A stretch of DNA of 64,000 nt from Myxococcales bacterium (lineage in GTDB: Bacteria; Myxococcota_A; UBA9042; JABWCM01): assembly GCA_013360285.1 (NCBI GenBank), contig JABWCM010000004.1:1-64000 (forward strand), given 5' to 3'. Both the position numbers and the translations under genes were made by a program. Positions 1-64,000 of the stretch are shown here, one piece after another. Below the pieces are notes generated by a model. It did not search any database. It saw only the letters and a list, made by a program, of their open reading frames with translations, and was not told the origin of the DNA. Each line of letters starts with the position of its first letter. Position 1 is the first letter of the stretch.

Positions 1-96
1 TACCTTCGGGTACGCCTCCGGTGGGCCTCAGTCGGCAGGCCCGCCTCGCTACGGCCACTGTCTCGCTCGCCGTTATTTTTTTCCCAAACACCCTCT
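1..96. repeat. Family A fold-back element, right part (left end cut by window edge)
   Basis: Near-identical to 51510..51613; begins within gtacc-ttcg-ggtac apex and ends ttcccaaacaccctct. Confidence 0.85.
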
Positions 97-263
97 AAGA
101 GGCTCAGCGGAAATAGATAAATGAGTCTTGACTGGCTAATTTAGGCTGCCTTGGCCATGCCGGTCGGTGCGGTATATACTCAATATAACCTCAGTCGGGT
201 CCCGACCAATGCAGCACTAAATTAGCTCTCTCGGGGTCACTTTTGGCTCGAAGCTGACCCCCG
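97..263. repeat. Family B fold-back element, fused to family A
   Basis: ctcagcggaaatagataa...ctaatttaggctgcc...ctaaattagctc...aagctgaccc; same layout as copies at 26.66, 38.2, 39.1 and 59.7 kb. Confidence 0.8.
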
Positions 264-284
264 CTATCTTGTTGGAAATCCGGG

Positions 285-2081
285 TTAAAACGAACCACAC
301 TGACACGGTGTAGTACACGCACCTTGTGCCTGCTCGACGCATGTTGAGTCCCAAGCTACGTCGCAGCAGAACGGATCGGTTGGGCAGATACAATCTTCAC
401 AAAACGGATTTCCGCAACCGGGTACATTGGTGCCCAACACGCAGCAAAACTCGGTCGGGAAGGTTTGGCACAAGGCGATCGCTTCATCGGCGCACACGGC
501 ATCCCATGCTGCTTCGCAGCAAAACGCGTCGACATCGCAGACCTTTTGGCAGCAGTCGACATCATCGCAACCCGTTGTTCCGTTGGGTTCGTAACACGAC
601 CCCCCTTTTCCGGGGCATCCCAATACCGCACATCCGCAGTCGTTGGGACAGGATAGGTTTGCAAGTTCCACACACGCCATGTCCCATGCCACGTCACAGC
701 AGAAGTCATCGAGTTCGCATACGCAGGCTTCGCACGCCGGATTGTCGCATCTCGGCAGTGTTCCCGGGCTTAAACAACAGTCGGCCAGAAGCGGACAATT
801 ACACTCAAACGGGCAATCGCCGTTGGCTTCGCCGACACAAATTTCGTCCCAGGCCGTGTTGCAGCAAAATGCGTCCAGATTGCAAACACAGGTTTCGCAT
901 GCGGAATCCCCGCAGCCGGGATTCGGGCCGGCGGCGTCGCAGCAGCCGCCGCTGGAAGCCGAGCATTCACAACCTCCTTCGGCCACCAATTGAATCTGCC
1001 CGCGGATTTCCCCGCCTGGAAAGGCACTGGTGTGGATATTGATGTAATAAAGCCCCTGTAACAACGTGGTTATCTGTTGGGCGGTTAACGATAAAATGCC
1101 CGATTTGACTGCCCCGGCCGGCAACGGAAACACCACCGGACCATTTGTTCCCACCGGGGCTTGATGAATGTGGGCCGCGGTTTCCGGCGCGGTCAGGCCT
1201 GAATGAAGGATAACATATCCCAACACACCATCGCTTAGGGTCAAAAACGCTTCGCCCGTGGCCGGTGAAGCGTTTGGAGGTACCTCTGACGCACCGGATA
1301 GTGCGGCATAGAACAGAGTGTTGCCCACAGCACAGTCGATGATGGCTTTGTCGGCACAGGTTTCGTCCCAAACCACCTCGCAACACAGTGGATCCAGGGC
1401 ACAGACGCATTGTTGACACGCGATGCCGCCGTCATTACACCCCGGTGAGTCAAACGCCTGACAACAATCATCGGTGAGCGGAGCGCAACTGCCGCACCCC
1501 AGTGTGGCGACTTCGACAACACAAAGATTGTCCCATGCGGTGTCACAACAATAGCTGTCTTCCGCGCACACACAATCGACCCAGGCGGCGTCGGCACAAC
1601 CAGGTGTTTCGGCAGGCAGGCAGCAGTCATTGGTACAGCTTCCACAGTCCTGCGGACAACTAATACAGTTTTCGGAATTCAATTCGCTGCAAAATCCGTC
1701 CCCACACACATACAACTGGCAGGCGTCGGGGCAACCATCGCTGTTGGAGTCAATGGCGACATCCAGCGACTGCCCCAGTGTATAGGAAATCGTTAACTGA
1801 ACATCTACGACGGTTAACTGATCATCACAGTTGGCGTCGGTCAACGTTGGGTCGACGCCGCCAATACACCCCGGAGCCCCGCCGGTATCTCCACTTAAGC
1901 TCCACAGTGCGAGCAGCACCTGGCATTGAACATCGACTACATTGGTTTTGCCGTCGCCAGTCACATCGCCCAAAGGTGTCAAACAAGCGGCACCGGCAAG
2001 CGGAATGGGTTGAATCAGCGTGACAATAACTGCTGTTACCACCATAACATAAGTAACATAACGTACCTTGAACTTGTCCAT
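285..2081 (-). CDS. Secreted Cys-rich protein: signal peptide, dockerin-like module, six CC...CVC..D.FCC..AWD..C repeats, CHRD domain between repeats 2 and 3
   Basis: ATG at 2081 preceded by GGAGGTCCT; GDVTGDGKTNVVDVQC motif; LFYAALSGASEVPPNASPATGEAFLTL...AHIHQAP...GEIRGQI CHRD signature. Confidence 0.85.
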   Translation of the reverse strand: MDKFKVRYVTYVMVVTAVIVTLIQPIPLAGAACLTPLGDVTGDGKTNVVDVQCQVLLALWSLSGDTGGAPGCIGGVDPTLTDANCDDQLTVVDVQLTISYTLGQSLDVAIDSNSDGCPDACQLYVCGDGFCSELNSENCISCPQDCGSCTNDCCLPAETPGCADAAWVDCVCAEDSYCCDTAWDNLCVVEVATLGCGSCAPLTDDCCQAFDSPGCNDGGIACQQCVCALDPLCCEVVWDETCADKAIIDCAVGNTLFYAALSGASEVPPNASPATGEAFLTLSDGVLGYVILHSGLTAPETAAHIHQAPVGTNGPVVFPLPAGAVKSGILSLTAQQITTLLQGLYYINIHTSAFPGGEIRGQIQLVAEGGCECSASSGGCCDAAGPNPGCGDSACETCVCNLDAFCCNTAWDEICVGEANGDCPFECNCPLLADCCLSPGTLPRCDNPACEACVCELDDFCCDVAWDMACVELANLSCPNDCGCAVLGCPGKGGSCYEPNGTTGCDDVDCCQKVCDVDAFCCEAAWDAVCADEAIALCQTFPTEFCCVLGTNVPGCGNPFCEDCICPTDPFCCDVAWDSTCVEQAQGACTTPCQCGSF

Positions 2082-2557
2082 AGGACCTCCGCAGGACCTC
2101 CGCCGATGATGTATACAAACGTAACCATTACGAAAACCGAAGCTGCGTTGGGGCACAATCCATGCTGTGAGGGTGTGGTCCCGGTTGAACTCGGTGGTTG
2201 TCTCATTGGTATGATGACCTTTCCCGGGGCCAATTGCAATCTGTGCCGCACACCGGACAACCCGCTTGTCGGCGTACCTAATTGGACTGGAAGCGTTCGC
2301 CAAAGGTCAAAATCGGACTTACAACGTCCGAAAATAGCCGTCCAGGGTTTGCGAATGTCCCGATATGGCGGAAACGCCTGTAAAATTCCGGTCGCACCGC
2401 CTTTGACAGAAAACGACCATCGTCCTACGCTGCAAATCCAGCGGGAGAAACTTAAAAACCTTGCGGCGTCAACTACACCGAACGGAGAGGTCGCAGAGGC
2501 GTTGATGTGGGCCGGAATTGCCTCACGAATTTGTCCTTTTTTACCCGGAGATCACTC

Positions 2558-5500
2558 ATGGAAAATCCTGTCCAGACCATGAATTGTATAGTGCCTATCA
2601 AGTCGCCAAGGTGGCCTCTTGCTGCCTTTTCACTATGGGTCGGGCTTCTTCTAATTGCCGTCGGAATACCTAAGCAAAGCTTTGCAGGGCAATGCCTTAG
2701 CCCGGTAGGTGATGTCAACGGCAACGGTGCAACCAATATCGTTGACGTTCAATGTCTTATATTAGCATCGTTGTGGTCCTTAAATAATCAGGAAGGGTCG
2801 CCACCGGATTGTATTGCCGGAACACCGGACACCGCCGACGTCAACTGTGATTTCCAGTTGTCTGTGGTCGACGTTCAAGTGCTTGTCAATCTTGCACTCG
2901 GGTCACCGTTATCACCGCAAATCGACGGCGACACCGACGGTTGCCCCGACGCCTGCACCGCTGTATGTGGAGATGGGGTGTGCGAGTTCTTTGAACAGTG
3001 TGCTACGTGTCAATCAGACTGTGGATCGTGCACGGGATCCTGTTGCTCCGCCCATCCGTCGATAGGGTGCGACAGCGACGGGTGTACGGCTTGTGTTGTC
3101 AATATCAATGATGGTTGTGCCACCTCCAACTGGTCAGGAATTTGCTCGGCCATCGCGTTTGAAGACTGCGCCGACTTCTGTGCTTGTGCATTGGTACCCA
3201 GCAACCCTCCGCCGGGTGTTTTGCCCGAAGAAAGCAAAGGAAGTGCCGTTGCAATTACCGCCGATGATTTGTTTTTGCTCATGGTCAATACCGATGACGG
3301 GTCCATTTCCGTGATCGATGGCCAAGACTATACGTTGCTGCGCACCATTTCGGTTGGGGGAAGCCATTTTGAACCGACCCAATTGGTCATTGGCAGCGAC
3401 GACCGAACTGTTTATGTGACCAACAAAGCACACGGTTCGGTGACCCGCATCACCGATTTTGATCAGGATAATCCGCAGGTGGACCCTCCGCTTGCCACGG
3501 GCAGTGAACCGGTAGGGCTTGCTTTGACCCCTACCGGCGCGACCCTGTATGTTGCCAACTCGGTAGACGGGACTATTACGCTAATCGATACAGCCACTTG
3601 GCAGATAGCCGGGGTCATTGATACCCCAGGCGTCCCCTGGGCCATTGCGGTCACCAACGACTTGGACACCGATGACAGCGACGAAACCGTTTTTGTTACC
3701 CGGTTTTGGTCGGTTCCATCGGAGATAGTTGACGAAACCTTTACACCCCAGTCGTCCGGCGAAGGCACCGACTTTGGTCGTAAGGGGCTTGTCTATTATT
3801 TCGGAACGGGTGCCACGGAAGTGGAGGGCACCATTGACTTGTTGCCGATCCAAAACGTGGGTTTTGATGATCCGTCCACCAAAAAACTTCCCCAAGGCTG
3901 TTTCCCCAATCAGTTGTCGTCCATCGCATTACGTAAGGGACGTGGGTACGTGGTGCACACCTGCGCCGGTCCGCGTGGCCCGGTCCAGTTCAACGTCAAC
4001 ATGCAGGGTGCGGTTTCGGTGTTCGAAATCGACTCCAAACAAGAACTGCCCGACAAAGGCGGCACCGTCAACTTAAACGCGCTGGTGAAAAATCAGTCCG
4101 CGGAAAACGGCGGGCGGCAGTTTATCAATCAGCCGACCGATATCGCGTTTATCCCCAACAAAACCATTGCTTATGTAACCGCAGGCGGCAGCAATCTTAT
4201 TTTGCGCGTCAATTTTGCGACAACCAAAGGCAAAGTCGAAGTGGGCTCGGCCTTCAACTTCCATGTGCCCGTGGGCGGATTTCCGCAAGGAACGGCTGTT
4301 TCTCATGACGGCAAACGGTTTTTTTCCGCCAACTTGATCGGTCGGTCATTGTCTGCGGTTGTGGTTGCAACCCAATCGGTTGTTGCCACAACTCAGTCCA
4401 CACCGCTACCGCTCGACGGCACGGACGAACATACGATTTGGAACGGAAAACGGTTTTTTAACACGTCCACCAAACGGTGGTCTAAAGAATCGTGGGGGAG
4501 TTGCGTCTCGTGCCACCCAGGAGGTTTAAGCGACAACGTCACCTGGCATTTTGCCGCCGGGCCGAGGCAGTCGACTTCGCTGGACGGCAGTTTTTCCAAA
4601 ACCAATCCGGCCGACCAGAGAATCTTTAACTGGACCGCGATTTTTGACGAAGTGGCCGATTTTGAAGCCAATACGCGGGGTGTCTCCGGCGGCAAAGGGG
4701 CGATTACCGATGCGAACGACAACGTAATTCCGCTCAATGCCGCCATTGTGAACGGAGTCGCGCAGAACCACCAACAGCTCAATGGTTCTGCGGAGTTTCT
4801 TGTGGATCATCTGGCAAGCTTAAATGACTGGAATGAAATCAAACGTTACATGCAAACCATTCGGGCTCCACGAGGTGCAACCAATCAGGATCCGGACATG
4901 GTAGCAATGGGGCGCCTGTATTTTGAGTTGTTTGGGTGTACCAACTGCCATAGCGGCCCCAAATGGACCATATCGACCCGGTATTTTACGCCGTCGTTGG
5001 CCCAAAACGATGCCCTCAAAACCATGGCGGTCAACGCATCCAGCCTGCCTTCTGGGTTAAATACCGAGACGATTCAACTCGGTGCCGAAGTGGCAAATGG
5101 ACAGACCATTGCGCCACCTCGATTGGGTTGTGCCATACGCAACGTTGGAACTTTTGGAGATGCCGCGGTGGAAGTAAAAGCCGACATGGTGTCCAAAGCA
5201 CAGGGGCAAAACGGTTATAACATTCCGTCGCTGCTTGGGTTGGCCTACGGAGCCCCTTATTTGCATCATGGTGGTGCCGAAACCTTAAAGGACCTCTTTT
5301 CGTCGGCTTATGCCGACCACCATCAAGCCTACGCACCGGGTTTGTTTGACGCCGTAGATACCAATGTGGACGAAGCTATGTCCCGCGACGCCTTGATCGC
5401 CTTTTTGTTGACGATTGACGAAACCACTGAACCGTTTCCTATTCCCGCAGGCGCCAATATTTGCCCGGATCTCGGGGAACCGCCGCCTGCGATCTTACCA

Positions 5501-7744
5501 GGAGAAAGTAAGGGCAGTTCTGTTGCAGTGAGCCCGAACGGCAAGTGGGTGGCCATGGTCAATACCGATTTAGGAACGGTCAGTATTGTCAACGCCGACA
5601 CGATGGCTGTGGCACACACAGCCGATGTAGGTTCCAGCACGTCGGAACCGGCCCAACTGGTGTTTGGACCGGATTCAAAAACGGTTTATGTAACCAACAA
5701 AGCAGACGGTACCGTCGTGAAAATCACGCTCAACGGCGCGTTGACACCTACGATTTCGTCGCCGCTGGCCACCGGAAGCGAGTGTTTTGGACTTGGACTC
5801 TCTCCTTCGGGCCGACGGCTATACGTTGCCAATACTGCAGATGGTACGGTCAGCGTGGTCGATACCGTTACATGGACCAAGTTATACGACGTGGACACCC
5901 CTGGTTTGCCGTGGGCGATTGCGGTCACCAACGACTTGGATGGTTCGGACAACGACGAATCGGTGTTCATCACTCGGTTCTGGTCGGTACCATCCGGCAT
6001 CGTTGATCCGGATTTTGCCCCACAAAGCAGCGGCGAAGGCACGGATTTTGGCCGCAAAGGGGTCATTTATCGGTTGGGCGCGTTGGACTCAACACTTTCA
6101 GGTGAGATCGATCTGTTGCCGATCGGCGATGTTGGATTTTCCGCGCCGGCCGGACCGGTTGTGCCACAGGGGTGTTTTCCCAACCAATTGGCCAATATCG
6201 TGTTGCACAACGGGCGCGGATACGTGGTGAACACGTGCGCCGGCCCTCGGGGACCCGTTAACTTTAACGTCAACGTGCAGGGAGTGGTGTCGGTATTTGA
6301 TCTCGACACATTGGATGAAGATCTGTCGGGTGTCGGCACCGCCAACCTGAACGCCCTGGTCAAAAATCAAAGCGCTGAAAACGGTGGGCGCCAGTTTGTA
6401 AACGTTCCTTGGGATATCGCGTTTATCCCCGGAACCAACGAAGGTTATGTAGCGGCCATGGGCAGTAATTTACTGCTTCGGGTGGTATATGATGTGGCCA
6501 ACGGTAGCCTGTCAATTGGTGCGTCCGGTGCGTTGCATGTTCCCGTAGGCAGCGCACCGACCGGAATCGCCATTTCTCCGAACGGGAAGATGGCGTATGT
6601 GGCCAACGAAATATCGCGAACACTGAGTATTGTCGACTTAAACCAACAGAGCGTGGTTCAGACAATCCAATCGGCTCCGCTTCCGACTCCCGGCAGTGAC
6701 GAAGCAAGTGTGTTGGCGGGGAAAAAGTTCTTTAATACCGCGACCAAACGTTGGTCCAAGGAATCCTGGGGCAGTTGTGTTGCTTGCCATCCCAATGGTC
6801 TCAGCGACAACGTGACGTGGCATTTTGCGGCGGGTCCCCGACAATCCACGAGCCTCGACGGCAGTTTTTCCAAGTCGGATCCTTCGGACCAGCGGATTTT
6901 TAACTGGACGGCCATTTTCGACGAAGTAGCCGATTTTGAACTCAATACGCGTGGTGTTTCGGGTGGGAAAGGGGCGATTGTAGACGCTTCCGACAATCCG
7001 ATTCCGCTAAACGCCGTCAACGTGAACGGGGTGATCGAAAATCACCAGGGGTTGAGCGGCTCCACGGAATTTGTAGTCGACAATATTTCGAGCCTTGCGG
7101 ACTGGAACGAAATCAGGGACTACATGCGAACGATTCGGCCTCCGAAAGCTCCGTCCAACCTGGATCCAGCGTTGGTTGCCGCTGGTCGCCAACGTTTTGA
7201 AGACGCGGCCTGCCAAAACTGCCACGGCGGTGCGAAGTGGACGATTTCCAAACGTTTTTATACACCGTCGGTCACGACCAATGCCGGTTTAACCACGTTG
7301 GCGATCAATGCAAGTTCGTTGCCGCCGGGTCAAAATGAGAACGCGGTTGTGCTGGGAGCCGAAGTGGTCAACGGTACAACCATTGCACCGCCGCGGATTG
7401 CATGTGTGCTGCGAAACGTCGGTACATTTGGGGAAGCCGCGGTGGAAAAAAAGGCGGACATGACGTCGATAGCCCAGGGTCAAAAAGGCTATAACCCGCC
7501 GTCATTGTTGGGTTTGGTCTTTGGTGCTCCCTATTTGCATGACGGGTCGGCAGAAACACTTGAAGAGTTGTTCAGCGAAAAGTACGCGGCTCATCACCAA
7601 GCCAACAGCCCGGGATTTTTGGCGAATGTGGATACCGATCCGGTGGCGCAGCAAGCAAGGGCGGAACTGATCGCTTTCCTTCTGTCGATCGACACGACCA
7701 CCACCCCGTTTCCGATCCCACCCGGCGCGGTGATTTGTCCGTAA
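2558..7744 (+). CDS. Secreted protein: dockerin-like module plus two tandem copies of (YVTN-type beta-propeller + di-heme cytochrome c)
   Basis: ATG after cccggagatcactc; signal peptide; VYVTNKAxGxVxxI repeats; four CxxCH motifs (CVSCH, CTNCH, CVACH, CQNCH). Confidence 0.9.
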   Translation: MENPVQTMNCIVPIKSPRWPLAAFSLWVGLLLIAVGIPKQSFAGQCLSPVGDVNGNGATNIVDVQCLILASLWSLNNQEGSPPDCIAGTPDTADVNCDFQLSVVDVQVLVNLALGSPLSPQIDGDTDGCPDACTAVCGDGVCEFFEQCATCQSDCGSCTGSCCSAHPSIGCDSDGCTACVVNINDGCATSNWSGICSAIAFEDCADFCACALVPSNPPPGVLPEESKGSAVAITADDLFLLMVNTDDGSISVIDGQDYTLLRTISVGGSHFEPTQLVIGSDDRTVYVTNKAHGSVTRITDFDQDNPQVDPPLATGSEPVGLALTPTGATLYVANSVDGTITLIDTATWQIAGVIDTPGVPWAIAVTNDLDTDDSDETVFVTRFWSVPSEIVDETFTPQSSGEGTDFGRKGLVYYFGTGATEVEGTIDLLPIQNVGFDDPSTKKLPQGCFPNQLSSIALRKGRGYVVHTCAGPRGPVQFNVNMQGAVSVFEIDSKQELPDKGGTVNLNALVKNQSAENGGRQFINQPTDIAFIPNKTIAYVTAGGSNLILRVNFATTKGKVEVGSAFNFHVPVGGFPQGTAVSHDGKRFFSANLIGRSLSAVVVATQSVVATTQSTPLPLDGTDEHTIWNGKRFFNTSTKRWSKESWGSCVSCHPGGLSDNVTWHFAAGPRQSTSLDGSFSKTNPADQRIFNWTAIFDEVADFEANTRGVSGGKGAITDANDNVIPLNAAIVNGVAQNHQQLNGSAEFLVDHLASLNDWNEIKRYMQTIRAPRGATNQDPDMVAMGRLYFELFGCTNCHSGPKWTISTRYFTPSLAQNDALKTMAVNASSLPSGLNTETIQLGAEVANGQTIAPPRLGCAIRNVGTFGDAAVEVKADMVSKAQGQNGYNIPSLLGLAYGAPYLHHGGAETLKDLFSSAYADHHQAYAPGLFDAVDTNVDEAMSRDALIAFLLTIDETTEPFPIPAGANICPDLGEPPPAILPGESKGSSVAVSPNGKWVAMVNTDLGTVSIVNADTMAVAHTADVGSSTSEPAQLVFGPDSKTVYVTNKADGTVVKITLNGALTPTISSPLATGSECFGLGLSPSGRRLYVANTADGTVSVVDTVTWTKLYDVDTPGLPWAIAVTNDLDGSDNDESVFITRFWSVPSGIVDPDFAPQSSGEGTDFGRKGVIYRLGALDSTLSGEIDLLPIGDVGFSAPAGPVVPQGCFPNQLANIVLHNGRGYVVNTCAGPRGPVNFNVNVQGVVSVFDLDTLDEDLSGVGTANLNALVKNQSAENGGRQFVNVPWDIAFIPGTNEGYVAAMGSNLLLRVVYDVANGSLSIGASGALHVPVGSAPTGIAISPNGKMAYVANEISRTLSIVDLNQQSVVQTIQSAPLPTPGSDEASVLAGKKFFNTATKRWSKESWGSCVACHPNGLSDNVTWHFAAGPRQSTSLDGSFSKSDPSDQRIFNWTAIFDEVADFELNTRGVSGGKGAIVDASDNPIPLNAVNVNGVIENHQGLSGSTEFVVDNISSLADWNEIRDYMRTIRPPKAPSNLDPALVAAGRQRFEDAACQNCHGGAKWTISKRFYTPSVTTNAGLTTLAINASSLPPGQNENAVVLGAEVVNGTTIAPPRIACVLRNVGTFGEAAVEKKADMTSIAQGQKGYNPPSLLGLVFGAPYLHDGSAETLEELFSEKYAAHHQANSPGFLANVDTDPVAQQARAELIAFLLSIDTTTTPFPIPPGAVICP

Positions 7745-7758
7745 ACCTTCCAAGTTCC

Positions 7759-8214
7759 TCAATCGGAAATACACCGTCCGTTTCGGCATCCTCCCGGGGT
7801 TAAACACCAAGGTCCCGGGCCGGATGGGTCGGTGCAAACCTGACCTTTTCGTTGCGCCCGCACACACTTTCCTTTCCAGCAACGCCCTAACTGAGTGGTT
7901 CCGTGTGAGTCGGGAGTCGACCCCCAAATGGTGCAATACCGGTACCCCTTTGGTTTGTAGGGATTCGGATGAGGCCAGCCGTCGCATGCTTGTCCTTCTC
8001 CGACGGATTGCACACACTGATGGTCGAATTCGTAAGAGCACCGCAGGCCTTTACCACACTCCGATTTGGAGCCAAGAGTGCGGGACCACACTCCACCATT
8101 GTAACAACTGCTTCCAACACCCCGAACGGTGGTGGTACCGCCGAAACAATGGGTGAACCAAAGGGTCATCAAAACAACACAAAAAGGCAAAGCCGCTTTT
8201 GAAAACGGTTTCAT
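7759..8214 (-). CDS. Small Cys-rich putative lipoprotein
   Basis: MKPFSKAALPFCVVLMTLWFTHC signal peptide/lipobox-like; many Cys. Confidence 0.65.
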   Translation of the reverse strand: MKPFSKAALPFCVVLMTLWFTHCFGGTTTVRGVGSSCYNGGVWSRTLGSKSECGKGLRCSYEFDHQCVQSVGEGQACDGWPHPNPYKPKGYRYCTIWGSTPDSHGTTQLGRCWKGKCVRAQRKGQVCTDPSGPGPWCLTPGGCRNGRCISD

Positions 8215-8327
8215 GTCTATCTACCCTTCAACATCGTAGGCAGGGGCAACCCCAAGTGGTTGCGGCGGCGTAAACGCCGACGGCAGTAGATGCTGCATCA
8301 AGTGAAGGAAAAAGCAAAAAAACTCCG

Positions 8328-8499
8328 AATTTGTGGAAAAATATGGGCGCGGACTGTGGGCGTGGATTTTGCGGCGGATTGGACTCGAAAAACCCGAGTC
8401 ATATCGGGAATATGGCGCAGGGTTTTTCTTATGGGCAGTGGGGCCAAAAGCATCCGTCCAAGTTCGTTCAGCTATTTTTTCCCAAACACCCTCGCAGAG
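8328..8499. repeat. Family C fold-back element (inverse orientation) with family A-type terminus
   Basis: gtggaaaaatatgggcgcgg...gagtcatatcgggaatatggcgc...agttcgttcagctattttttcccaaacaccctc. Confidence 0.85.
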
Positions 8500-8610
8500 C
8501 GGTGCTCGTGGCCTTAAGCTTGGGGGAAATTGGGTTAGCCCGTTTGGGCTTGGTGAAAAAGCACCCGTCCCATACGTTCCTTCGCCGGTAAACTCCCTTT
8601 TCAACCCCGA

Positions 8611-10128
8611 TCACGAATGGCGGTCCTGCCGCGATGTCGGGGCAGGCTGGTTTCTTGGCGTCCGATAGGGGGTGTCAAGAAATGCTGCGACCGATTCCGG
8701 AAATGATTTTTGATGGGTGCGCAAAAAGTCGCTCGCCAGGATGGTTGCAATCTGTTTGGATGGATAAACAAGGTCGTTGGTTAAAAACAAAAACAACTCT
8801 TCAGCCAAGGTGGTCAACGCAACCGAGTGCGAGCGGTGGTGGTTTCGATACACCTGGTGGGTGAAATCCGAAAATCGTTGAAATGGTGACCCTCCATTGA
8901 ACATCCATACCAACGTTTCCGCAAAATAACCGCTGTTTCCCACCCGATCCCATAGCTGGGAGAACCGTTTTAAGTGCTGCATCGTAGGAAAGTCCACGTC
9001 GTGGGTACACAACACCTCATACGGAGGAACAGGACTGTACACCATTCCCCAATCTATGTCGTGGCGGGTAATGGGGGCACCTCGCAGGCGTTTCAAAATC
9101 CCCACTTGAATTTCGTGGGGGCCGAGACCTCTCAGGCGATCAAAATCCTGCGCGATGGTGGCGACAGTTTGCCCCGGAAGTCCAAAAATCAGATCGGTAT
9201 GAAGGTGGACTCCGGTGTGTTGATTGAGAAAACGTAGGTTGTCTTCGGCTACGTCGACTTTTTGGCGCCTGCTAATTCGGGCCGACACGTCGGGATCGAA
9301 GGTTTGTATTCCGATTTCAAACTGGAGGGCCGCTTTGGGGAACCGGGATATGACATCCCGAAGTTCTTCGGGAAGACGGTCCGGAATCATTTCGAAATGG
9401 ACAAATAAATCGGGGCGTTGGTGGCTTAAAAAAAACTCCAGGATGGAACGGCTGGTCGCGATATCTAAGTTAAATGTACGGTCTACAAACTTAAATTGTA
9501 AAAGCCCACGGTCCAACAATCGTTTCAACGCCGGCAACAGGTTGTCGATGGGGAATTTTCGCACCGATTTGTCCAACGACGAAAGACAGAATTCACACCG
9601 AAACGGGCACCCACGTGACGCTTCCACATACACCGTTCGCTGGGCAATGTCGGTGTCGGTGTATTCGTCGTACGGCAAAGACAACTCCGAAAGCAACGGC
9701 AGCCCTCCTTCCCAAATGTGCTGAGTTGGGGTGTTTCCCGACAAAATTTGTTCACAGAGCCACGCAAAAACAACTTCTCCTTCACCACGGACCACAAAGT
9801 CCGCAGCGTTGCACACGGGTTGATGTTCGGTTTCGTGGCTGACTTCGGGCCCTCCCAACACCACGGTGATTTCGGGACGGATTTTTTTCAAAAGGAACAC
9901 GATTTCCGTAATGGGGGCCGTGTTCCAGATGTAGACTCCAAACGCAACAATACGAGGATTTTCGGCAAGAATTTCCTCGACGATGTCAATAGGGCGCTGC
10001 CCAATCGTGAACTCTCGGATTTGTGATCGGTCGCGGTAATGTTTGAGATTGGCTCGAAGGTAACGTAACCCAAACGAACAGTGCCCAAATCGGGTGTTCA
10101 GGGTGGAAAGCACAATATCGGCGGGCAT
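8611..10128 (-). CDS. B12-binding-domain radical SAM protein (DUF4080-like)
   Basis: EASRGCPFRCEFCLSS (CxxxCxxC); N-terminal Rossmann-like VVLGGPEVS region; ATG at 10128. Confidence 0.85.
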   Translation of the reverse strand: MPADIVLSTLNTRFGHCSFGLRYLRANLKHYRDRSQIREFTIGQRPIDIVEEILAENPRIVAFGVYIWNTAPITEIVFLLKKIRPEITVVLGGPEVSHETEHQPVCNAADFVVRGEGEVVFAWLCEQILSGNTPTQHIWEGGLPLLSELSLPYDEYTDTDIAQRTVYVEASRGCPFRCEFCLSSLDKSVRKFPIDNLLPALKRLLDRGLLQFKFVDRTFNLDIATSRSILEFFLSHQRPDLFVHFEMIPDRLPEELRDVISRFPKAALQFEIGIQTFDPDVSARISRRQKVDVAEDNLRFLNQHTGVHLHTDLIFGLPGQTVATIAQDFDRLRGLGPHEIQVGILKRLRGAPITRHDIDWGMVYSPVPPYEVLCTHDVDFPTMQHLKRFSQLWDRVGNSGYFAETLVWMFNGGSPFQRFSDFTHQVYRNHHRSHSVALTTLAEELFLFLTNDLVYPSKQIATILASDFLRTHQKSFPESVAAFLDTPYRTPRNQPAPTSRQDRHS

Positions 10129-10150
10129 ACGAAACCTTGATGTGCCGGGG

Positions 10151-12925
10151 TCAACCCCGATGAATAAAGTGGGCGCCGGGGAACGGGGCGGAACCTTTGC
10201 CAAGAGCGACCAGCACAACGTTTGCAGCACACACCTTGTATTCGGCGGTGCCGGTGACCGGGTCGCCGACATCGGTCGTCAGCAAGTTGGCGCGGGCTTC
10301 GGCAAAATGAAACGGCATCCAGATGCTGCCCAATTGCACCTGATGAGACACTGTGGCAATACATTCGACGGACCCGCGCCGAGTAAACACACGTACCCAA
10401 TCCCCCGTTGTGATATTTCGCACCGTTGCGTCGTCGGGGTGGATTTCGATAAACGCTTCGGGTTGTTTTTCGGCCAGTTCCTCTGCCCGCCGAGTTTGAG
10501 TCGCAGCATTATAATGATACAACGTGCGACCGGTTGACAACACGAGTGGGAAGTCGTTGTCGGCATGTTCCGCGGAAGGACGGTAGTCGACTGCGACGAA
10601 TTTACCTTTGCCGCGCAGCACCCCGTCGCGGTGCAAAAAGGTTGTTCCAGGATGGTCCGAAGTGGGGCACGGCCACTGTAATCCCCCTTCCTCATCGAGG
10701 CGGATGTGGCTGATACCACGAAACTTTTCGGTATCTTGCGCCATTTCCGCATAAATGTCGCCGGCCGAATTATACGACCAATCGGCACCACAAAGACGGG
10801 CCAGCGCCACCAGAATTTCCCAGTCCGCCCGGGCTTCACCGGGCGGCGACACGGCCTTTCGGACCCGTTGGACACGGCGTTCTGAATTGGTGAACACACC
10901 CTCTTTTTCGGCAAAACATGCGGCAGGAAACACGACGTCAGCATACCGGAAGGTTTCGTTTGGAAAAATCTCCTGAACAATGACCACTTCCAGGTTTTTC
11001 ATTCTTTCTTCAAGCTCGGCGACATTGGGCTCAGACAACACAATGTCTTCTCCCATCACGAAAAGACCTTTGATCTTACTGCCGATCTTTTTCATCATTT
11101 CGTTTAAGTTAAGACCCTGGGTCGAAGGCAAAGGCACGCCCCACGACTGTTCGTATCGGGCTCGGGTCTGCGGGTCATCTGCCCGTTGGTACCCGGGGTA
11201 AAACACCGGGGTCGCTCCCGCATCGTTGGCGCCTTGGACGTTGTTCTGGCCACGCAAAGGATTCATGCCGGCCGACGGTTTACCCAAATGGCCGGTCATC
11301 AAAACAAGGTTCGACAACGCGTAAACATTGTCGGTTCCGTGAGAATGCTCAGTGATTCCAAGGGTGTAATAGATCCCTGCTTTGGGGGTGGTTGCGTAAA
11401 GGCGGGCGGTCCACCGGATGTCTTCCGCAGAAATTCCCGTCACGTTTTCCGCTTCTTCGGGGGTGTACGCCAACACGGTTTCCAAAACCCGATCAAAACC
11501 TTCGGTTTGCCCGTTGATAAATGACTCATCACACAGGCCTTCGGTGACAATCACGTTCGCCATGGCGTTGAGCAGCCAAACGTCGGTGCCGGGTTTGAGC
11601 TGCAAATGCCGGGTTGCGTGGTCCGCAAGCCAAATTTTACGGGGATCCGCCACAACAAGGGTAGCTCCTCGGCGCATCGCCCGTTTCATCTCCATCGCGA
11701 TGACCGGGTGGGCTTCGGTGGTGTTGCTGCCGATGACGAACAAAAAGTCGGCGTTTCGGATTTCGCCGATGCTGTTGGTCATAGCTCCGGCTCCAAACGT
11801 TGTGACCAGACCGGCCACGGTGGGAGCGTGTCACGTCGCTGCGCATTGATGTACGTTGTTCGTAAAAAACACCGCCCGCGATAACTTTTGCACCAGGTAG
11901 TTTTCTTCCACGGTGCATCGGGACGACGACACAAATCCCAGCGCATCGGCGCCGTGTTTGTCCCGAACCTCCATCAGTCGTTTGGCGGCGGTGGTCAACG
12001 CTTCCTCCCAAGTCGCGGGATGAAGCAGGCCATCCGTGCGGCGGACCAATGGGGTTGTCAAACGTTCTGGATGGTCGATGAATTGATAAGCAAATCGACC
12101 TTTTACGCACAAATTGCCGTCGTTGGTCGTCGATCCGGGCGGTGGGGCGGTGATCTGTACCACTTTGCCGCGCCCGTGGTTGGCCTTTTTGTCTACATGG
12201 AGGTCCAACTGGCAACCCACGCCGCAGTAGTTGCACGTTGTACGGACTTTTTCCAGTTGGGACCGAGGGGGAGCGTCCATCCGGGTCGGGAGAACCGCCG
12301 CCATGGCGCCCGTGGGACAGATGTCGACGCAGCCGCCGCATAACTCACAATCCGTATCCCTTAACTGATGGTGGTCGACCGTCGCGATGGTGGTTTCTGG
12401 GCCACGATAAGCCAAAGTAATCGCGCTGGCAGCTTCGATTTCCTCGCAATAACGGGTGCACTTGGCACACAAAATACATTTGTCGGCTGAAAAAGTCAGA
12501 AACCGGTTGTCGTCGGTATCCCGACCCGTGCGTAACGGTTCCACGTGTTGCCAGTGTGTCGGTGCATGGTACACGTCAGCGAGGGCGTGTAGCTCACAGG
12601 GACTGTGGCGTTCACATTGGGTACGGTCACTTGGGTGATCGGTAAGATAAAGGCCCAAGAGTGTTTGACGGTGTTTGTTGACCTTTTCTGATTTGGAGCG
12701 GACGACCATCCCCGGTGTGGCAGGTGTGGCACATGACGGAACCATCCGCCTTTGCCCTTCGACCTCCACCAGACACAATCGGCAAGCCCCGGCGGGTTCA
12801 AGGCGTGGGTCGTGACACAACGCGGGAATATCCACACCTTGCCGTTGAGCGACATCCAAAAGGGTGTCACCAGGGTAGACGTCTACGAGGCGCCCATCCA
12901 AAGTCACACATGCTTTTTCAGTCAT
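10151..12925 (-). CDS. fdhA: NAD-dependent formate dehydrogenase alpha subunit, selenocysteine-containing; in-frame UGA at 11831..11833
   Basis: ORFs 11831..12994 and 10151..11818 are in the same frame, joined by TGA: NNVHQCAAT-U-HAPTVAGLVTTFGAGAMTNS, matching the FDH catalytic Sec site; N-terminal [2Fe-2S] and 2x[4Fe-4S] ferredoxin domains. Confidence 0.95.
11802..11833 (-). promoter_or_regulatory. Bacterial SECIS hairpin in fdhA
   Basis: UGA followed at +13 by GTGGCC-GGTCT-GGTCAC; loop GGUCU at +19..+23, comparable to E. coli fdhF. Confidence 0.9.
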
Positions 12926-14501
12926 GGCCAAACTCCTCAGGAAAATAGTGAAGGGCACTTTCCAGCGGCAACGGTGCTGCCTGCCCGAGCCCACATATCG
13001 ATCCTTCTTTCATTTGCCACACGATGTCCTCGGCTGTCGACCGTGAAAACGAGCCGGGCTTGTCCTGATTGGATCGAAGGGCGGTATGAAGCCAGCGGGT
13101 CCCAATGCGACACGGGGCGCACTGACCGCAACTTTCGGCTTCAAAAAACCGGAGTTGGTCCAAAGTGGCGGAAACAATACTGGCCTCGGTATTGAGTACA
13201 ACCACTCCGGCTGATCCGAGCATAGACCCGATGTCGGCAAGATGTTTGAAGTCCAGTGGTAAGTGACTGAAACGCATCGGTAAAAAACCGGAGCTGGCGC
13301 CGCCGGGAGAAAAGGCTTTGGGGGTACCGATCGGTCCGCCGGCCGTGTCGATCAGTTCATCCAAGGTGATTCCAAGTGGCAATTCATACACCCCCGGAGC
13401 GTGTACATGGCCGGAAATACAATACAATTTGGTGCCTGGCTGGGTACGACCAAGGTCGCGAAACCATTGGGCACCAAATTGGATGAGGGCCGGGACACAC
13501 GCGATGGTCTCGACGTTGTGAATCAAGGTTGGTTTTTTGAATAAACCCGAGGTGGTGGGAAAGGGTGGTTTTAGCCGAGGCATTCCACGTTTTCCTTCAA
13601 GGGCCTCAAGCAACGCCGTTTCTTCGCCACAAATATACGCTCCATCGCCCGCATGCAGATGAAAACGGATGTTCCCGTATACGCTGGTGGCCTCGGCTTG
13701 CCGGGTGAGGTGTTCGACAGCGGCCCATGGGTGTTCAAATTCACCACGTAAATAACAATAAACATCGGTGGCCCCGGTGACCCACGCGGCGATGGCAAGG
13801 CCTTCGATGACCAGATCAGGACGCCTAATTAAAAGTTCACGGTCCTTAAATGTGCCGGGTTCGCCCTCATCGGCATTGAGTACTACATATTTCTGCGGGC
13901 TGGTTTCGGCGGCAACGGCGCGCCACTTTACGCCTGCGGGAAAACCGGCGCCTCCACGCCCCTGGAGGCCCGAGTCGGTGATCAGATCGAGAATCGGTTT
14001 CGCCCCGATCGATTTTGCCCGTTCAAACCACGTACCTAAGGGCTCTTGTTGTTCACTTAAACGAAAGACGGAACGACAGGGGTCTAACTTTTCTGGGCCG
14101 ATGGTTCCAAGACAAATAGTGGACGGTCGGGTCGGTGTATCCGGCGTGTTGAGGGCCATTGTAATGTCATCCACCGTTGCGCGAGGCACCGTGCGGCGAA
14201 AAACAAGAGCGGCTGCGGGTTGATCACACATGGCCAAGCAAGAACACGGCGCGGCGGAAACCCCGGAAGCTGCAAGTGACGTAAGTAACGCATCGGCTCC
14301 GCCAAGACTGCAGGACAGACCAGTGCAGACACGTACGTGGGTGTCCGTATCGGCAAGTAAATGATAAAAGCTGCCTACACCAAACACGGTGGCGGCCGGG
14401 ACGTGGGTTTGCCGGGCCACGGTTTCCGAGGTACCGGATTTGAGTCCACCTTGGCTTCTTAGGTGTTCCAGAACGTCTGGTGATGAACGTGGGCGTGACA
14501 T
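12918..14501 (-). CDS. fdhB: NAD-dependent formate dehydrogenase beta/flavoprotein subunit (NuoE-NuoF fusion)
   Basis: N-terminal thioredoxin-like [2Fe-2S] Cys pattern; NuoF motifs GRGGAGFPAGVKW, NADEGEPGTFKDRELL, ESCGQCAPCRIGT; 8-bp overlap with fdhA start. Confidence 0.93.
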   Translation of the reverse strand: MSRPRSSPDVLEHLRSQGGLKSGTSETVARQTHVPAATVFGVGSFYHLLADTDTHVRVCTGLSCSLGGADALLTSLAASGVSAAPCSCLAMCDQPAAALVFRRTVPRATVDDITMALNTPDTPTRPSTICLGTIGPEKLDPCRSVFRLSEQQEPLGTWFERAKSIGAKPILDLITDSGLQGRGGAGFPAGVKWRAVAAETSPQKYVVLNADEGEPGTFKDRELLIRRPDLVIEGLAIAAWVTGATDVYCYLRGEFEHPWAAVEHLTRQAEATSVYGNIRFHLHAGDGAYICGEETALLEALEGKRGMPRLKPPFPTTSGLFKKPTLIHNVETIACVPALIQFGAQWFRDLGRTQPGTKLYCISGHVHAPGVYELPLGITLDELIDTAGGPIGTPKAFSPGGASSGFLPMRFSHLPLDFKHLADIGSMLGSAGVVVLNTEASIVSATLDQLRFFEAESCGQCAPCRIGTRWLHTALRSNQDKPGSFSRSTAEDIVWQMKEGSICGLGQAAPLPLESALHYFPEEFGHD

Positions 14502-14681
14502 GGTGCTCCGAAGAGGTGCAAATTCGAAAGCGTCCCTGGAAAACTCCAGGTTCTATATGGAGAGCATGCCACAAAACGGTTGGGGGATCCAAGTCAGGCG
14601 TTGTGGGGCGTTGCAGTGTAATCGGGTGTGATTGACACGGACTGACGTGCTCTTTTAAGGTCCACACCTGTTGAAGAACGG

Positions 14682-16433
14682 TTGCACACGATAAGGACTG
14701 ATGTGGAACAATTTCGAAGGGCCATGGCGGGTTTGTGGAGCAGTTCGGTGTTTTTGCTGCTGCCCTCCGGTGTGGTGATTTTGTTGGGAGCGTGGTTTGT
14801 CGCGGATCCGGATGGTGCGTGGCACCGTGATTGGTCCTATTTTCACCACCAGGCCCATGTGGCGATTGAGGCGGTTTGGGGTGGGCGGCCCCCGGATCTG
14901 AATCCGTGGCATTGCGCCGGCACCGATATGACAGAAAACCCCCAAGGGTTCACGTCGTCACCGCTGTTTATCTTGCCGCTGTTATTTGGACCTGCGTTGG
15001 GGATGCGTCTCGCCGTGCTCGTCATGTTGGCGGTAGGCGGGGCGGGAATGGCTTGGGCGCTTGGCCGTCAAGGACTTGGAAAACCCGCAGCGATGGTCGG
15101 GGGGCTCTTGTGGGCACTGACCCCGTTTTTTTCGGTCCACTTGTCCGAAGGCCACGTTCCTTTTGCGGGATTTGCTCTGTTGCCGCTTGGATTGGCTTTG
15201 GCCCGGTATGCCGAAGAAGGAACAGATGGCCGTCAGTGGTTTTTGCGTACCTGGGGGCTCGGCGCGGTGATGGGGGCACAATTGACATTCGGCGGGGTGT
15301 ATGCGGTTTCCTTTGCGGCACTATTGCTCACTTTAGATGGCGTATGGCGTACTTTGCGCACCCGTTCATCAAGACCTGTGGCGACGGTGATGTTGGCCGG
15401 AACCGGGGCGGCGTTGTTTGGGTTACCCCAACTGTTGCCTTCGGCCGACCTAATGCTGCGATTTCCGCGGCGACCGGTTCATACCGATCGATTGGATTTG
15501 TCGTTGTGGTTTGACTCATTGTTCTCAAGGCATGTCGGGACCGAACGAATATCTGGGCACCCATTCGATTGGCCGGAGTACGTGATCCATCCCGGGGTAA
15601 TAACCTTGATTCTGGCTGGATTTGGTGTGTGGGTGAGTAGCCGTCGTCGCAATGTCCGAAGTGCCTTGCCAACCGCTCTACTCGTCGTACTGGGTGGTTG
15701 GGCCATGTTGGGGGATGTTTCGTTTGGGTTGGACGGCCTTCGCCGGGCGTTGCCGGTCATTGGCGATTTACGCGTTCCAAGCCGGTTTGGGATTTTTTTG
15801 GTGTGCGGTCTGTGTGTGTTGGCGGCAGTTGCGGTGGATCGAGCTCTGGCTGGTGGAGGCCGACTGAAGTGCCTAGGAGTGATTTTGGCGGTGGTTGCAG
15901 TGGTCGAACTGTGGACTCTGGATATTGCCTGGCTCCGTGCGGCACCGACCGGTCGCGAAGTCGTGTCGGGTGCCACAGAAGTGCCTCTGACGGCGGGAAT
16001 GCTTTTGGACGCACCCAACCGTATCGCGTTGGCTCCAGAACTACGCCATGTGATCTCCAACTGTTATGAACCTGGTCCCCATTTTGTGCCGATAGCAATC
16101 CTTAAGAAAGAACCCACGCCATTTCTTTTGCCCGACGTCGGGTCCGGCGTGCCCGAGGTGGTTGGGTTTGTCCCCGGAAGAATGGAATTTTGGGCGGCGG
16201 ATCCATTCTCGGTTGTCATCGCCCAAAGTTACCATGAGAGATGGCAAAGTGAGGGAGCAACCGTTTCACCGGCCCCCGGTGGGTTGATGCGCATCGGTAG
16301 TGATGGCGGATTTGTGACGTTGACCTACTCCAATCCGCAGCGTTGGTGGGGTTTGGGCGGAGCATTGGGCGCTGCGGTGTTGTGGTTGGCGGTCTATGTC
16401 AGCCGTAAACGGATGTTGAGCACCACTACGTGA
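14682..16433 (+). CDS. Polytopic membrane protein, GT-C/YfhO-like
   Basis: Multiple hydrophobic helices; start codon uncertain (TTG at 14682 or ATG at 14724). Confidence 0.65.
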   Translation: MHTIRTDVEQFRRAMAGLWSSSVFLLLPSGVVILLGAWFVADPDGAWHRDWSYFHHQAHVAIEAVWGGRPPDLNPWHCAGTDMTENPQGFTSSPLFILPLLFGPALGMRLAVLVMLAVGGAGMAWALGRQGLGKPAAMVGGLLWALTPFFSVHLSEGHVPFAGFALLPLGLALARYAEEGTDGRQWFLRTWGLGAVMGAQLTFGGVYAVSFAALLLTLDGVWRTLRTRSSRPVATVMLAGTGAALFGLPQLLPSADLMLRFPRRPVHTDRLDLSLWFDSLFSRHVGTERISGHPFDWPEYVIHPGVITLILAGFGVWVSSRRRNVRSALPTALLVVLGGWAMLGDVSFGLDGLRRALPVIGDLRVPSRFGIFLVCGLCVLAAVAVDRALAGGGRLKCLGVILAVVAVVELWTLDIAWLRAAPTGREVVSGATEVPLTAGMLLDAPNRIALAPELRHVISNCYEPGPHFVPIAILKKEPTPFLLPDVGSGVPEVVGFVPGRMEFWAADPFSVVIAQSYHERWQSEGATVSPAPGGLMRIGSDGGFVTLTYSNPQRWWGLGGALGAAVLWLAVYVSRKRMLSTTT

Positions 16434-16464
16434 CTGCGGGTGTGGATTTCGGTATCCTGTTTCC

Positions 16465-17622
16465 GTGGCAAATATTGGATACATACAAGTCGTTCGGCAT
16501 TGTAATCACTTCTGTGGGTTTTGTTCTAACCCAACCACACCGTATGTACATACGTTTGAATCGATGCGTGCCCTAGTCGATGACCTCAAGGACCGCAATT
16601 ATTTTGGCGTTATCCTGACCGGGGGAGAGCCGACCTTACACCCGGAACTGCCCAAAATCGCTGAGTATGCACGTGCGCAGGGACTACACGTGCGGATGAT
16701 CACAAACGGATGGCGTCTTGCAGAGCCCGACTTTGCCTCCCAGTTGGCAGATGCAGGCCTTCAGCATGTCCATGTATCTGTTTATTCGGTGCGTCCGGAG
16801 ATCGAAGAGAAACTGCGAGGTGTCGCCGGTACCCTGCCGCGGGCTTTTCAGGCGGTTGATTTGGTTTCTCGTCTTGGGATGACGGTCGACATCAATTGTG
16901 TCATCAATCGGCTCAACGCCGATCATCTGGATGAAAACATTGATTATTGGATACGTAATCACCCACAAGTGCGCCATTTTGTCTGGAATAACCTGGATCC
17001 ATCGATGGGGCGTGCCGAAGTCAATCAGGCGCAGTTTGTTCCGCGGCTTCGGGATTTTGAAGTATCGCTGCACCGTGCGCTGAAACGGTTGGCCGAAACA
17101 GGGCGTACGTTTCGGGTGGAAAAGGTGCCCCTTTGTTATATGACTGAGTTTGCGTGGGCGAGTACCGAGACCCGTAAAATTATCAAAGGCGAAGAACGGA
17201 TCGTACATTTTCTTGATGAGAAACAGACGGTTCGACAAACAGAATGGGACCACCTGTACGCGGAGGCGTGTTCGATTTGTAGTCTGCGAACGATTTGCGG
17301 CGGGTTGTTTGATCGCGGTAATGCCTATGATCCAAACGAGCTGTATCCGTTATTTGTGCCGCTTCGTTCCGTGGTGGAGAAAGTATTGTCCGACCGTTCC
17401 GACCCATCGTTTTCCGGACAAAGTTACCAAGATTGGCTCCAAAGTTTTCGGCTACGCCTAACCGACGCCCGATCCGAGTGGGAACGAACAAAAACGAACA
17501 CGATTCCGGTGGGTCAGGTTACCGATGAAGGGCAAAGGTTGTACCTAAAGAAGCGGCGGGCAGAGGCACGACGAGCGGGGCAGTTGGGGATCCGCATGGA
17601 GTTAGAGAGTCAGCGGAAATAA
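16465..17622 (+). CDS. Radical SAM protein with C-terminal Cys-rich (SPASM-like) segment
   Basis: GTG start; VVRHCNHFCGFCSNP; ILTGGEPTLHPEL; CSICSLRTICGG. Confidence 0.85.
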   Translation: MANIGYIQVVRHCNHFCGFCSNPTTPYVHTFESMRALVDDLKDRNYFGVILTGGEPTLHPELPKIAEYARAQGLHVRMITNGWRLAEPDFASQLADAGLQHVHVSVYSVRPEIEEKLRGVAGTLPRAFQAVDLVSRLGMTVDINCVINRLNADHLDENIDYWIRNHPQVRHFVWNNLDPSMGRAEVNQAQFVPRLRDFEVSLHRALKRLAETGRTFRVEKVPLCYMTEFAWASTETRKIIKGEERIVHFLDEKQTVRQTEWDHLYAEACSICSLRTICGGLFDRGNAYDPNELYPLFVPLRSVVEKVLSDRSDPSFSGQSYQDWLQSFRLRLTDARSEWERTKTNTIPVGQVTDEGQRLYLKKRRAEARRAGQLGIRMELESQRK

Positions 17623-17683
17623 GGAAGTGGCCCTCTCAGGCGAACCGTCGCGTACACGATGACGCCGACCCTTCCTGTGAACG

Positions 17684-19279
17684 TTAGACCCGGGCTCGAA
17701 TACGTCGCAGGGCCACAAACGCGACAATGGCGCCAAACCATAACGGAAGTGAGCTGGACGGGCTCGATGTTGCCGACCGACAACCGGTATCATCTTTGTT
17801 GTCATTGGTGTCGTCGTTGCCTGAGCTGATTGGCGAAACACCTCCTTTGCTGTCGTCCGAGCCGGTTGTGTCACCGTCACCGCCGCTTGTGTCGTTCTCA
17901 CCTTCGTTTCCCGACGATGGACACGCCTCGGCGCTTACGCATCCCATTTCCGGGTCCCACAATGGAGCGCTTTCGGGACATTTACATGTCGGACCACAAC
18001 CCGCTGCGGCACACTGGCTTGTGTCGGGCGCCGGGTTGGTGCAGGTCGGAGTTCCGCAGGCGTCACCACATTCGTGCCATTCGCCACCGGTTGTTTTACA
18101 CAACGTGATGTTGGCCGGCTCTTCGGTCTCACATCCATCTTCTTCGTCCACAAGACCATCGCAGTCGTTGTCGACCAGGTCACACTTTTCGGTCGCTCCG
18201 GGGTGAATCATGGGGTCTGTGTCGTTGCAGTCGTCGGTATCGGCGGTGTAGCCGTCTCCGTCTTGATCGTCTCCTTCCGCCGGGCATTGGTCTTCAGAAA
18301 TACACCCCTTGATGGTGTCCCATAGTGGTTTCTCGACTGGACAGGCGCACGCAGACAGGCACGCTATCTTATCAGATGTGTTGGCGTTCTTGTTTTGACA
18401 GGTCGGGACCTCCAAGACGTCGCCGCACTCCTTCCACTCGCCGCCGGTGTCGTTACAAAGGGTGATCTCCGACGATTCACAACCGTCGTCAACCAGTCCA
18501 TTGCAGTTGTTGTCGATTCCGTCGCATTCTTCAGCAGCAAATGGGTGAATTGCGACATTGTTGTCATCACAATCTCCTTGTGCAACCGTAAAACCATCCA
18601 AATCGTTGTCAATCGGTGGAGGATTGGAACTATTGCATTCATCTTCAGAGATACATCCTTTTTCTGTGTCCCATAACGGTGTCCCTTTGGGGCAAAGGCA
18701 CATCGGCATACACAGGGCATCACACTCCACCAGTTGCGCGGATTCGCACGTGGCCGGGTAGCAGTAGGTACTGCACTCAGTCCAAGTACCGCTACTTTGA
18801 GCACAGAGTTCTTTCTCCGCAGCCCATCCGCTGCAAGCGCCGTCGTCGATCAGCCCATTGCAGTCGTTGTCGGTGCCGTCGTCACAGGTTTCGGTGGCCG
18901 CGGGAGAAATAGAGGAGTCGTTGTCATCACAATCCCCATCGGCGGCCGTGTAACCATCGCCGTCACCGTCACCCACCATCGTGGCGCAAACATCGTGGGG
19001 TACGCAGCCCTGGGCGGTGTCCCAAAGGGGCGAAGCAGCGGGACACTCACATAAGGTGACGCAGACCGCTGGGCAGATCGGCCCAGGTTGGGGATTGGCA
19101 CAAGTGGCCGGTCCGCAGCCGCTTCCACAGTTGTTCCACGTACCGCCGGTATTTTTACAAAGAAGATCCGGAGGCATTGGGTCGGCAAATGGTTTGGCGG
19201 TGGCGGTCATCGCAAAAAGAATGAGTGCTGCGAACAATGTCGAAAATGTTACTCTGTGTGTAATATGTCTACAATTCAC
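17684..19279 (-). CDS. MopE-like secreted Cys/Asp-rich protein with MYXO-CTERM-like tail
   Basis: Signal peptide; DGDGYTAADGDCDDNDSSISPAATETCDDGTDNDCNGLIDDG-type repeats; C-terminus GCRSATSS...PLWFGAIVAFVALRRIRARV. Confidence 0.85.
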   Translation of the reverse strand: MNCRHITHRVTFSTLFAALILFAMTATAKPFADPMPPDLLCKNTGGTWNNCGSGCGPATCANPQPGPICPAVCVTLCECPAASPLWDTAQGCVPHDVCATMVGDGDGDGYTAADGDCDDNDSSISPAATETCDDGTDNDCNGLIDDGACSGWAAEKELCAQSSGTWTECSTYCYPATCESAQLVECDALCMPMCLCPKGTPLWDTEKGCISEDECNSSNPPPIDNDLDGFTVAQGDCDDNNVAIHPFAAEECDGIDNNCNGLVDDGCESSEITLCNDTGGEWKECGDVLEVPTCQNKNANTSDKIACLSACACPVEKPLWDTIKGCISEDQCPAEGDDQDGDGYTADTDDCNDTDPMIHPGATEKCDLVDNDCDGLVDEEDGCETEEPANITLCKTTGGEWHECGDACGTPTCTNPAPDTSQCAAAGCGPTCKCPESAPLWDPEMGCVSAEACPSSGNEGENDTSGGDGDTTGSDDSKGGVSPISSGNDDTNDNKDDTGCRSATSSPSSSLPLWFGAIVAFVALRRIRARV

Positions 19280-19422
19280 TTTGGACTCCTGACGGCGGTG
19301 ACTGAATCATTAGGCAAGAAAACGTGGGTTTTCATTGCACCTACCAAAGAGTAAGCAATCCTTGTGCCAGGGTCGGGGGTGGTTGTCGATAGTTGAATTA
19401 GGAATCGGGAAAATGACCTGTT

Positions 19423-19600
19423 AGAGTGTGTTTGGGTAAAAATTGCCGGTGAGCAAGGCGGTGCCGTCGCGAGCCGGTCTTGACGATCGAGGTCCACCGG
19501 GGGCGTACCCACAGCCACGTCGAGGACGGGCCGACCAATGCAAAATCGGCGTAGTAGGCCAGTGACTCGCGTAACGTAATTTTTTACCCAAACACCCTCT
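19423..19600. repeat. Family A fold-back element
   Basis: agagtgtgtttgggta...tacccaaacaccctct terminal inverted repeats. Confidence 0.8.
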
Positions 19601-19645
19601 CAGCGTTGTGATACATGCCGCCCTGTTGCGCGTCGGCAAGGAGTG

Positions 19646-19792
19646 ATGATGGACAGCTATTTTTGGTTGGTCGGCGTTGTGTTGTTTATTTCGGTAACGT
19701 TGGTGGGAGTGGCGTGGTCCGCCTGGTGGATACAACGTAAACGGCAAGCGAAACAATTTAGGGATTTGGAGCGGGACGTGGATTCGAAGTAA
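19646..19792 (+). CDS. 48-aa single-pass membrane protein
   Basis: AGGAGTG upstream of ATG; MMDSYFWLVGVVLFISVTLVGVAWSAWWIQRKRQAKQFRDLERDVDSK; 39 bp upstream of photolyase; below ORF-track size cutoff. Confidence 0.55.
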   Translation: MMDSYFWLVGVVLFISVTLVGVAWSAWWIQRKRQAKQFRDLERDVDSK

Positions 19793-19831
19793 CTTTGTGT
19801 TGTTGGAACCGTTCCGGAAAGGTTGAAATCA

Positions 19832-21217
19832 ATGTCTTTTCGTTGTGCTTTGGTATTGTTTCGCCGGGATCTGCGGCTTGAAGACAACGTTGCGTTGTTG
19901 CGAGCGGTAGAAAAGAGCGCCACGGTGATTCCTGCGTTTGTGTTCGATCCGCGCCAGACCACCCCCCATGCTTATTTTAGCGTGCCGGGGTTTCAATTTA
20001 TGGTGGAGTCCTTGGTGGACTTGGATCGTGAACTGGTGCGGTGGGGTACACGTTTGCGGTTGTTTGTGGGTGAGGCCGATCAAGTGGTGGGGCGGCTCAT
20101 TTCCGAATCAGGAGTTGATGCTGTCTTTGTCAATGAGGACTACACGCCGTTCAGCGTGGTGCGGGACGACACGATTCGTCGTGTTTGTATCAGTCGAGGT
20201 ACTGCTTTTTTGCCCCATTGCGGCCTGGTGCTTCATCGGCCGGGCGCCGTGATGACGCAACAAGGCCAGCCATTTAAGGTATATACTCCCTTTGCAAATG
20301 CAGCACGTAAGTTGGGCGTAGGTCCCTCCGAAAGCTTTCGCGGTGCACGATTTTATTCCAAACCCATCGGGTTTGAGGAGCCCGACGGTTTCTTGGAACG
20401 CGTCTTAACTTACCGGTCGGAGACCCTTGCTCATCGTGGTGGACGGTCCGAGGCGTTGCGTAAGTTGAGTCGTGTTTCTTCGTTGACCGACTACGCTGAA
20501 CAACGAGACCTGTTGGCACTTGATGGAACGTCAAACCTGTCTCCCTACCTTAAGTTTGGATGTTGTTCACCTCGGGAGGTGTTTCAAACCACGATTGCGG
20601 CTCACGGGCCCGAGCACGGCTTGATCCGGGAAATATACTGGCGGGAATTTTTTACACACCTGGCGTGGCATTTTCCCCATGTTTTCCGGGGGGCGTTTCA
20701 TTCCAATCTCGACAGGGTGCAATGGGACGACGATCCCGAAAAATTGCGGCGCTGGCAAACTGGGTGCACCGGGTTTCCGATAGTCGATGCGGCAATGCGG
20801 CAGCTTGTGGAAACGGGGACAATGCACAATCGCGCACGAATGGTGGTGGCGTCGTTTTTGACCAAAGATCTGCATATCCACTGGCAAGAAGGGGAAAAAT
20901 GGTTTGCTCGGCACCTGCTTGATTACGATCCCTGTGTCAACAACGGCAATTGGCAGTGGGCTGCGTCGACCGGTGCAGACGCGCAGCCGTATTTTCGAAT
21001 ATTCAACCCGTGGCTTCAGCAGCAAAAATTTGATCCGGATGCGCAGTATATCCGGCGTTGGCTACCCCAATTACGGCGACTTCCTCCAAAGACTGTCCAC
21101 ACGCTACACCAACGCCGGCCGACCGCCTTGGATTATCCACCACCGATGGTCGATCATGGGCGCGAATCGGCGGATGCGAAAGCACGGTTTGGAGCAGCGA
21201 GTTCCTGGCGTGGTTGA
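19832..21217 (+). CDS. phrB: Deoxyribodipyrimidine photo-lyase / cryptochrome family
   Basis: FRRDLRLEDNVAL; TGFPIVDAAMRQL; RMVVASFLTKDLHIHWQEGEKWF; DPCVNNGNWQWAASTGADAQPYFRIFNP. Confidence 0.95.
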   Translation: MSFRCALVLFRRDLRLEDNVALLRAVEKSATVIPAFVFDPRQTTPHAYFSVPGFQFMVESLVDLDRELVRWGTRLRLFVGEADQVVGRLISESGVDAVFVNEDYTPFSVVRDDTIRRVCISRGTAFLPHCGLVLHRPGAVMTQQGQPFKVYTPFANAARKLGVGPSESFRGARFYSKPIGFEEPDGFLERVLTYRSETLAHRGGRSEALRKLSRVSSLTDYAEQRDLLALDGTSNLSPYLKFGCCSPREVFQTTIAAHGPEHGLIREIYWREFFTHLAWHFPHVFRGAFHSNLDRVQWDDDPEKLRRWQTGCTGFPIVDAAMRQLVETGTMHNRARMVVASFLTKDLHIHWQEGEKWFARHLLDYDPCVNNGNWQWAASTGADAQPYFRIFNPWLQQQKFDPDAQYIRRWLPQLRRLPPKTVHTLHQRRPTALDYPPPMVDHGRESADAKARFGAASSWRG

Positions 21218-21236
21218 GGATGTCCGACAACGTAAT

Positions 21237-21716
21237 TTAAAAACGTGAGTCGTGCGGTACACACACTTTTTGTGTTTCGCCGTGCAAAAGGATCTGCGCA
21301 CACTGAAAGCCATCAGGGCATTGGGTCTTGCAGGGTATTGTGCATACTCCGCCGAATTGTTGGGGAAGGCAAAGGCCTGTAAAACATCCCTCTGCATGTC
21401 TGCACTCGCATGACAGGTCCATACAGGCTCCTGGTGGTGCGGCATCGGCGGCACTGATGTCAGTCACAGCGTCAGGTTTTTCGATCAAACCGTCCGATGT
21501 ATCGTCGTCGCTGTTGTTGCCACCTGGGATACAGAGCACCACCGTGTCTTCCCCTTCAATGCTTTGACACACCGTGTTGGGTGGGCAAACCGAACACCCG
21601 ACCGCCGGACTCACTTGTTTTGCCTCCGATGTGTCCTCGGGCGCCGGGCATCCGCCACCCGGACAAATCAAAAATAGGAGCAAGAAAATCCGCACAGAAG
21701 CTGTCAAATTTTTCAT
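21237..21716 (-). CDS. Small Cys-rich putative lipoprotein
   Basis: MKNLTASVRIFLLLFLICPGGGC lipobox-like. Confidence 0.65.
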   Translation of the reverse strand: MKNLTASVRIFLLLFLICPGGGCPAPEDTSEAKQVSPAVGCSVCPPNTVCQSIEGEDTVVLCIPGGNNSDDDTSDGLIEKPDAVTDISAADAAPPGACMDLSCECRHAEGCFTGLCLPQQFGGVCTIPCKTQCPDGFQCAQILLHGETQKVCVPHDSRF

Positions 21717-22152
21717 TTTGTTGGAGTTATTCCGCCATTTGTGCGTTGTGAGAAGACGTTAACTTAATGTCGTTTGCTGCAATGTTTTGTCGGTTCACTG
21801 AAAGAGCACTGACTTCCGAGCAAGAATCATAGCAAATACAGTGCAGTGCATGTCAATGATTCGATCTGATACTAAGATAAGTTTGGGCGACATCACTCGG
21901 TCGTTATATGTCAACCGCATTTTTTCGTGGATGTGATGTTTGGTTGACCTGTAAGGTTTCGGTGAATATGCTACGCCGCACTTCGGATACGTCGCAGAAA
22001 GACGCACGAAGTGTGTACCTTTGCCCACAACCTCTGAGCGCTGCGGCGCGTCAGCCAAGATATGCAACAGGCTCCACGTGGACGGGCGATCCGGTTTTAG
22101 GAAAAGGACCTGCCGTGGACTACAATGAAATGAGATTCGAATAGGAGGTTCC

Positions 22153-23898
22153 ATGCTTCGTTTCCGCGTTTTCGCTCTGAGCATGGCCGCTCGGAATATG
22201 GCTTTTCTGAGCGTTATATTGATGGCTGCTCTGGCCCTGGTCGGGTGTGACTCCGACGACAACGGAGATGACAAGGACGCTTCGGGTAACGGCACCAACA
22301 CCGACGTCGTCATTGTGAAAGTAGAGTGCAATTCGAATGAGGACTGCTACGCTACCAAGGCTGCTCCTGAGGTATGTTACCGGTACGAATGTGCGGCGAA
22401 CAAGTGCGAAACAGTGCCCGAGATAGCCGACGTACCCTGTGAAACGTCCGCTTCCGTTGGTGTGTGCGAAGTTTCGGCTTGCAACGGTGACGGTGCGTGT
22501 GAAGTGCGGGCGGCGTTTGATGGTCAGGCGTGTGGTCCGTCTTATGACTGTGGTGGCGATTTTTGTCAGGACGGTAAGTGTGTCCCCATGGGTGGGTGCG
22601 ACGATGGCAACGCCTGTACGCAGGACGAATGCACCAATGGTGTATGCGCCCACAACCCGTCCAGTGGTGTCTGCGACGACGGCAACTCGTGTACAGAAGA
22701 CGACACATGCGACGGCGGAGAATGCGTAGGAACGACGGTTTTGGGATGCGAATGTGAAGAGGATGCCGATTGCCCCGACAATGCCGACAAATGTGATGGG
22801 AAAACAGCTTGTATAAACAAAAAGTGCGCAATTGTTGCCGATTCAGTCGTCGACTGTGCCGCGAATGCACCGGTTTGTTCGACCAGTGGCACGTGTAAAC
22901 CCGCCACCGGCAAGTGTACTTACGGGGTTGCATCTGACGGAACAGCTTGCGATTCCGGGGATGCGTGCCCTGAAGACGATGTGTGTGAAGCCGGCCTTTG
23001 CATGAGCGGTGACAACACGGCCTGCGCCGAAAATTGTGCGGACAATGCGGATAATGACGACGATGGGGATGTCGATTGTGATGATTCCGATTGCGAAGGT
23101 GCTCGGGTTTGTAATCCGGTTGCTGAAGATTGCGATGATGGCGCCGACAATGATGGCGACGGGGATTCGGACTGCGACGACTCGGATTGCAAAGACGCGG
23201 AGAATTGTAAGCCGGTTGCTGTAGAAGTGTGTAACGACAAATCGGATAACGATGGTGATGGCAAAACCGACTGCGATGATACCGACTGTGCCGCCGCCGC
23301 AAATTGTGTGCCGGAAACGAATTGCAACGACAAGGTGGACAACGATGAAGATGGGGATGTCGATTGCGATGATACCGACTGTGCGGCTGCAGAAGCGTGT
23401 AAACCCGTAGCGGTCGAAGATTGTGATGACGGTAAAGATAATGATAACGATGGTAAGATAGACTGCTCGGATCTCCAATGTGCAAACGACGCAGCCTGTA
23501 AGAATGGTGCGGCGTGCCCGGCGGCGTCCCAAGCGCTGGAGTGTGGCAAAGAGATCACCCAGGACTTGGCGTTACCGGCCGGTACATCCGACGTGATCAA
23601 TTCATACGGCGTGTGCTCCGACCTGTCCTATACCGGCAACGAGGCAGCCTTTACATTTGCATCCCCCGGGCCTGGATATACCGTCACTATTAATTCGGGA
23701 AATACCGATTTACACGTGTTTGTGATCGGAGCCGAAGGAAGTTGTGATGTGGCGGAGTGTAAAGCAGGTGGAAGTTCGCAAAAAACGTTCGTTACGGGTC
23801 CTGGAGACACGAAAGGCAACGAGTTCTTGGTAATCGTCGACGGCCCGAACGGCAAAACCGGGATGTTTTCGATAACAGCGACCTGTTTCCAGAACTAA
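22153..23898 (+). CDS. Cys-rich lipoprotein with CNDKxDNDGDGxxDCDDxDC repeats and C-terminal PPC-like module
   Basis: ATG preceded by AGGAGG; lipobox ALALVGC; repeats from about residue 290 onward. Confidence 0.85.
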   Translation: MLRFRVFALSMAARNMAFLSVILMAALALVGCDSDDNGDDKDASGNGTNTDVVIVKVECNSNEDCYATKAAPEVCYRYECAANKCETVPEIADVPCETSASVGVCEVSACNGDGACEVRAAFDGQACGPSYDCGGDFCQDGKCVPMGGCDDGNACTQDECTNGVCAHNPSSGVCDDGNSCTEDDTCDGGECVGTTVLGCECEEDADCPDNADKCDGKTACINKKCAIVADSVVDCAANAPVCSTSGTCKPATGKCTYGVASDGTACDSGDACPEDDVCEAGLCMSGDNTACAENCADNADNDDDGDVDCDDSDCEGARVCNPVAEDCDDGADNDGDGDSDCDDSDCKDAENCKPVAVEVCNDKSDNDGDGKTDCDDTDCAAAANCVPETNCNDKVDNDEDGDVDCDDTDCAAAEACKPVAVEDCDDGKDNDNDGKIDCSDLQCANDAACKNGAACPAASQALECGKEITQDLALPAGTSDVINSYGVCSDLSYTGNEAAFTFASPGPGYTVTINSGNTDLHVFVIGAEGSCDVAECKAGGSSQKTFVTGPGDTKGNEFLVIVDGPNGKTGMFSITATCFQN

Positions 23899-24053
23899 GC
23901 TGTGCCCGCCCGCTAGCGCCTCGCATCTTAACTTACTAACTCGCAATCCTTCCAGCTTGAGGCTGCGCGCACCCGCGGATGGCACTCGGCTCCGGCTCTG
24001 GTGAGAAACGGCGGCTACACTCAGTCGTCTTTACGTAAAATTGGGAGACTTCC

Positions 24054-24932
24054 GTGGTTGCACCTGTTGTAGCGGCAACTGTCATTATTTTGCGGCCTGA
24101 TGCGGCGGCTCGTGGTGAGACATTTCGGGTGTTTCTGGTACGGCGGCATCATCGAAGCGGCTTTATGGCCAATGCCTATGTGTTTCCTGGTGGCAAAGTG
24201 GATCCTGCCGACTCGGAGCAACGTTGGGCACCGTTTGTTTTTGGACTGACTGAAAAGAATTCATACGACACATTGTACGGGGCACCAGACCCGGCGGCGA
24301 TATGTGTTGCGGCGTTGCGGGAAACACTGGAGGAAGCCAATGTTTTTCTGGCGACCGACAGCACCGGGGATGACTTACCGGTACACGATGACATGATGTG
24401 GAAACGTGTGCGGATGTTTCGCGAAAACCCGACGCCGGATGGTTTTTTTGAGCTGGTTTCTGAATTTGATTTGAGGCTAAGGTTTGATTGGATGGCAGTG
24501 TGGGATCATTGGGTGACGCCGGTTATCGAGCCGAAACGTTTCGATACTCATTTCTTTGTGGCCGCCTTACCTCACGGTCAAGAGCCGATACACGACGCGC
24601 GGGAAACGACGGACAGCGTTTGGTTGTCGCCGACAGAAGCGCTGGAGCATTACTATACGAATAAGTTGGATCTGGCTCCGCCGACCATCGCCGTGATGGT
24701 TGATTTGCAGCAATATAAAACCGTGGGGGAAGTGTTCGCTCAAGCGCGGCTTCGCGGTCCTTGTTCACCGGTATTGCCGGTGGCCATTTGGCAGAACAAT
24801 GAGCTGGTGTTGGTGTTGCCTGGGGACGTGGATTATCCGGAAAGCCCGGGTACGGAGTACAAACGGGCGGTTCTGCGCGGTGGGCGATTTTATCTTATCC
24901 GCTCTGCTCCTGATATCTCCCCAACGCAATGA
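24054..24932 (+). CDS. NUDIX hydrolase (NUDT19-like)
   Basis: GTG start; AYVFPGGKVDPAD ... AALRETLEEANVFL Nudix-box-like. Confidence 0.8.
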   Translation: MVAPVVAATVIILRPDAAARGETFRVFLVRRHHRSGFMANAYVFPGGKVDPADSEQRWAPFVFGLTEKNSYDTLYGAPDPAAICVAALRETLEEANVFLATDSTGDDLPVHDDMMWKRVRMFRENPTPDGFFELVSEFDLRLRFDWMAVWDHWVTPVIEPKRFDTHFFVAALPHGQEPIHDARETTDSVWLSPTEALEHYYTNKLDLAPPTIAVMVDLQQYKTVGEVFAQARLRGPCSPVLPVAIWQNNELVLVLPGDVDYPESPGTEYKRAVLRGGRFYLIRSAPDISPTQ

Positions 24933-25257
24933 TGTATTTCAACGTGACCTCGCGAGGCAGACCTAGTTTTTTTTCCACTTCTTCGGCGATTTCGGTGACA
25001 GGGCGTTTAGCCTGGCTCATTTCCAGAATAACGGGCGTTGCGTCGATCAATTGTGTTCGCCACGACTCCAGTTCGTTCTCTGTTAAGTTAAGCTCCCGGC
25101 GAATCATACGATGTTTGATCCACATCAAGGTTCCCATAATCAACGCAAGCACACCTAAAACGGCACGCATCGCGTAGAAGTCGAACATAGTCCACACCGC
25201 CATCACGATTGCCACGCCGTACCATAGAATTGCTTGGGCTTTGCTTGACATGCTCAC
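24895..25257 (-). CDS. Small membrane protein, unknown function
   Basis: Two hydrophobic segments then amphipathic region; 3' end overlaps nudix ORF convergently by 38 bp. Confidence 0.6.
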   Translation of the reverse strand: MSMSSKAQAILWYGVAIVMAVWTMFDFYAMRAVLGVLALIMGTLMWIKHRMIRRELNLTENELESWRTQLIDATPVILEMSQAKRPVTEIAEEVEKKLGLPREVTLKYIIALGRYQEQSG

Positions 25258-25354
25258 TCCGTTTTGGTCACCAATCCAAGCTTACCTGGAGGTTGGCTCG
25301 GGTGCAAAACATTCGCATTGAAAACACGAGGCGAGGATGTTGGTGTTTGCGGAG

Positions 25355-26614
25355 TCAGTTGTAGTTTTGTGAGAGCGATTTGTACCGTTGACTTTGATAT
25401 TTGCGTTTGCTGTTGGATTTTTGTGTTGTCCAAAACACGAGTCCACCGGCAAACGAGTCTGCCGAGACCAAATGCCGTGTTAAGGCCACTTGCCCGAGTG
25501 TGCGGGTCGTATTGGTCCAGGGGTTCCACGCTTTCACTCGATTGCCATGGACCAGCACAAACCCGTCTGCATCTCGGCGGACACGCAACGTTTGAAACGC
25601 TCCGGACCGCGCCTTAATCGACCACACACGGCCATCGTGAAACACGACCGCTGTATCGGCATCTGCTGCGACTAAGTTACCATCCGGCGTGTACCAAATC
25701 GAATGTGCACTTTTGACCCATTGAATTCGTTTTCGGGGAGTTTCGCCCCGAACCAGCCATGTATGGGCTTGGGTTGCGTAGGTAAACTCGGAGCCATTTG
25801 GCGCCATTTCGGCGTTCACGACGGGGCCATCGCTAAATTTGCCTAGGGCTGATGGCGGAACGTGGGGTGAGTCGGTGCTCATTTCTAAGATAAGACCCTG
25901 TCCGGTATGGGGTTCTGGTGCGGTAAACATGACAATACGACCGGTATTTGCCGCCGTTGTGATCCGTGTTAGTGGGTGTTCCGGCAGCGCGACATGAGCC
26001 AATGCCGTGCCTTGAAGGTCCACTACGTCGATAACCGATGTTCCATCTGCGGTACGTCGGTCCAACACAGCGATTCCGAAGGCGTTCCACTCAAGCCACA
26101 TCGGGGAATCGTAAGTGGCCAGCTTTTGCGAAAATGGTTTACGAAGCGAAAAAATCCATAGTTCGGAGTTGGCGAGCACTGCCAACCAATTTGAATCTGG
26201 AGAGAATCGAAAATCGCCGAGATTACCGGAAGTGAGGGTTTGCTCATTTCCGGACTCATCCCGCAATCGAAGCAACGTACCTCCGTGGGGCAGCAGGTCG
26301 TTTTCGTCGGGAAGCGGAAGGTGGATTCGCTCTTCCGGCGGAATGACATACACTAGGAACCGAGCATCAGGAGACACTTGGATGGCTCGCTGTGAGTACC
26401 CGGAAGTCGTTGGCAAGATCGGCCCCGATCGCGACACCAGTTGATTTGTTTTTGTGGTGTGAGAAGAAACGACGATTTCGTCGGTATTGGTTTGTATGGG
26501 CGGACCCGCCCAATCAATCCGACCTCAGGCATGCGCGACGCGAGTGGGAAAGGTTAGGGCCAACAGCGGCGTCAGTATCAAGGTGATGAGAATGGTTTGG
26601 TGAATCGTTTTCAT
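25355..26614 (-). CDS. Secreted beta-propeller-like (WD40/PD40-like) protein with in-frame UGA immediately after signal peptide; candidate selenoprotein (or nonsense-mutated gene)
   Basis: MKTIHQTILITLILTPLLALTFPTRVAHA-UGA(26525..26527)-GRIDWAGPPIQTNTDEIVVSS... continues in frame into the listed 360-aa ORF. Confidence 0.6.
26497..26527 (-). promoter_or_regulatory. Candidate bacterial SECIS element
   Basis: UGA then at +13 TGGGCG-GGTC-CGCCCA: perfect 6-bp stem, GGUC loop at +19..+22, the same position as in fdhA. Confidence 0.6.
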
Positions 26615-26663
26615 AAAGCCGTGAGACGCACCGAACCAGACGAAGATCTGCTTTTTTGTATAG

Positions 26664-26828
26664 AGAGGGTCAGCGGAAATAGATAAGTGAACCCTGTTCG
26701 GCTAATTTAGGCTGCCTTGTCCAGTCCCGTCCTTGTGGAATATTCCCGATATTCCTCAGTCCGGTCCCGGCCAATTCAGCGCTAAATTAGCTCGACCAGG
26801 GTCACTCCCTTATTTCCGCTGACCCTCA
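26664..26828. repeat. Family B fold-back element
   Basis: gagggtcagcggaaata...ggaatattcccgatattcc...tatttccgctgaccctc. Confidence 0.9.
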
Positions 26829-26988
26829 GAGAGCCTGTGAAAAAATAGCTGAACGAACTTGGAAGGGTGCTTTTGTCCCCGCTGCCCCCAAAAAACCTGC
26901 GCCATATTCCCGATATGACTCGGTTTTTTTTCGGAAATGGGGGGCAGATTTCCCGTATCCAAGTTCTTCCCCATGTGTTTCATAGAGT
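26827..26988. repeat. Family C fold-back element, fused to preceding B
   Basis: gaaaaaatagctgaacgaacttgg...gccatattcccgatatgactcgg...ccccatgtgtttc; diverged right arm. Confidence 0.85.
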
Positions 26989-27003
26989 CCTCAGAGGTCG
27001 GCT

Positions 27004-28014
27004 TTGAATCTGATTCCTTTGGTATTGTTGCCACGTCGTTATTTTGCAGAAACCCGCGATGGGTGGTCATTGGCCTTGTATCGGTACGAACAACGTCGCC
27101 CGATTCCTTCGCAAAGCCCCGTCATATGCTGCCACGGACTGGGCTCGAATCGATACAACGTGGATGCACCAGGAAAATACAGCCTGGCACGTTATCTGCA
27201 CCAACGCGGTTTTGACACGTGGGTGTTGGAGTTGCGCGGAGCGGGAAACAGCCGGCGCAGGGTGGGAAGATTACATCGAAAGACAGTAACTTACGACTGG
27301 AATTTCGACGACCATGTTCATCATGACGTTCCGGCAACCCTTCGTTTGGTCCGTGCCGAAACCGGCCATGAAGATGTGCATTGGGTGGGCCACAGCATGG
27401 GTGGCATGGTTGGGTACGCTTTTTTGACCGTTGCGGCTCAACATCATCTGCGGAGTCTCACGGCTATCGGTTCGCCAACCTTTTCAGGAATGCGAAGCAA
27501 TTATTTAGATTGGGCGGTTCATTTAAGAGGTCTGCTGAAAATTCTGGATCGCCTGCCTTATCGGACAAGTTTACGCATGCTGTCACCGGTTGTGGTTCTT
27601 TTGCGGAAACAACTGACCGACTTATTTGCAAATCCGGAAAATTTGGACCCGTGGCTCATGCAACAATTGATTTTTCTTGCTCTTTCGGATTTGCCGACTT
27701 CGCTGATGCGTCAGTTTCTCGATTGGTATGTGGCGCATGATTTTCGAGGCTGGTACGGAACCCACAGCTACAAAGAAAATATGCAGAATATTCACGTTCC
27801 GGTGCATATCATCGCCGGTTCGATGGACAAACTCACTCCGCCGCACGATTTGCGGTACGTCTATGACCATCTCGCAAGTTCAGACAAACAATTTACGTTG
27901 TTTGGTAAGGAACGGGGACATACAACGGATTATGGGCATGTCGACCTGGTGCTCGGAAAACGGGCACCGGACGAAGTATTTCCCGAGGTTGCGAATTGGT
28001 TGTTGAACCGATAG
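27004..28014 (+). CDS. Alpha/beta hydrolase
   Basis: ICCHGLGSNRYN; WVGHSMGGMVGYAFL nucleophile elbow; catalytic His in GHTTDYGHVD; TTG start. Confidence 0.85.
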   Translation: MNLIPLVLLPRRYFAETRDGWSLALYRYEQRRPIPSQSPVICCHGLGSNRYNVDAPGKYSLARYLHQRGFDTWVLELRGAGNSRRRVGRLHRKTVTYDWNFDDHVHHDVPATLRLVRAETGHEDVHWVGHSMGGMVGYAFLTVAAQHHLRSLTAIGSPTFSGMRSNYLDWAVHLRGLLKILDRLPYRTSLRMLSPVVVLLRKQLTDLFANPENLDPWLMQQLIFLALSDLPTSLMRQFLDWYVAHDFRGWYGTHSYKENMQNIHVPVHIIAGSMDKLTPPHDLRYVYDHLASSDKQFTLFGKERGHTTDYGHVDLVLGKRAPDEVFPEVANWLLNR

Positions 28015-29781
28015 TTATTGGCAATCGGGTTCCGTGGTGCGGTTGTCGATGTCTAGGGTAGGGTGAAAACAGTAATCGGTCGAAAACCCTGTCTTTTCTG
28101 CCGAATTCCAACTGTTTCCAAGTCCAAATCGTTTCGACAAGAACCATGCGGGGTCCAAAAATGGTGTTCCCTGAGCTAATTTAGTGAACTGTCCGAAGCT
28201 GCTTGGTTTCCATGACCAGGACCAAGGTGGCCGGCCGCCGTCCGTACCGACGTTCAAACCAAAAAAACTCGGGAGTTCTTTCAGGTTTCCCCCGGGTCGG
28301 CCGGCTTCCGGCTCGTAGTTAAAATCGAATCCGGCCGCCCAGACTTTCGTATCTCCGAATTGGTTTCGCCGGGACCACCACTCAATGACACCAGACCGCA
28401 GTTGGTATGTCGCATTTTCTAGTGAATTGGGCCATTTTCCATCTTTCTGAACGACGGTTGGTTCCTCGGATGGAGTGGTCATGGTCAGGTAGGATTGGCC
28501 TATTTTAATGCCGGCGTTCAACTCACATTCCCCGGGACCGCCCAATGCCCAGGAGCACGCCTGATGCAGTGGTGAAGTAACATAAAGAGCAAATCTTCCG
28601 TCGGGAAACAATGTTTCGCTTGGACCTTTGTCGTCTACCAGTGGTTTTCCGTCCAACGGTGAACCGCTGACCACGTAAGCAAACATGTCCTGGATGTCTC
28701 CCCGTCGACCGTACGTAACCGCTGCCACCGGAATGGGCTCAGGGTATTTCTGGACAACGATCATCACCCCGCTGGTGTCATTTGCGATTGGTTTACCGCC
28801 TGCACCTGCCGGATCCCGATACGGGTAAAACAAGGTGTATGTAAACACCCAGTGACTCTTTGTTTCGGCGACATCCCAGTATACGGTCGGCGAAAGAGAT
28901 TTTGCTTTTCCCTGTATCCACGTTGGGTTGTCGGCTGTCTGTTGATTGCCGTCGGCATCGAACGCGACCGGATAATCGTATTGCGGCAAATCGAATGACA
29001 ACGTTTGCCATATTGCCGGAGCGTATAGGGCGGCAAGGGTCACGTAATCGTCCCAGCCGGCCGGTGCCCCGGTAAAAAAGGAGGACTTGAACTCGGTTCC
29101 CAATTGGTTTCCTTCCAGATCCTGGACCACGGGGTCGACGCGCACCGTATATGGGCTCACATGGTGCAGTACGGACGCCTGAGGTGACAGTGTAATGCTG
29201 AGGCCATCCTGTGCTAGAACGGGAGGTCCTCCGATTGGTTTGTTTGCGATGTCCAACAGTTGGACGGTGTTGTTGTCGACGGTTTCTGGGCGTATTGGTT
29301 CGCTGAAGGTAATCACGACAACAAATGGAATCGTTACCTCGGTCTGCCCTTCTCCTGGATCGACCGACACCACTTGGGGCGGTCCGGGTTTACCGGGTGT
29401 GTGGGTGTCTTGTTGCCGCGAAACATCGATCGGGTCCTGTGTGGAGTCATTTGCCGTATCGGAAATTTGTGTGTCTGTCGGTGGTTGACTGTCGGCAACG
29501 TCTTCGATGGGAAGTTGTGTATCGTTTTCGTTGGTCCCCGCATCGGTAGGACCTGTGTCCTCCTCGAAGTCCGGTTCGAGGCTGTCGAGCGATGTTGCGG
29601 CGTCATTTGACGAGTCACCGATGTCGCCTGGTGCGGGTATCTCGCAGAATCCGGCGTTGCATACCTGTCCAACAGGGCATTCGGCGCTGCTGGTACACCC
29701 CGTGTCTTCAGAACAACCGGCTGTGGCAACGGCTATAAGACACAACATAAAAGCAAGGAAGATGTGAATTCTATGTATCAT
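28015..29781 (-). CDS. Lipoprotein with Ig-like (SbsA-type) domain and large extracellular region
   Basis: IAVATAGC lipobox; VVSVDPGEGQTEVTIPFVVVITFSEPIRPETVDN...YTVRVDPVVQDLEGNQLGTEF. Confidence 0.75.
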   Translation of the reverse strand: MIHRIHIFLAFMLCLIAVATAGCSEDTGCTSSAECPVGQVCNAGFCEIPAPGDIGDSSNDAATSLDSLEPDFEEDTGPTDAGTNENDTQLPIEDVADSQPPTDTQISDTANDSTQDPIDVSRQQDTHTPGKPGPPQVVSVDPGEGQTEVTIPFVVVITFSEPIRPETVDNNTVQLLDIANKPIGGPPVLAQDGLSITLSPQASVLHHVSPYTVRVDPVVQDLEGNQLGTEFKSSFFTGAPAGWDDYVTLAALYAPAIWQTLSFDLPQYDYPVAFDADGNQQTADNPTWIQGKAKSLSPTVYWDVAETKSHWVFTYTLFYPYRDPAGAGGKPIANDTSGVMIVVQKYPEPIPVAAVTYGRRGDIQDMFAYVVSGSPLDGKPLVDDKGPSETLFPDGRFALYVTSPLHQACSWALGGPGECELNAGIKIGQSYLTMTTPSEEPTVVQKDGKWPNSLENATYQLRSGVIEWWSRRNQFGDTKVWAAGFDFNYEPEAGRPGGNLKELPSFFGLNVGTDGGRPPWSWSWKPSSFGQFTKLAQGTPFLDPAWFLSKRFGLGNSWNSAEKTGFSTDYCFHPTLDIDNRTTEPDCQ

Positions 29782-29792
29782 TCGGCGCTCCG

Positions 29793-32000
29793 TTGCAAAG
29801 CGGTTTAGGCGGGTTATACTTTCCGACCTTTGAGCGCCGTGTCAATGCTGTGCGCTCCGAAACCATCCTACCCGACGAGGTTCGTTTGATAAAGAAGGCT
29901 GAATCATCCTCCGTGCCTTCGAAACACTCCTGGGTTACGCGCTGGTATGAATTATTCGTTGCGTTCCGGATTTTACGGTCACGGCGAAGTGGATCGTTGA
30001 GCCTGGTCACCGTGTTGTCGGTTTGCGGAATCGTGATCGGCGTGGGACTGCTGATCCCCGTTTTAGGCGTCACGAGCGGCTTTCACGTAACTTTGCGGGA
30101 CCGGATACTCGGCTTACATCCCCATCTCATCGTTTTGAAAAAATCAGGGGACTTCCAGGAATATCAAAAGGTTGCCGAAGAAATTCGTCAGGCCGACGGG
30201 GTTTTGGGCGCTTCTCCGGCGACCTATTTTGAGGTGTTGGCTGCCGCCGAAAACCGGCGGTCTGGTGTTGCCCTAAAAGGCATTGATCTGACTACGGTTC
30301 GGCAGGTGAGCAAACTCGATCCCGCGATCGTTGAAGGGGGACTAAATTCCTTACAAAGTGAGCCGAATTATACACTAAATGAAGAAAAACTCACCATTTC
30401 CCATGTGGTGGAAGACACCGGTTGGTTGGCGGTTGTGGTCCCCGACCAGGATCATGCCGGAAAACGAGGCCTAATTTGGGTTGGCGATGATACCGGCGTT
30501 CCGGAGTTTGGTCGGGCTCGGTTGAGGTTTGTGCATGCAGCCGCGGGAGAAAAGCCGTTGCAGTTGCGTGTCAAGATAGTGGATGACGGTCAAAATAGAC
30601 GTGAAATTGATAATATTCGGATGGATAACTTCATGGAGTCTACCGAAACCGTAGATTTCGGTCGTGTGTCGTCTGCAATCAGTGTGGATCCCGGCGAGAT
30701 CGACTTGGAATGGCTTGTTGACGGACGGGTGGTGGGCGAAAGCAAGGTAACGGTGCGCGAAGGAGAGGCGGTAGATCTCGTGCGGTTAAACGGCTCGGCA
30801 CTAAAACAGATGATCGCGGTACCTCAGGAGCGTGCCGTTTTGGCAGTTTCTGAACAAGTTCCACCACAAGACAATCCCAGACCGGGAAAAGTAAGGCTCG
30901 TCAACGGTACCACTATTCCGGTATCGCTGTGGATAACCGGAGAGCCGCTGGAGGCCATACCGGCAGTGGCGGCGTATACAGTGAGTGTGTTTGTGGATGT
31001 TCCTGGGCAACTGCCCGGTATTCTGTTGGGCGAAGGGCTTAAAAAGAGACTCAACGTTGGGTTAGGAGATCGGGTCGACCTGGTGAGCCCTTTGCGGGGA
31101 GTTGACAGCCAAATGTTGGGTCCGTTTGGCATGTCGCCATCCAGTGCTCGGTTTCGTGTTGTCGGGTGGTTTCGTTCGGGATACCACGAACACGACGTGC
31201 GGTTTGCGCTTGTGGATTTTCGTGTCGCGCAACGGTTTCTAAATCGGGGTGACGTGGTTTTGTGGATCGACGTGCGATTTGACGACGTGTTGAAAGTCAA
31301 AGCCTACAGCGAGGATTTGCGTAGACGGATCGAGCCGTACGGTCTGGGAGACTTTCTCGACGCTGCGGAGAGTCTGCAAGCGAGTATTGATCGAATTGCA
31401 TCGGGCGATGTACGCGGTTACGCGATGCAGCGACCTGAAAACGCGGTCGACTATCTAAAGAATGTGACTGGTATCTTACATCTCCTCCGCAGACAGGACA
31501 CGGGTTTTGGCTATTCCGAGCGCTATAAGCTGGTCGATTGGGAAGAAATGAACCACAACTTGTTTACCGCGTTTAAGCTCCAACGTGTTGCAACAACTGT
31601 TTTTTTTCTCATCATCATCGTCGTGGCTGCATTCAATGCCGTTGGAAGCCAGGTCATGATGATCCACGAAAAAAAAGGCGACATTGCCATCCTCAAAGCG
31701 ATGGGGGTTCCTAAGTCGGCGATTCTGCGAATTTTTATGATTCAAGGCATGTTTGTGTCGGCTTTGGGGACATCTTTGGGCATAGGAATCGGAATCTTGT
31801 TGGCCAAATTGGTGGACTGGGTGGACTATCCGCTTGAGGCGGAGGTGTATTTGATTTCGGAGTTACCGGTTTGGTTGGACAGTATCTGGCTGGTCGTGGT
31901 GTGTACGTTAAGTTTACTCCTGACGGCAGGTACAACACTGTATAGTGCCCGGTGGGCGGCGCGGTTGGCGCCGGTGGTAGGATTACGGCAGATAGACTGA
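29793..32000 (+). CDS. LolC/LolE-like (MacB/FtsX superfamily) ABC permease with large inserted domain
   Basis: N-terminal VAFRILRSRRSGSLSLVTVLSVCGIVIGVGLLIPVLGVTSGF; C-terminal three TM helices; start codon uncertain. Confidence 0.8.
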   Translation: MQSGLGGLYFPTFERRVNAVRSETILPDEVRLIKKAESSSVPSKHSWVTRWYELFVAFRILRSRRSGSLSLVTVLSVCGIVIGVGLLIPVLGVTSGFHVTLRDRILGLHPHLIVLKKSGDFQEYQKVAEEIRQADGVLGASPATYFEVLAAAENRRSGVALKGIDLTTVRQVSKLDPAIVEGGLNSLQSEPNYTLNEEKLTISHVVEDTGWLAVVVPDQDHAGKRGLIWVGDDTGVPEFGRARLRFVHAAAGEKPLQLRVKIVDDGQNRREIDNIRMDNFMESTETVDFGRVSSAISVDPGEIDLEWLVDGRVVGESKVTVREGEAVDLVRLNGSALKQMIAVPQERAVLAVSEQVPPQDNPRPGKVRLVNGTTIPVSLWITGEPLEAIPAVAAYTVSVFVDVPGQLPGILLGEGLKKRLNVGLGDRVDLVSPLRGVDSQMLGPFGMSPSSARFRVVGWFRSGYHEHDVRFALVDFRVAQRFLNRGDVVLWIDVRFDDVLKVKAYSEDLRRRIEPYGLGDFLDAAESLQASIDRIASGDVRGYAMQRPENAVDYLKNVTGILHLLRRQDTGFGYSERYKLVDWEEMNHNLFTAFKLQRVATTVFFLIIIVVAAFNAVGSQVMMIHEKKGDIAILKAMGVPKSAILRIFMIQGMFVSALGTSLGIGIGILLAKLVDWVDYPLEAEVYLISELPVWLDSIWLVVVCTLSLLLTAGTTLYSARWAARLAPVVGLRQID

Positions 32001-32040
32001 TGATGGTCAATAAATCGGACCGTAGGCGATGAAATGAGCG

Positions 32041-32227
32041 TGGATTTCTCGCAAGCTTGAGGCGACGAGCGCCGGTCCGCGAGCATCTTCGGGCATCGTA
32101 AATTTTCTTGTTCTCAACATGGCGCAGCCAGGCGCTGCCATGCCTGTGGGCAAAAAATGCTCCACCGCCCCGAATCTGCAGGCATCTCAGCACTCCCGCC
32201 CGCAAGCTCGTGAGAATTCCCGGTTAA
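32041..32227. repeat. REP-like inverted pair (32041..32063 and 32200..32227)
   Basis: tggatttctcgcaagcttgagg and reverse complement ttaaccgggaattctcacgagcttgcg. Confidence 0.5.
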
Positions 32228-33780
32228 GGGCGGAACCGGAATCTGCGGGCCAAACGAATCGCTCGGCGGCGAATAATACGTTTTAGGGTGCTCTGTGAGG
32301 TGACCGCACCCGTCGCCACACCGGAGTCGATCTCATTTGCTGCTCTTTTGCCCGATTCAATTGCCCCTTGAATCCACCCCGCCCAAATCGAAGTGTGTTC
32401 GCCTGCGAAATGGATACGCCCTTCGGCTCGGGCCAAAAGTGGGTACATCCAGCCTTGACCGGGAAGAATGTCGGTCCATGCTCCTTTGACCCACGGATCC
32501 TCCGACCACGCGTGGGCCGCTGAATGGACAACCTTGGAACCGAAATCCGGAAAAAACTTTTCGATTTCTCCGGTAAGATAAGCCATGCGATTATCTTTGG
32601 ATTGTGCCGCAAAAGCCAACGCGTTTTCGTACTGCATATACGCAAGCACCATTCCGTGGGTTCCGTCCAGCACATCACTCAAATCCCACAGCCTTTCCGC
32701 GGCGGTGTCGGTTTTGGCGATTTTAAGGCCACCGATTCCTTCGCTTTGCCAAAACTTGGTGTCGGTCTGAAGGGCGATGCGCGACGCGGGCATCATATAC
32801 AATTCGTTGATACACTTGGTCTTGTCAGCCGCAAAAGCCGGCTTTATGTCAATGTCTCGCAAAATCGAATACGGAATGGCGCATACTACGTGTTCCGCGG
32901 TCATTGAACCCGCTTTTCCGTTGTTTTCATAATGTACGGTAACCTTGGAGTCGTCATGATCTATGCCCACCACAACGTGTTCGAGCATGATCCGGTCGCC
33001 CAATTTTTCGGCGAGTCCCAGCGGCAATCCGTCGTTTCCACCGCGAATGTGGTAGGTTTTGTCCCAGTCTTGGTCGGCCACCTCGAGTGCCATCCAGGCG
33101 ATGGTACCGATTTTATTGATTTCTGAGCCCTGATCCGAACCGTATAACAAGAGCCAGTCGTCACTTGCCCCGCGGTCCTTCAGGAAGTCGCGGTAAATTT
33201 TGTTGTCGAACGCTTCCATCATCCCTTCAGCGGGAAATGACCCGTCGCGAGGATTGCCGAACAAGTCGAAGTTTGCGGCGATGTAGTCTTCCCACATGCC
33301 AAGCCCCTTTTCCGCTTCAATGGTGCTGAAGTTAAATGCGGCAGGCCATCCGTCTCCGTCTTTGTGTACGAAACGTTCGCCTTTCAGGTAATATAAGGGG
33401 TCACCCGACCCAAATTCGTCAAGTTCCAACCCAAGTTCTTCTACATAGGCCAAGGTTTGGTCGTGGACGTCGGGAATTCGAACCGCACCCATTTCCCCAT
33501 ATTGCCCGTCCTTGAATCCGTCGCGCCACGTCCATATCCGGCCACCAACGCGGGATTGGGCCTCCAGCACAACAACCTCATGACCACGTTTCATCAACTC
33601 GTAGGCTGCGGTCAATCCCGCCATTCCAGCACCCAACACCACGATTTTGTGCGGCGTTTCACTACCGCCGCCCGTATCGGAACCGTTGTCTGACTCGCCG
33701 CTATCACAGCGGATGAGTGCGGTTGCGCCCGCGGCCGACAACAATTTCAAGAATAACCGTCGATCCAACTCTTTTTGCAT
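32224..33780 (-). CDS. Flavin-containing amine oxidase, Tat-type putative lipoprotein
   Basis: DRRLFLKLLSAAGATALIRC; KIVVLGAGMAGLTAAYELMKRGHEVVVLEAQSRVGGRIWTWRDG; C-terminal IHFAGEHTSIWAGWIQGAIESGKRAANEI. Confidence 0.93.
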   Translation of the reverse strand: MQKELDRRLFLKLLSAAGATALIRCDSGESDNGSDTGGGSETPHKIVVLGAGMAGLTAAYELMKRGHEVVVLEAQSRVGGRIWTWRDGFKDGQYGEMGAVRIPDVHDQTLAYVEELGLELDEFGSGDPLYYLKGERFVHKDGDGWPAAFNFSTIEAEKGLGMWEDYIAANFDLFGNPRDGSFPAEGMMEAFDNKIYRDFLKDRGASDDWLLLYGSDQGSEINKIGTIAWMALEVADQDWDKTYHIRGGNDGLPLGLAEKLGDRIMLEHVVVGIDHDDSKVTVHYENNGKAGSMTAEHVVCAIPYSILRDIDIKPAFAADKTKCINELYMMPASRIALQTDTKFWQSEGIGGLKIAKTDTAAERLWDLSDVLDGTHGMVLAYMQYENALAFAAQSKDNRMAYLTGEIEKFFPDFGSKVVHSAAHAWSEDPWVKGAWTDILPGQGWMYPLLARAEGRIHFAGEHTSIWAGWIQGAIESGKRAANEIDSGVATGAVTSQSTLKRIIRRRAIRLARRFRFRP

Positions 33781-34226
33781 ACACACAGCCCTAAAACGTT
33801 ACGTTTGACATGTTTGTGGCGGTTTATTGAAAGATTTTCCGGGGGCAACTGCGTCGGTCGAGTGCCGACGTGCGGAAATCAATAACTACGCCAACAGTTC
33901 AGTTAAAAATCGTAAACAACCGGTGCCCCAAATCTCACGCAGAACCCGATTGTAGCTCAGCGGCAAATAATGGACCAGCGATGTCTGTATATTGTTCTTT
34001 TCCATACGGTCCGATGTCGTTGTTAAGCGGCGCCAAAAGTAGGTATGGTTCGGAAAGGACGTTCCGTGCCGAATTGAAGTCGTTGTTGGTATTGTGGATC
34101 TGTGGGGATGGTGAAAGCATACACAGATAACGGAGGGTGAGAACTGTTGTTTGTGAGTGCGATTCGTGTTTTGCACCGCCGATGGGTGTGGCTTCCAAAT
34201 GCTGCCACGTTCGGGAAATTTTCGTT

Positions 34227-35771
34227 ATGAATGACCGCCGATTGAGACCGTTTCGTGTGTTGCTTCACCCGTTGTGGGTGGTTTCTTTGTGCCTTCTCGT
34301 TGTCAACGATCATTGGTTCAAACAGGTATACCCTGGTTGGTTGAGCGGTAAGATAAGCGATTTTGTCGGTTTGATCGTTGCCCCATGGGTTCTGTGTGCT
34401 CTTTTTGGGGTGCGGCGGCGTGGTACTGCTGCCGGTGTGCACGTGGCGGTCGGGGTGATCTTTTCCGCAATCAATTTGTCCACAGGTGCAGCCGGCATCA
34501 TGTCGATGGTGACCGGCTGGGTCGGATTTCCCTGGAGTATTACTGTCGACTGGACCGATTTGGTTGGTCTCCCGATGTTGGGCGTCTCGTGGATTTACCT
34601 GCTACCAAAAGCCACCCATGCTGAAATGGTCACAAAGCGTTCGGCGATACGTTTTCAATATGTTGTGTCGCGCTTGACACTGATTCTTGGCGCAGTGGCC
34701 TGTATGGCCACAAGCCCGCCCGATCCGGACGTGACCGATGCACAACCATTTCCACCGGTTCCGATACAAACCGATGCGTATTTGTTTAATAATACAGGTA
34801 TTTCCCGCGTGATCCGCCTCCGACCACTCAATGATGCAATCCGATTGGACTGTGACCTTATTGCAACCGACCCGAATGGGCTATTGGCCCGGTCGGTGTT
34901 TGGCAAAGCATCCGTATACGAACTGTTTCCGAATTCCTTCTTGCCATTGGTTCGTTCCAATAATGTAAATGAATGCACTGCCTATCTTATCGATGGAGAC
35001 GGCTTGCCGGTGCGGCTCTTGTTCTGGACGAAAGACGATTTGCCGGTAATCCTCACGGATTCGTCCGCGCCCTTGGGTAGGGTTGAACTGGTTTTGGAAG
35101 GGACAGATCAAACAGCCTTACACGTTGATCCCACCTCGCCAGTTGATCTTTTCTTTCCCGCTCCTCCGTTGGAGCCTGCCCCCTCTGCGCAAGGGTGTGC
35201 CGTACCTTCGGCAGAGCAGTCGATCGTCTGGGAGTTGCCCGTTCCTCTTGGTGTCCATACCTTGACCGATATTCAGGTCACGTCCGATGGATGTGCCGCG
35301 TTGACATTGTCGCAGGGTGAAGGTGAGTCCATTCAGTGGTTTGTGTGTTTGCCTTATGGAATGTTGTCTCTGGAACCGGGGGCGGTCGTGACCATCACAA
35401 GTCCGGTTGTGAACAATCTGTCAACGGTGCAGATCGATTGGGAGTCCGGTGTTGTGAAAGCAGCAATTGGTGGTTCCGTGGTACCGTTTGATGGCGTCAA
35501 CACCTCGGTTACCGTGTCGGAAGAATGCGGATGGACACATGATGAATGTGGTTCGCTGGTTCGGCCGCTCGTAATTGGGGTTTCCGGCGCCGTTTCCGGA
35601 ATTCCAACTAATATAACAGATAGTCCCGTTAAATTTGAGGGAGATACTGCGGTGCTTGTTGTGACCCGAGCGTTTGCTGTTGCCATGTCCGGGACCACGT
35701 GTATCGACCCGGCAGTGGATGTTTCGGAGCATTATTTCGAAAGCGTGATTTCTATGACCAAGGAGAACTGA
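34227..35771 (+). CDS. Membrane protein with N-terminal TM region and extracellular C-terminal region
   Basis: LHPLWVVSLCLLVVNDHWFKQVYPGWLSGKISDFVGLIVAPWVL; several TM helices. Confidence 0.6.
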   Translation: MNDRRLRPFRVLLHPLWVVSLCLLVVNDHWFKQVYPGWLSGKISDFVGLIVAPWVLCALFGVRRRGTAAGVHVAVGVIFSAINLSTGAAGIMSMVTGWVGFPWSITVDWTDLVGLPMLGVSWIYLLPKATHAEMVTKRSAIRFQYVVSRLTLILGAVACMATSPPDPDVTDAQPFPPVPIQTDAYLFNNTGISRVIRLRPLNDAIRLDCDLIATDPNGLLARSVFGKASVYELFPNSFLPLVRSNNVNECTAYLIDGDGLPVRLLFWTKDDLPVILTDSSAPLGRVELVLEGTDQTALHVDPTSPVDLFFPAPPLEPAPSAQGCAVPSAEQSIVWELPVPLGVHTLTDIQVTSDGCAALTLSQGEGESIQWFVCLPYGMLSLEPGAVVTITSPVVNNLSTVQIDWESGVVKAAIGGSVVPFDGVNTSVTVSEECGWTHDECGSLVRPLVIGVSGAVSGIPTNITDSPVKFEGDTAVLVVTRAFAVAMSGTTCIDPAVDVSEHYFESVISMTKEN

Positions 35772-35772
35772 C

Positions 35773-37383
35773 ATGCAAGGCGGGCTCAAATCGATCACTT
35801 TGATCTTACGGTTGTTTCTGCTCGCGGCCCTAACTGCTGGGTGTGGCGACGACAGCGATGGTGGACAGGGAGGATCATCGCCGGAAACCGGTTCTGGTAA
35901 GGCGAACAATCTTGGTCAGCCTGGGGCGCAGGATTTCGGGCTGTTTCGGCAGATCTTAGAAAACGGCGAAATTCCGTCTCCAGAAACGTTGGATGCAGTA
36001 GGGTTTTTTAATGAACACAAACTGCAGTTTCCTGAACCGAAATGTGGTCAAAACGTTTGTTTACATGGCAGTTTAGGTGTCATGGGCAACCTGATGACCG
36101 GCACGAATTGCACCATGGTGATGATGGGAATGAACACGTCGTTAACGGTTGATTCCAAAAATCGACCCCCATTACAATTGGTCATTGCCATCGATACGTC
36201 CGGATCCATGTTGGGTGAACCGTTAAGTTACGTAAAGGGTGGACTTCAGCGAATGGTGGATGAACTACTCCCGAACGATATGATTTCGATTGTTCGTTAT
36301 GGATCTGTGGCTGAAATTGTCGCTGAAGCGGTACCTGCAACTGATCGGCAGGCACTGTTAACCGCCATCTCCGGGTTGGATGCACAAGGAGCCACCAATA
36401 TTTTCGCCGGGCTGTTTACGGCGCTGACACTTGCTGAAAAACATTTTGACCCAAGCCGCCAAAATAGAGTCATTTTGTTGTCGGATGGGGTGATGACTGC
36501 CGGGATTCAGGAGAAATCCAAGTTGTTATCTCTTGCGAAAGGATACGCCGGCAAAGGTGTGGCGCTGACCACGATTGGGGTCGGAGAGGAATTCGATGTG
36601 GATTTAATGGAAGATCTGGGTGAAGTCGGCGCCGGGAATTTCTACTTTTTGGAGGATGCTCGCTCGGTTTTGGAAGTATTTACCGAAGAAGTCAAAGTAT
36701 TTATGGTGCCGGTTGCATTGGACGTATCGATCACCTTTTCTGCTGGTCCGGCCTATGGTGTTCGCGAGGCGTTTGGGACACACGCGTACTCCGGAGGACC
36801 CACTGGTGGAGAGATCTACCTTCCCGCGTTGTTTCTCGCCGGTCGTACCGACGATACCCAACCGGAAATCGAAGGTCGCCGTGGTGGTGGTGGGGCTATC
36901 ATTGTGGAATTAATGCCTAAGTTTTCTGCGGTATCGGGTGTACCCGGGTCGGGAGAGCAAACCGACATAAACAGTACGGTGGCGGGCGATTTATATCGAG
37001 TTGGTACGCTTTATCTTACCTGGAAGGAACCGGCCACGGGTCAAGTATTCTCTCAAACGGTGGAAGTCGACAACCCGGATCTTCCGGGGGAATGGCCGCA
37101 ATCTGGTACGTTCACGACTAAAACCACGGAGAAAGCGTTTGTGATGCTCAATTTATATACGGCATTTCGTTCTGCGGCCGAATTGGCTACGGACGGAGAC
37201 ACAGGGTCGGCTTTGGCAATTTTGGAGGCGATTCGCCCAGCGGTAGCCAATTGGCTGAAAAATACTGAAGATTTTGATATTCAGGACGATTTGAAGTACG
37301 TCGATCTTTTTATCAATACTCTCGCTTCTTTGCCCAACAATGTGATTCCTACGGTTGTACCCGAGCCTTGGCCGTGGGATTGA
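35773..37383 (+). CDS. VWA-domain lipoprotein
   Basis: LAALTAGC lipobox; LVIAIDTSGSMLGEPL MIDAS motif. Confidence 0.88.
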   Translation: MQGGLKSITLILRLFLLAALTAGCGDDSDGGQGGSSPETGSGKANNLGQPGAQDFGLFRQILENGEIPSPETLDAVGFFNEHKLQFPEPKCGQNVCLHGSLGVMGNLMTGTNCTMVMMGMNTSLTVDSKNRPPLQLVIAIDTSGSMLGEPLSYVKGGLQRMVDELLPNDMISIVRYGSVAEIVAEAVPATDRQALLTAISGLDAQGATNIFAGLFTALTLAEKHFDPSRQNRVILLSDGVMTAGIQEKSKLLSLAKGYAGKGVALTTIGVGEEFDVDLMEDLGEVGAGNFYFLEDARSVLEVFTEEVKVFMVPVALDVSITFSAGPAYGVREAFGTHAYSGGPTGGEIYLPALFLAGRTDDTQPEIEGRRGGGGAIIVELMPKFSAVSGVPGSGEQTDINSTVAGDLYRVGTLYLTWKEPATGQVFSQTVEVDNPDLPGEWPQSGTFTTKTTEKAFVMLNLYTAFRSAAELATDGDTGSALAILEAIRPAVANWLKNTEDFDIQDDLKYVDLFINTLASLPNNVIPTVVPEPWPWD

Positions 37384-37431
37384 TGCCGGAAAATCGTTGC
37401 TCCATACGTCGAAACATCGCACAATAGACCT

Positions 37432-38244
37432 ATGAATGTGGTGTTGCTTGCTGAACGCGCGGAATTCCCAGACCCAGTGCTCTCCTGCCGAAAACGGATA
37501 GAGCGGCGTATTGGTGGATTTGTCGAAGCAGGGGCACACAACGCCGTCGTGCTTGAAGAGCTTTCGCGTGTTTCAAGCGATGTGGCAGTCAGTGTGTTGG
37601 ACTCGTTCCATCGAGATCCGGACTTACCTGAGGCGCGAAGCGCGTTGTTGGCATATACGCGGATTATTCTGGAACCGGATCGGGGATTTTCTTACTACAT
37701 TGCCGGAAGATGGTACCGAAAGGCGGTGGAGAGCGGTTACATAAGCGTGGCTATGGCGTTGTTGTCGATTCCACCGCACCGCGTTCGAGGCCCAAGCGAT
37801 GAGTTGCCGTCGGATCCGTTGTTGTCGGAATTGGAATTGGGTTGGCGGAAAACCAAGGCCCGCGGAACGGATCGGGGCTTGTTGCTCCGGCTTTTGTCTG
37901 ATCCGACCATTGAAGTCATCAGGATTCTTTTGCAAAATCCAAAAATCGTTGAGGCGGATGTCATTCGGGCTGCCGCAAAACGACCCATCGGCGCAGACGT
38001 CTTGACTCTTATTGCTACACATTCGAGGTGGATGAGTTCGAAGGCGGTGCGTAAGACTATTGTGCTTAATCCCTACACGCCAACGAATATCTCTGTTCTG
38101 TTGGCGCCGCTTCTACCTACCCCTGACCTGAAATCGATTGCGGTTGATGGAAACCTGCATCCCGTTTTGCAGCGTGTCGCTGCCTACCTGGCAAGTGTTC
38201 GCCATGGCCAGAGTCTGAGAGGGTCAGCGGAAATAGATGACTGA
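37432..38244 (+). CDS. Hypothetical helical-repeat protein; last codons lie in family B repeat
   Basis: Open frame after VWA gene; C-terminus RGSAEIDD encoded by agagggtcagcggaaatagatgac. Confidence 0.6.
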   Translation: MNVVLLAERAEFPDPVLSCRKRIERRIGGFVEAGAHNAVVLEELSRVSSDVAVSVLDSFHRDPDLPEARSALLAYTRIILEPDRGFSYYIAGRWYRKAVESGYISVAMALLSIPPHRVRGPSDELPSDPLLSELELGWRKTKARGTDRGLLLRLLSDPTIEVIRILLQNPKIVEADVIRAAAKRPIGADVLTLIATHSRWMSSKAVRKTIVLNPYTPTNISVLLAPLLPTPDLKSIAVDGNLHPVLQRVAAYLASVRHGQSLRGSAEIDD

Positions 38245-38385
38245 CCCTGGATCGGCCGCTTTCGGCCGAATTGTCCAGTCCCGTCCCTGCGGAATATTCC
38301 CGATATTCCTCGGTCCAGTACCAGACAATCCGACTCAAAATCGGCTCGACCAGCGTCACTCCCTTATTTCCGCTGACCCTCTGAG
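38215..38385. repeat. Family B fold-back element (83-nt arms, 5-nt loop)
   Basis: ctgagagggtcagcgg...ggaatat-tcccg-atattcc...ccgctgaccctctgag. Confidence 0.92.
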
Positions 38386-38514
38386 AGGGTGTTTACATAT
38401 TTAATCCTGCTGCGCGAGTCTATGACCTACTACGCCGATTTTGCCTCGGTCGACAAAAACGGCTCGCTACGGCCACAAGCTCGCTCGCCGGGGATAAATA
38501 GGTAAACACCCTCT
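38384..38514. repeat. Family A-type fold-back element, shorter variant, fused to B
   Basis: agagggtgttta...taaacaccctct terminal inverted repeats. Confidence 0.8.
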
Positions 38515-38546
38515 TCAATTACGTTACGTACTACCCGCTGCCTAAC

Positions 38547-38570
38547 CCGGATTTCTCATGAGAAATCCGG
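38547..38570. repeat. Perfect 24-nt palindrome, REP-like
   Basis: ccggatttctcatgagaaatccgg equals its own reverse complement. Confidence 0.9.
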
Positions 38571-38571
38571 C

Positions 38572-38970
38572 TTAACTTTGTGCAGCAGCGATGTGTTGGT
38601 GGGTGTCTACCAGGTGTCGGAATCGGATCACCTTCCCGTCGTCTCCAAATGTCCACAGATGGGCCTCCAAATCGACTACGCGGCCCCCGGTAGGTCGATA
38701 CGTGCCGTCAAGTCGAATGATCGCACATACCTGATTCTGCCCTGCTAGTAAGTTAATGGGTTGAAAAACGCGGAATTCGATGTTTGAGACCGCTTCAAAA
38801 AACTTCATCACGTGGGCGTGACCACGACCCGGCACCAACCACGGAACGTTGTAATTGGTCGCATCGTGTTCCCATTCGACGTCTTCCGACAGATAACTGA
38901 AGATGGTAGGAATGTCTCCGTTTCCAAACGCGGTGTAGATCGACTGAACGGTTTCTAGGTTTTGGTTCAT
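38572..38970 (-). CDS. SnoaL/NTF2-like family protein
   Basis: MNQNLETVQSIYTAFGNGDIPTIFSYLSEDVEWEHDAT...GRVVDLEAHLWTFGDDGKVIRFRHLVDTHQH. Confidence 0.85.
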   Translation of the reverse strand: MNQNLETVQSIYTAFGNGDIPTIFSYLSEDVEWEHDATNYNVPWLVPGRGHAHVMKFFEAVSNIEFRVFQPINLLAGQNQVCAIIRLDGTYRPTGGRVVDLEAHLWTFGDDGKVIRFRHLVDTHQHIAAAQS

Positions 38971-39093
38971 GAAAACTCTCCATTATAGTATGGTGGTGGT
39001 TGCGCCGCGGGGGCCGTGTCGATGGCCGTGCAGGATGCCCTGTGTACGAATACCCACGGGAAGTGGATCACAAAATAGTTACGCCCAGATGCC

Positions 39094-39264
39094 TTGAGAT
39101 GGTCAGCGGAAATAGATAAGCGTCCCCGGATCGGCCGCTTTTGGCCGATTTGTCCAATCCCGTCCTTACGGAATATTCCCGATATTCCTCGGTCCGGCCC
39201 CGGATCATCCGACTCCAAATCGACCCGAGCAGGAGCACTACCGGCTTGAAGCTGACCCTCTGAG
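39094..39264. repeat. Family B fold-back element
   Basis: gagatggtcagcggaaatagataag...ggaatattcccgatattcc...gctgaccctctgag. Confidence 0.9.
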
Positions 39265-39427
39265 GCTGTGAAAAAATAGCTGAACGAACTTGGACGGATG
39301 CTTTTGTCCCCGCTGCCCAGAAAAAAATCTGCGCCATATTCCCGATATGACTCGGTTTTCTTCCGGGCATCGGGGCCAAAATCCCCGCGTCCAAGTCCGT
39401 CCCCATATTTTTTCACAACCTCTCTGA
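39261..39427. repeat. Family C fold-back element, fused to B
   Basis: tgaggctgtgaaaaaatagctgaacg...gccatattcccgatatgac...ccccatattttttcacaacctct. Confidence 0.92.
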
Positions 39428-39519
39428 GCCTGCCGATGGCACTCGTAGCGAGAATATCTGGATGGTTACTCCGGATTGCTCATAGTGCTCAAGGTATTGG
39501 TTTTTATTAGCGAAGTTTT

Positions 39520-39645
39520 CCGGTACGGGTTTTGTCGGCGAAAAAGGTCAACCGGAGTACTCCGGTACGGGTTTTGTCGGCGAAAAAGGTCAACCGGAGT
39601 ACTCCGGTACGGGTTTTGTCGGCGAAAAAGGTCAACCGGAGTACT
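39520..39645. repeat. Three exact 42-bp tandem repeats
   Basis: ccggtacgggttttgtcggcgaaaaaggtcaaccggagtact x3; copies start at 39520, 39562, 39604. Confidence 0.97.
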
Positions 39646-39810
39646 TTGAGTTTGTGAAAAAATAGCTGAACGAACTTGGACGGATGCTTTTGTCCCCGCT
39701 ACCCAGAAAAAAACCTGCGCCATATTCCCGATATGGCTCGGTTTTCTTCCGGGCATCGGGGCCAAAATCCCCGCGTCCAAGTCCGTCCCCATATTTTTTC
39801 ACAACCTCTT
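39646..39810. repeat. Family C fold-back element (near-identical to 39261..39427)
   Basis: About 3 mismatches by eye over the shared ~157 nt. Confidence 0.92.
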
Positions 39811-39878
39811 TGGTATGCACACAAAAGATGTTCTCCCGCTTATCGGAAAAACAACGGCTCTTTGGCATATTCCTGGAG

Positions 39879-40349
39879 CTATTCCACGTCGTCCGGTTTT
39901 ACGCAAAGAACCGCACACGTTGCCTTACGAACAACCCGTTCTGCCGTGCTTCCGATCAACATGTGTTTCACCCCGCTGTAACCGTGCGTTGCCATTACGA
40001 TGAGGTCGATGTTCTGCTCGTCGGCAAATCGGACGATTTCCTGCCAGGGTTTACCTCCACGGAAATCGACCCGGACCCGTCGTCTGTCTACCGCCTGGAG
40101 ACCGCCGCGTTCAAACAATTCATCGACCCGCCGCTGAACCCCCTGTTCCAACCTCTCCAGGTCACTGGCTGTTTTCTGAACTTCGTCGTAGTCGCTTTCG
40201 AACGTGGTCAACGGTTCCTGCACATGTAATACATGAATGTCGGAATCAAAAATGGTCGCCATTTTGATGCCGACGTAAAACGCCTTACGTGAAGCATCGG
40301 AAAAATCAACAGGTATCAGAATTTTTCGAACATCGAAGTTTACGTCCAT
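39879..40349 (-). CDS. Universal stress protein (UspA family)
   Basis: RKILIPVDFSDASRKAF; IDLIVMATHGYSGVKHMLIGSTAERVVRKATCAVL. Confidence 0.92.
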   Translation of the reverse strand: MDVNFDVRKILIPVDFSDASRKAFYVGIKMATIFDSDIHVLHVQEPLTTFESDYDEVQKTASDLERLEQGVQRRVDELFERGGLQAVDRRRVRVDFRGGKPWQEIVRFADEQNIDLIVMATHGYSGVKHMLIGSTAERVVRKATCAVLCVKPDDVE

Positions 40350-40481
40350 GGGGTCTCCTTTATTGCCGTAACATGAACACGTTGTGCGCTATTATGCCAA
40401 GATCATCCACAATTTCCATAATCACCAGCAAGCTTGTGAAAATTCCGATTTAGCGGGATCCGTGCACGTTTGGATTTCATA

Positions 40482-42032
40482 TCAGAGCGGGATATTGCCG
40501 TGTTTTTTGGGGGGATTGGTATCCCGTTTGTTTTTAAGCATCCTGAGGGCTCCGGTGATTTTGGGGCGGGTTTCTTCGGGGTAAATGACTTCGTCAATAT
40601 ACCCTAACTCCGCAACTTTGAACGGATTCGCGAATTTTTCCCGGTAATTTTGTACGTAGTCGGCCCGCATCCCTTCGGGATCGGTTGCGCGTGACAATTC
40701 GTTACGGAAGATGATGTTTACCGCGCCCTCCGGTCCCATCACCGCGACCTCGGCAGTAGGATAGGCGAAGTTAATATCGGCACGGATGTGTTTGGACGCC
40801 ATGACGTCATAAGCGCCGCCATAGGCTTTGCGGGTAATGAGTGTGACTTTGGGCACTGTCGCTTCGGCAAAGGCGTACAACAGTTTGGCGCCATGCTTAA
40901 TAATTCCGCCAAGCTCCTGGTCCGTACCCGGCAGAAACCCCGGAACGTCAACCAATGTCAGCAACGGAATATTGAACGCATCACAAAAGCGGACAAAACG
41001 TGCCGCTTTGATACTCGCGGCAATATCCAGGCATCCAGCCAACACCGACGGTTGATTGGCGACAATGCCCACACTTTGCCCGCCCATGTGGGCAAAGCCG
41101 ATCAACATGTTCTGGGCATAATCGGGTTGCACCTCAAAAAATCGGCCGTCATCGGTAATGAGATGAATCAATGACCGCATGTCATATGGTTTGTTCGGTT
41201 GAATCGGCACGAGGTCCCGCAGGCTTGATTCCTTTCGATTGACGGGGTCCGTGGTCGGTCGAAATGGGGGATCGGCGGCGTTGTTGGACGGAACATAACG
41301 AAACAATTCGCGGATGATGGCCAGACACATTTTTTCATCGTCGCCAACAAAATGAGCGACACCGCTTTTGGCGGCATGAGTTTCTGCGCCACCCAGCGCC
41401 TCTTTGGTCACTTCCTCGTGGGTAACCGCTTTGATGACGTCTGGTCCGGTAATGAACATATAGGAAGTGGATTTCGCCATTACGATGAAGTCGGTAATCG
41501 CTGGAGAATAAACCGCCCCTCCCGCGCATGGCCCCAAGATGGCTGAAATCTGCGGAACAACGCCAGATGCAAGGGTATTCCTAAGGAAAATGTCCGCGTA
41601 CCCCGCCAGCGATACAACCCCTTCTTGGATTCGTGCCCCACCGGAATCGTTGAGTCCGATGACCGGCGCCCCTACCTTCATGGCAAGGTCCATTATCTTA
41701 CAGATTTTGCGGGCATACGCGCCGGACAACGATCCCCCAAACACAGTAAAGTCCTGTGAAAATACAAAAACTTGTCGTCCATCGATCAGGCCATATCCGG
41801 TCACAACCCCATCGCCGGGAATCTTTTGCTCTGCCATGCCAAAGTCGGTACATTGATGTGTAACGAATTTGTCCAACTCCACAAATGAGTTTGGGTCCAA
41901 AAGCAGAAAAATTCGCTCCCGCGCTGTCAGCTTGCCTGCTTCGTGCTGTTTGTCGATGCGGGCTTGGCCTCCACCCAGTTCGGCTCGTCGGTTGTCGTCA
42001 TCCAGTCGTGTGAGGATTGTTTTTGTCGCCAT
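40482..42032 (-). CDS. pccB: Acyl-CoA (propionyl-CoA) carboxylase carboxyltransferase beta subunit
   Basis: [78 protein letters not shown]; start [10 protein letters not shown]. Confidence 0.93.
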
Positions 42033-42279
42033 GATTGCCCCGTCAGGTAAAAACGCAGCCTTATAACCCGCGCCATGGGTCGTGTCCAGAACGGACGCCG
42101 GCGAACCTTGGTGGAGCCTGGAGGGGCGGCAGCGACACATTTGGAGGAATTGCCAACCCATTGTTGTCGACATCGCCCCAGGTTGCGGCCAAACCCGCCG
42201 GAGGGATGCCGGCCAAATTTGATTTGTTGTGTTCTTTTTTTTACGCCCAAGTCCATCAATCGTGGCATACTGCCGATTT

Positions 42280-43476
42280 ATGAAAACTCGGAAACACTTT
42301 ATAATCATAGTATTCATGTTCTTTGGAGTGTGGGCACATCGTGGCGATGCCAAGGCGATGTGTCTAAAACCCCTCGGCGACCTGACGGCAAGTGGAAAAG
42401 CCGACGCAACGGATGTGCAATGCTCGATCTTGATGGCCATTGCCGGTCTCGCCGACGCCCCGCCGCCTGCATGCTTGGCGTGGTTGCCGCAGGTCGCTGA
42501 CACCAATTGTGATAACACGTTTAATGTAACCGATGTGCAGATCGTCATTCGGTACGGGCTCAACGCTCCACTCAGTGTCGATATCGACGCAAATCAGGAC
42601 GGATGCCCTGACCAATGTGCCGATAGTTGTATTGTGGACGCCGATTGTCAGGATGGAGACCCCTGCACGCTGGGTGATTGTGTGAGCGGGTCCGGTTGTG
42701 CCTATTTTATTGACGATTGTGATGATGCCGATGAATGCACCGAAGAGTTTTGTAACTTAGGTGTTGGTTGTGCCTACGTCGACACCGATTGCAGCGACGG
42801 TGACTTTTGTACGACCGACCTATGTCAACCCGATGACGGCTGTTACCATGTTGGTACCAACTGCGATGACAACAACCCGTGCACATTGGATTCCTGTGAT
42901 GCCGCTGTGGGATGTATTCACATTCAGGTGCCCGGATGTGACCCTGGGCCATGTGGTATGTTGTGTTTGTTGGGTGGGAACTTGGGGCAGGTGATTTCCT
43001 GCCCGATGAAATTGGCGGTTGCCTATCAGGGCGCGCCGGCGATAGCCGCCCTGCAGTTTTTGATGAAGTTCGATAATACGAAGGTCCGGTTTGTTAATTT
43101 CTACGATGAATATTGTTTTACAGGGCTTGGCTGTTTCGAAGTTGCGGTTTCCGGTCAAGGGGCCACTATCTTACAACCAACAGGACATAACGTAGCAATA
43201 GATCCATTTGTTGCGGCGAATTGGCCGGGCGTGGGTGCGGTGGCGATCGTCAATACGAGCAATCCCGGCGCACCTCTGACAGTGGCTTACCTCGACGATG
43301 ATTGGAGTTTGGTCGGCGATTCTCAGTTCGCCATTGCGAAGTTTGAGTTATTACAACCCATACAACCTCAGAAATCGGTTGTGTGCCTTGAGAAAATACT
43401 GACTTCTGACTCAAACACATTCACCTATTCCGCGGTGATGAAAGATGGGGTTATCGTGAGTGGGTTATCTCAATGA
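42280..43476 (+). CDS. Secreted protein with dockerin-like module, Cys-rich repeats and cohesin-like C-terminal domain
   Basis: [21 protein letters not shown]...[10 protein letters not shown]-terminal [22 protein letters not shown]. Confidence 0.75.
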
Positions 43477-43496
43477 TCGGTAGGTAATTGATGTGT

Positions 43497-43515
43497 GTTT
43501 TTTCCAGACACCCTC
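43497..43515. repeat. Solo family A terminal sequence
   Basis: ttttttccagacaccctct without matching left arm nearby. Confidence 0.4.
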
Positions 43516-43535
43516 TTATGGTTGGAGTATGGCGG

Positions 43536-45350
43536 ATGGGCCGAGCGAAAGTAGTTTATGGGGTTTGTTGGTTGTTTTGGGTGATAGGCACCTTGTCTGG
43601 GTGCCTTTCCAATGAAGGTCGAGGTCTATGGGAGGCCGATCTGGACGGACTGGTTACGGCGGATGGTGCCAACGAGGATTCGACATCGGTGGATACCTCG
43701 GCACAAAATGATCTGGCGACCGCAGATGTGGCGGATGTTCCGGAGGCCGTGGATGCCCAGAGTATCGACGACGTGTTGGACGACAGTGGGGTGATCGTTC
43801 CGGATGCCGGCGATGTCACCGAAACCGGCGAACAGCAGGACATGGATATCGTGGATGCGGGCGATGTCGTTGTGATACCGCCGGAATGTGTTGCCGACGA
43901 AGAGTGTGGATTGGGCGAGCTGATTGCTCCGTGTTATGTGCCTGTGTGTGTCGATGGGATGTGCCAAATCAATCCTGCGGCCGATGGGAGTTTGTGTGAC
44001 GATTCCGATTGGTGTACGGCCAGTGATCAATGTGTCGGCGGTGTCTGCTCAGGTATAGCCACCGATTGTGATGACAACAATCCGTGTACCGTTGACGTGT
44101 GCGTAAGCAACGACGGCAGTTGTCAGCATGACACCGTCGCCGCGAATCAGGTGGTTTGCGATGACGGGGACACCTGTACCACCAATGACGTTTGTTTGAA
44201 TGGTGTGTGCGCCGGGACACCGCTAGTTTGTCAGGATGCCAACCCTTGCACTGTGGATTCATGTTCTACGGATACCGGAAAGTGTGTGTTTGATGCCGCA
44301 GGCGCCAACGGAATGGGGTGCGATGACAACGACGGATGTACCGCCGGTGACGTATGTCTGGCCGGGGCTTGCAGCAGTGGGAGTCAGGTGTGTGCATGCC
44401 AGCAGGACACAGATTGTCCGGATGACGGCGATTTGTGTAATGGGACCTATGTCTGCAAAACCGATGGTGCGCCGGAAACATGGACCTGTGTAGTGGATCC
44501 GGCCACGGTGATCGTTTGTTCGCCGGACGGCGATACAACGTGCCTGAAGAATTTATGTGATAAGTTAACTGGACAATGCGCAAAAACACCATCGGGAGCT
44601 GGACTGACCTGTGACGATGTCAACGCATGCACCTTGAATGACGCTTGCGACGGAAAAGGGCAATGTTTGGGAACACCCAAAGTGTGTACCGATGGCTACA
44701 CCTGTACTTCCGATTCGTGCGGAGCGGATGGACAATGTGTTTTCTCGATAGCACCTACAGCATGTCTTGTCGGAGGTGTTTGTTATGCCTCGGGCGCATC
44801 CATGCCGGGCAATGGATGTATGAGTTGTGTGCCCAACGTCAACAACCAAAGTTTTTCGCCGAATTCGGCAACCTGCGACGACGGGAACGCGTGTACACTG
44901 GGAGATGTTTGTAATGGGGGAAGCTGCAAATCGGGTGCCGCGAAGCCATGTAATGACAATGACCCCTGTACGGATGATACCTGCCAGGCTCCTTCGGGGC
45001 AGTGCAACTATACAGACAACGGGAGTTGCCCAAAGATACCGACCTATTCCAAAGACATTCAGCCGATTTTTTTGAATCAATGCGGCGGATGCCATGAGGG
45101 TGCGTCGGCCGGCGATTGTTTGGGGGCGACTTGCCTCACCTCCGATTACGCCGCGACCCAACAGCCTTCCTACTATTGCCCGGGCGAAACCGTCGGTGCA
45201 TGTTGTCTGACAAGGGTCTTGGACGGAACCATGCCCGATGGTTTTGGCTGTACGGGCAAACCTGCTCAGGATGCCGGAAAAGATTATTGTTTTGACCAGA
45301 ACGAAATCGATACTTTGGAAGCATGGATTTTAGGCGGGCAACCGCAATAG
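43536..45350 (+). CDS. Cys-rich lipoprotein with C-terminal single-heme cytochrome-like domain
   Basis: LFWVIGTLSGC lipobox; CxDxNPCTxDxC repeats; PIFLNQCGGCHEG. Confidence 0.8.
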   Translation: MGRAKVVYGVCWLFWVIGTLSGCLSNEGRGLWEADLDGLVTADGANEDSTSVDTSAQNDLATADVADVPEAVDAQSIDDVLDDSGVIVPDAGDVTETGEQQDMDIVDAGDVVVIPPECVADEECGLGELIAPCYVPVCVDGMCQINPAADGSLCDDSDWCTASDQCVGGVCSGIATDCDDNNPCTVDVCVSNDGSCQHDTVAANQVVCDDGDTCTTNDVCLNGVCAGTPLVCQDANPCTVDSCSTDTGKCVFDAAGANGMGCDDNDGCTAGDVCLAGACSSGSQVCACQQDTDCPDDGDLCNGTYVCKTDGAPETWTCVVDPATVIVCSPDGDTTCLKNLCDKLTGQCAKTPSGAGLTCDDVNACTLNDACDGKGQCLGTPKVCTDGYTCTSDSCGADGQCVFSIAPTACLVGGVCYASGASMPGNGCMSCVPNVNNQSFSPNSATCDDGNACTLGDVCNGGSCKSGAAKPCNDNDPCTDDTCQAPSGQCNYTDNGSCPKIPTYSKDIQPIFLNQCGGCHEGASAGDCLGATCLTSDYAATQQPSYYCPGETVGACCLTRVLDGTMPDGFGCTGKPAQDAGKDYCFDQNEIDTLEAWILGGQPQ

Positions 45351-45366
45351 TTGGCGGGACCACACA

Positions 45367-48300
45367 TTAATTACACTGGACGTCTAAGTTAAAATTATAG
45401 TTGCCGGTCGCCAACGAATCCAAGGTAATATAGTGAGCAATACCCTGTTTCGGTGTCAGTGGGACGACCCAGGACGAGCCGGAGTAACTGGATTTGCACG
45501 CAGTTAGTGAGCAGCCGGCGCCTGCAAATTCGATATGATGCCCGGACAATTCGGGTGAGCCGGAAAACAAAACCGTGGCTGAAGCAGCGGTACCGATGTT
45601 GATCCTAAACGTTTTTTCCGGTCCTCCAAATACCTTTCCCGGATCACACGGATACAAAAACATGTTATTTCCTGTAGTTCCAGTGGTCATCGTGCCGTTT
45701 AACTTGCTTCCGCAATAAAGAACTCCCGTCAGCGTACATTGGCCGCAAGAGCCGACCCCGGCACAGTCCGCATCTGCGCAGTCCGTAAAGGAGTCGCCGT
45801 CGTCATCTTTGCCATTGATACAATCCTCCGGTGGGATGACGATACATGAAGGCGCAAACAAACAATCAGTGTCTTCGCAGTCGATAAATCCGTCACCGTC
45901 GTCGTCTTCGAGGCTGTCGCAAATCTCGACCGGGATACATGCGACAAACGAATCGCAATCGTCGTCGTCGCAGTCCGTTTGGCCGTCGCCATCGTCATCA
46001 GTCGAGTTGTTACAAATTTCGATTGGGTTACAGACGGCGAGGGACGAGCAGTCCGGATCGTCGCAGTCGATCCAGGTATCCAGGTCGTCGTCGGCACCAT
46101 TTGTACAATTTTCCGGAGGTATACACAGCGGTTGGGAATAACAATCCGGATCCTGACAATCGACCATTGTGTCGCCGTCATCATCTGCTCCGTTGTTGCA
46201 TAATTCGGCCAGGCCGACACACGACGTGCCAATCGAAAACGAGCCGGCGGCCTCTTTTTTCCCGTCAACAACAAGCAAGTACTTCTTGTTGGGTGTCAAC
46301 GGTTGTTTGAGCAATTGATCGGAAGATGTAATACAGCTTTCCGGCGAACAGGGACCTCCTTCGGTCGGGTCAATCAAAAACATCCGCATTCCGGGCTGTT
46401 TTGAGAAAAATTTTGCATTCAAGGCCAACGGACTTGCTACACTTATTTCCCATACGGCCTCGTGGGCATCGAAATCGGTGCCGGACGTACACCCATAGGC
46501 GGCAACGGTGCCGCCTATGGTCAGGTTTCCGTTGATGACCGAACCACAGGACAGGACGCTGTTGGCTTTGCACGTGGCACAGACTAGGTCCTGTGTGCAA
46601 TCCGGGTCGGCGCAGTCGATTTGCCCGTCACTGTCGTTATCCCATCCGTCATCGCAGAATGTTTCCATGCCCGGCAGACATTCAACGGAGAGCACGATGG
46701 GAATTTCCGAAATCGGCTCGTCACCGGGAGTATCGACGACAACCGTGACGGGGTCTGATGCGGATGTAACGTCAACGGTAAGTTTATCGACGGCGGAATC
46801 AAAACAAAACAGCGGATCGCAGGTCAGAATCGGCGACGATTGGAGCGCCAACAAACGACTTCCCGGCGGGCCGTCTTGCAGCGTGACGGTCGCTTGTGAG
46901 GTGTTGGTGGTAACCAGAGAAAATGCCACCTCCGGTCCATCCAGTGCGGTTTCTTCGCACGAATATGTGCTTAAGTTAGTTGTTGAAAGACCGTTTATGG
47001 GGGGAAGTTTAACGGTCTGCCCACACGTAATCGGAAAAAGAGGCAGGCAATCCGTACAACCGGCCAAGCCTTGGCAATCGGGATCGGCGCAGTCCAAAAG
47101 TCCATCCAAATCTTCATCCGCAAAGTTGTTGCACAGCAGTTCGGTGGGTGTTCCGCATTCAACCGTCAACCCGAACGATGTTGATGTTGTCACGCCGGTA
47201 TCTACAACGATGTCGTAAGTGGTGCCGCTTTCCGCGGTAAAAAGCACCGACCAGTCAGAAAAATCGACACAATTTGATGGATTACACGGTGCAGAATCGA
47301 TTCGTTCCATCACACCCAACGACGTCGGATTGTTGGCATCATGAACCAATATCCGAACCGGTTGTTGAATTCCGCTTGTAAACGTCATGACGATTTCCGG
47401 GCCGTCGGAGTCCCCTCCTGAACAATCCCCTCCAGAAAGGTTGGACGTGGCCAACGGCATGGCCGTCGACAGAAATACCTGGCTGTTACACGCCAGACTG
47501 AGTGATGGTTTACACACGTTGCACGCTTCATTGGTGAGACATTCGCTGTCTGCACAATCGACATCACCATCTTTGTCGTCATCTACGCCGTTAAAGCAGT
47601 CTAGTTCGGTGTTGAGGACACACTCCAAGTCAAGGTCAAAGGCGACCCCTGGTCCGTTGGGACCGTCGACAACTAAAAATGCGGCCTCCCCCGCATTTTG
47701 GGTCCATTCAACAGTTTTTCCGGCATGGATACATCCATCCGGATTACATTTGCCGTCGGATGATTCCGGCAACACAACCAGGTGGTGGTTTTCGGATGCG
47801 GTGGTCAGGTTTGCTTTGTACGCAATCGGAACATTCGGTGCCGGCACACGAAACGAAATCTCCCGTCCCAGGTTGTCCCAACCTGCTGTTTGGGTGCAAG
47901 AGTAGGTGTCAATACTTTGGGTTGAAATGGGCGAATCAGTAACATAAGTCAGGGTGCTTCCGCAGGCCAAGTCGATGAGCGGAACGCAGGTCGTGCACCA
48001 CGGTGCGTCTTCGCAGTCGGGATCATCACAGTCTATGGCTCCGTCTCCATCGTCGTCGGCGCCGTCGTGGCAGCTCCATTCAACCGGTGCGGCGCAGTCA
48101 AACCGAAGCGCAAACGCGCCGGCGGCTCCGGCGTATCCGTCCACTACGACCAGATAGGCCCGATCTGGCTGGGCAACCCATGATGCCGTCTCTTCGCCAT
48201 AAGCAACGCAGCGCCCGCGACCGCAAGGCTGGGTGGGATCCTCTTCGACCACCACGAGGCGAAGGTCGACGGCTTTTGCGAGCAATTTGACCGAATAATT

Positions 48301-48963
48301 TGCGATCCCTCCAGGTGCGATGCGGTAGACGCGCTCCGGACCATCCATTTTCCACGCGACACAATCGTATGCGGCTGAACTTTTCCAGGAACCCGGTCCC
48401 AAAGTAGAGGCGATCAATTCCGTTTCACAGGAAACAGCGAAACCGGGGTTACATAATTTTGAAACACAATCCGGAGATTGGGTGCAGTCGGTGTCGTCGC
48501 AATCGTTTTTTCCGTCGAAGTCGTCATCCATGCCGTTGGAACAAACTTCGGCACAGCTCAGTGGGGCGCATTCACCACTTTTGCATTTTCCTCCACAGGC
48601 TTGCCCAGTTACCGAGCAGAATAGTTCGTCCGGTGCGTCTCCTATATAACAAAAATTTCCAATTAAGTTACATTTTGCTGTCTGGCATGCAGGAGGTGAA
48701 GGGAATACAAGAGTGCATTCTTGGTCGCTGAAACACCCGGTTATGCCCGGAGACGCCGTGTCGGGTTGGTCATTGCCGGCGCTATCTGCAGGTGTGAGAA
48801 CGTCGTTTACGTCCTGTGCGGCGTCCACCATGCCACTGTTGGTGTCGTTGGATTCATCGACGGTGTTGCTGCAGCCGATGCTGGTGAAGATAATCCACGA
48901 GATGGCAGCACCGGCACCAACCACCAATGACGGCGAACACAAAGTCGAACCTTTCGCGCTCAT
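45367..48963 (-). CDS. Large Cys-rich lipoprotein with alternating DDDGDGxxDCxDxDC linkers and repeated ~120-aa PPC-like modules
   Basis: FTSIGC lipobox; repeated ...YSC...GPE...F...LLVVDG...F...L..EC modules. Confidence 0.85.
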   Translation of the reverse strand: MSAKGSTLCSPSLVVGAGAAISWIIFTSIGCSNTVDESNDTNSGMVDAAQDVNDVLTPADSAGNDQPDTASPGITGCFSDQECTLVFPSPPACQTAKCNLIGNFCYIGDAPDELFCSVTGQACGGKCKSGECAPLSCAEVCSNGMDDDFDGKNDCDDTDCTQSPDCVSKLCNPGFAVSCETELIASTLGPGSWKSSAAYDCVAWKMDGPERVYRIAPGGIANYSVKLLAKAVDLRLVVVEEDPTQPCGRGRCVAYGEETASWVAQPDRAYLVVVDGYAGAAGAFALRFDCAAPVEWSCHDGADDDGDGAIDCDDPDCEDAPWCTTCVPLIDLACGSTLTYVTDSPISTQSIDTYSCTQTAGWDNLGREISFRVPAPNVPIAYKANLTTASENHHLVVLPESSDGKCNPDGCIHAGKTVEWTQNAGEAAFLVVDGPNGPGVAFDLDLECVLNTELDCFNGVDDDKDGDVDCADSECLTNEACNVCKPSLSLACNSQVFLSTAMPLATSNLSGGDCSGGDSDGPEIVMTFTSGIQQPVRILVHDANNPTSLGVMERIDSAPCNPSNCVDFSDWSVLFTAESGTTYDIVVDTGVTTSTSFGLTVECGTPTELLCNNFADEDLDGLLDCADPDCQGLAGCTDCLPLFPITCGQTVKLPPINGLSTTNLSTYSCEETALDGPEVAFSLVTTNTSQATVTLQDGPPGSRLLALQSSPILTCDPLFCFDSAVDKLTVDVTSASDPVTVVVDTPGDEPISEIPIVLSVECLPGMETFCDDGWDNDSDGQIDCADPDCTQDLVCATCKANSVLSCGSVINGNLTIGGTVAAYGCTSGTDFDAHEAVWEISVASPLALNAKFFSKQPGMRMFLIDPTEGGPCSPESCITSSDQLLKQPLTPNKKYLLVVDGKKEAAGSFSIGTSCVGLAELCNNGADDDGDTMVDCQDPDCYSQPLCIPPENCTNGADDDLDTWIDCDDPDCSSLAVCNPIEICNNSTDDDGDGQTDCDDDDCDSFVACIPVEICDSLEDDDGDGFIDCEDTDCLFAPSCIVIPPEDCINGKDDDGDSFTDCADADCAGVGSCGQCTLTGVLYCGSKLNGTMTTGTTGNNMFLYPCDPGKVFGGPEKTFRINIGTAASATVLFSGSPELSGHHIEFAGAGCSLTACKSSYSGSSWVVPLTPKQGIAHYITLDSLATGNYNFNLDVQCN

Positions 48964-49087
48964 TCCAACCTCACCATGAATGGGTACAACCGACGGTCCT
49001 TTGTACACTGCCCGCAGCCGGTTGTCTGCAAGTATACAGCGTGGTCAAATTCCGGCACACAAGTCAACTGAATGATGTTCGGATGTT

Positions 49088-49163
49088 GTTAACCTAGATT
49101 TCTCATGAGCTTACAAACGTTTCGGCACTCGTAGAGTCAGGTTTGTGAGAAGTTCGAATTAAA
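49088..49163. repeat. REP-like inverted pair
   Basis: ttaacctagatttctcatgagcttacaaacg ... ggtttgtgagaagttcgaattaaatg. Confidence 0.5.
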
Positions 49164-49326
49164 TGTCTTATCCTGCAACGTTTTCAACTTTTTTGTCTGG
49201 GTTCAATCGTGATATGGTTGAAATTCGACGGTTTTTTGCTCCGGATTGGTTTCGGGGTTGGTGGTGACACCGCGAATGCGGCGGTTTTGCGCCCGTGGAG
49301 TATTCGGGCGGCGTTGTGGAGGTGGT

Positions 49327-50637
49327 ATGAAACGACGTTTGGTATGGGTAACTCAGGTTTTGGCGCTTTTTGGGATGTCGTCCATCGGTACTGCTGTTCC
49401 GCAGTCTGTGTCCTATGTCGGGGAGTTGTCGTCGCCCAATGGGGTGCCCATTACTGCTGATGTGATGGTGACGGTGGCGTTGTTCGGCTCCGAAACCGGA
49501 GCCGTGGCATTGTGGAGCGAGGATCTCGGTGAGACGTCGGTAATCGCCGGACGATTTGATATCGAGGTATGCAAACTGAATTGTCAAAGTTTCGAATCTA
49601 CGGTCGAGCAGAACGATGGATTGTGGTTGGAATTTACTGTTGGTGGACAAATATTGACTCCGAGGCAGAAGATAAACAGTGTTCCGTTTGCTCTCCGAGC
49701 CGGTGATGCAACCACTTTGGGCGGCATATCGGCTGCCGAATACGTAACTTCAGACTCGTTGCCCACCGTTTTGGAGGGTGAATTCGCGGTGTCGGATACC
49801 GCCTGCCCACAGGAATCGGTTATGACGGGTGTGGATGCGGCCGGACTGCCCATTTGTGATGGAACGCCGTTTTCGAGTTCGGCATGTAGCGATTGTTTGC
49901 AACCCGTCGTCGACGGACAAACCACGCTTAGCAACCAACTTTCGACGATAACCGACTGGATCAATACATTCGCGGCGGATTTGGGCGAACTTACGAACCA
50001 GGTGGGGGACCTCGCCGGGTCGCTGGACGTTATTTTAGCAGCGTTGTCGGAGCAGTCCGACCTGCTGGTGTTCGTCGGCAACGGAACGAACAATCACGGG
50101 GTCGATACCACAGACGTCGTACCGAACCCCGTGGGGTCGGTCCTGGAACGACTGGAAACGTTGCAAGGAAGCCCGGGACTTCATGGTCAGACCATGATGC
50201 AGAGCGAATTTCTGCAATTGTTCCGGGGCGGTCCGGTCGTCACGTGGAGTGTCAAAATCAACAACGGTGTGCTGGACCAAAGTGTTCCTAATGCCGGCTA
50301 TACAAATCTTGTGCAAGGGCGCAGCCTTCACGGAATCTGTCAGGTGAACTTTGGTGCCAGTTCGTTTGCCCAAGTGGTTGCCGCCGGCAGCAGCGGATAT
50401 GAAGCAGCCAATTACACCGCATACGTGGCGCCGGTATATCCGGTGGTACCCGTTTTTGTGATCAAAGATGCCTGGAGCCACGGACCAGGTCATGTAGGTG
50501 TTGTGATTGCATCCAGTTGCCACACCTACGCCAACGAGGTGTGGAGTGCAGGTCAGTGCGGAAATTCATTTGCCGATCGGTATTTGCTCAACAACTACAC
50601 CGGATACGTCAGTTTTGTTCTCCCCTGTGTACGTTAA
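49327..50637 (+). CDS. Secreted tail-fibre/collagen-like-associated surface protein
   Basis: Signal peptide; LTPRQKINSVPFALRAGDATTLGG motif. Confidence 0.6.
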   Translation: MKRRLVWVTQVLALFGMSSIGTAVPQSVSYVGELSSPNGVPITADVMVTVALFGSETGAVALWSEDLGETSVIAGRFDIEVCKLNCQSFESTVEQNDGLWLEFTVGGQILTPRQKINSVPFALRAGDATTLGGISAAEYVTSDSLPTVLEGEFAVSDTACPQESVMTGVDAAGLPICDGTPFSSSACSDCLQPVVDGQTTLSNQLSTITDWINTFAADLGELTNQVGDLAGSLDVILAALSEQSDLLVFVGNGTNNHGVDTTDVVPNPVGSVLERLETLQGSPGLHGQTMMQSEFLQLFRGGPVVTWSVKINNGVLDQSVPNAGYTNLVQGRSLHGICQVNFGASSFAQVVAAGSSGYEAANYTAYVAPVYPVVPVFVIKDAWSHGPGHVGVVIASSCHTYANEVWSAGQCGNSFADRYLLNNYTGYVSFVLPCVR

Positions 50638-50658
50638 CTGAGCACAAAAAAACTTTCG

Positions 50659-51435
50659 TTGATCATTCCGTCCATGGGAATTAAAGTTAGCTTGAATTCA
50701 TGTTATTTTAACGCTCCGTTCGTTGTTGTAATGGTGTTGTTGGTTGCGGTACCAGTGGTGATTGTGCACGTAAACGCCACATGTTCTTTCGCAAAAGAAC
50801 CACCTGCCCGGCACGAGACTCCGACTATTTGCACCTATCACACAAGCGTGTGGGATGTGCATCGGAATCGGGTTATCCCCGCCCAAGGCGTGACCAAACC
50901 TTATTCTGAATTGACGGCCGAGGAACGGGATCCGGCCGAGCCGCGGTGTACACTATGTGAGCAGGACCAGGTGGAAGTCGACCTTGCAACAGTCGGAATC
51001 AATGGGCTCCAGCCGGTGAAAATCTGCTGGGTTTATGCGGAACGGCTGTTGGCGGCGTTCAACCAAATTCAATCCAGTGGCGAGTTTGAGTTCTTGAGTG
51101 TGCGTGGATACCGGCCAGGTCGTACTCGCGGTCCGGTTGTGGATGGGAAAAGAACTCGGTTCAGCAATCATTCGTTTGGCACCGCTGTAGATATCAATGC
51201 TGAACACAACGGTTTGTATGTACGATGCGACGTTCAGGTTTCGACTCGATCCCCGATCGACGGATGCAAATTAAAACACGGTGGAACATGGGACCCAGTC
51301 GGTCGATTGTCGACGACGATCGTGCCTGATGGCGTTGTAGTACGGGCCATTTCCGAGCATCTTGGGTGGCAGTGGGGTGGCACGCTGCCCGGTACAATGA
51401 AAGACTTTATGCACTTTTCCATTACCGGTCACTAA
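50659..51435 (+). CDS. Peptidase M15-like (extensin-like / D-Ala-D-Ala carboxypeptidase) secreted protein
   Basis: SNHSFGTAVDINAEHN; EHLGWQWGGTLPGTMKDFMHFSI. Confidence 0.8.
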   Translation: MIIPSMGIKVSLNSCYFNAPFVVVMVLLVAVPVVIVHVNATCSFAKEPPARHETPTICTYHTSVWDVHRNRVIPAQGVTKPYSELTAEERDPAEPRCTLCEQDQVEVDLATVGINGLQPVKICWVYAERLLAAFNQIQSSGEFEFLSVRGYRPGRTRGPVVDGKRTRFSNHSFGTAVDINAEHNGLYVRCDVQVSTRSPIDGCKLKHGGTWDPVGRLSTTIVPDGVVVRAISEHLGWQWGGTLPGTMKDFMHFSITGH

Positions 51436-51613
51436 GAGGGTGTTTGGGAAAAAAAATAAGCTACGCGAGCCATTGGCCTACTGCGTCGGTCCTGCTTCGG
51501 TCGGCCCATCCTCCGCGTACCTTTGGGTACGCCTCCGGTGGGCCTCAGTCGGCAGGCCCGCCTCGCTACGGCCACTGTCCCGCTCGCCGTTATTTTTTTC
51601 CCAAACACCCTCT
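51435..51613. repeat. Family A fold-back element
   Basis: agagggtgtttggga...gcgtacc-tttg-ggtacgc...tcccaaacaccctct. Confidence 0.93.
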
Positions 51614-51833
51614 AAACACCAGTGCGATCCCCTTGTGCAGCCACCGGAGAGCCCGTCTTTCCCGTACCGGGTTCAACGTGATGGCCCCGGTGCGCTGTTG
51701 TACTAAAAAACGTTTAAGACTAGCATGTTACACTGCCCGGCTTGAAGATAGACCAAGCAGTGTTATGAAATAGCAGCATAAATGCATGCGGAGTGTTGCA
51801 CCACAACCTCCTTCCACCGTTTGAGGCATTCCC

Positions 51834-54800
51834 ATGAAGCGTGTGCGATTGATTGCAACACTGGCCGTTCTGTGGACAGGTGTGTCCGCCTGTGGAGAAG
51901 TCACCATCTGGGAAGAAGCTCCCCCTGAGGCCACACAACAACGGGCGGGTTCCCTCAGTGCTGCCCCGGAAATATCCATCAAGAGCCCAGCGAACCTTTC
52001 GAATATCCCGATGGGTGTCGGCAGTACTCCAGTCACCGTTGAGTTTTCAGTGTCCGGTATGGCCATTCCCAGCGAAGGATACCTTGTGTTTACCGTTGAT
52101 GGGCTTGGACCGGTTCAACACTTGTCCACAAGTCCTTTTGTTTACGCAAATGTGCCCAAAGGACAACATACCTTGGCCGTTCAACTTGTGTTAGCCGATG
52201 GTACACCGCTGACGAACCCACAATCGCGGGCCGTGGTGAAAGTGAAGATCGTCGCCGATTGTGTTGCCGACGGCGATTGTGCCGACAACAACCCATGCAC
52301 CATTGACGTTTGCCAGGCGGGGATAACGACGAAGCAATGTAAATATGGCCCGGTATCCAACTCAGCGTGCTGTTTGTCGGTGATGGATTGCAGTTTTGGC
52401 TGGAATTGTGTCGGAAATTTATGTGTGCAGTGTCAAACCGATGCGCAGTGCTCTGACGGCAACACTTGTACCACTGATTCTTGTGTTCAGGGGCTTTGTA
52501 AGAATGTTGCCGTTGCAGGTTGTTGTAATACCTCCAGCGGCTGCAACGACGGCAACCCATGCACAAACGACAGTTGTAATTTACTGACGTCCACCTGCAC
52601 CTTTACACCGATAACCGGCTGCTGTGCGACTGCGGCGCAATGTAACGATGGCAACCCCTGCACAACGGATGCCTGCATCGGGAACACGTGCCGCTACGGG
52701 CCAAAATCGGGATGCTGTACCGCCGATTCGCAATGTAACGATAAAGATGTTTGCACGCTTGATTTGTGTAATTTAGTGTCTAATTCATGTAATTTTGTTG
52801 CTGATCCGGCAAAGCCGAATTGTTGTAAAGACAACAATGCCTGCGATGATGGCGATCCGGCTACGTTGGACAAATGTGTTGTTGGTGTTTGCACCCACGT
52901 TCAAGACCCGGATTTCTGCGTTGGACCGACGGTGCCGCAAGTCGTTATCAACGAAATCATGGTGAATCCGAAGGCAGTAACCGATGTGGTGGGAGAATGG
53001 ATCGAACTTCACAACCCGGGCAAAAACTCCGTGAGTATTGCGGGTTGGAGTATTTCCGACTCCGGAGGAGATTTTCATCAGTTGCCTGCTGGAAGTCCTC
53101 TGACTATTGCCCCAGGCGGCTATTTCGTGCTCGGAAACAACCCGGAAACAGCCAGCAACGGTGGCATTGTTCTGGATTATGCGTATACGAACTTCACGCT
53201 TGCCAATAGTGGAGATGAAGTCATCCTGAAAAAAGCAGACGGCACGGTGGTGTCGGAGGTCCATTACTCCACCGGGAATGGTTTTCCGGTCACCGATGGT
53301 GCTTCGTACGCATTAAAACACCCTTATCTTAGTAATAACGCAGGCGACAGCTTTGCTCTTGCGACCGCGTTATACGGAAAAGGTGATTTTGGTACACCAA
53401 AGGCCAAAAACACCGATATCTACGCCCCGCCGATTGATCCCGGATGCGACGACGGCAACCCGTGTACGTTCAATGTGTGTCAGCCGAACAGTCAGTGTGG
53501 TGTTGAACAGAAACCAAACTGTTGCTCGTCCAACGCGAATTGTAACGACGGAAAGCCGTGTACAACGGATGTTTGCGACCAGACCACAAACACATGCAAA
53601 TTCACGCCGCCTTCGGGGCCGTGTTGTAATACCAGTTCGGACTGTAACGACAACAATCCATGTACAACGGATGCGTGCATCGGACTCAAATGCCGTTACG
53701 GACCGAACCAATCGAAGCCCGGTTGCTGCACGAACGACGGGATGTGCGACGACAAGAATCCGTGTACGGAACAAACTTGCGATTTGGCTCAAAACCTGTG
53801 TGAGTACGAACCAATAGGGGATCCGTTATGCTGTGTTTACAATGCGGACTGTGAAGATAACAACCCGTCTACGCTCAACAAATGTATCGACGGGTCGTGT
53901 CAGTTTCCGCCGGATCCCACTTATTGCGACCAGGATGCCCAGTGTAACGATGGGTTGGTCTGCACCGCCGACAAATGTGACCTAGCCAAACACAAATGTG
54001 TTGCGAGCCCGCTTCCGGGATGTTGTGTCGCCGATATTCAGTGCGGTGACGGGGATGTTTGTACGCTGGATGTTTGTGATCCGGTTCAGCATGTCTGTAA
54101 ACACCCTCCCAAACCCGGTTGTTGTAAGCAGGATTCGCATTGCAACGACAACGATGTTTGTACCGCCGACCAGTGCTTAAATTACTCTTGCCGACATACC
54201 GAGATATCCGGTTGTTGCACCACAAACACGGATTGCGCAACCACGAACCCGTGTGTCAACAACGTCTGTGATGTGCTCACCAAGGTCTGCGTTCCAGGTG
54301 GTACGAATGGAGCGGTGCAGGGATGTTGTATTACCAACAGCGAATGCAACGACAACAACGGATGTACGACCGACAAATGTGTGCAGAATATCTGCCAGAA
54401 CACTTATGTAACTGGGTGTTGCCAATCGGCAGTTCAGTGTAATGACAACGACCCATGTACGGTTGATTACTGTATTTTCGGTAAATGTAAGTCGGTTGCA
54501 AAAACCGGGGCTTGTTGTTTGCAGGACGAAGAATGTGTTGCCGATTCAAGTGCTTGCACAACCGCGTTGTGTCTTGGCGGGCAGTGCGTTCAAGCGTCAA
54601 ATGGGACCTGTCCGACTCCGCTTCCATTTGAGGTCAGTGACTGGGCGCTTGATGGCGGGGCCTCGGCGGCGGCTTGGAGTGTTGAAAATGGCGCAATCAT
54701 GTCGGGTTGGCATTTTACTGTCGCTGGACCGAAGTTTTCTGCTACGGATGCCCCCGTTTCCACGTGGAGTGTAGATCTGTTGTCGCCTCTGCTGAATGGG

Positions 54801-56531
54801 AGCAACGCATCCAAGGTGACCGCACAGTGGACACAAACAGTAGTTCCGGGTGTGTTGGGTGGCGAGGATGAGCTTATGTTACTGGCTTCGGCTACGGGAT
54901 CCAGCCCATTTCAGCCGATTATGACCGAAACGGCGACGACTGCCGCGGGTTCTTCTACATTACGTACGGCGGAGATCCCAACGTTGGCCGGGGCGGCGAG
55001 TGGCCGGGTCGTTTTTCGTGTGTCGCGCGCTCAGGGTGGCATTACGGACATGAATTGGTCGATTGGCAACGTCGTGATTGCTCCCGGCTCGCCGCCGGTG
55101 GCCAACGGGTTTGGCGGACCGCTACCCGGTGCGGTTTCTACCCTAACCACATACACGTTGACCGCTGTGGATACGGATTTGGGAGACGTTGTCAGCTTTA
55201 CGTTGGCGGGAACACCGGGTTATGTGAGTCTTCAAAACTACAAAAACAAGGGAAATGGAACATTTTCGATTGATCTGGCTCTTTTCCCAGAGGAAGGCGA
55301 CCAGGGTAGCGCCATCGGGACCATCATTGTGTCGGATGGGTTGCTGCAAACCCCGATTACGGTTGGATTTTCGGTCGTCGATCAACCTGTGTGTCCAAAC
55401 GGAGTTCCCGAACTGGGTGAACAGTGTGATGACGGCAACATGACGGATAACGACGGCTGTACAAATTCGTGCCTCCTTGCGTCCTGTGGTGATGGCGTGG
55501 TGCAGGCCACTGCGGGCGAACAATGTGATCTCGGAGCACAGAACTCCAACAATGGCCAATGTACTACGTTTTGTAAACTACCATCCTGTGGGGATGGGTA
55601 CGTTCAAACCAGCCAAGGTGAACTGTGCGATCTGGGGGTCAACAACAACAACACCGGTAACTTTTGCACCCAACTATGTAAGTTACCGGTGTGCGGCGAC
55701 GGGTTTATCCAGGCCGGCAAGGGGGAACAGTGCGATGCGGGTCCACAAAATGGGGTCGCGGGGACATGCAGCGTCCAATGTAAGCCGAATTACTGTGGTG
55801 ACGGTGTGATTCAGGCGGTTCTTGGCGAACAATGTGACAATGGAGCCAACAATAGCGACACACTTGCAAACGCATGTCGAACAGATTGCAGCGCTGCTTC
55901 CTGTGGAGATGGAGTAAAGGACACAGCGGATTCGTGTGATGACGGAAACGATGTTCCCGGTGACGGCTGTGAAAACAACTGCACAATTACGGTTCCCACG
56001 GTCATGATGGTGATCACGGAAATCATGGCGGATCCCAACATGGTGTCCGACACCGTTGGGGAATGGTTCGAAATCTACAATCCCGGCGAAGTGTCCATGA
56101 ATATCAACGGTTGGACTATCAAGAGCAAATCCGGTGCTACTGGGACAGAAACACACACGATCAATAGCCAGACGCCCATATTTGTGCCTGCGCAAGGTTA
56201 TTTGATTGTGGGGAATGGCAGCGCGGCTATCAATGGAGGTGCACCGACTGCGTACGTGTATGGCGGGATTACGTTGGCCCAGGGAACGAACTCCGACTAT
56301 GCACAGTTGGTGGATCCCCTGGGTACCATTCACGACACGGTGAACTGGTCGAACGCCGGCGCAGGAAAACCGGCAATTGGCGCTTCGTGGCAGCTCAAAT
56401 CGACAAGTGCCGATAATGTTCAACTCACAGACGGGCTCAACGTCTTGTTGTCACAGTGGTGTGTTTCCACGATGGTTTTTACTCCGTCCACGGACAAGGG
56501 CAGCCCTGCTTCTGCCAGCAACTGCCCTTAG
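51834..56531 (+). CDS. Giant Cys-rich lipoprotein with many CNDxNPCTxDxC repeats, two lamin-tail-like (LTD) domains and CGDGxxQxxxGEQCD repeats
   Basis: VSAC lipobox; VVINEIMVNPKAVTDVVGEWIELHNPG and VITEIMADPNMVSDTVGEWFEIYNPG; four CGDG...GE.CD repeats plus a further CGDG copy. Confidence 0.88.
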   Translation: MKRVRLIATLAVLWTGVSACGEVTIWEEAPPEATQQRAGSLSAAPEISIKSPANLSNIPMGVGSTPVTVEFSVSGMAIPSEGYLVFTVDGLGPVQHLSTSPFVYANVPKGQHTLAVQLVLADGTPLTNPQSRAVVKVKIVADCVADGDCADNNPCTIDVCQAGITTKQCKYGPVSNSACCLSVMDCSFGWNCVGNLCVQCQTDAQCSDGNTCTTDSCVQGLCKNVAVAGCCNTSSGCNDGNPCTNDSCNLLTSTCTFTPITGCCATAAQCNDGNPCTTDACIGNTCRYGPKSGCCTADSQCNDKDVCTLDLCNLVSNSCNFVADPAKPNCCKDNNACDDGDPATLDKCVVGVCTHVQDPDFCVGPTVPQVVINEIMVNPKAVTDVVGEWIELHNPGKNSVSIAGWSISDSGGDFHQLPAGSPLTIAPGGYFVLGNNPETASNGGIVLDYAYTNFTLANSGDEVILKKADGTVVSEVHYSTGNGFPVTDGASYALKHPYLSNNAGDSFALATALYGKGDFGTPKAKNTDIYAPPIDPGCDDGNPCTFNVCQPNSQCGVEQKPNCCSSNANCNDGKPCTTDVCDQTTNTCKFTPPSGPCCNTSSDCNDNNPCTTDACIGLKCRYGPNQSKPGCCTNDGMCDDKNPCTEQTCDLAQNLCEYEPIGDPLCCVYNADCEDNNPSTLNKCIDGSCQFPPDPTYCDQDAQCNDGLVCTADKCDLAKHKCVASPLPGCCVADIQCGDGDVCTLDVCDPVQHVCKHPPKPGCCKQDSHCNDNDVCTADQCLNYSCRHTEISGCCTTNTDCATTNPCVNNVCDVLTKVCVPGGTNGAVQGCCITNSECNDNNGCTTDKCVQNICQNTYVTGCCQSAVQCNDNDPCTVDYCIFGKCKSVAKTGACCLQDEECVADSSACTTALCLGGQCVQASNGTCPTPLPFEVSDWALDGGASAAAWSVENGAIMSGWHFTVAGPKFSATDAPVSTWSVDLLSPLLNGSNASKVTAQWTQTVVPGVLGGEDELMLLASATGSSPFQPIMTETATTAAGSSTLRTAEIPTLAGAASGRVVFRVSRAQGGITDMNWSIGNVVIAPGSPPVANGFGGPLPGAVSTLTTYTLTAVDTDLGDVVSFTLAGTPGYVSLQNYKNKGNGTFSIDLALFPEEGDQGSAIGTIIVSDGLLQTPITVGFSVVDQPVCPNGVPELGEQCDDGNMTDNDGCTNSCLLASCGDGVVQATAGEQCDLGAQNSNNGQCTTFCKLPSCGDGYVQTSQGELCDLGVNNNNTGNFCTQLCKLPVCGDGFIQAGKGEQCDAGPQNGVAGTCSVQCKPNYCGDGVIQAVLGEQCDNGANNSDTLANACRTDCSAASCGDGVKDTADSCDDGNDVPGDGCENNCTITVPTVMMVITEIMADPNMVSDTVGEWFEIYNPGEVSMNINGWTIKSKSGATGTETHTINSQTPIFVPAQGYLIVGNGSAAINGGAPTAYVYGGITLAQGTNSDYAQLVDPLGTIHDTVNWSNAGAGKPAIGASWQLKSTSADNVQLTDGLNVLLSQWCVSTMVFTPSTDKGSPASASNCP

Positions 56532-56694
56532 GTGACTGGTGTTTTTAGATGAATTCCACGCCCTGGCCGCCTTTGGCCGTCTCGCCCGTAAAAATCCCTG
56601 CGGCATATTCCCGATATTCCTCAGGATTTTTCCGGACGATCCGGCTCAAATTCGGCTGGGTCGTGAAATCCCCTAAAAAACACCAGCCACCTAG
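56529..56694. repeat. Family D fold-back element
   Basis: taggtgactggtgtttttag...ggcatattcccgatattcc...ctaaaaaacaccagccaccta. Confidence 0.9.
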
Positions 56695-56771
56695 GTGACT
56701 GGTGTTTTTAGATGAATTCCACGCCCTGGCCGCCTTTGGCCGTCTCGCCCGTAAAAATCCCTGCGGCATAT
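56694..56771. repeat. Family D left half-element ending at the apex
   Basis: Identical to 56531..56609, ends gcggcatat then unrelated sequence. Confidence 0.9.
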
Positions 56772-56790
56772 CCTGGTAGACTGCTCATCT

Positions 56791-57807
56791 TTATGTATTG
56801 AGAATCTTTCCAACATCCGTTCGGAGTGTTTCGAGAAATCGTTCCATAGACATTCGATAAATCGTAGCACCACAGGCTTGGGCGTGGCCTCCACCGCCAT
56901 GTTTGCGGGCGATGGGTTCGACGTCGTAGCCGGATTTGGAACGAAGTGATAACTTAATCTCTCTGTTTTCTTCGTTAAAGTTCGCAATTGCGGCAATTTG
57001 AACCGATTCGACGGATATCAGTGATTGGATAAGGTCTCGATAGTCGTCCCGATCAATATTTAACCCGTTGGTCGCTTCCCTTGAAATCGCAACCAACCCG
57101 AAGCGTGCGCCGAATAGGTACTCGGCTGACGCCAATGCGCGCGAAAGAAATCGCAAACTGTCCGGAGTCAAACATTGAAATACCCGCTGCTGAACTCGGT
57201 CTGCGTCTGCTCCGGATTCAAGCAATGCCGCTGCACATCGGAGGGTGTCCGGGTTGTTGCGTACATATCGAAATGACAGCGTATCGTAAGAGATTGCGGT
57301 ATATAACAATTCGGCGATGGGTTGGGTGATGGGCGACCCGAGTTCTTTTAGCATCCAGTAACATAACTCTCCCGTAGACGAGCTGTCTTCGACAAGCAGT
57401 CCCTGAACACGTCCTCGTGGACGGTGGTGGTCAACAACCAACACCGGAATTTTTCGTTCTCCAAGTATTCGCCGGATTCCCGAGCCGAACTGCGTGTCGG
57501 ACGAGTCAAACATCAGCACCAAGTCCGCCGATCTCATGAGTTGTGCTGCGTTTTCGTCGGAATCCAGCGCAAGGATTTCTTCGTGTTTGTCCAGATAACG
57601 AAATCGCCGCGGAGGTGCGTCTGGCGTAATGACAGCGACGTTTTTCCCCAATTGCCGGACGGATGCGGCGAATGCAAGGCAAGAAGCCAGTCCATCCGCA
57701 TCAGGAACCCGATGAGTAGTCACGACGATCCGAGACGCGCTGCGAATTTGGTGAAATACCTGCGAGTTGGCGCGAACCTGCGATTCGATGGACGTTGTCG
57801 GTTTCAT
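56791..57807 (-). CDS. DHH/DHHA1 family phosphoesterase (NrnA-like)
   Basis: THRVPDADGLASCLAFA; DLVLMFDSSDTQ; VLVVDHHRPRG; GGGHAQACG. Confidence 0.9.
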   Translation of the reverse strand: MKPTTSIESQVRANSQVFHQIRSASRIVVTTHRVPDADGLASCLAFAASVRQLGKNVAVITPDAPPRRFRYLDKHEEILALDSDENAAQLMRSADLVLMFDSSDTQFGSGIRRILGERKIPVLVVDHHRPRGRVQGLLVEDSSSTGELCYWMLKELGSPITQPIAELLYTAISYDTLSFRYVRNNPDTLRCAAALLESGADADRVQQRVFQCLTPDSLRFLSRALASAEYLFGARFGLVAISREATNGLNIDRDDYRDLIQSLISVESVQIAAIANFNEENREIKLSLRSKSGYDVEPIARKHGGGGHAQACGATIYRMSMERFLETLRTDVGKILNT

Positions 57808-58026
57808 GCCGGGCACCGGATCCCTTTGTTGTTCAAACCAAGCTCAATTCATTGTCGTTTGGCGATGTGATATGTGCAAGTGTGGTGTCTCGAAAATCGA
57901 AACGAGCCAATGGTTGTTGGTTACGGCCTGGGGTGGTTCATAATCCCCAATGTGGAAAGATTGACGGTGAGGTGAGTTGGAAGGCATTTTGGGGAGTCTA
58001 GGCAACGCCGCGTTTCAAAATCGGAC

Positions 58027-58395
58027 TCAATTGGGCGGGCGACCCTTCCGTTCGATAATTTTGGACATGATTTCGTAAATACAAGCAAGATCTGTTCCGC
58101 CAGTACCGGAAACAATGTCGCGTTGTGGGCCAATAAATTCGATTCGAATGTGACCAATGTCGTCTCGAGCAAATTCTGGGTGTGTAAAGCCGTGTCGTCT
58201 TAGCCAATCTCGGCATTGCGACCAGTGTGGTAGCCACGTGTGATGTAACTTAGCATGCAGTCCATCCCCATTTCCCTGGACAAATGCCACGAATCCGTCG
58301 TTGGTTACGAACCAGTCACCTAGGCGTGGTCGCCATTCAAGTCCCGCGTTGCGCAAATCGCGTGCGCGAGAAATTTCCTCTTTCGTATATCGCAC
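58027..58395 (-). CDS. Hypothetical protein
   Basis: Intact ORF with ATG; WRPRLGDWFVTNDGFVAFVQ. Confidence 0.5.
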   Translation of the reverse strand: MRYTKEEISRARDLRNAGLEWRPRLGDWFVTNDGFVAFVQGNGDGLHAKLHHTWLPHWSQCRDWLRRHGFTHPEFARDDIGHIRIEFIGPQRDIVSGTGGTDLACIYEIMSKIIERKGRPPN

Positions 58396-58765
58396 TGCTT
58401 ATCCGTTGCTACACCTCAAACGCGGTCGTTCCGATCAATGGCAGGCCTTGTAACATGCAAATAGTCGCCTTATCAACGACTTGTTCCGACGTGGTTCGGC
58501 GACAATGGCCCTGATTTCTGGAGCGGGAGTCCAACGTTCAAAATGCGAGTTCGATCGCCAATTACTTGCAAGATGTTGTGATGTCTGCACTATGTGTTGA
58601 CACGTTCGTTGCCGTCAGGTAGTGAACGCGCGGATATCGGATTTGGGGGACAATCATGTGGTTGCGTTCCGGACTAAACCGGGCGTGTGAAGGGCGAAGC
58701 AGGGCATGCGTGGTTGGGGCCAACCGGTCTCAACGCCGTTTGTGTAGAAAAGTTAGGAGGCAATA

Positions 58766-59287
58766 ATGAACTGGGGACAACTGATCAAACTAGGCAAACG
58801 TGCAACGGAAATCGGGGTCGAGCGCCTGCTGACCGCAGCGAGTATTGTTGAGGAACTGAGCCGTGGCGCGATCGACCGATATAATCGTTTCGCGGAACAC
58901 GCACCCGTTCCGTTGCCAAAAGTCCCGCAGGGGCACGCTACGGAGTCCAAAGAAAGTCGCCCTTGGTCGGAGACCACTTCTTCCGCTCCGGTGACACCGT
59001 CTCGCCCGTCGGTGGTGCCTGCGGTGAATCTTGAGGAAAAAGCAACCGCCGCCAAACAGCGCGAAACCGCTGAAACGCCAAAACCGGCTACTAAATTAAC
59101 GGTTGTCGCCGACGAACCCAAAGTAGAACGGTTGGAACGGTTACCGGCGAATTGGCTGCTTGAAAAAACACGGAAGGAACAATTGCAGGTATTTTGTAAG
59201 GAACGTGGATTGCCATATAACGAGGAAGACACCAAAAAGACTCTGGTTACAAAACTGGTTGAGTGGCGAGTTCAAGGAGAAAAATAA
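58766..59287 (+). CDS. Hypothetical protein with C-terminal SAP/Rho_N-like motif
   Basis: AGGAGG upstream of ATG; TRKEQLQVFCKERGLPYNEEDTKKTLVTKLVEW. Confidence 0.6.
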   Translation: MNWGQLIKLGKRATEIGVERLLTAASIVEELSRGAIDRYNRFAEHAPVPLPKVPQGHATESKESRPWSETTSSAPVTPSRPSVVPAVNLEEKATAAKQRETAETPKPATKLTVVADEPKVERLERLPANWLLEKTRKEQLQVFCKERGLPYNEEDTKKTLVTKLVEWRVQGEK

Positions 59288-59723
59288 CTTCTGTGAACGG
59301 AACAACCGAAACAAATAAATGCGCGTCGACCCGTCGAGACCGCTTAAGTTAGCCAGCCAAAGTTATTCTATCTATTTTCGTTTTCCCGCGGTGTGAATAT
59401 TAAACCATGCTGTCCGTTTCAGGACCTTTGTTGCTCGTTGCGAGGTCGTTGGTGCAGGGCGTGACGGGTCTGTCGGCAAGTTCGAGAAATGAACCTATGA
59501 GGCATGGACAGGATATGTGGTTTGTCGGTAATTTTAAGGGTATGACTTACGCTCACCGTTCAAACCAAACGGCGAATTTCTGGATGTTGCATTTGCCGCC
59601 GACTCCATCGTTTGAAAGTCTCCATTTTAAGCCTAAACTAAGTTAACATATGTACGCTGGGATTGCGATCGCATTTTGGGTACTTCTGTAGCGTTTGGTC
59701 GGCGTATATACGGGTGATTTCTC

Positions 59724-59892
59724 GGAGACGGTCAGCGGAAATAAATCGTGAACCCCGATTGGCTAATATAGTGTGCCTTGGCCATGTCCGTCGGTGCGGC
59801 ATATGCTCGATATGGCCTCAGTCGAGTGTCGGCCAATTCAGCGCTAATTTAGCTGTCTCAGGATCACGCCCTTATCTCCGCTGTCCCCTGAC
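59724..59892. repeat. Family B fold-back element (diverged)
   Basis: gagacggtcagcggaaata...gctaatata...gctaatttagc...ctccgctgtcccctg. Confidence 0.85.
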
Positions 59893-59994
59893 AAAGTCCT
59901 GGTGGTTCCCTGATTTGAAAAATGCCCGTAAGTTACCCGGCTCCGCGTTTGGTGGTCGGGATAATCGGAAGTAGTTGTTTGAGGGTATTGGGGT

Positions 59995-61404
59995 ATGCGT
60001 TTGTCAACATCCGTTCATCGTGTGGGTGCGGACCTTGGTGCGGCGCCCACGGTTGATTCGGTTTCGAGTTTACTCAAACCAGCATCATCAAAGGACTTTG
60101 TGATCAAGGCAGCCATCGTGGTCGTCACGCTGGCGTTGCTGGTGTCGGGAATCATGGTGACCGGGTTTGGTCGCGGGTTCGGACTGGGCGGTTTGCTCCA
60201 GGGTGACCGAATGACCGCGCTTTGGTTGTGGCCCGGAATCATTATGGGGATTATGGTCGCGGCTTCGTATATTTATCGAACTGCGTTATGGCTTCGATAC
60301 AAGCCGCTTGATGGAAGAAGACTCACAAACAAGGAGTTGCCCACAGTAACCGTTGTGATCCCTGCCTACAATGAAGGTCCAATGGTTAAAAAATCGATTC
60401 TTTCTGCTGTTTCCAGTCGTTATCCGGCAGATAAACTACAGGTGATTTGTGTAGATGACGGCAGTAAAGATGATACATTTGTCCACATGGAAGCCGCGCG
60501 CAAAGAAGCGCCGGGTAGAATTACAACGGTTCGTTTGCCGGAAAATCGGGGAAAACGCCATGCTTTGTATGCGGGAATGTCCCAGGCGAAGTCGCAGATT
60601 ATAGTCACTCTAGACAGTGATAGTGTGCTGCCGGCGGACAGCCTGAGAAATATTGTTGCACCGTTTGTAAAAAACAGACGTGCTGGAGCCGTCGCCGGGT
60701 GTGTCAAGGTACTCAACCGGTATGACAACGTGTTGACCCGAATGTTGGGTGTCCGATACCTGCTTGGGTTTGAGTTCACGAGGGCCTATCAGAGTGTTTT
60801 GAAGACCGTGTTCTGTTGTCCTGGAGCGTTGACGGCATATCGTCGGGAAGTTATCGCACCTCATCTGGACGGTTGGTTAAATCAGACATTTTTGGGTAAC
60901 AGATGTACGAACGGGGACGACCACGCGATGACTAACGTGGTACTCCGAGCCGGCTATGATACTTTGTACCAGAGCAACGCCGATGTGATGACGATCGTTC
61001 CGACCACATACAAACGATTGTCCAAGATGTACACCCGGTGGGCGCGCAGCAACATCCGCGAAAGTTGGATGTATCTGAAATTTGCCACCCGCCGTGCACG
61101 GCAGCGCGAAGAGTGGTTGGCTTGGGTTGACGGTATTGTCCACGCGTTGACGATTCCTGCACGCATGTATCTGATGGCTTTTACTTGGTATTTTGCCATC
61201 CTGCACTTCACCGTATTGTTACGTAGTCTGGCTGCGGCGACTTTGGTTGCACTTTTGTACGTCGTGTATTTTCTGCGAAGCGAAAGAAGTACCGAAAGCC
61301 TTTATGGTATTTTGTACAGTTGGTTTGCTTTGTTGACGTTGCAGTGGATCTATCCGTGGGCGGGACTTACCGTGTCCAAAAACCGATGGATGACACGGGG
61401 GTGA
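59995..61404 (+). CDS. Glycosyltransferase family 2, processive polysaccharide synthase-like
   Basis: VTVVIPAYNEG; DDGSKDDT; LDSDSVL; GDDHAMTN; C-terminal TM helices. Confidence 0.9.
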   Translation: MRLSTSVHRVGADLGAAPTVDSVSSLLKPASSKDFVIKAAIVVVTLALLVSGIMVTGFGRGFGLGGLLQGDRMTALWLWPGIIMGIMVAASYIYRTALWLRYKPLDGRRLTNKELPTVTVVIPAYNEGPMVKKSILSAVSSRYPADKLQVICVDDGSKDDTFVHMEAARKEAPGRITTVRLPENRGKRHALYAGMSQAKSQIIVTLDSDSVLPADSLRNIVAPFVKNRRAGAVAGCVKVLNRYDNVLTRMLGVRYLLGFEFTRAYQSVLKTVFCCPGALTAYRREVIAPHLDGWLNQTFLGNRCTNGDDHAMTNVVLRAGYDTLYQSNADVMTIVPTTYKRLSKMYTRWARSNIRESWMYLKFATRRARQREEWLAWVDGIVHALTIPARMYLMAFTWYFAILHFTVLLRSLAAATLVALLYVVYFLRSERSTESLYGILYSWFALLTLQWIYPWAGLTVSKNRWMTRG

Positions 61405-61452
61405 TTGTAGTGGTTGTTGGGCGCGGGAATCGATCACACACGATTTTGTAAA

Positions 61453-62115
61453 TCATCGTGGTTTTGCTTCGTAAACAAATTTCAACCCCCATAACACCAT
61501 CGCGACAAACGGGTCATCGGCCAATTCTTTGGTCAGTAACCAACCATCGTTGGTTTTTACCATTGGGTTTGATGAAACATAAACCGACCCATCTTTCACT
61601 TTAGCCTGAGTAACCAGGATTACATATTGGCCGTAGTCGATCTTTTCCAAGATCGCTTCACTTAACACCTGCTCCGCGTAAGCCGCGTTGCGTTGTACCG
61701 CGTCTTCCGTCATTGCTTCCCGGACTTCTCCACGCGATTCCGGAATGAATGTTTCGAGAATCCACTCGCGGTCATTTGAAAGGTTCGCCGACAATACACC
61801 GGCGTAGGATGACTCGGGGGTACCTTTGTTCCACTCGGATTTTTCAATTCTTGGAACCTCTGCGGGGGGAGTATATCGTTTACCACGATAGACGAGTTCC
61901 GCTGACGGTTTTTTGGGCCCACGAATGGGTTGAAACTCGACGCGCAGCTCCAACGGTGAACGCATGGCGGCGGCTTGTTCGGTGGTTGCTTCTGACACGG
62001 TTTCCGAACTAGGTGAAGTTTTGGCCCCCTCAGGTAATGGTTTGATAAACCACGCCAGGGTCGCGCCAACCGCGACCGAGACTACGGCTATGCCAACTTG
62101 CGGTTTCCAACTCAT
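61453..62115 (-). CDS. Hypothetical membrane-anchored protein
   Basis: MSWKPQVGIAVVSVAVGATLAWFI N-terminal anchor. Confidence 0.55.
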   Translation of the reverse strand: MSWKPQVGIAVVSVAVGATLAWFIKPLPEGAKTSPSSETVSEATTEQAAAMRSPLELRVEFQPIRGPKKPSAELVYRGKRYTPPAEVPRIEKSEWNKGTPESSYAGVLSANLSNDREWILETFIPESRGEVREAMTEDAVQRNAAYAEQVLSEAILEKIDYGQYVILVTQAKVKDGSVYVSSNPMVKTNDGWLLTKELADDPFVAMVLWGLKFVYEAKPR

Positions 62116-62341
62116 ACTTTCTATTGACACTCCATCCATGTATTTCGAAAAGTGGTACCCCTTGGTTTGTAGCTTTGTTGTTCGATATGGTCAAGTTTGG
62201 CCGGCGATGTCGGTTGTTGCTAATTGGAGCGGGTATCGCCTGGAACCGAAAATGGAGCCACGTACGCTGCCGTGATACGAATGTTTGTCGCGCGTGTCGA
62301 AATCGTTTGCGTATCAAATAACAAATCCCCATGGTGTATAC

Positions 62342-62947
62342 ATGATTCCAGCGAAACGCCGATTTGATGTGGTTCGTTTTATGGTAGTTGTCGTCGTGTG
62401 TGTGCTGTTCCCGCCGTGGCCTGACGCAGTTGGGGATGTTACGAATGAGGATGTTTCCGAATTCGTACACGAACATGTTGCACTCGCGGAGAACATTCTC
62501 CATTCCACATCTTGTATTGCTGGCTTGAGGGCAAAGTCGTGCCAACAACGGCTCGAAAAGTTAGTGGATCGAGTGCTAAACTTTCATCAACTGACGCTGG
62601 TTGCGACGCGTGGGCTGAAGTTGGAAGAACCTACAGAGAAATTTGCTGTTCGATTTCGCGCCATGTTGGTCCAACAATGGAAATCTTACTTAACCGGTGA
62701 ACCACATGTCGGGTTATCGGTGTTGGCTGTGACCGATCAGTCCGCACGACTACAGGTTACCAGGGGCACATCGGTTTCGGTTTTGGAATTCGCTATTATT
62801 CACGACGGCCGGCGGTTTTGGATTCAAGATATAACCTATAACGGACCGAGTCTTGCGAATACTTACCGCCCACAATTCGCACGGTCGTTGGCCCAGGATG
62901 GATGGGTAGGGTTGTTGCGGAAGGTATCCCAGGCTGCTGAGCGATAG
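62342..62947 (+). CDS. MlaC/Ttg2D-like secreted protein
   Basis: Signal peptide; FWIQDITYNGPSLANTYRPQFARSLAQDGWVGLLRKV. Confidence 0.6.
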   Translation: MIPAKRRFDVVRFMVVVVVCVLFPPWPDAVGDVTNEDVSEFVHEHVALAENILHSTSCIAGLRAKSCQQRLEKLVDRVLNFHQLTLVATRGLKLEEPTEKFAVRFRAMLVQQWKSYLTGEPHVGLSVLAVTDQSARLQVTRGTSVSVLEFAIIHDGRRFWIQDITYNGPSLANTYRPQFARSLAQDGWVGLLRKVSQAAER

Positions 62948-63095
62948 TTTGTTGTGTTTTCTTTCAAGTAACCGTTTCCTCTTGACGTTTATCCGATATG
63001 CGACAAACCCGCTCCATTCGCCATTTGTCCCGAAAAATTTCAACGATGCCCGGTTGGGTGCTGAATAGGCCCATGAGGACGCGCTGAGCACGCAC

Positions 63096-63698
63096 ATGCG
63101 GACCGGAACTGGAGAAGATTTATTACGGGATAATCCCCAACTGCGCGAGGCGTTTCGCCGCGGCGAAAAATGGGCACTTGCAGCAGTCTGTAAGGACTAT
63201 CTACCGCTTGTGCGAATCATTGTGCGGGAAGGGTTTGCCGGTTTTCGGGGATTTCGTTCTCAGGCCGACCAAGATGACATGACGCAGACGATTTTGTTGG
63301 CAGCTTTTGAAGAAAGCGCTCGTGACAGGTACGACGGAATTACGCCCTATTCGGCTTACTTACGCGGGATCGCCCATAACAAGATCCGCCAACAGTTGTC
63401 CAAAAATGCTCGGTTTGCACGAGTCGACGGTGCACCTGTTCCGTGTGACCGCTTGGCAGAGGATTTTGAGGGCGCTGTTTTGGAGCGTGAAGCGTGTGTA
63501 TTGATGGCGCGTTTCCGTGAAAGTGTCACCAATTCCGAAGAAAAGTCGGTACTAACGCGGTATTTTGTGGATGGTGCCGCCGAAGAGACCTTGTCTGCTG
63601 AACTTGGGATTACACGATATCAAATTCGGAAAATTATTAGAAAGTTGCACAACCAGATGCAACGTTATCTAAGGAAACACAATGTGGTGGTTTCGTAA
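63096..63698 (+). CDS. RNA polymerase sigma-70 family (ECF-like) factor
   Basis: DQDDMTQTILLAAFE; YLRGIAHNKIRQQL; C-terminal HTH LSAELGITRYQIRKIIRKLHNQMQRYL. Confidence 0.85.
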   Translation: MRTGTGEDLLRDNPQLREAFRRGEKWALAAVCKDYLPLVRIIVREGFAGFRGFRSQADQDDMTQTILLAAFEESARDRYDGITPYSAYLRGIAHNKIRQQLSKNARFARVDGAPVPCDRLAEDFEGAVLEREACVLMARFRESVTNSEEKSVLTRYFVDGAAEETLSAELGITRYQIRKIIRKLHNQMQRYLRKHNVVVS

Positions 63699-64000
63699 CA
63701 GCACCGAGCGACGGTTTTTAAGACTATTAGACCGATACCTCGATCCGGGACGTTCTTGGTCCGGGGCGTTGGACCGTCGCCTGCGTCGGGATATGGCCGA
63801 ATCGGCTGATTTGCGTGTTCTTTATGACCGCGCGATCGTCGCGCATCGGTTGATGTTGGGTCTGCCCGGAGATACCGCGAGTGCACTTGAAAATACGCGA
63901 ATGCACACCGTGATTGTCAATTCGGCTGTGGCTCCCGCTGCGGAGTCAGGGTTTCTGTTTGGTCGATGGCTGGCCGCATGCGGGGCGATGGGTGCAGTCG
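63682..64000 (+). CDS. Partial ORF overlapping sigma factor 3' end, runs off window
   Basis: ATG at 63682: MWWFRNSTERRFLRLLDRYLDPGRSWSGALDRRLRRDMAESADLRVLYDRAIVAHRLMLGL... Confidence 0.6.
   Translation, partial: MWWFRNSTERRFLRLLDRYLDPGRSWSGALDRRLRRDMAESADLRVLYDRAIVAHRLMLGLPGDTASALENTRMHTVIVNSAVAPAAESGFLFGRWLAACGAMGAV

Follow-up and report, generated by a model that had tools for sequence, protein, structure and literature searches.

A gene with an in-frame UGA behind its signal peptide probably encodes a selenoprotein of an undescribed beta-propeller family in a Myxococcales bacterium

Results

A candidate selenoprotein gene behind an apparent stop codon

We analysed a stretch of 64,000 nucleotides (the window) from a Myxococcales bacterium and identified a gene that, judged from its reading frame and its homologues, most likely encodes a selenoprotein belonging to a family not described before, with selenocysteine (Sec) at or near the signal-peptide junction and a predicted beta-propeller behind it. 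Because distant relatives have UGA at the same site and a relative lacking SelB has Cys there, it is very probable that this gene, in spite of the stop that seems to break it right behind its export signal, is intact. The following features were assigned:

25355..26614, (-) strand: candidate selenoprotein gene, 419 residues, with UGA as Sec30 and a terminal TGA (from the frame and homologues)
26528..26614, (-) strand: signal peptide, 29 codons, with a possible signal peptidase I site, AHA, immediately before Sec
26525..26527, (-) strand: in-frame TGA, taken as the Sec codon (residue 30); TGA in the homologues L018, L040 and L041, TGC in L049
26497-26512, (-) strand: SECIS-like hairpin TGGGCG-GGTC-CGCCCA, loop at +19
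25421..26482, (-) strand: predicted beta-propeller with PD40/TolB-like blades, residues ~45-398 (AlphaFold2, Foldseek, TolB profile)
11831..11833, (-) strand: Sec codon of FdhA, the reference within the window, with a GGTCT loop at +19

An earlier note, made from the window alone, had described an ATG, a signal peptide, an in-frame TGA and an open frame of more than 380 codons, all of which we confirmed. The ATG at 26614 (-) is followed by MKTIHQTILITLILTPLLALTFPTRVAHA up to the TGA, and 389 sense codons run from there to the closing TGA at 25355-25357 (-). No clear Shine-Dalgarno sequence was found upstream of this ATG, a weakness that had already been conceded. The source of the window is a MAG of 430 contigs.

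The window also contains a family of imperfect palindromic, MITE-like elements of ~163 bp with the ends GAGGGTCAGCGGAAATA / TATTTCCGCTGACCCTC:

99-~260, 17605 (one end), 26665-26827, 38219-38381, 39098-~39260 and 59727-~59890: MITE-like copies

The copy at 26665-26827 is located 50 bp 5′ of the candidate ATG; it may contain the promoter of the gene or interfere with it.

Homologues have UGA or Cys in the same column

The family has five known members, and the window gene has no close relative among the genomes searched. A first search for relatives yielded no homologue among 52 other genomes of the class, a first contig scan using the window protein alone gave no match, and a tblastn search of plasmids gave none. 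Searches of ~650 genomes of the phylum resulted in four full-length homologues with 23-33% identity. The phylum sample contained one in genome G336 (L018; 28% identity, E 9e-16), in which the frame runs upstream through a TGA into MHMQRRLMALPLAVALAATTTFAYQRTGHT, a signal peptide. Searching with the G336 protein led to G570 (Polyangium sp. 6x1, L043) and G418, both with a TGA directly behind a signal-peptide-like stretch, and a profile of these four sequences led to G576, whose unbroken frame reads MQRRTMMGVLVGATAGLLLPRLGIA-C-GGHVGKV.

The TGA occupies the identical column in all four UGA genes, namely those of the window (RVAHA-U-G), G336 (L018; RTGHT-U-A), Polyangium sp. 6x1 (L040; RSGYA-U-G) and G418 (L041; RSAWP-U-A). 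The three UGA homologues show 28-33% identity and represent three further families within the phylum; those of G336 and G418 come from MAGs. The single Cys homologue found, L049 of G576, has TGC in this column (RLGIA-C-G). The earlier note had proposed Cys or UGA at this position as a test, and every full-length homologue found passes it, three with UGA and one with Cys. In the N-terminal part of the five proteins, only the Sec/Cys column and an Arg at -5 from it are invariant. Sec is the sole Cys/Sec residue in the window, G336 and G418 proteins. Polyangium sp. 6x1 is a cultured isolate with its UGA copy on contig cov_23.8, which makes a read error less likely.

We excluded L019-L022 (16-17 bits, partial) and L042 as short partial propeller matches, and G370 and G279 (profile E 1e-12 to 1e-15) as S9-type peptidases with an N-terminal propeller that are not members. 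The next-best profile matches after the five are other propeller proteins, e.g. S9 peptidases. No conserved operon was found: the neighbours differ across the Polyangium, G336, G418 and G576 loci, those in Polyangium being fatty-acid-hydroxylase-like and LMF-like when judged by eye.

In G418, a start codon of the gene is not apparent, and its 5′ part could have been lost by truncation or wrongly assembled. The G418 contig (L045) has a fragment of a GGDEF gene at 3420-3929, in antisense orientation and directly bordering the propeller gene on its 5′ side. Both genes look truncated where they meet, which, from the sequence, suggests a rearrangement or an assembly chimera. The ORF of L018 begins with an ATG two codons past the TGA and that of L043 with a GTG. 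Calling the first start after a stop would therefore drop the signal peptide from both, and the resulting leaderless calls may be hidden in databases.

A hairpin follows the UGA codons

The perfect TGGGCG-GGTC-CGCCCA stem-loop described previously was recovered, with TGGGCGGGTCCGCCCA as the window hairpin and the GGTC loop beginning 19 nt past the TGA, and the GGTCT loop that had been reported at the same distance in FdhA is likewise correct. We regarded a hairpin as comparable if it had a stem of at least 6 bp, a loop of 3-5 nt beginning with GG and a loop start at +17 to +24. Counting both strands, the window has 1781 TGA triplets, of which 14 (0.8%) are followed by such a hairpin; a GGTC loop at +19 in addition is found only for the candidate and FdhA. 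The window's genome has a single copy of the complete 16-mer, and a dispersed repeat was rejected on this ground. Rfam gave no match on the window. Because synonymous resampling matches the stability of the window hairpin in 69/2000 cases, the hairpin by itself is suggestive, not decisive; the corresponding counts were 512/2000 for G336, 213/2000 for Polyangium and 146/2000 for G418.

The loop begins at +19 in the window, at +22 in L018, which has one additional codon between TGA and hairpin, at +19 in L040 and at +20 in L041. All four stems have at least 5 bp, and all four loops have a G among their first two bases. The Cys gene L049 has no G-loop hairpin of at least 5 bp in the range of +18 to +23, so that the conservation of the hairpin, another test that had been suggested, holds for the UGA genes and not for the Cys gene. 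In the UGA genes, 7-11% of codon positions are followed by such a hairpin, and the chance of finding them in 4/4 is ~1e-4; the range was picked after the FdhA and window hairpins were known. At the stability observed, the background is 0.5% of codon positions in the window gene, 4.3% in L018, 3.3% in L040 and 0.6% in L041. Taken singly, only the hairpins of the window gene and G418 are strong; those of the GC-rich G336 and Polyangium genes are within reach of synonymous codon choice.

Published bSECIS rules (PMC13188914, Fig. 2) specify a loop of 3-9 nt, a stem of 4-16 bp, a G in the first two loop bases, a spacing of 16-37 nt and an MFE of -7.5 or lower. The window gene, L018 and L041 pass them with the hairpin at +19 to +22; the +19 hairpin of L040 alone reaches -6.7 kcal/mol, and a different hairpin within range satisfies the rules. 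In the GC-rich genes they discriminate weakly, as 66-84% of positions pass there too. The E. coli-type bulged U 5′ of the upper stem, the lack of which had been raised as a caveat, is indeed absent from the candidate stem. Because the FdhA stem of the same genome, in its minimum-energy fold, is also unbulged, this absence is no argument against Sec.

SelB is present in all UGA genomes

The window's genome contains a tRNA-Sec with a UCA anticodon and a full-length SelB above the family cut-off. The selB/selC check that had been recommended is thereby answered, and the machinery expected for a bacterial selenoprotein is in place as regards tRNA-Sec and SelB. SelB was above the cut-off in 4/4 UGA genomes (G000, that of the window, G336, G418 and G570); in the Cys genome G576 it was below the cut-off, with other elongation-factor-like matches only. 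Against a background of 136/318 genomes of the class with SelB (43%), this pattern on its own would arise by chance in a few percent of cases; it agrees with the Sec reading and does not depend on the alignment. In Polyangium sp. 6x1, SelB is present, yet the best FdhA (L078) has Cys for Sec, so other selenoproteins, the candidate homologue among them, may maintain SelB there.

Position of Sec and export

A signal peptidase I site before Sec/Cys is plausible in the window (AHA), Polyangium (GYA) and G576 (GIA) proteins, less plausible in G336 (GHT) and poor in G418 (AWP). Because the junction is plausible in three members and weaker in two, Sec as residue 1 of the mature protein appears likely but is not settled. 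Most likely, Sec lies at, or a few residues past, the signal-peptide junction, the exact cleavage site being inferred. The signal peptides of L018, L040 and L049 contain QRR, which, on this motif only, suggests Tat export of the G336, Polyangium and G576 proteins. The window protein lacks a twin-arginine motif and would thus use Sec translocation. The conserved Arg of the c-region resembles a Sec-avoidance charge, which is an inference.

The earlier note had placed Sec either at mature residue 1, which stands with the above reservation, or at a lipobox-like position, which does not. In the latter case, Sec would be lipidated in place of Cys and the product would be a selenolipoprotein. Sec is indeed the only Cys/Sec residue in three members and lies at the junction, as in lipoproteins, but the lipobox [LVI][ASTVI][GAS]C is not met by A-H-A-U, G-H-T-U, G-Y-A-U, A-W-P-U or G-I-A-C: Leu, Val or Ile at -3 is found in 0/5 proteins, and the invariant Arg at -5 is unfit for a lipobox. 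We consider a selenolipoprotein improbable.

Other readings of the TGA

If the TGA were a true stop, the signal peptide would be a separate leader ORF and a cytoplasmic propeller would be made from a downstream start. Each gene does have such a start (GTG 26437 in the window, ATG in L018, GTG in L043 and GTG in L045), but their positions differ between genes, signal peptide and propeller are in frame in every genome and alignable across the TGA, and the Cys homologue is one continuous protein comprising both. This leaves a true stop with little support.

A nonsense mutation or sequencing error, implying a recent pseudogene or damage in the assembly only, had been left open by the earlier note, and the fragmented MAG, the repeat element close upstream of the ATG and the missing strong Shine-Dalgarno sequence would be compatible with it. 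It is refuted in practice by the homologues: three of them, at 28-33% identity and including one from a cultured isolate, share the TGA column, the one from a SelB-less genome has Cys there, and frames are otherwise intact throughout. Independent hits at one of ~390 positions are not credible, and we judge this explanation very unlikely. Sequence alone does not distinguish Sec from a regulatory decoding of the UGA as another amino acid, be it by programmed read-through or with near-cognate Trp, but such decoding is the least tenable reading given that the SelB-less genome has Cys, neither Trp nor a random residue, and that SelB accompanies all UGA genes, with hairpins at SelB spacing.

A predicted beta-propeller and its possible function

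AlphaFold2, run with the window protein and three homologues, predicted a beta-propeller (pLDDT 76.5, pTM 0.77). The first ~42 residues, including Sec30, were of low confidence and are predicted to form a flexible tail before the propeller. Foldseek matched many propellers, the family profile matched TolB chains with E 9e-15, and one member passed the PD40 cut-off, all of which supports the propeller-like fold suspected before. NCBIfam contained no fitting family; TIGR02800 (TolB) reached 16.7 bits at best versus a cut-off of 343.

Because Sec has no Cys partner, a conserved intramolecular selenylsulfide of the CxxU type is excluded. The function can only be inferred; a periplasmic or extracellular single-selenol centre is most likely, serving as a one-Cys-type redox/peroxidase residue or as a metal ligand. 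As a redox centre, the single Sec would have an external thiol as partner; as a ligand, the selenolate, perhaps together with the free alpha-amine, would bind a metal at the propeller face. The two cannot be told apart from sequence. We tentatively propose, as a possibility that the data do not yet favour, that export itself exposes a mature N-terminal Sec, placing a selenol and a free amine on an otherwise thiol-free beta-propeller, which would be a novel kind of extracytoplasmic selenium active site or metal hook.

Discussion

We have documented a conserved UGA, an exchange between Sec and Cys, hairpins and the presence of tRNA-Sec and SelB at the level of genome sequences. Insertion of Sec in the cell is inferred only, with neither protein evidence nor expression data. 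By the standard bacterial route, the ribosome would translate the signal peptide and reach the UGA at codon 30, where SelB/tRNA-Sec, recruited by the hairpin centred ~20 nt downstream, would insert Sec, and translation would proceed past the UGA into the beta-propeller. Export and removal of the signal peptide would leave Sec at or near the new N-terminus, on a flexible tail before the propeller.

Like the bacterial SelB-decoded selenoproteins FdhA and fdhF, the candidate has a UGA with a G-rich-loop hairpin ~19-22 nt downstream, a genome encoding tRNA-Sec and SelB, and a Cys homologue where SelB is absent. Unlike them, it has Sec at the signal-peptide junction, a beta-propeller and no partner Cys. 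The repeated PD40-like blades and the predicted propeller fold are shared with TolB and PD40/WD40-like propellers, but the score is far under the TolB family cut-off, and TolB is not known to have a conserved N-terminal Cys or Sec. FDH-N is a Tat-exported selenoprotein. The TonB-dependent receptor of the FCYXU type is a secreted/outer-membrane selenoprotein (PMC12013277). Both resemble the candidate in having Sec in an exported protein; their Sec is part of a CxxU motif or of a molybdenum site within the fold, whereas that of the candidate would be at the mature N-terminus.

Table 1 of a May 2026 review (PMC13188914) comprises 119 prokaryotic selenoprotein families/subfamilies, none of which is a propeller, and the family is not among the nine new ones of deep-Sep (PMC12013277). 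We found no published description in the open-licence literature, so an unindexed one is not excluded.

If the selenoprotein reading is true, selenium would occur in a fold and at a position unrecorded for any prokaryotic selenoprotein family. Because the UGA severs the signal peptide, such genes would be missed or misannotated as leaderless. The family would be hidden from catalogues that rest on thioredoxin-like folds and CxxU/UxxC motifs and would be a test case for selenoprotein finders, and with Polyangium sp. 6x1 available in culture, it is open to direct experiment.
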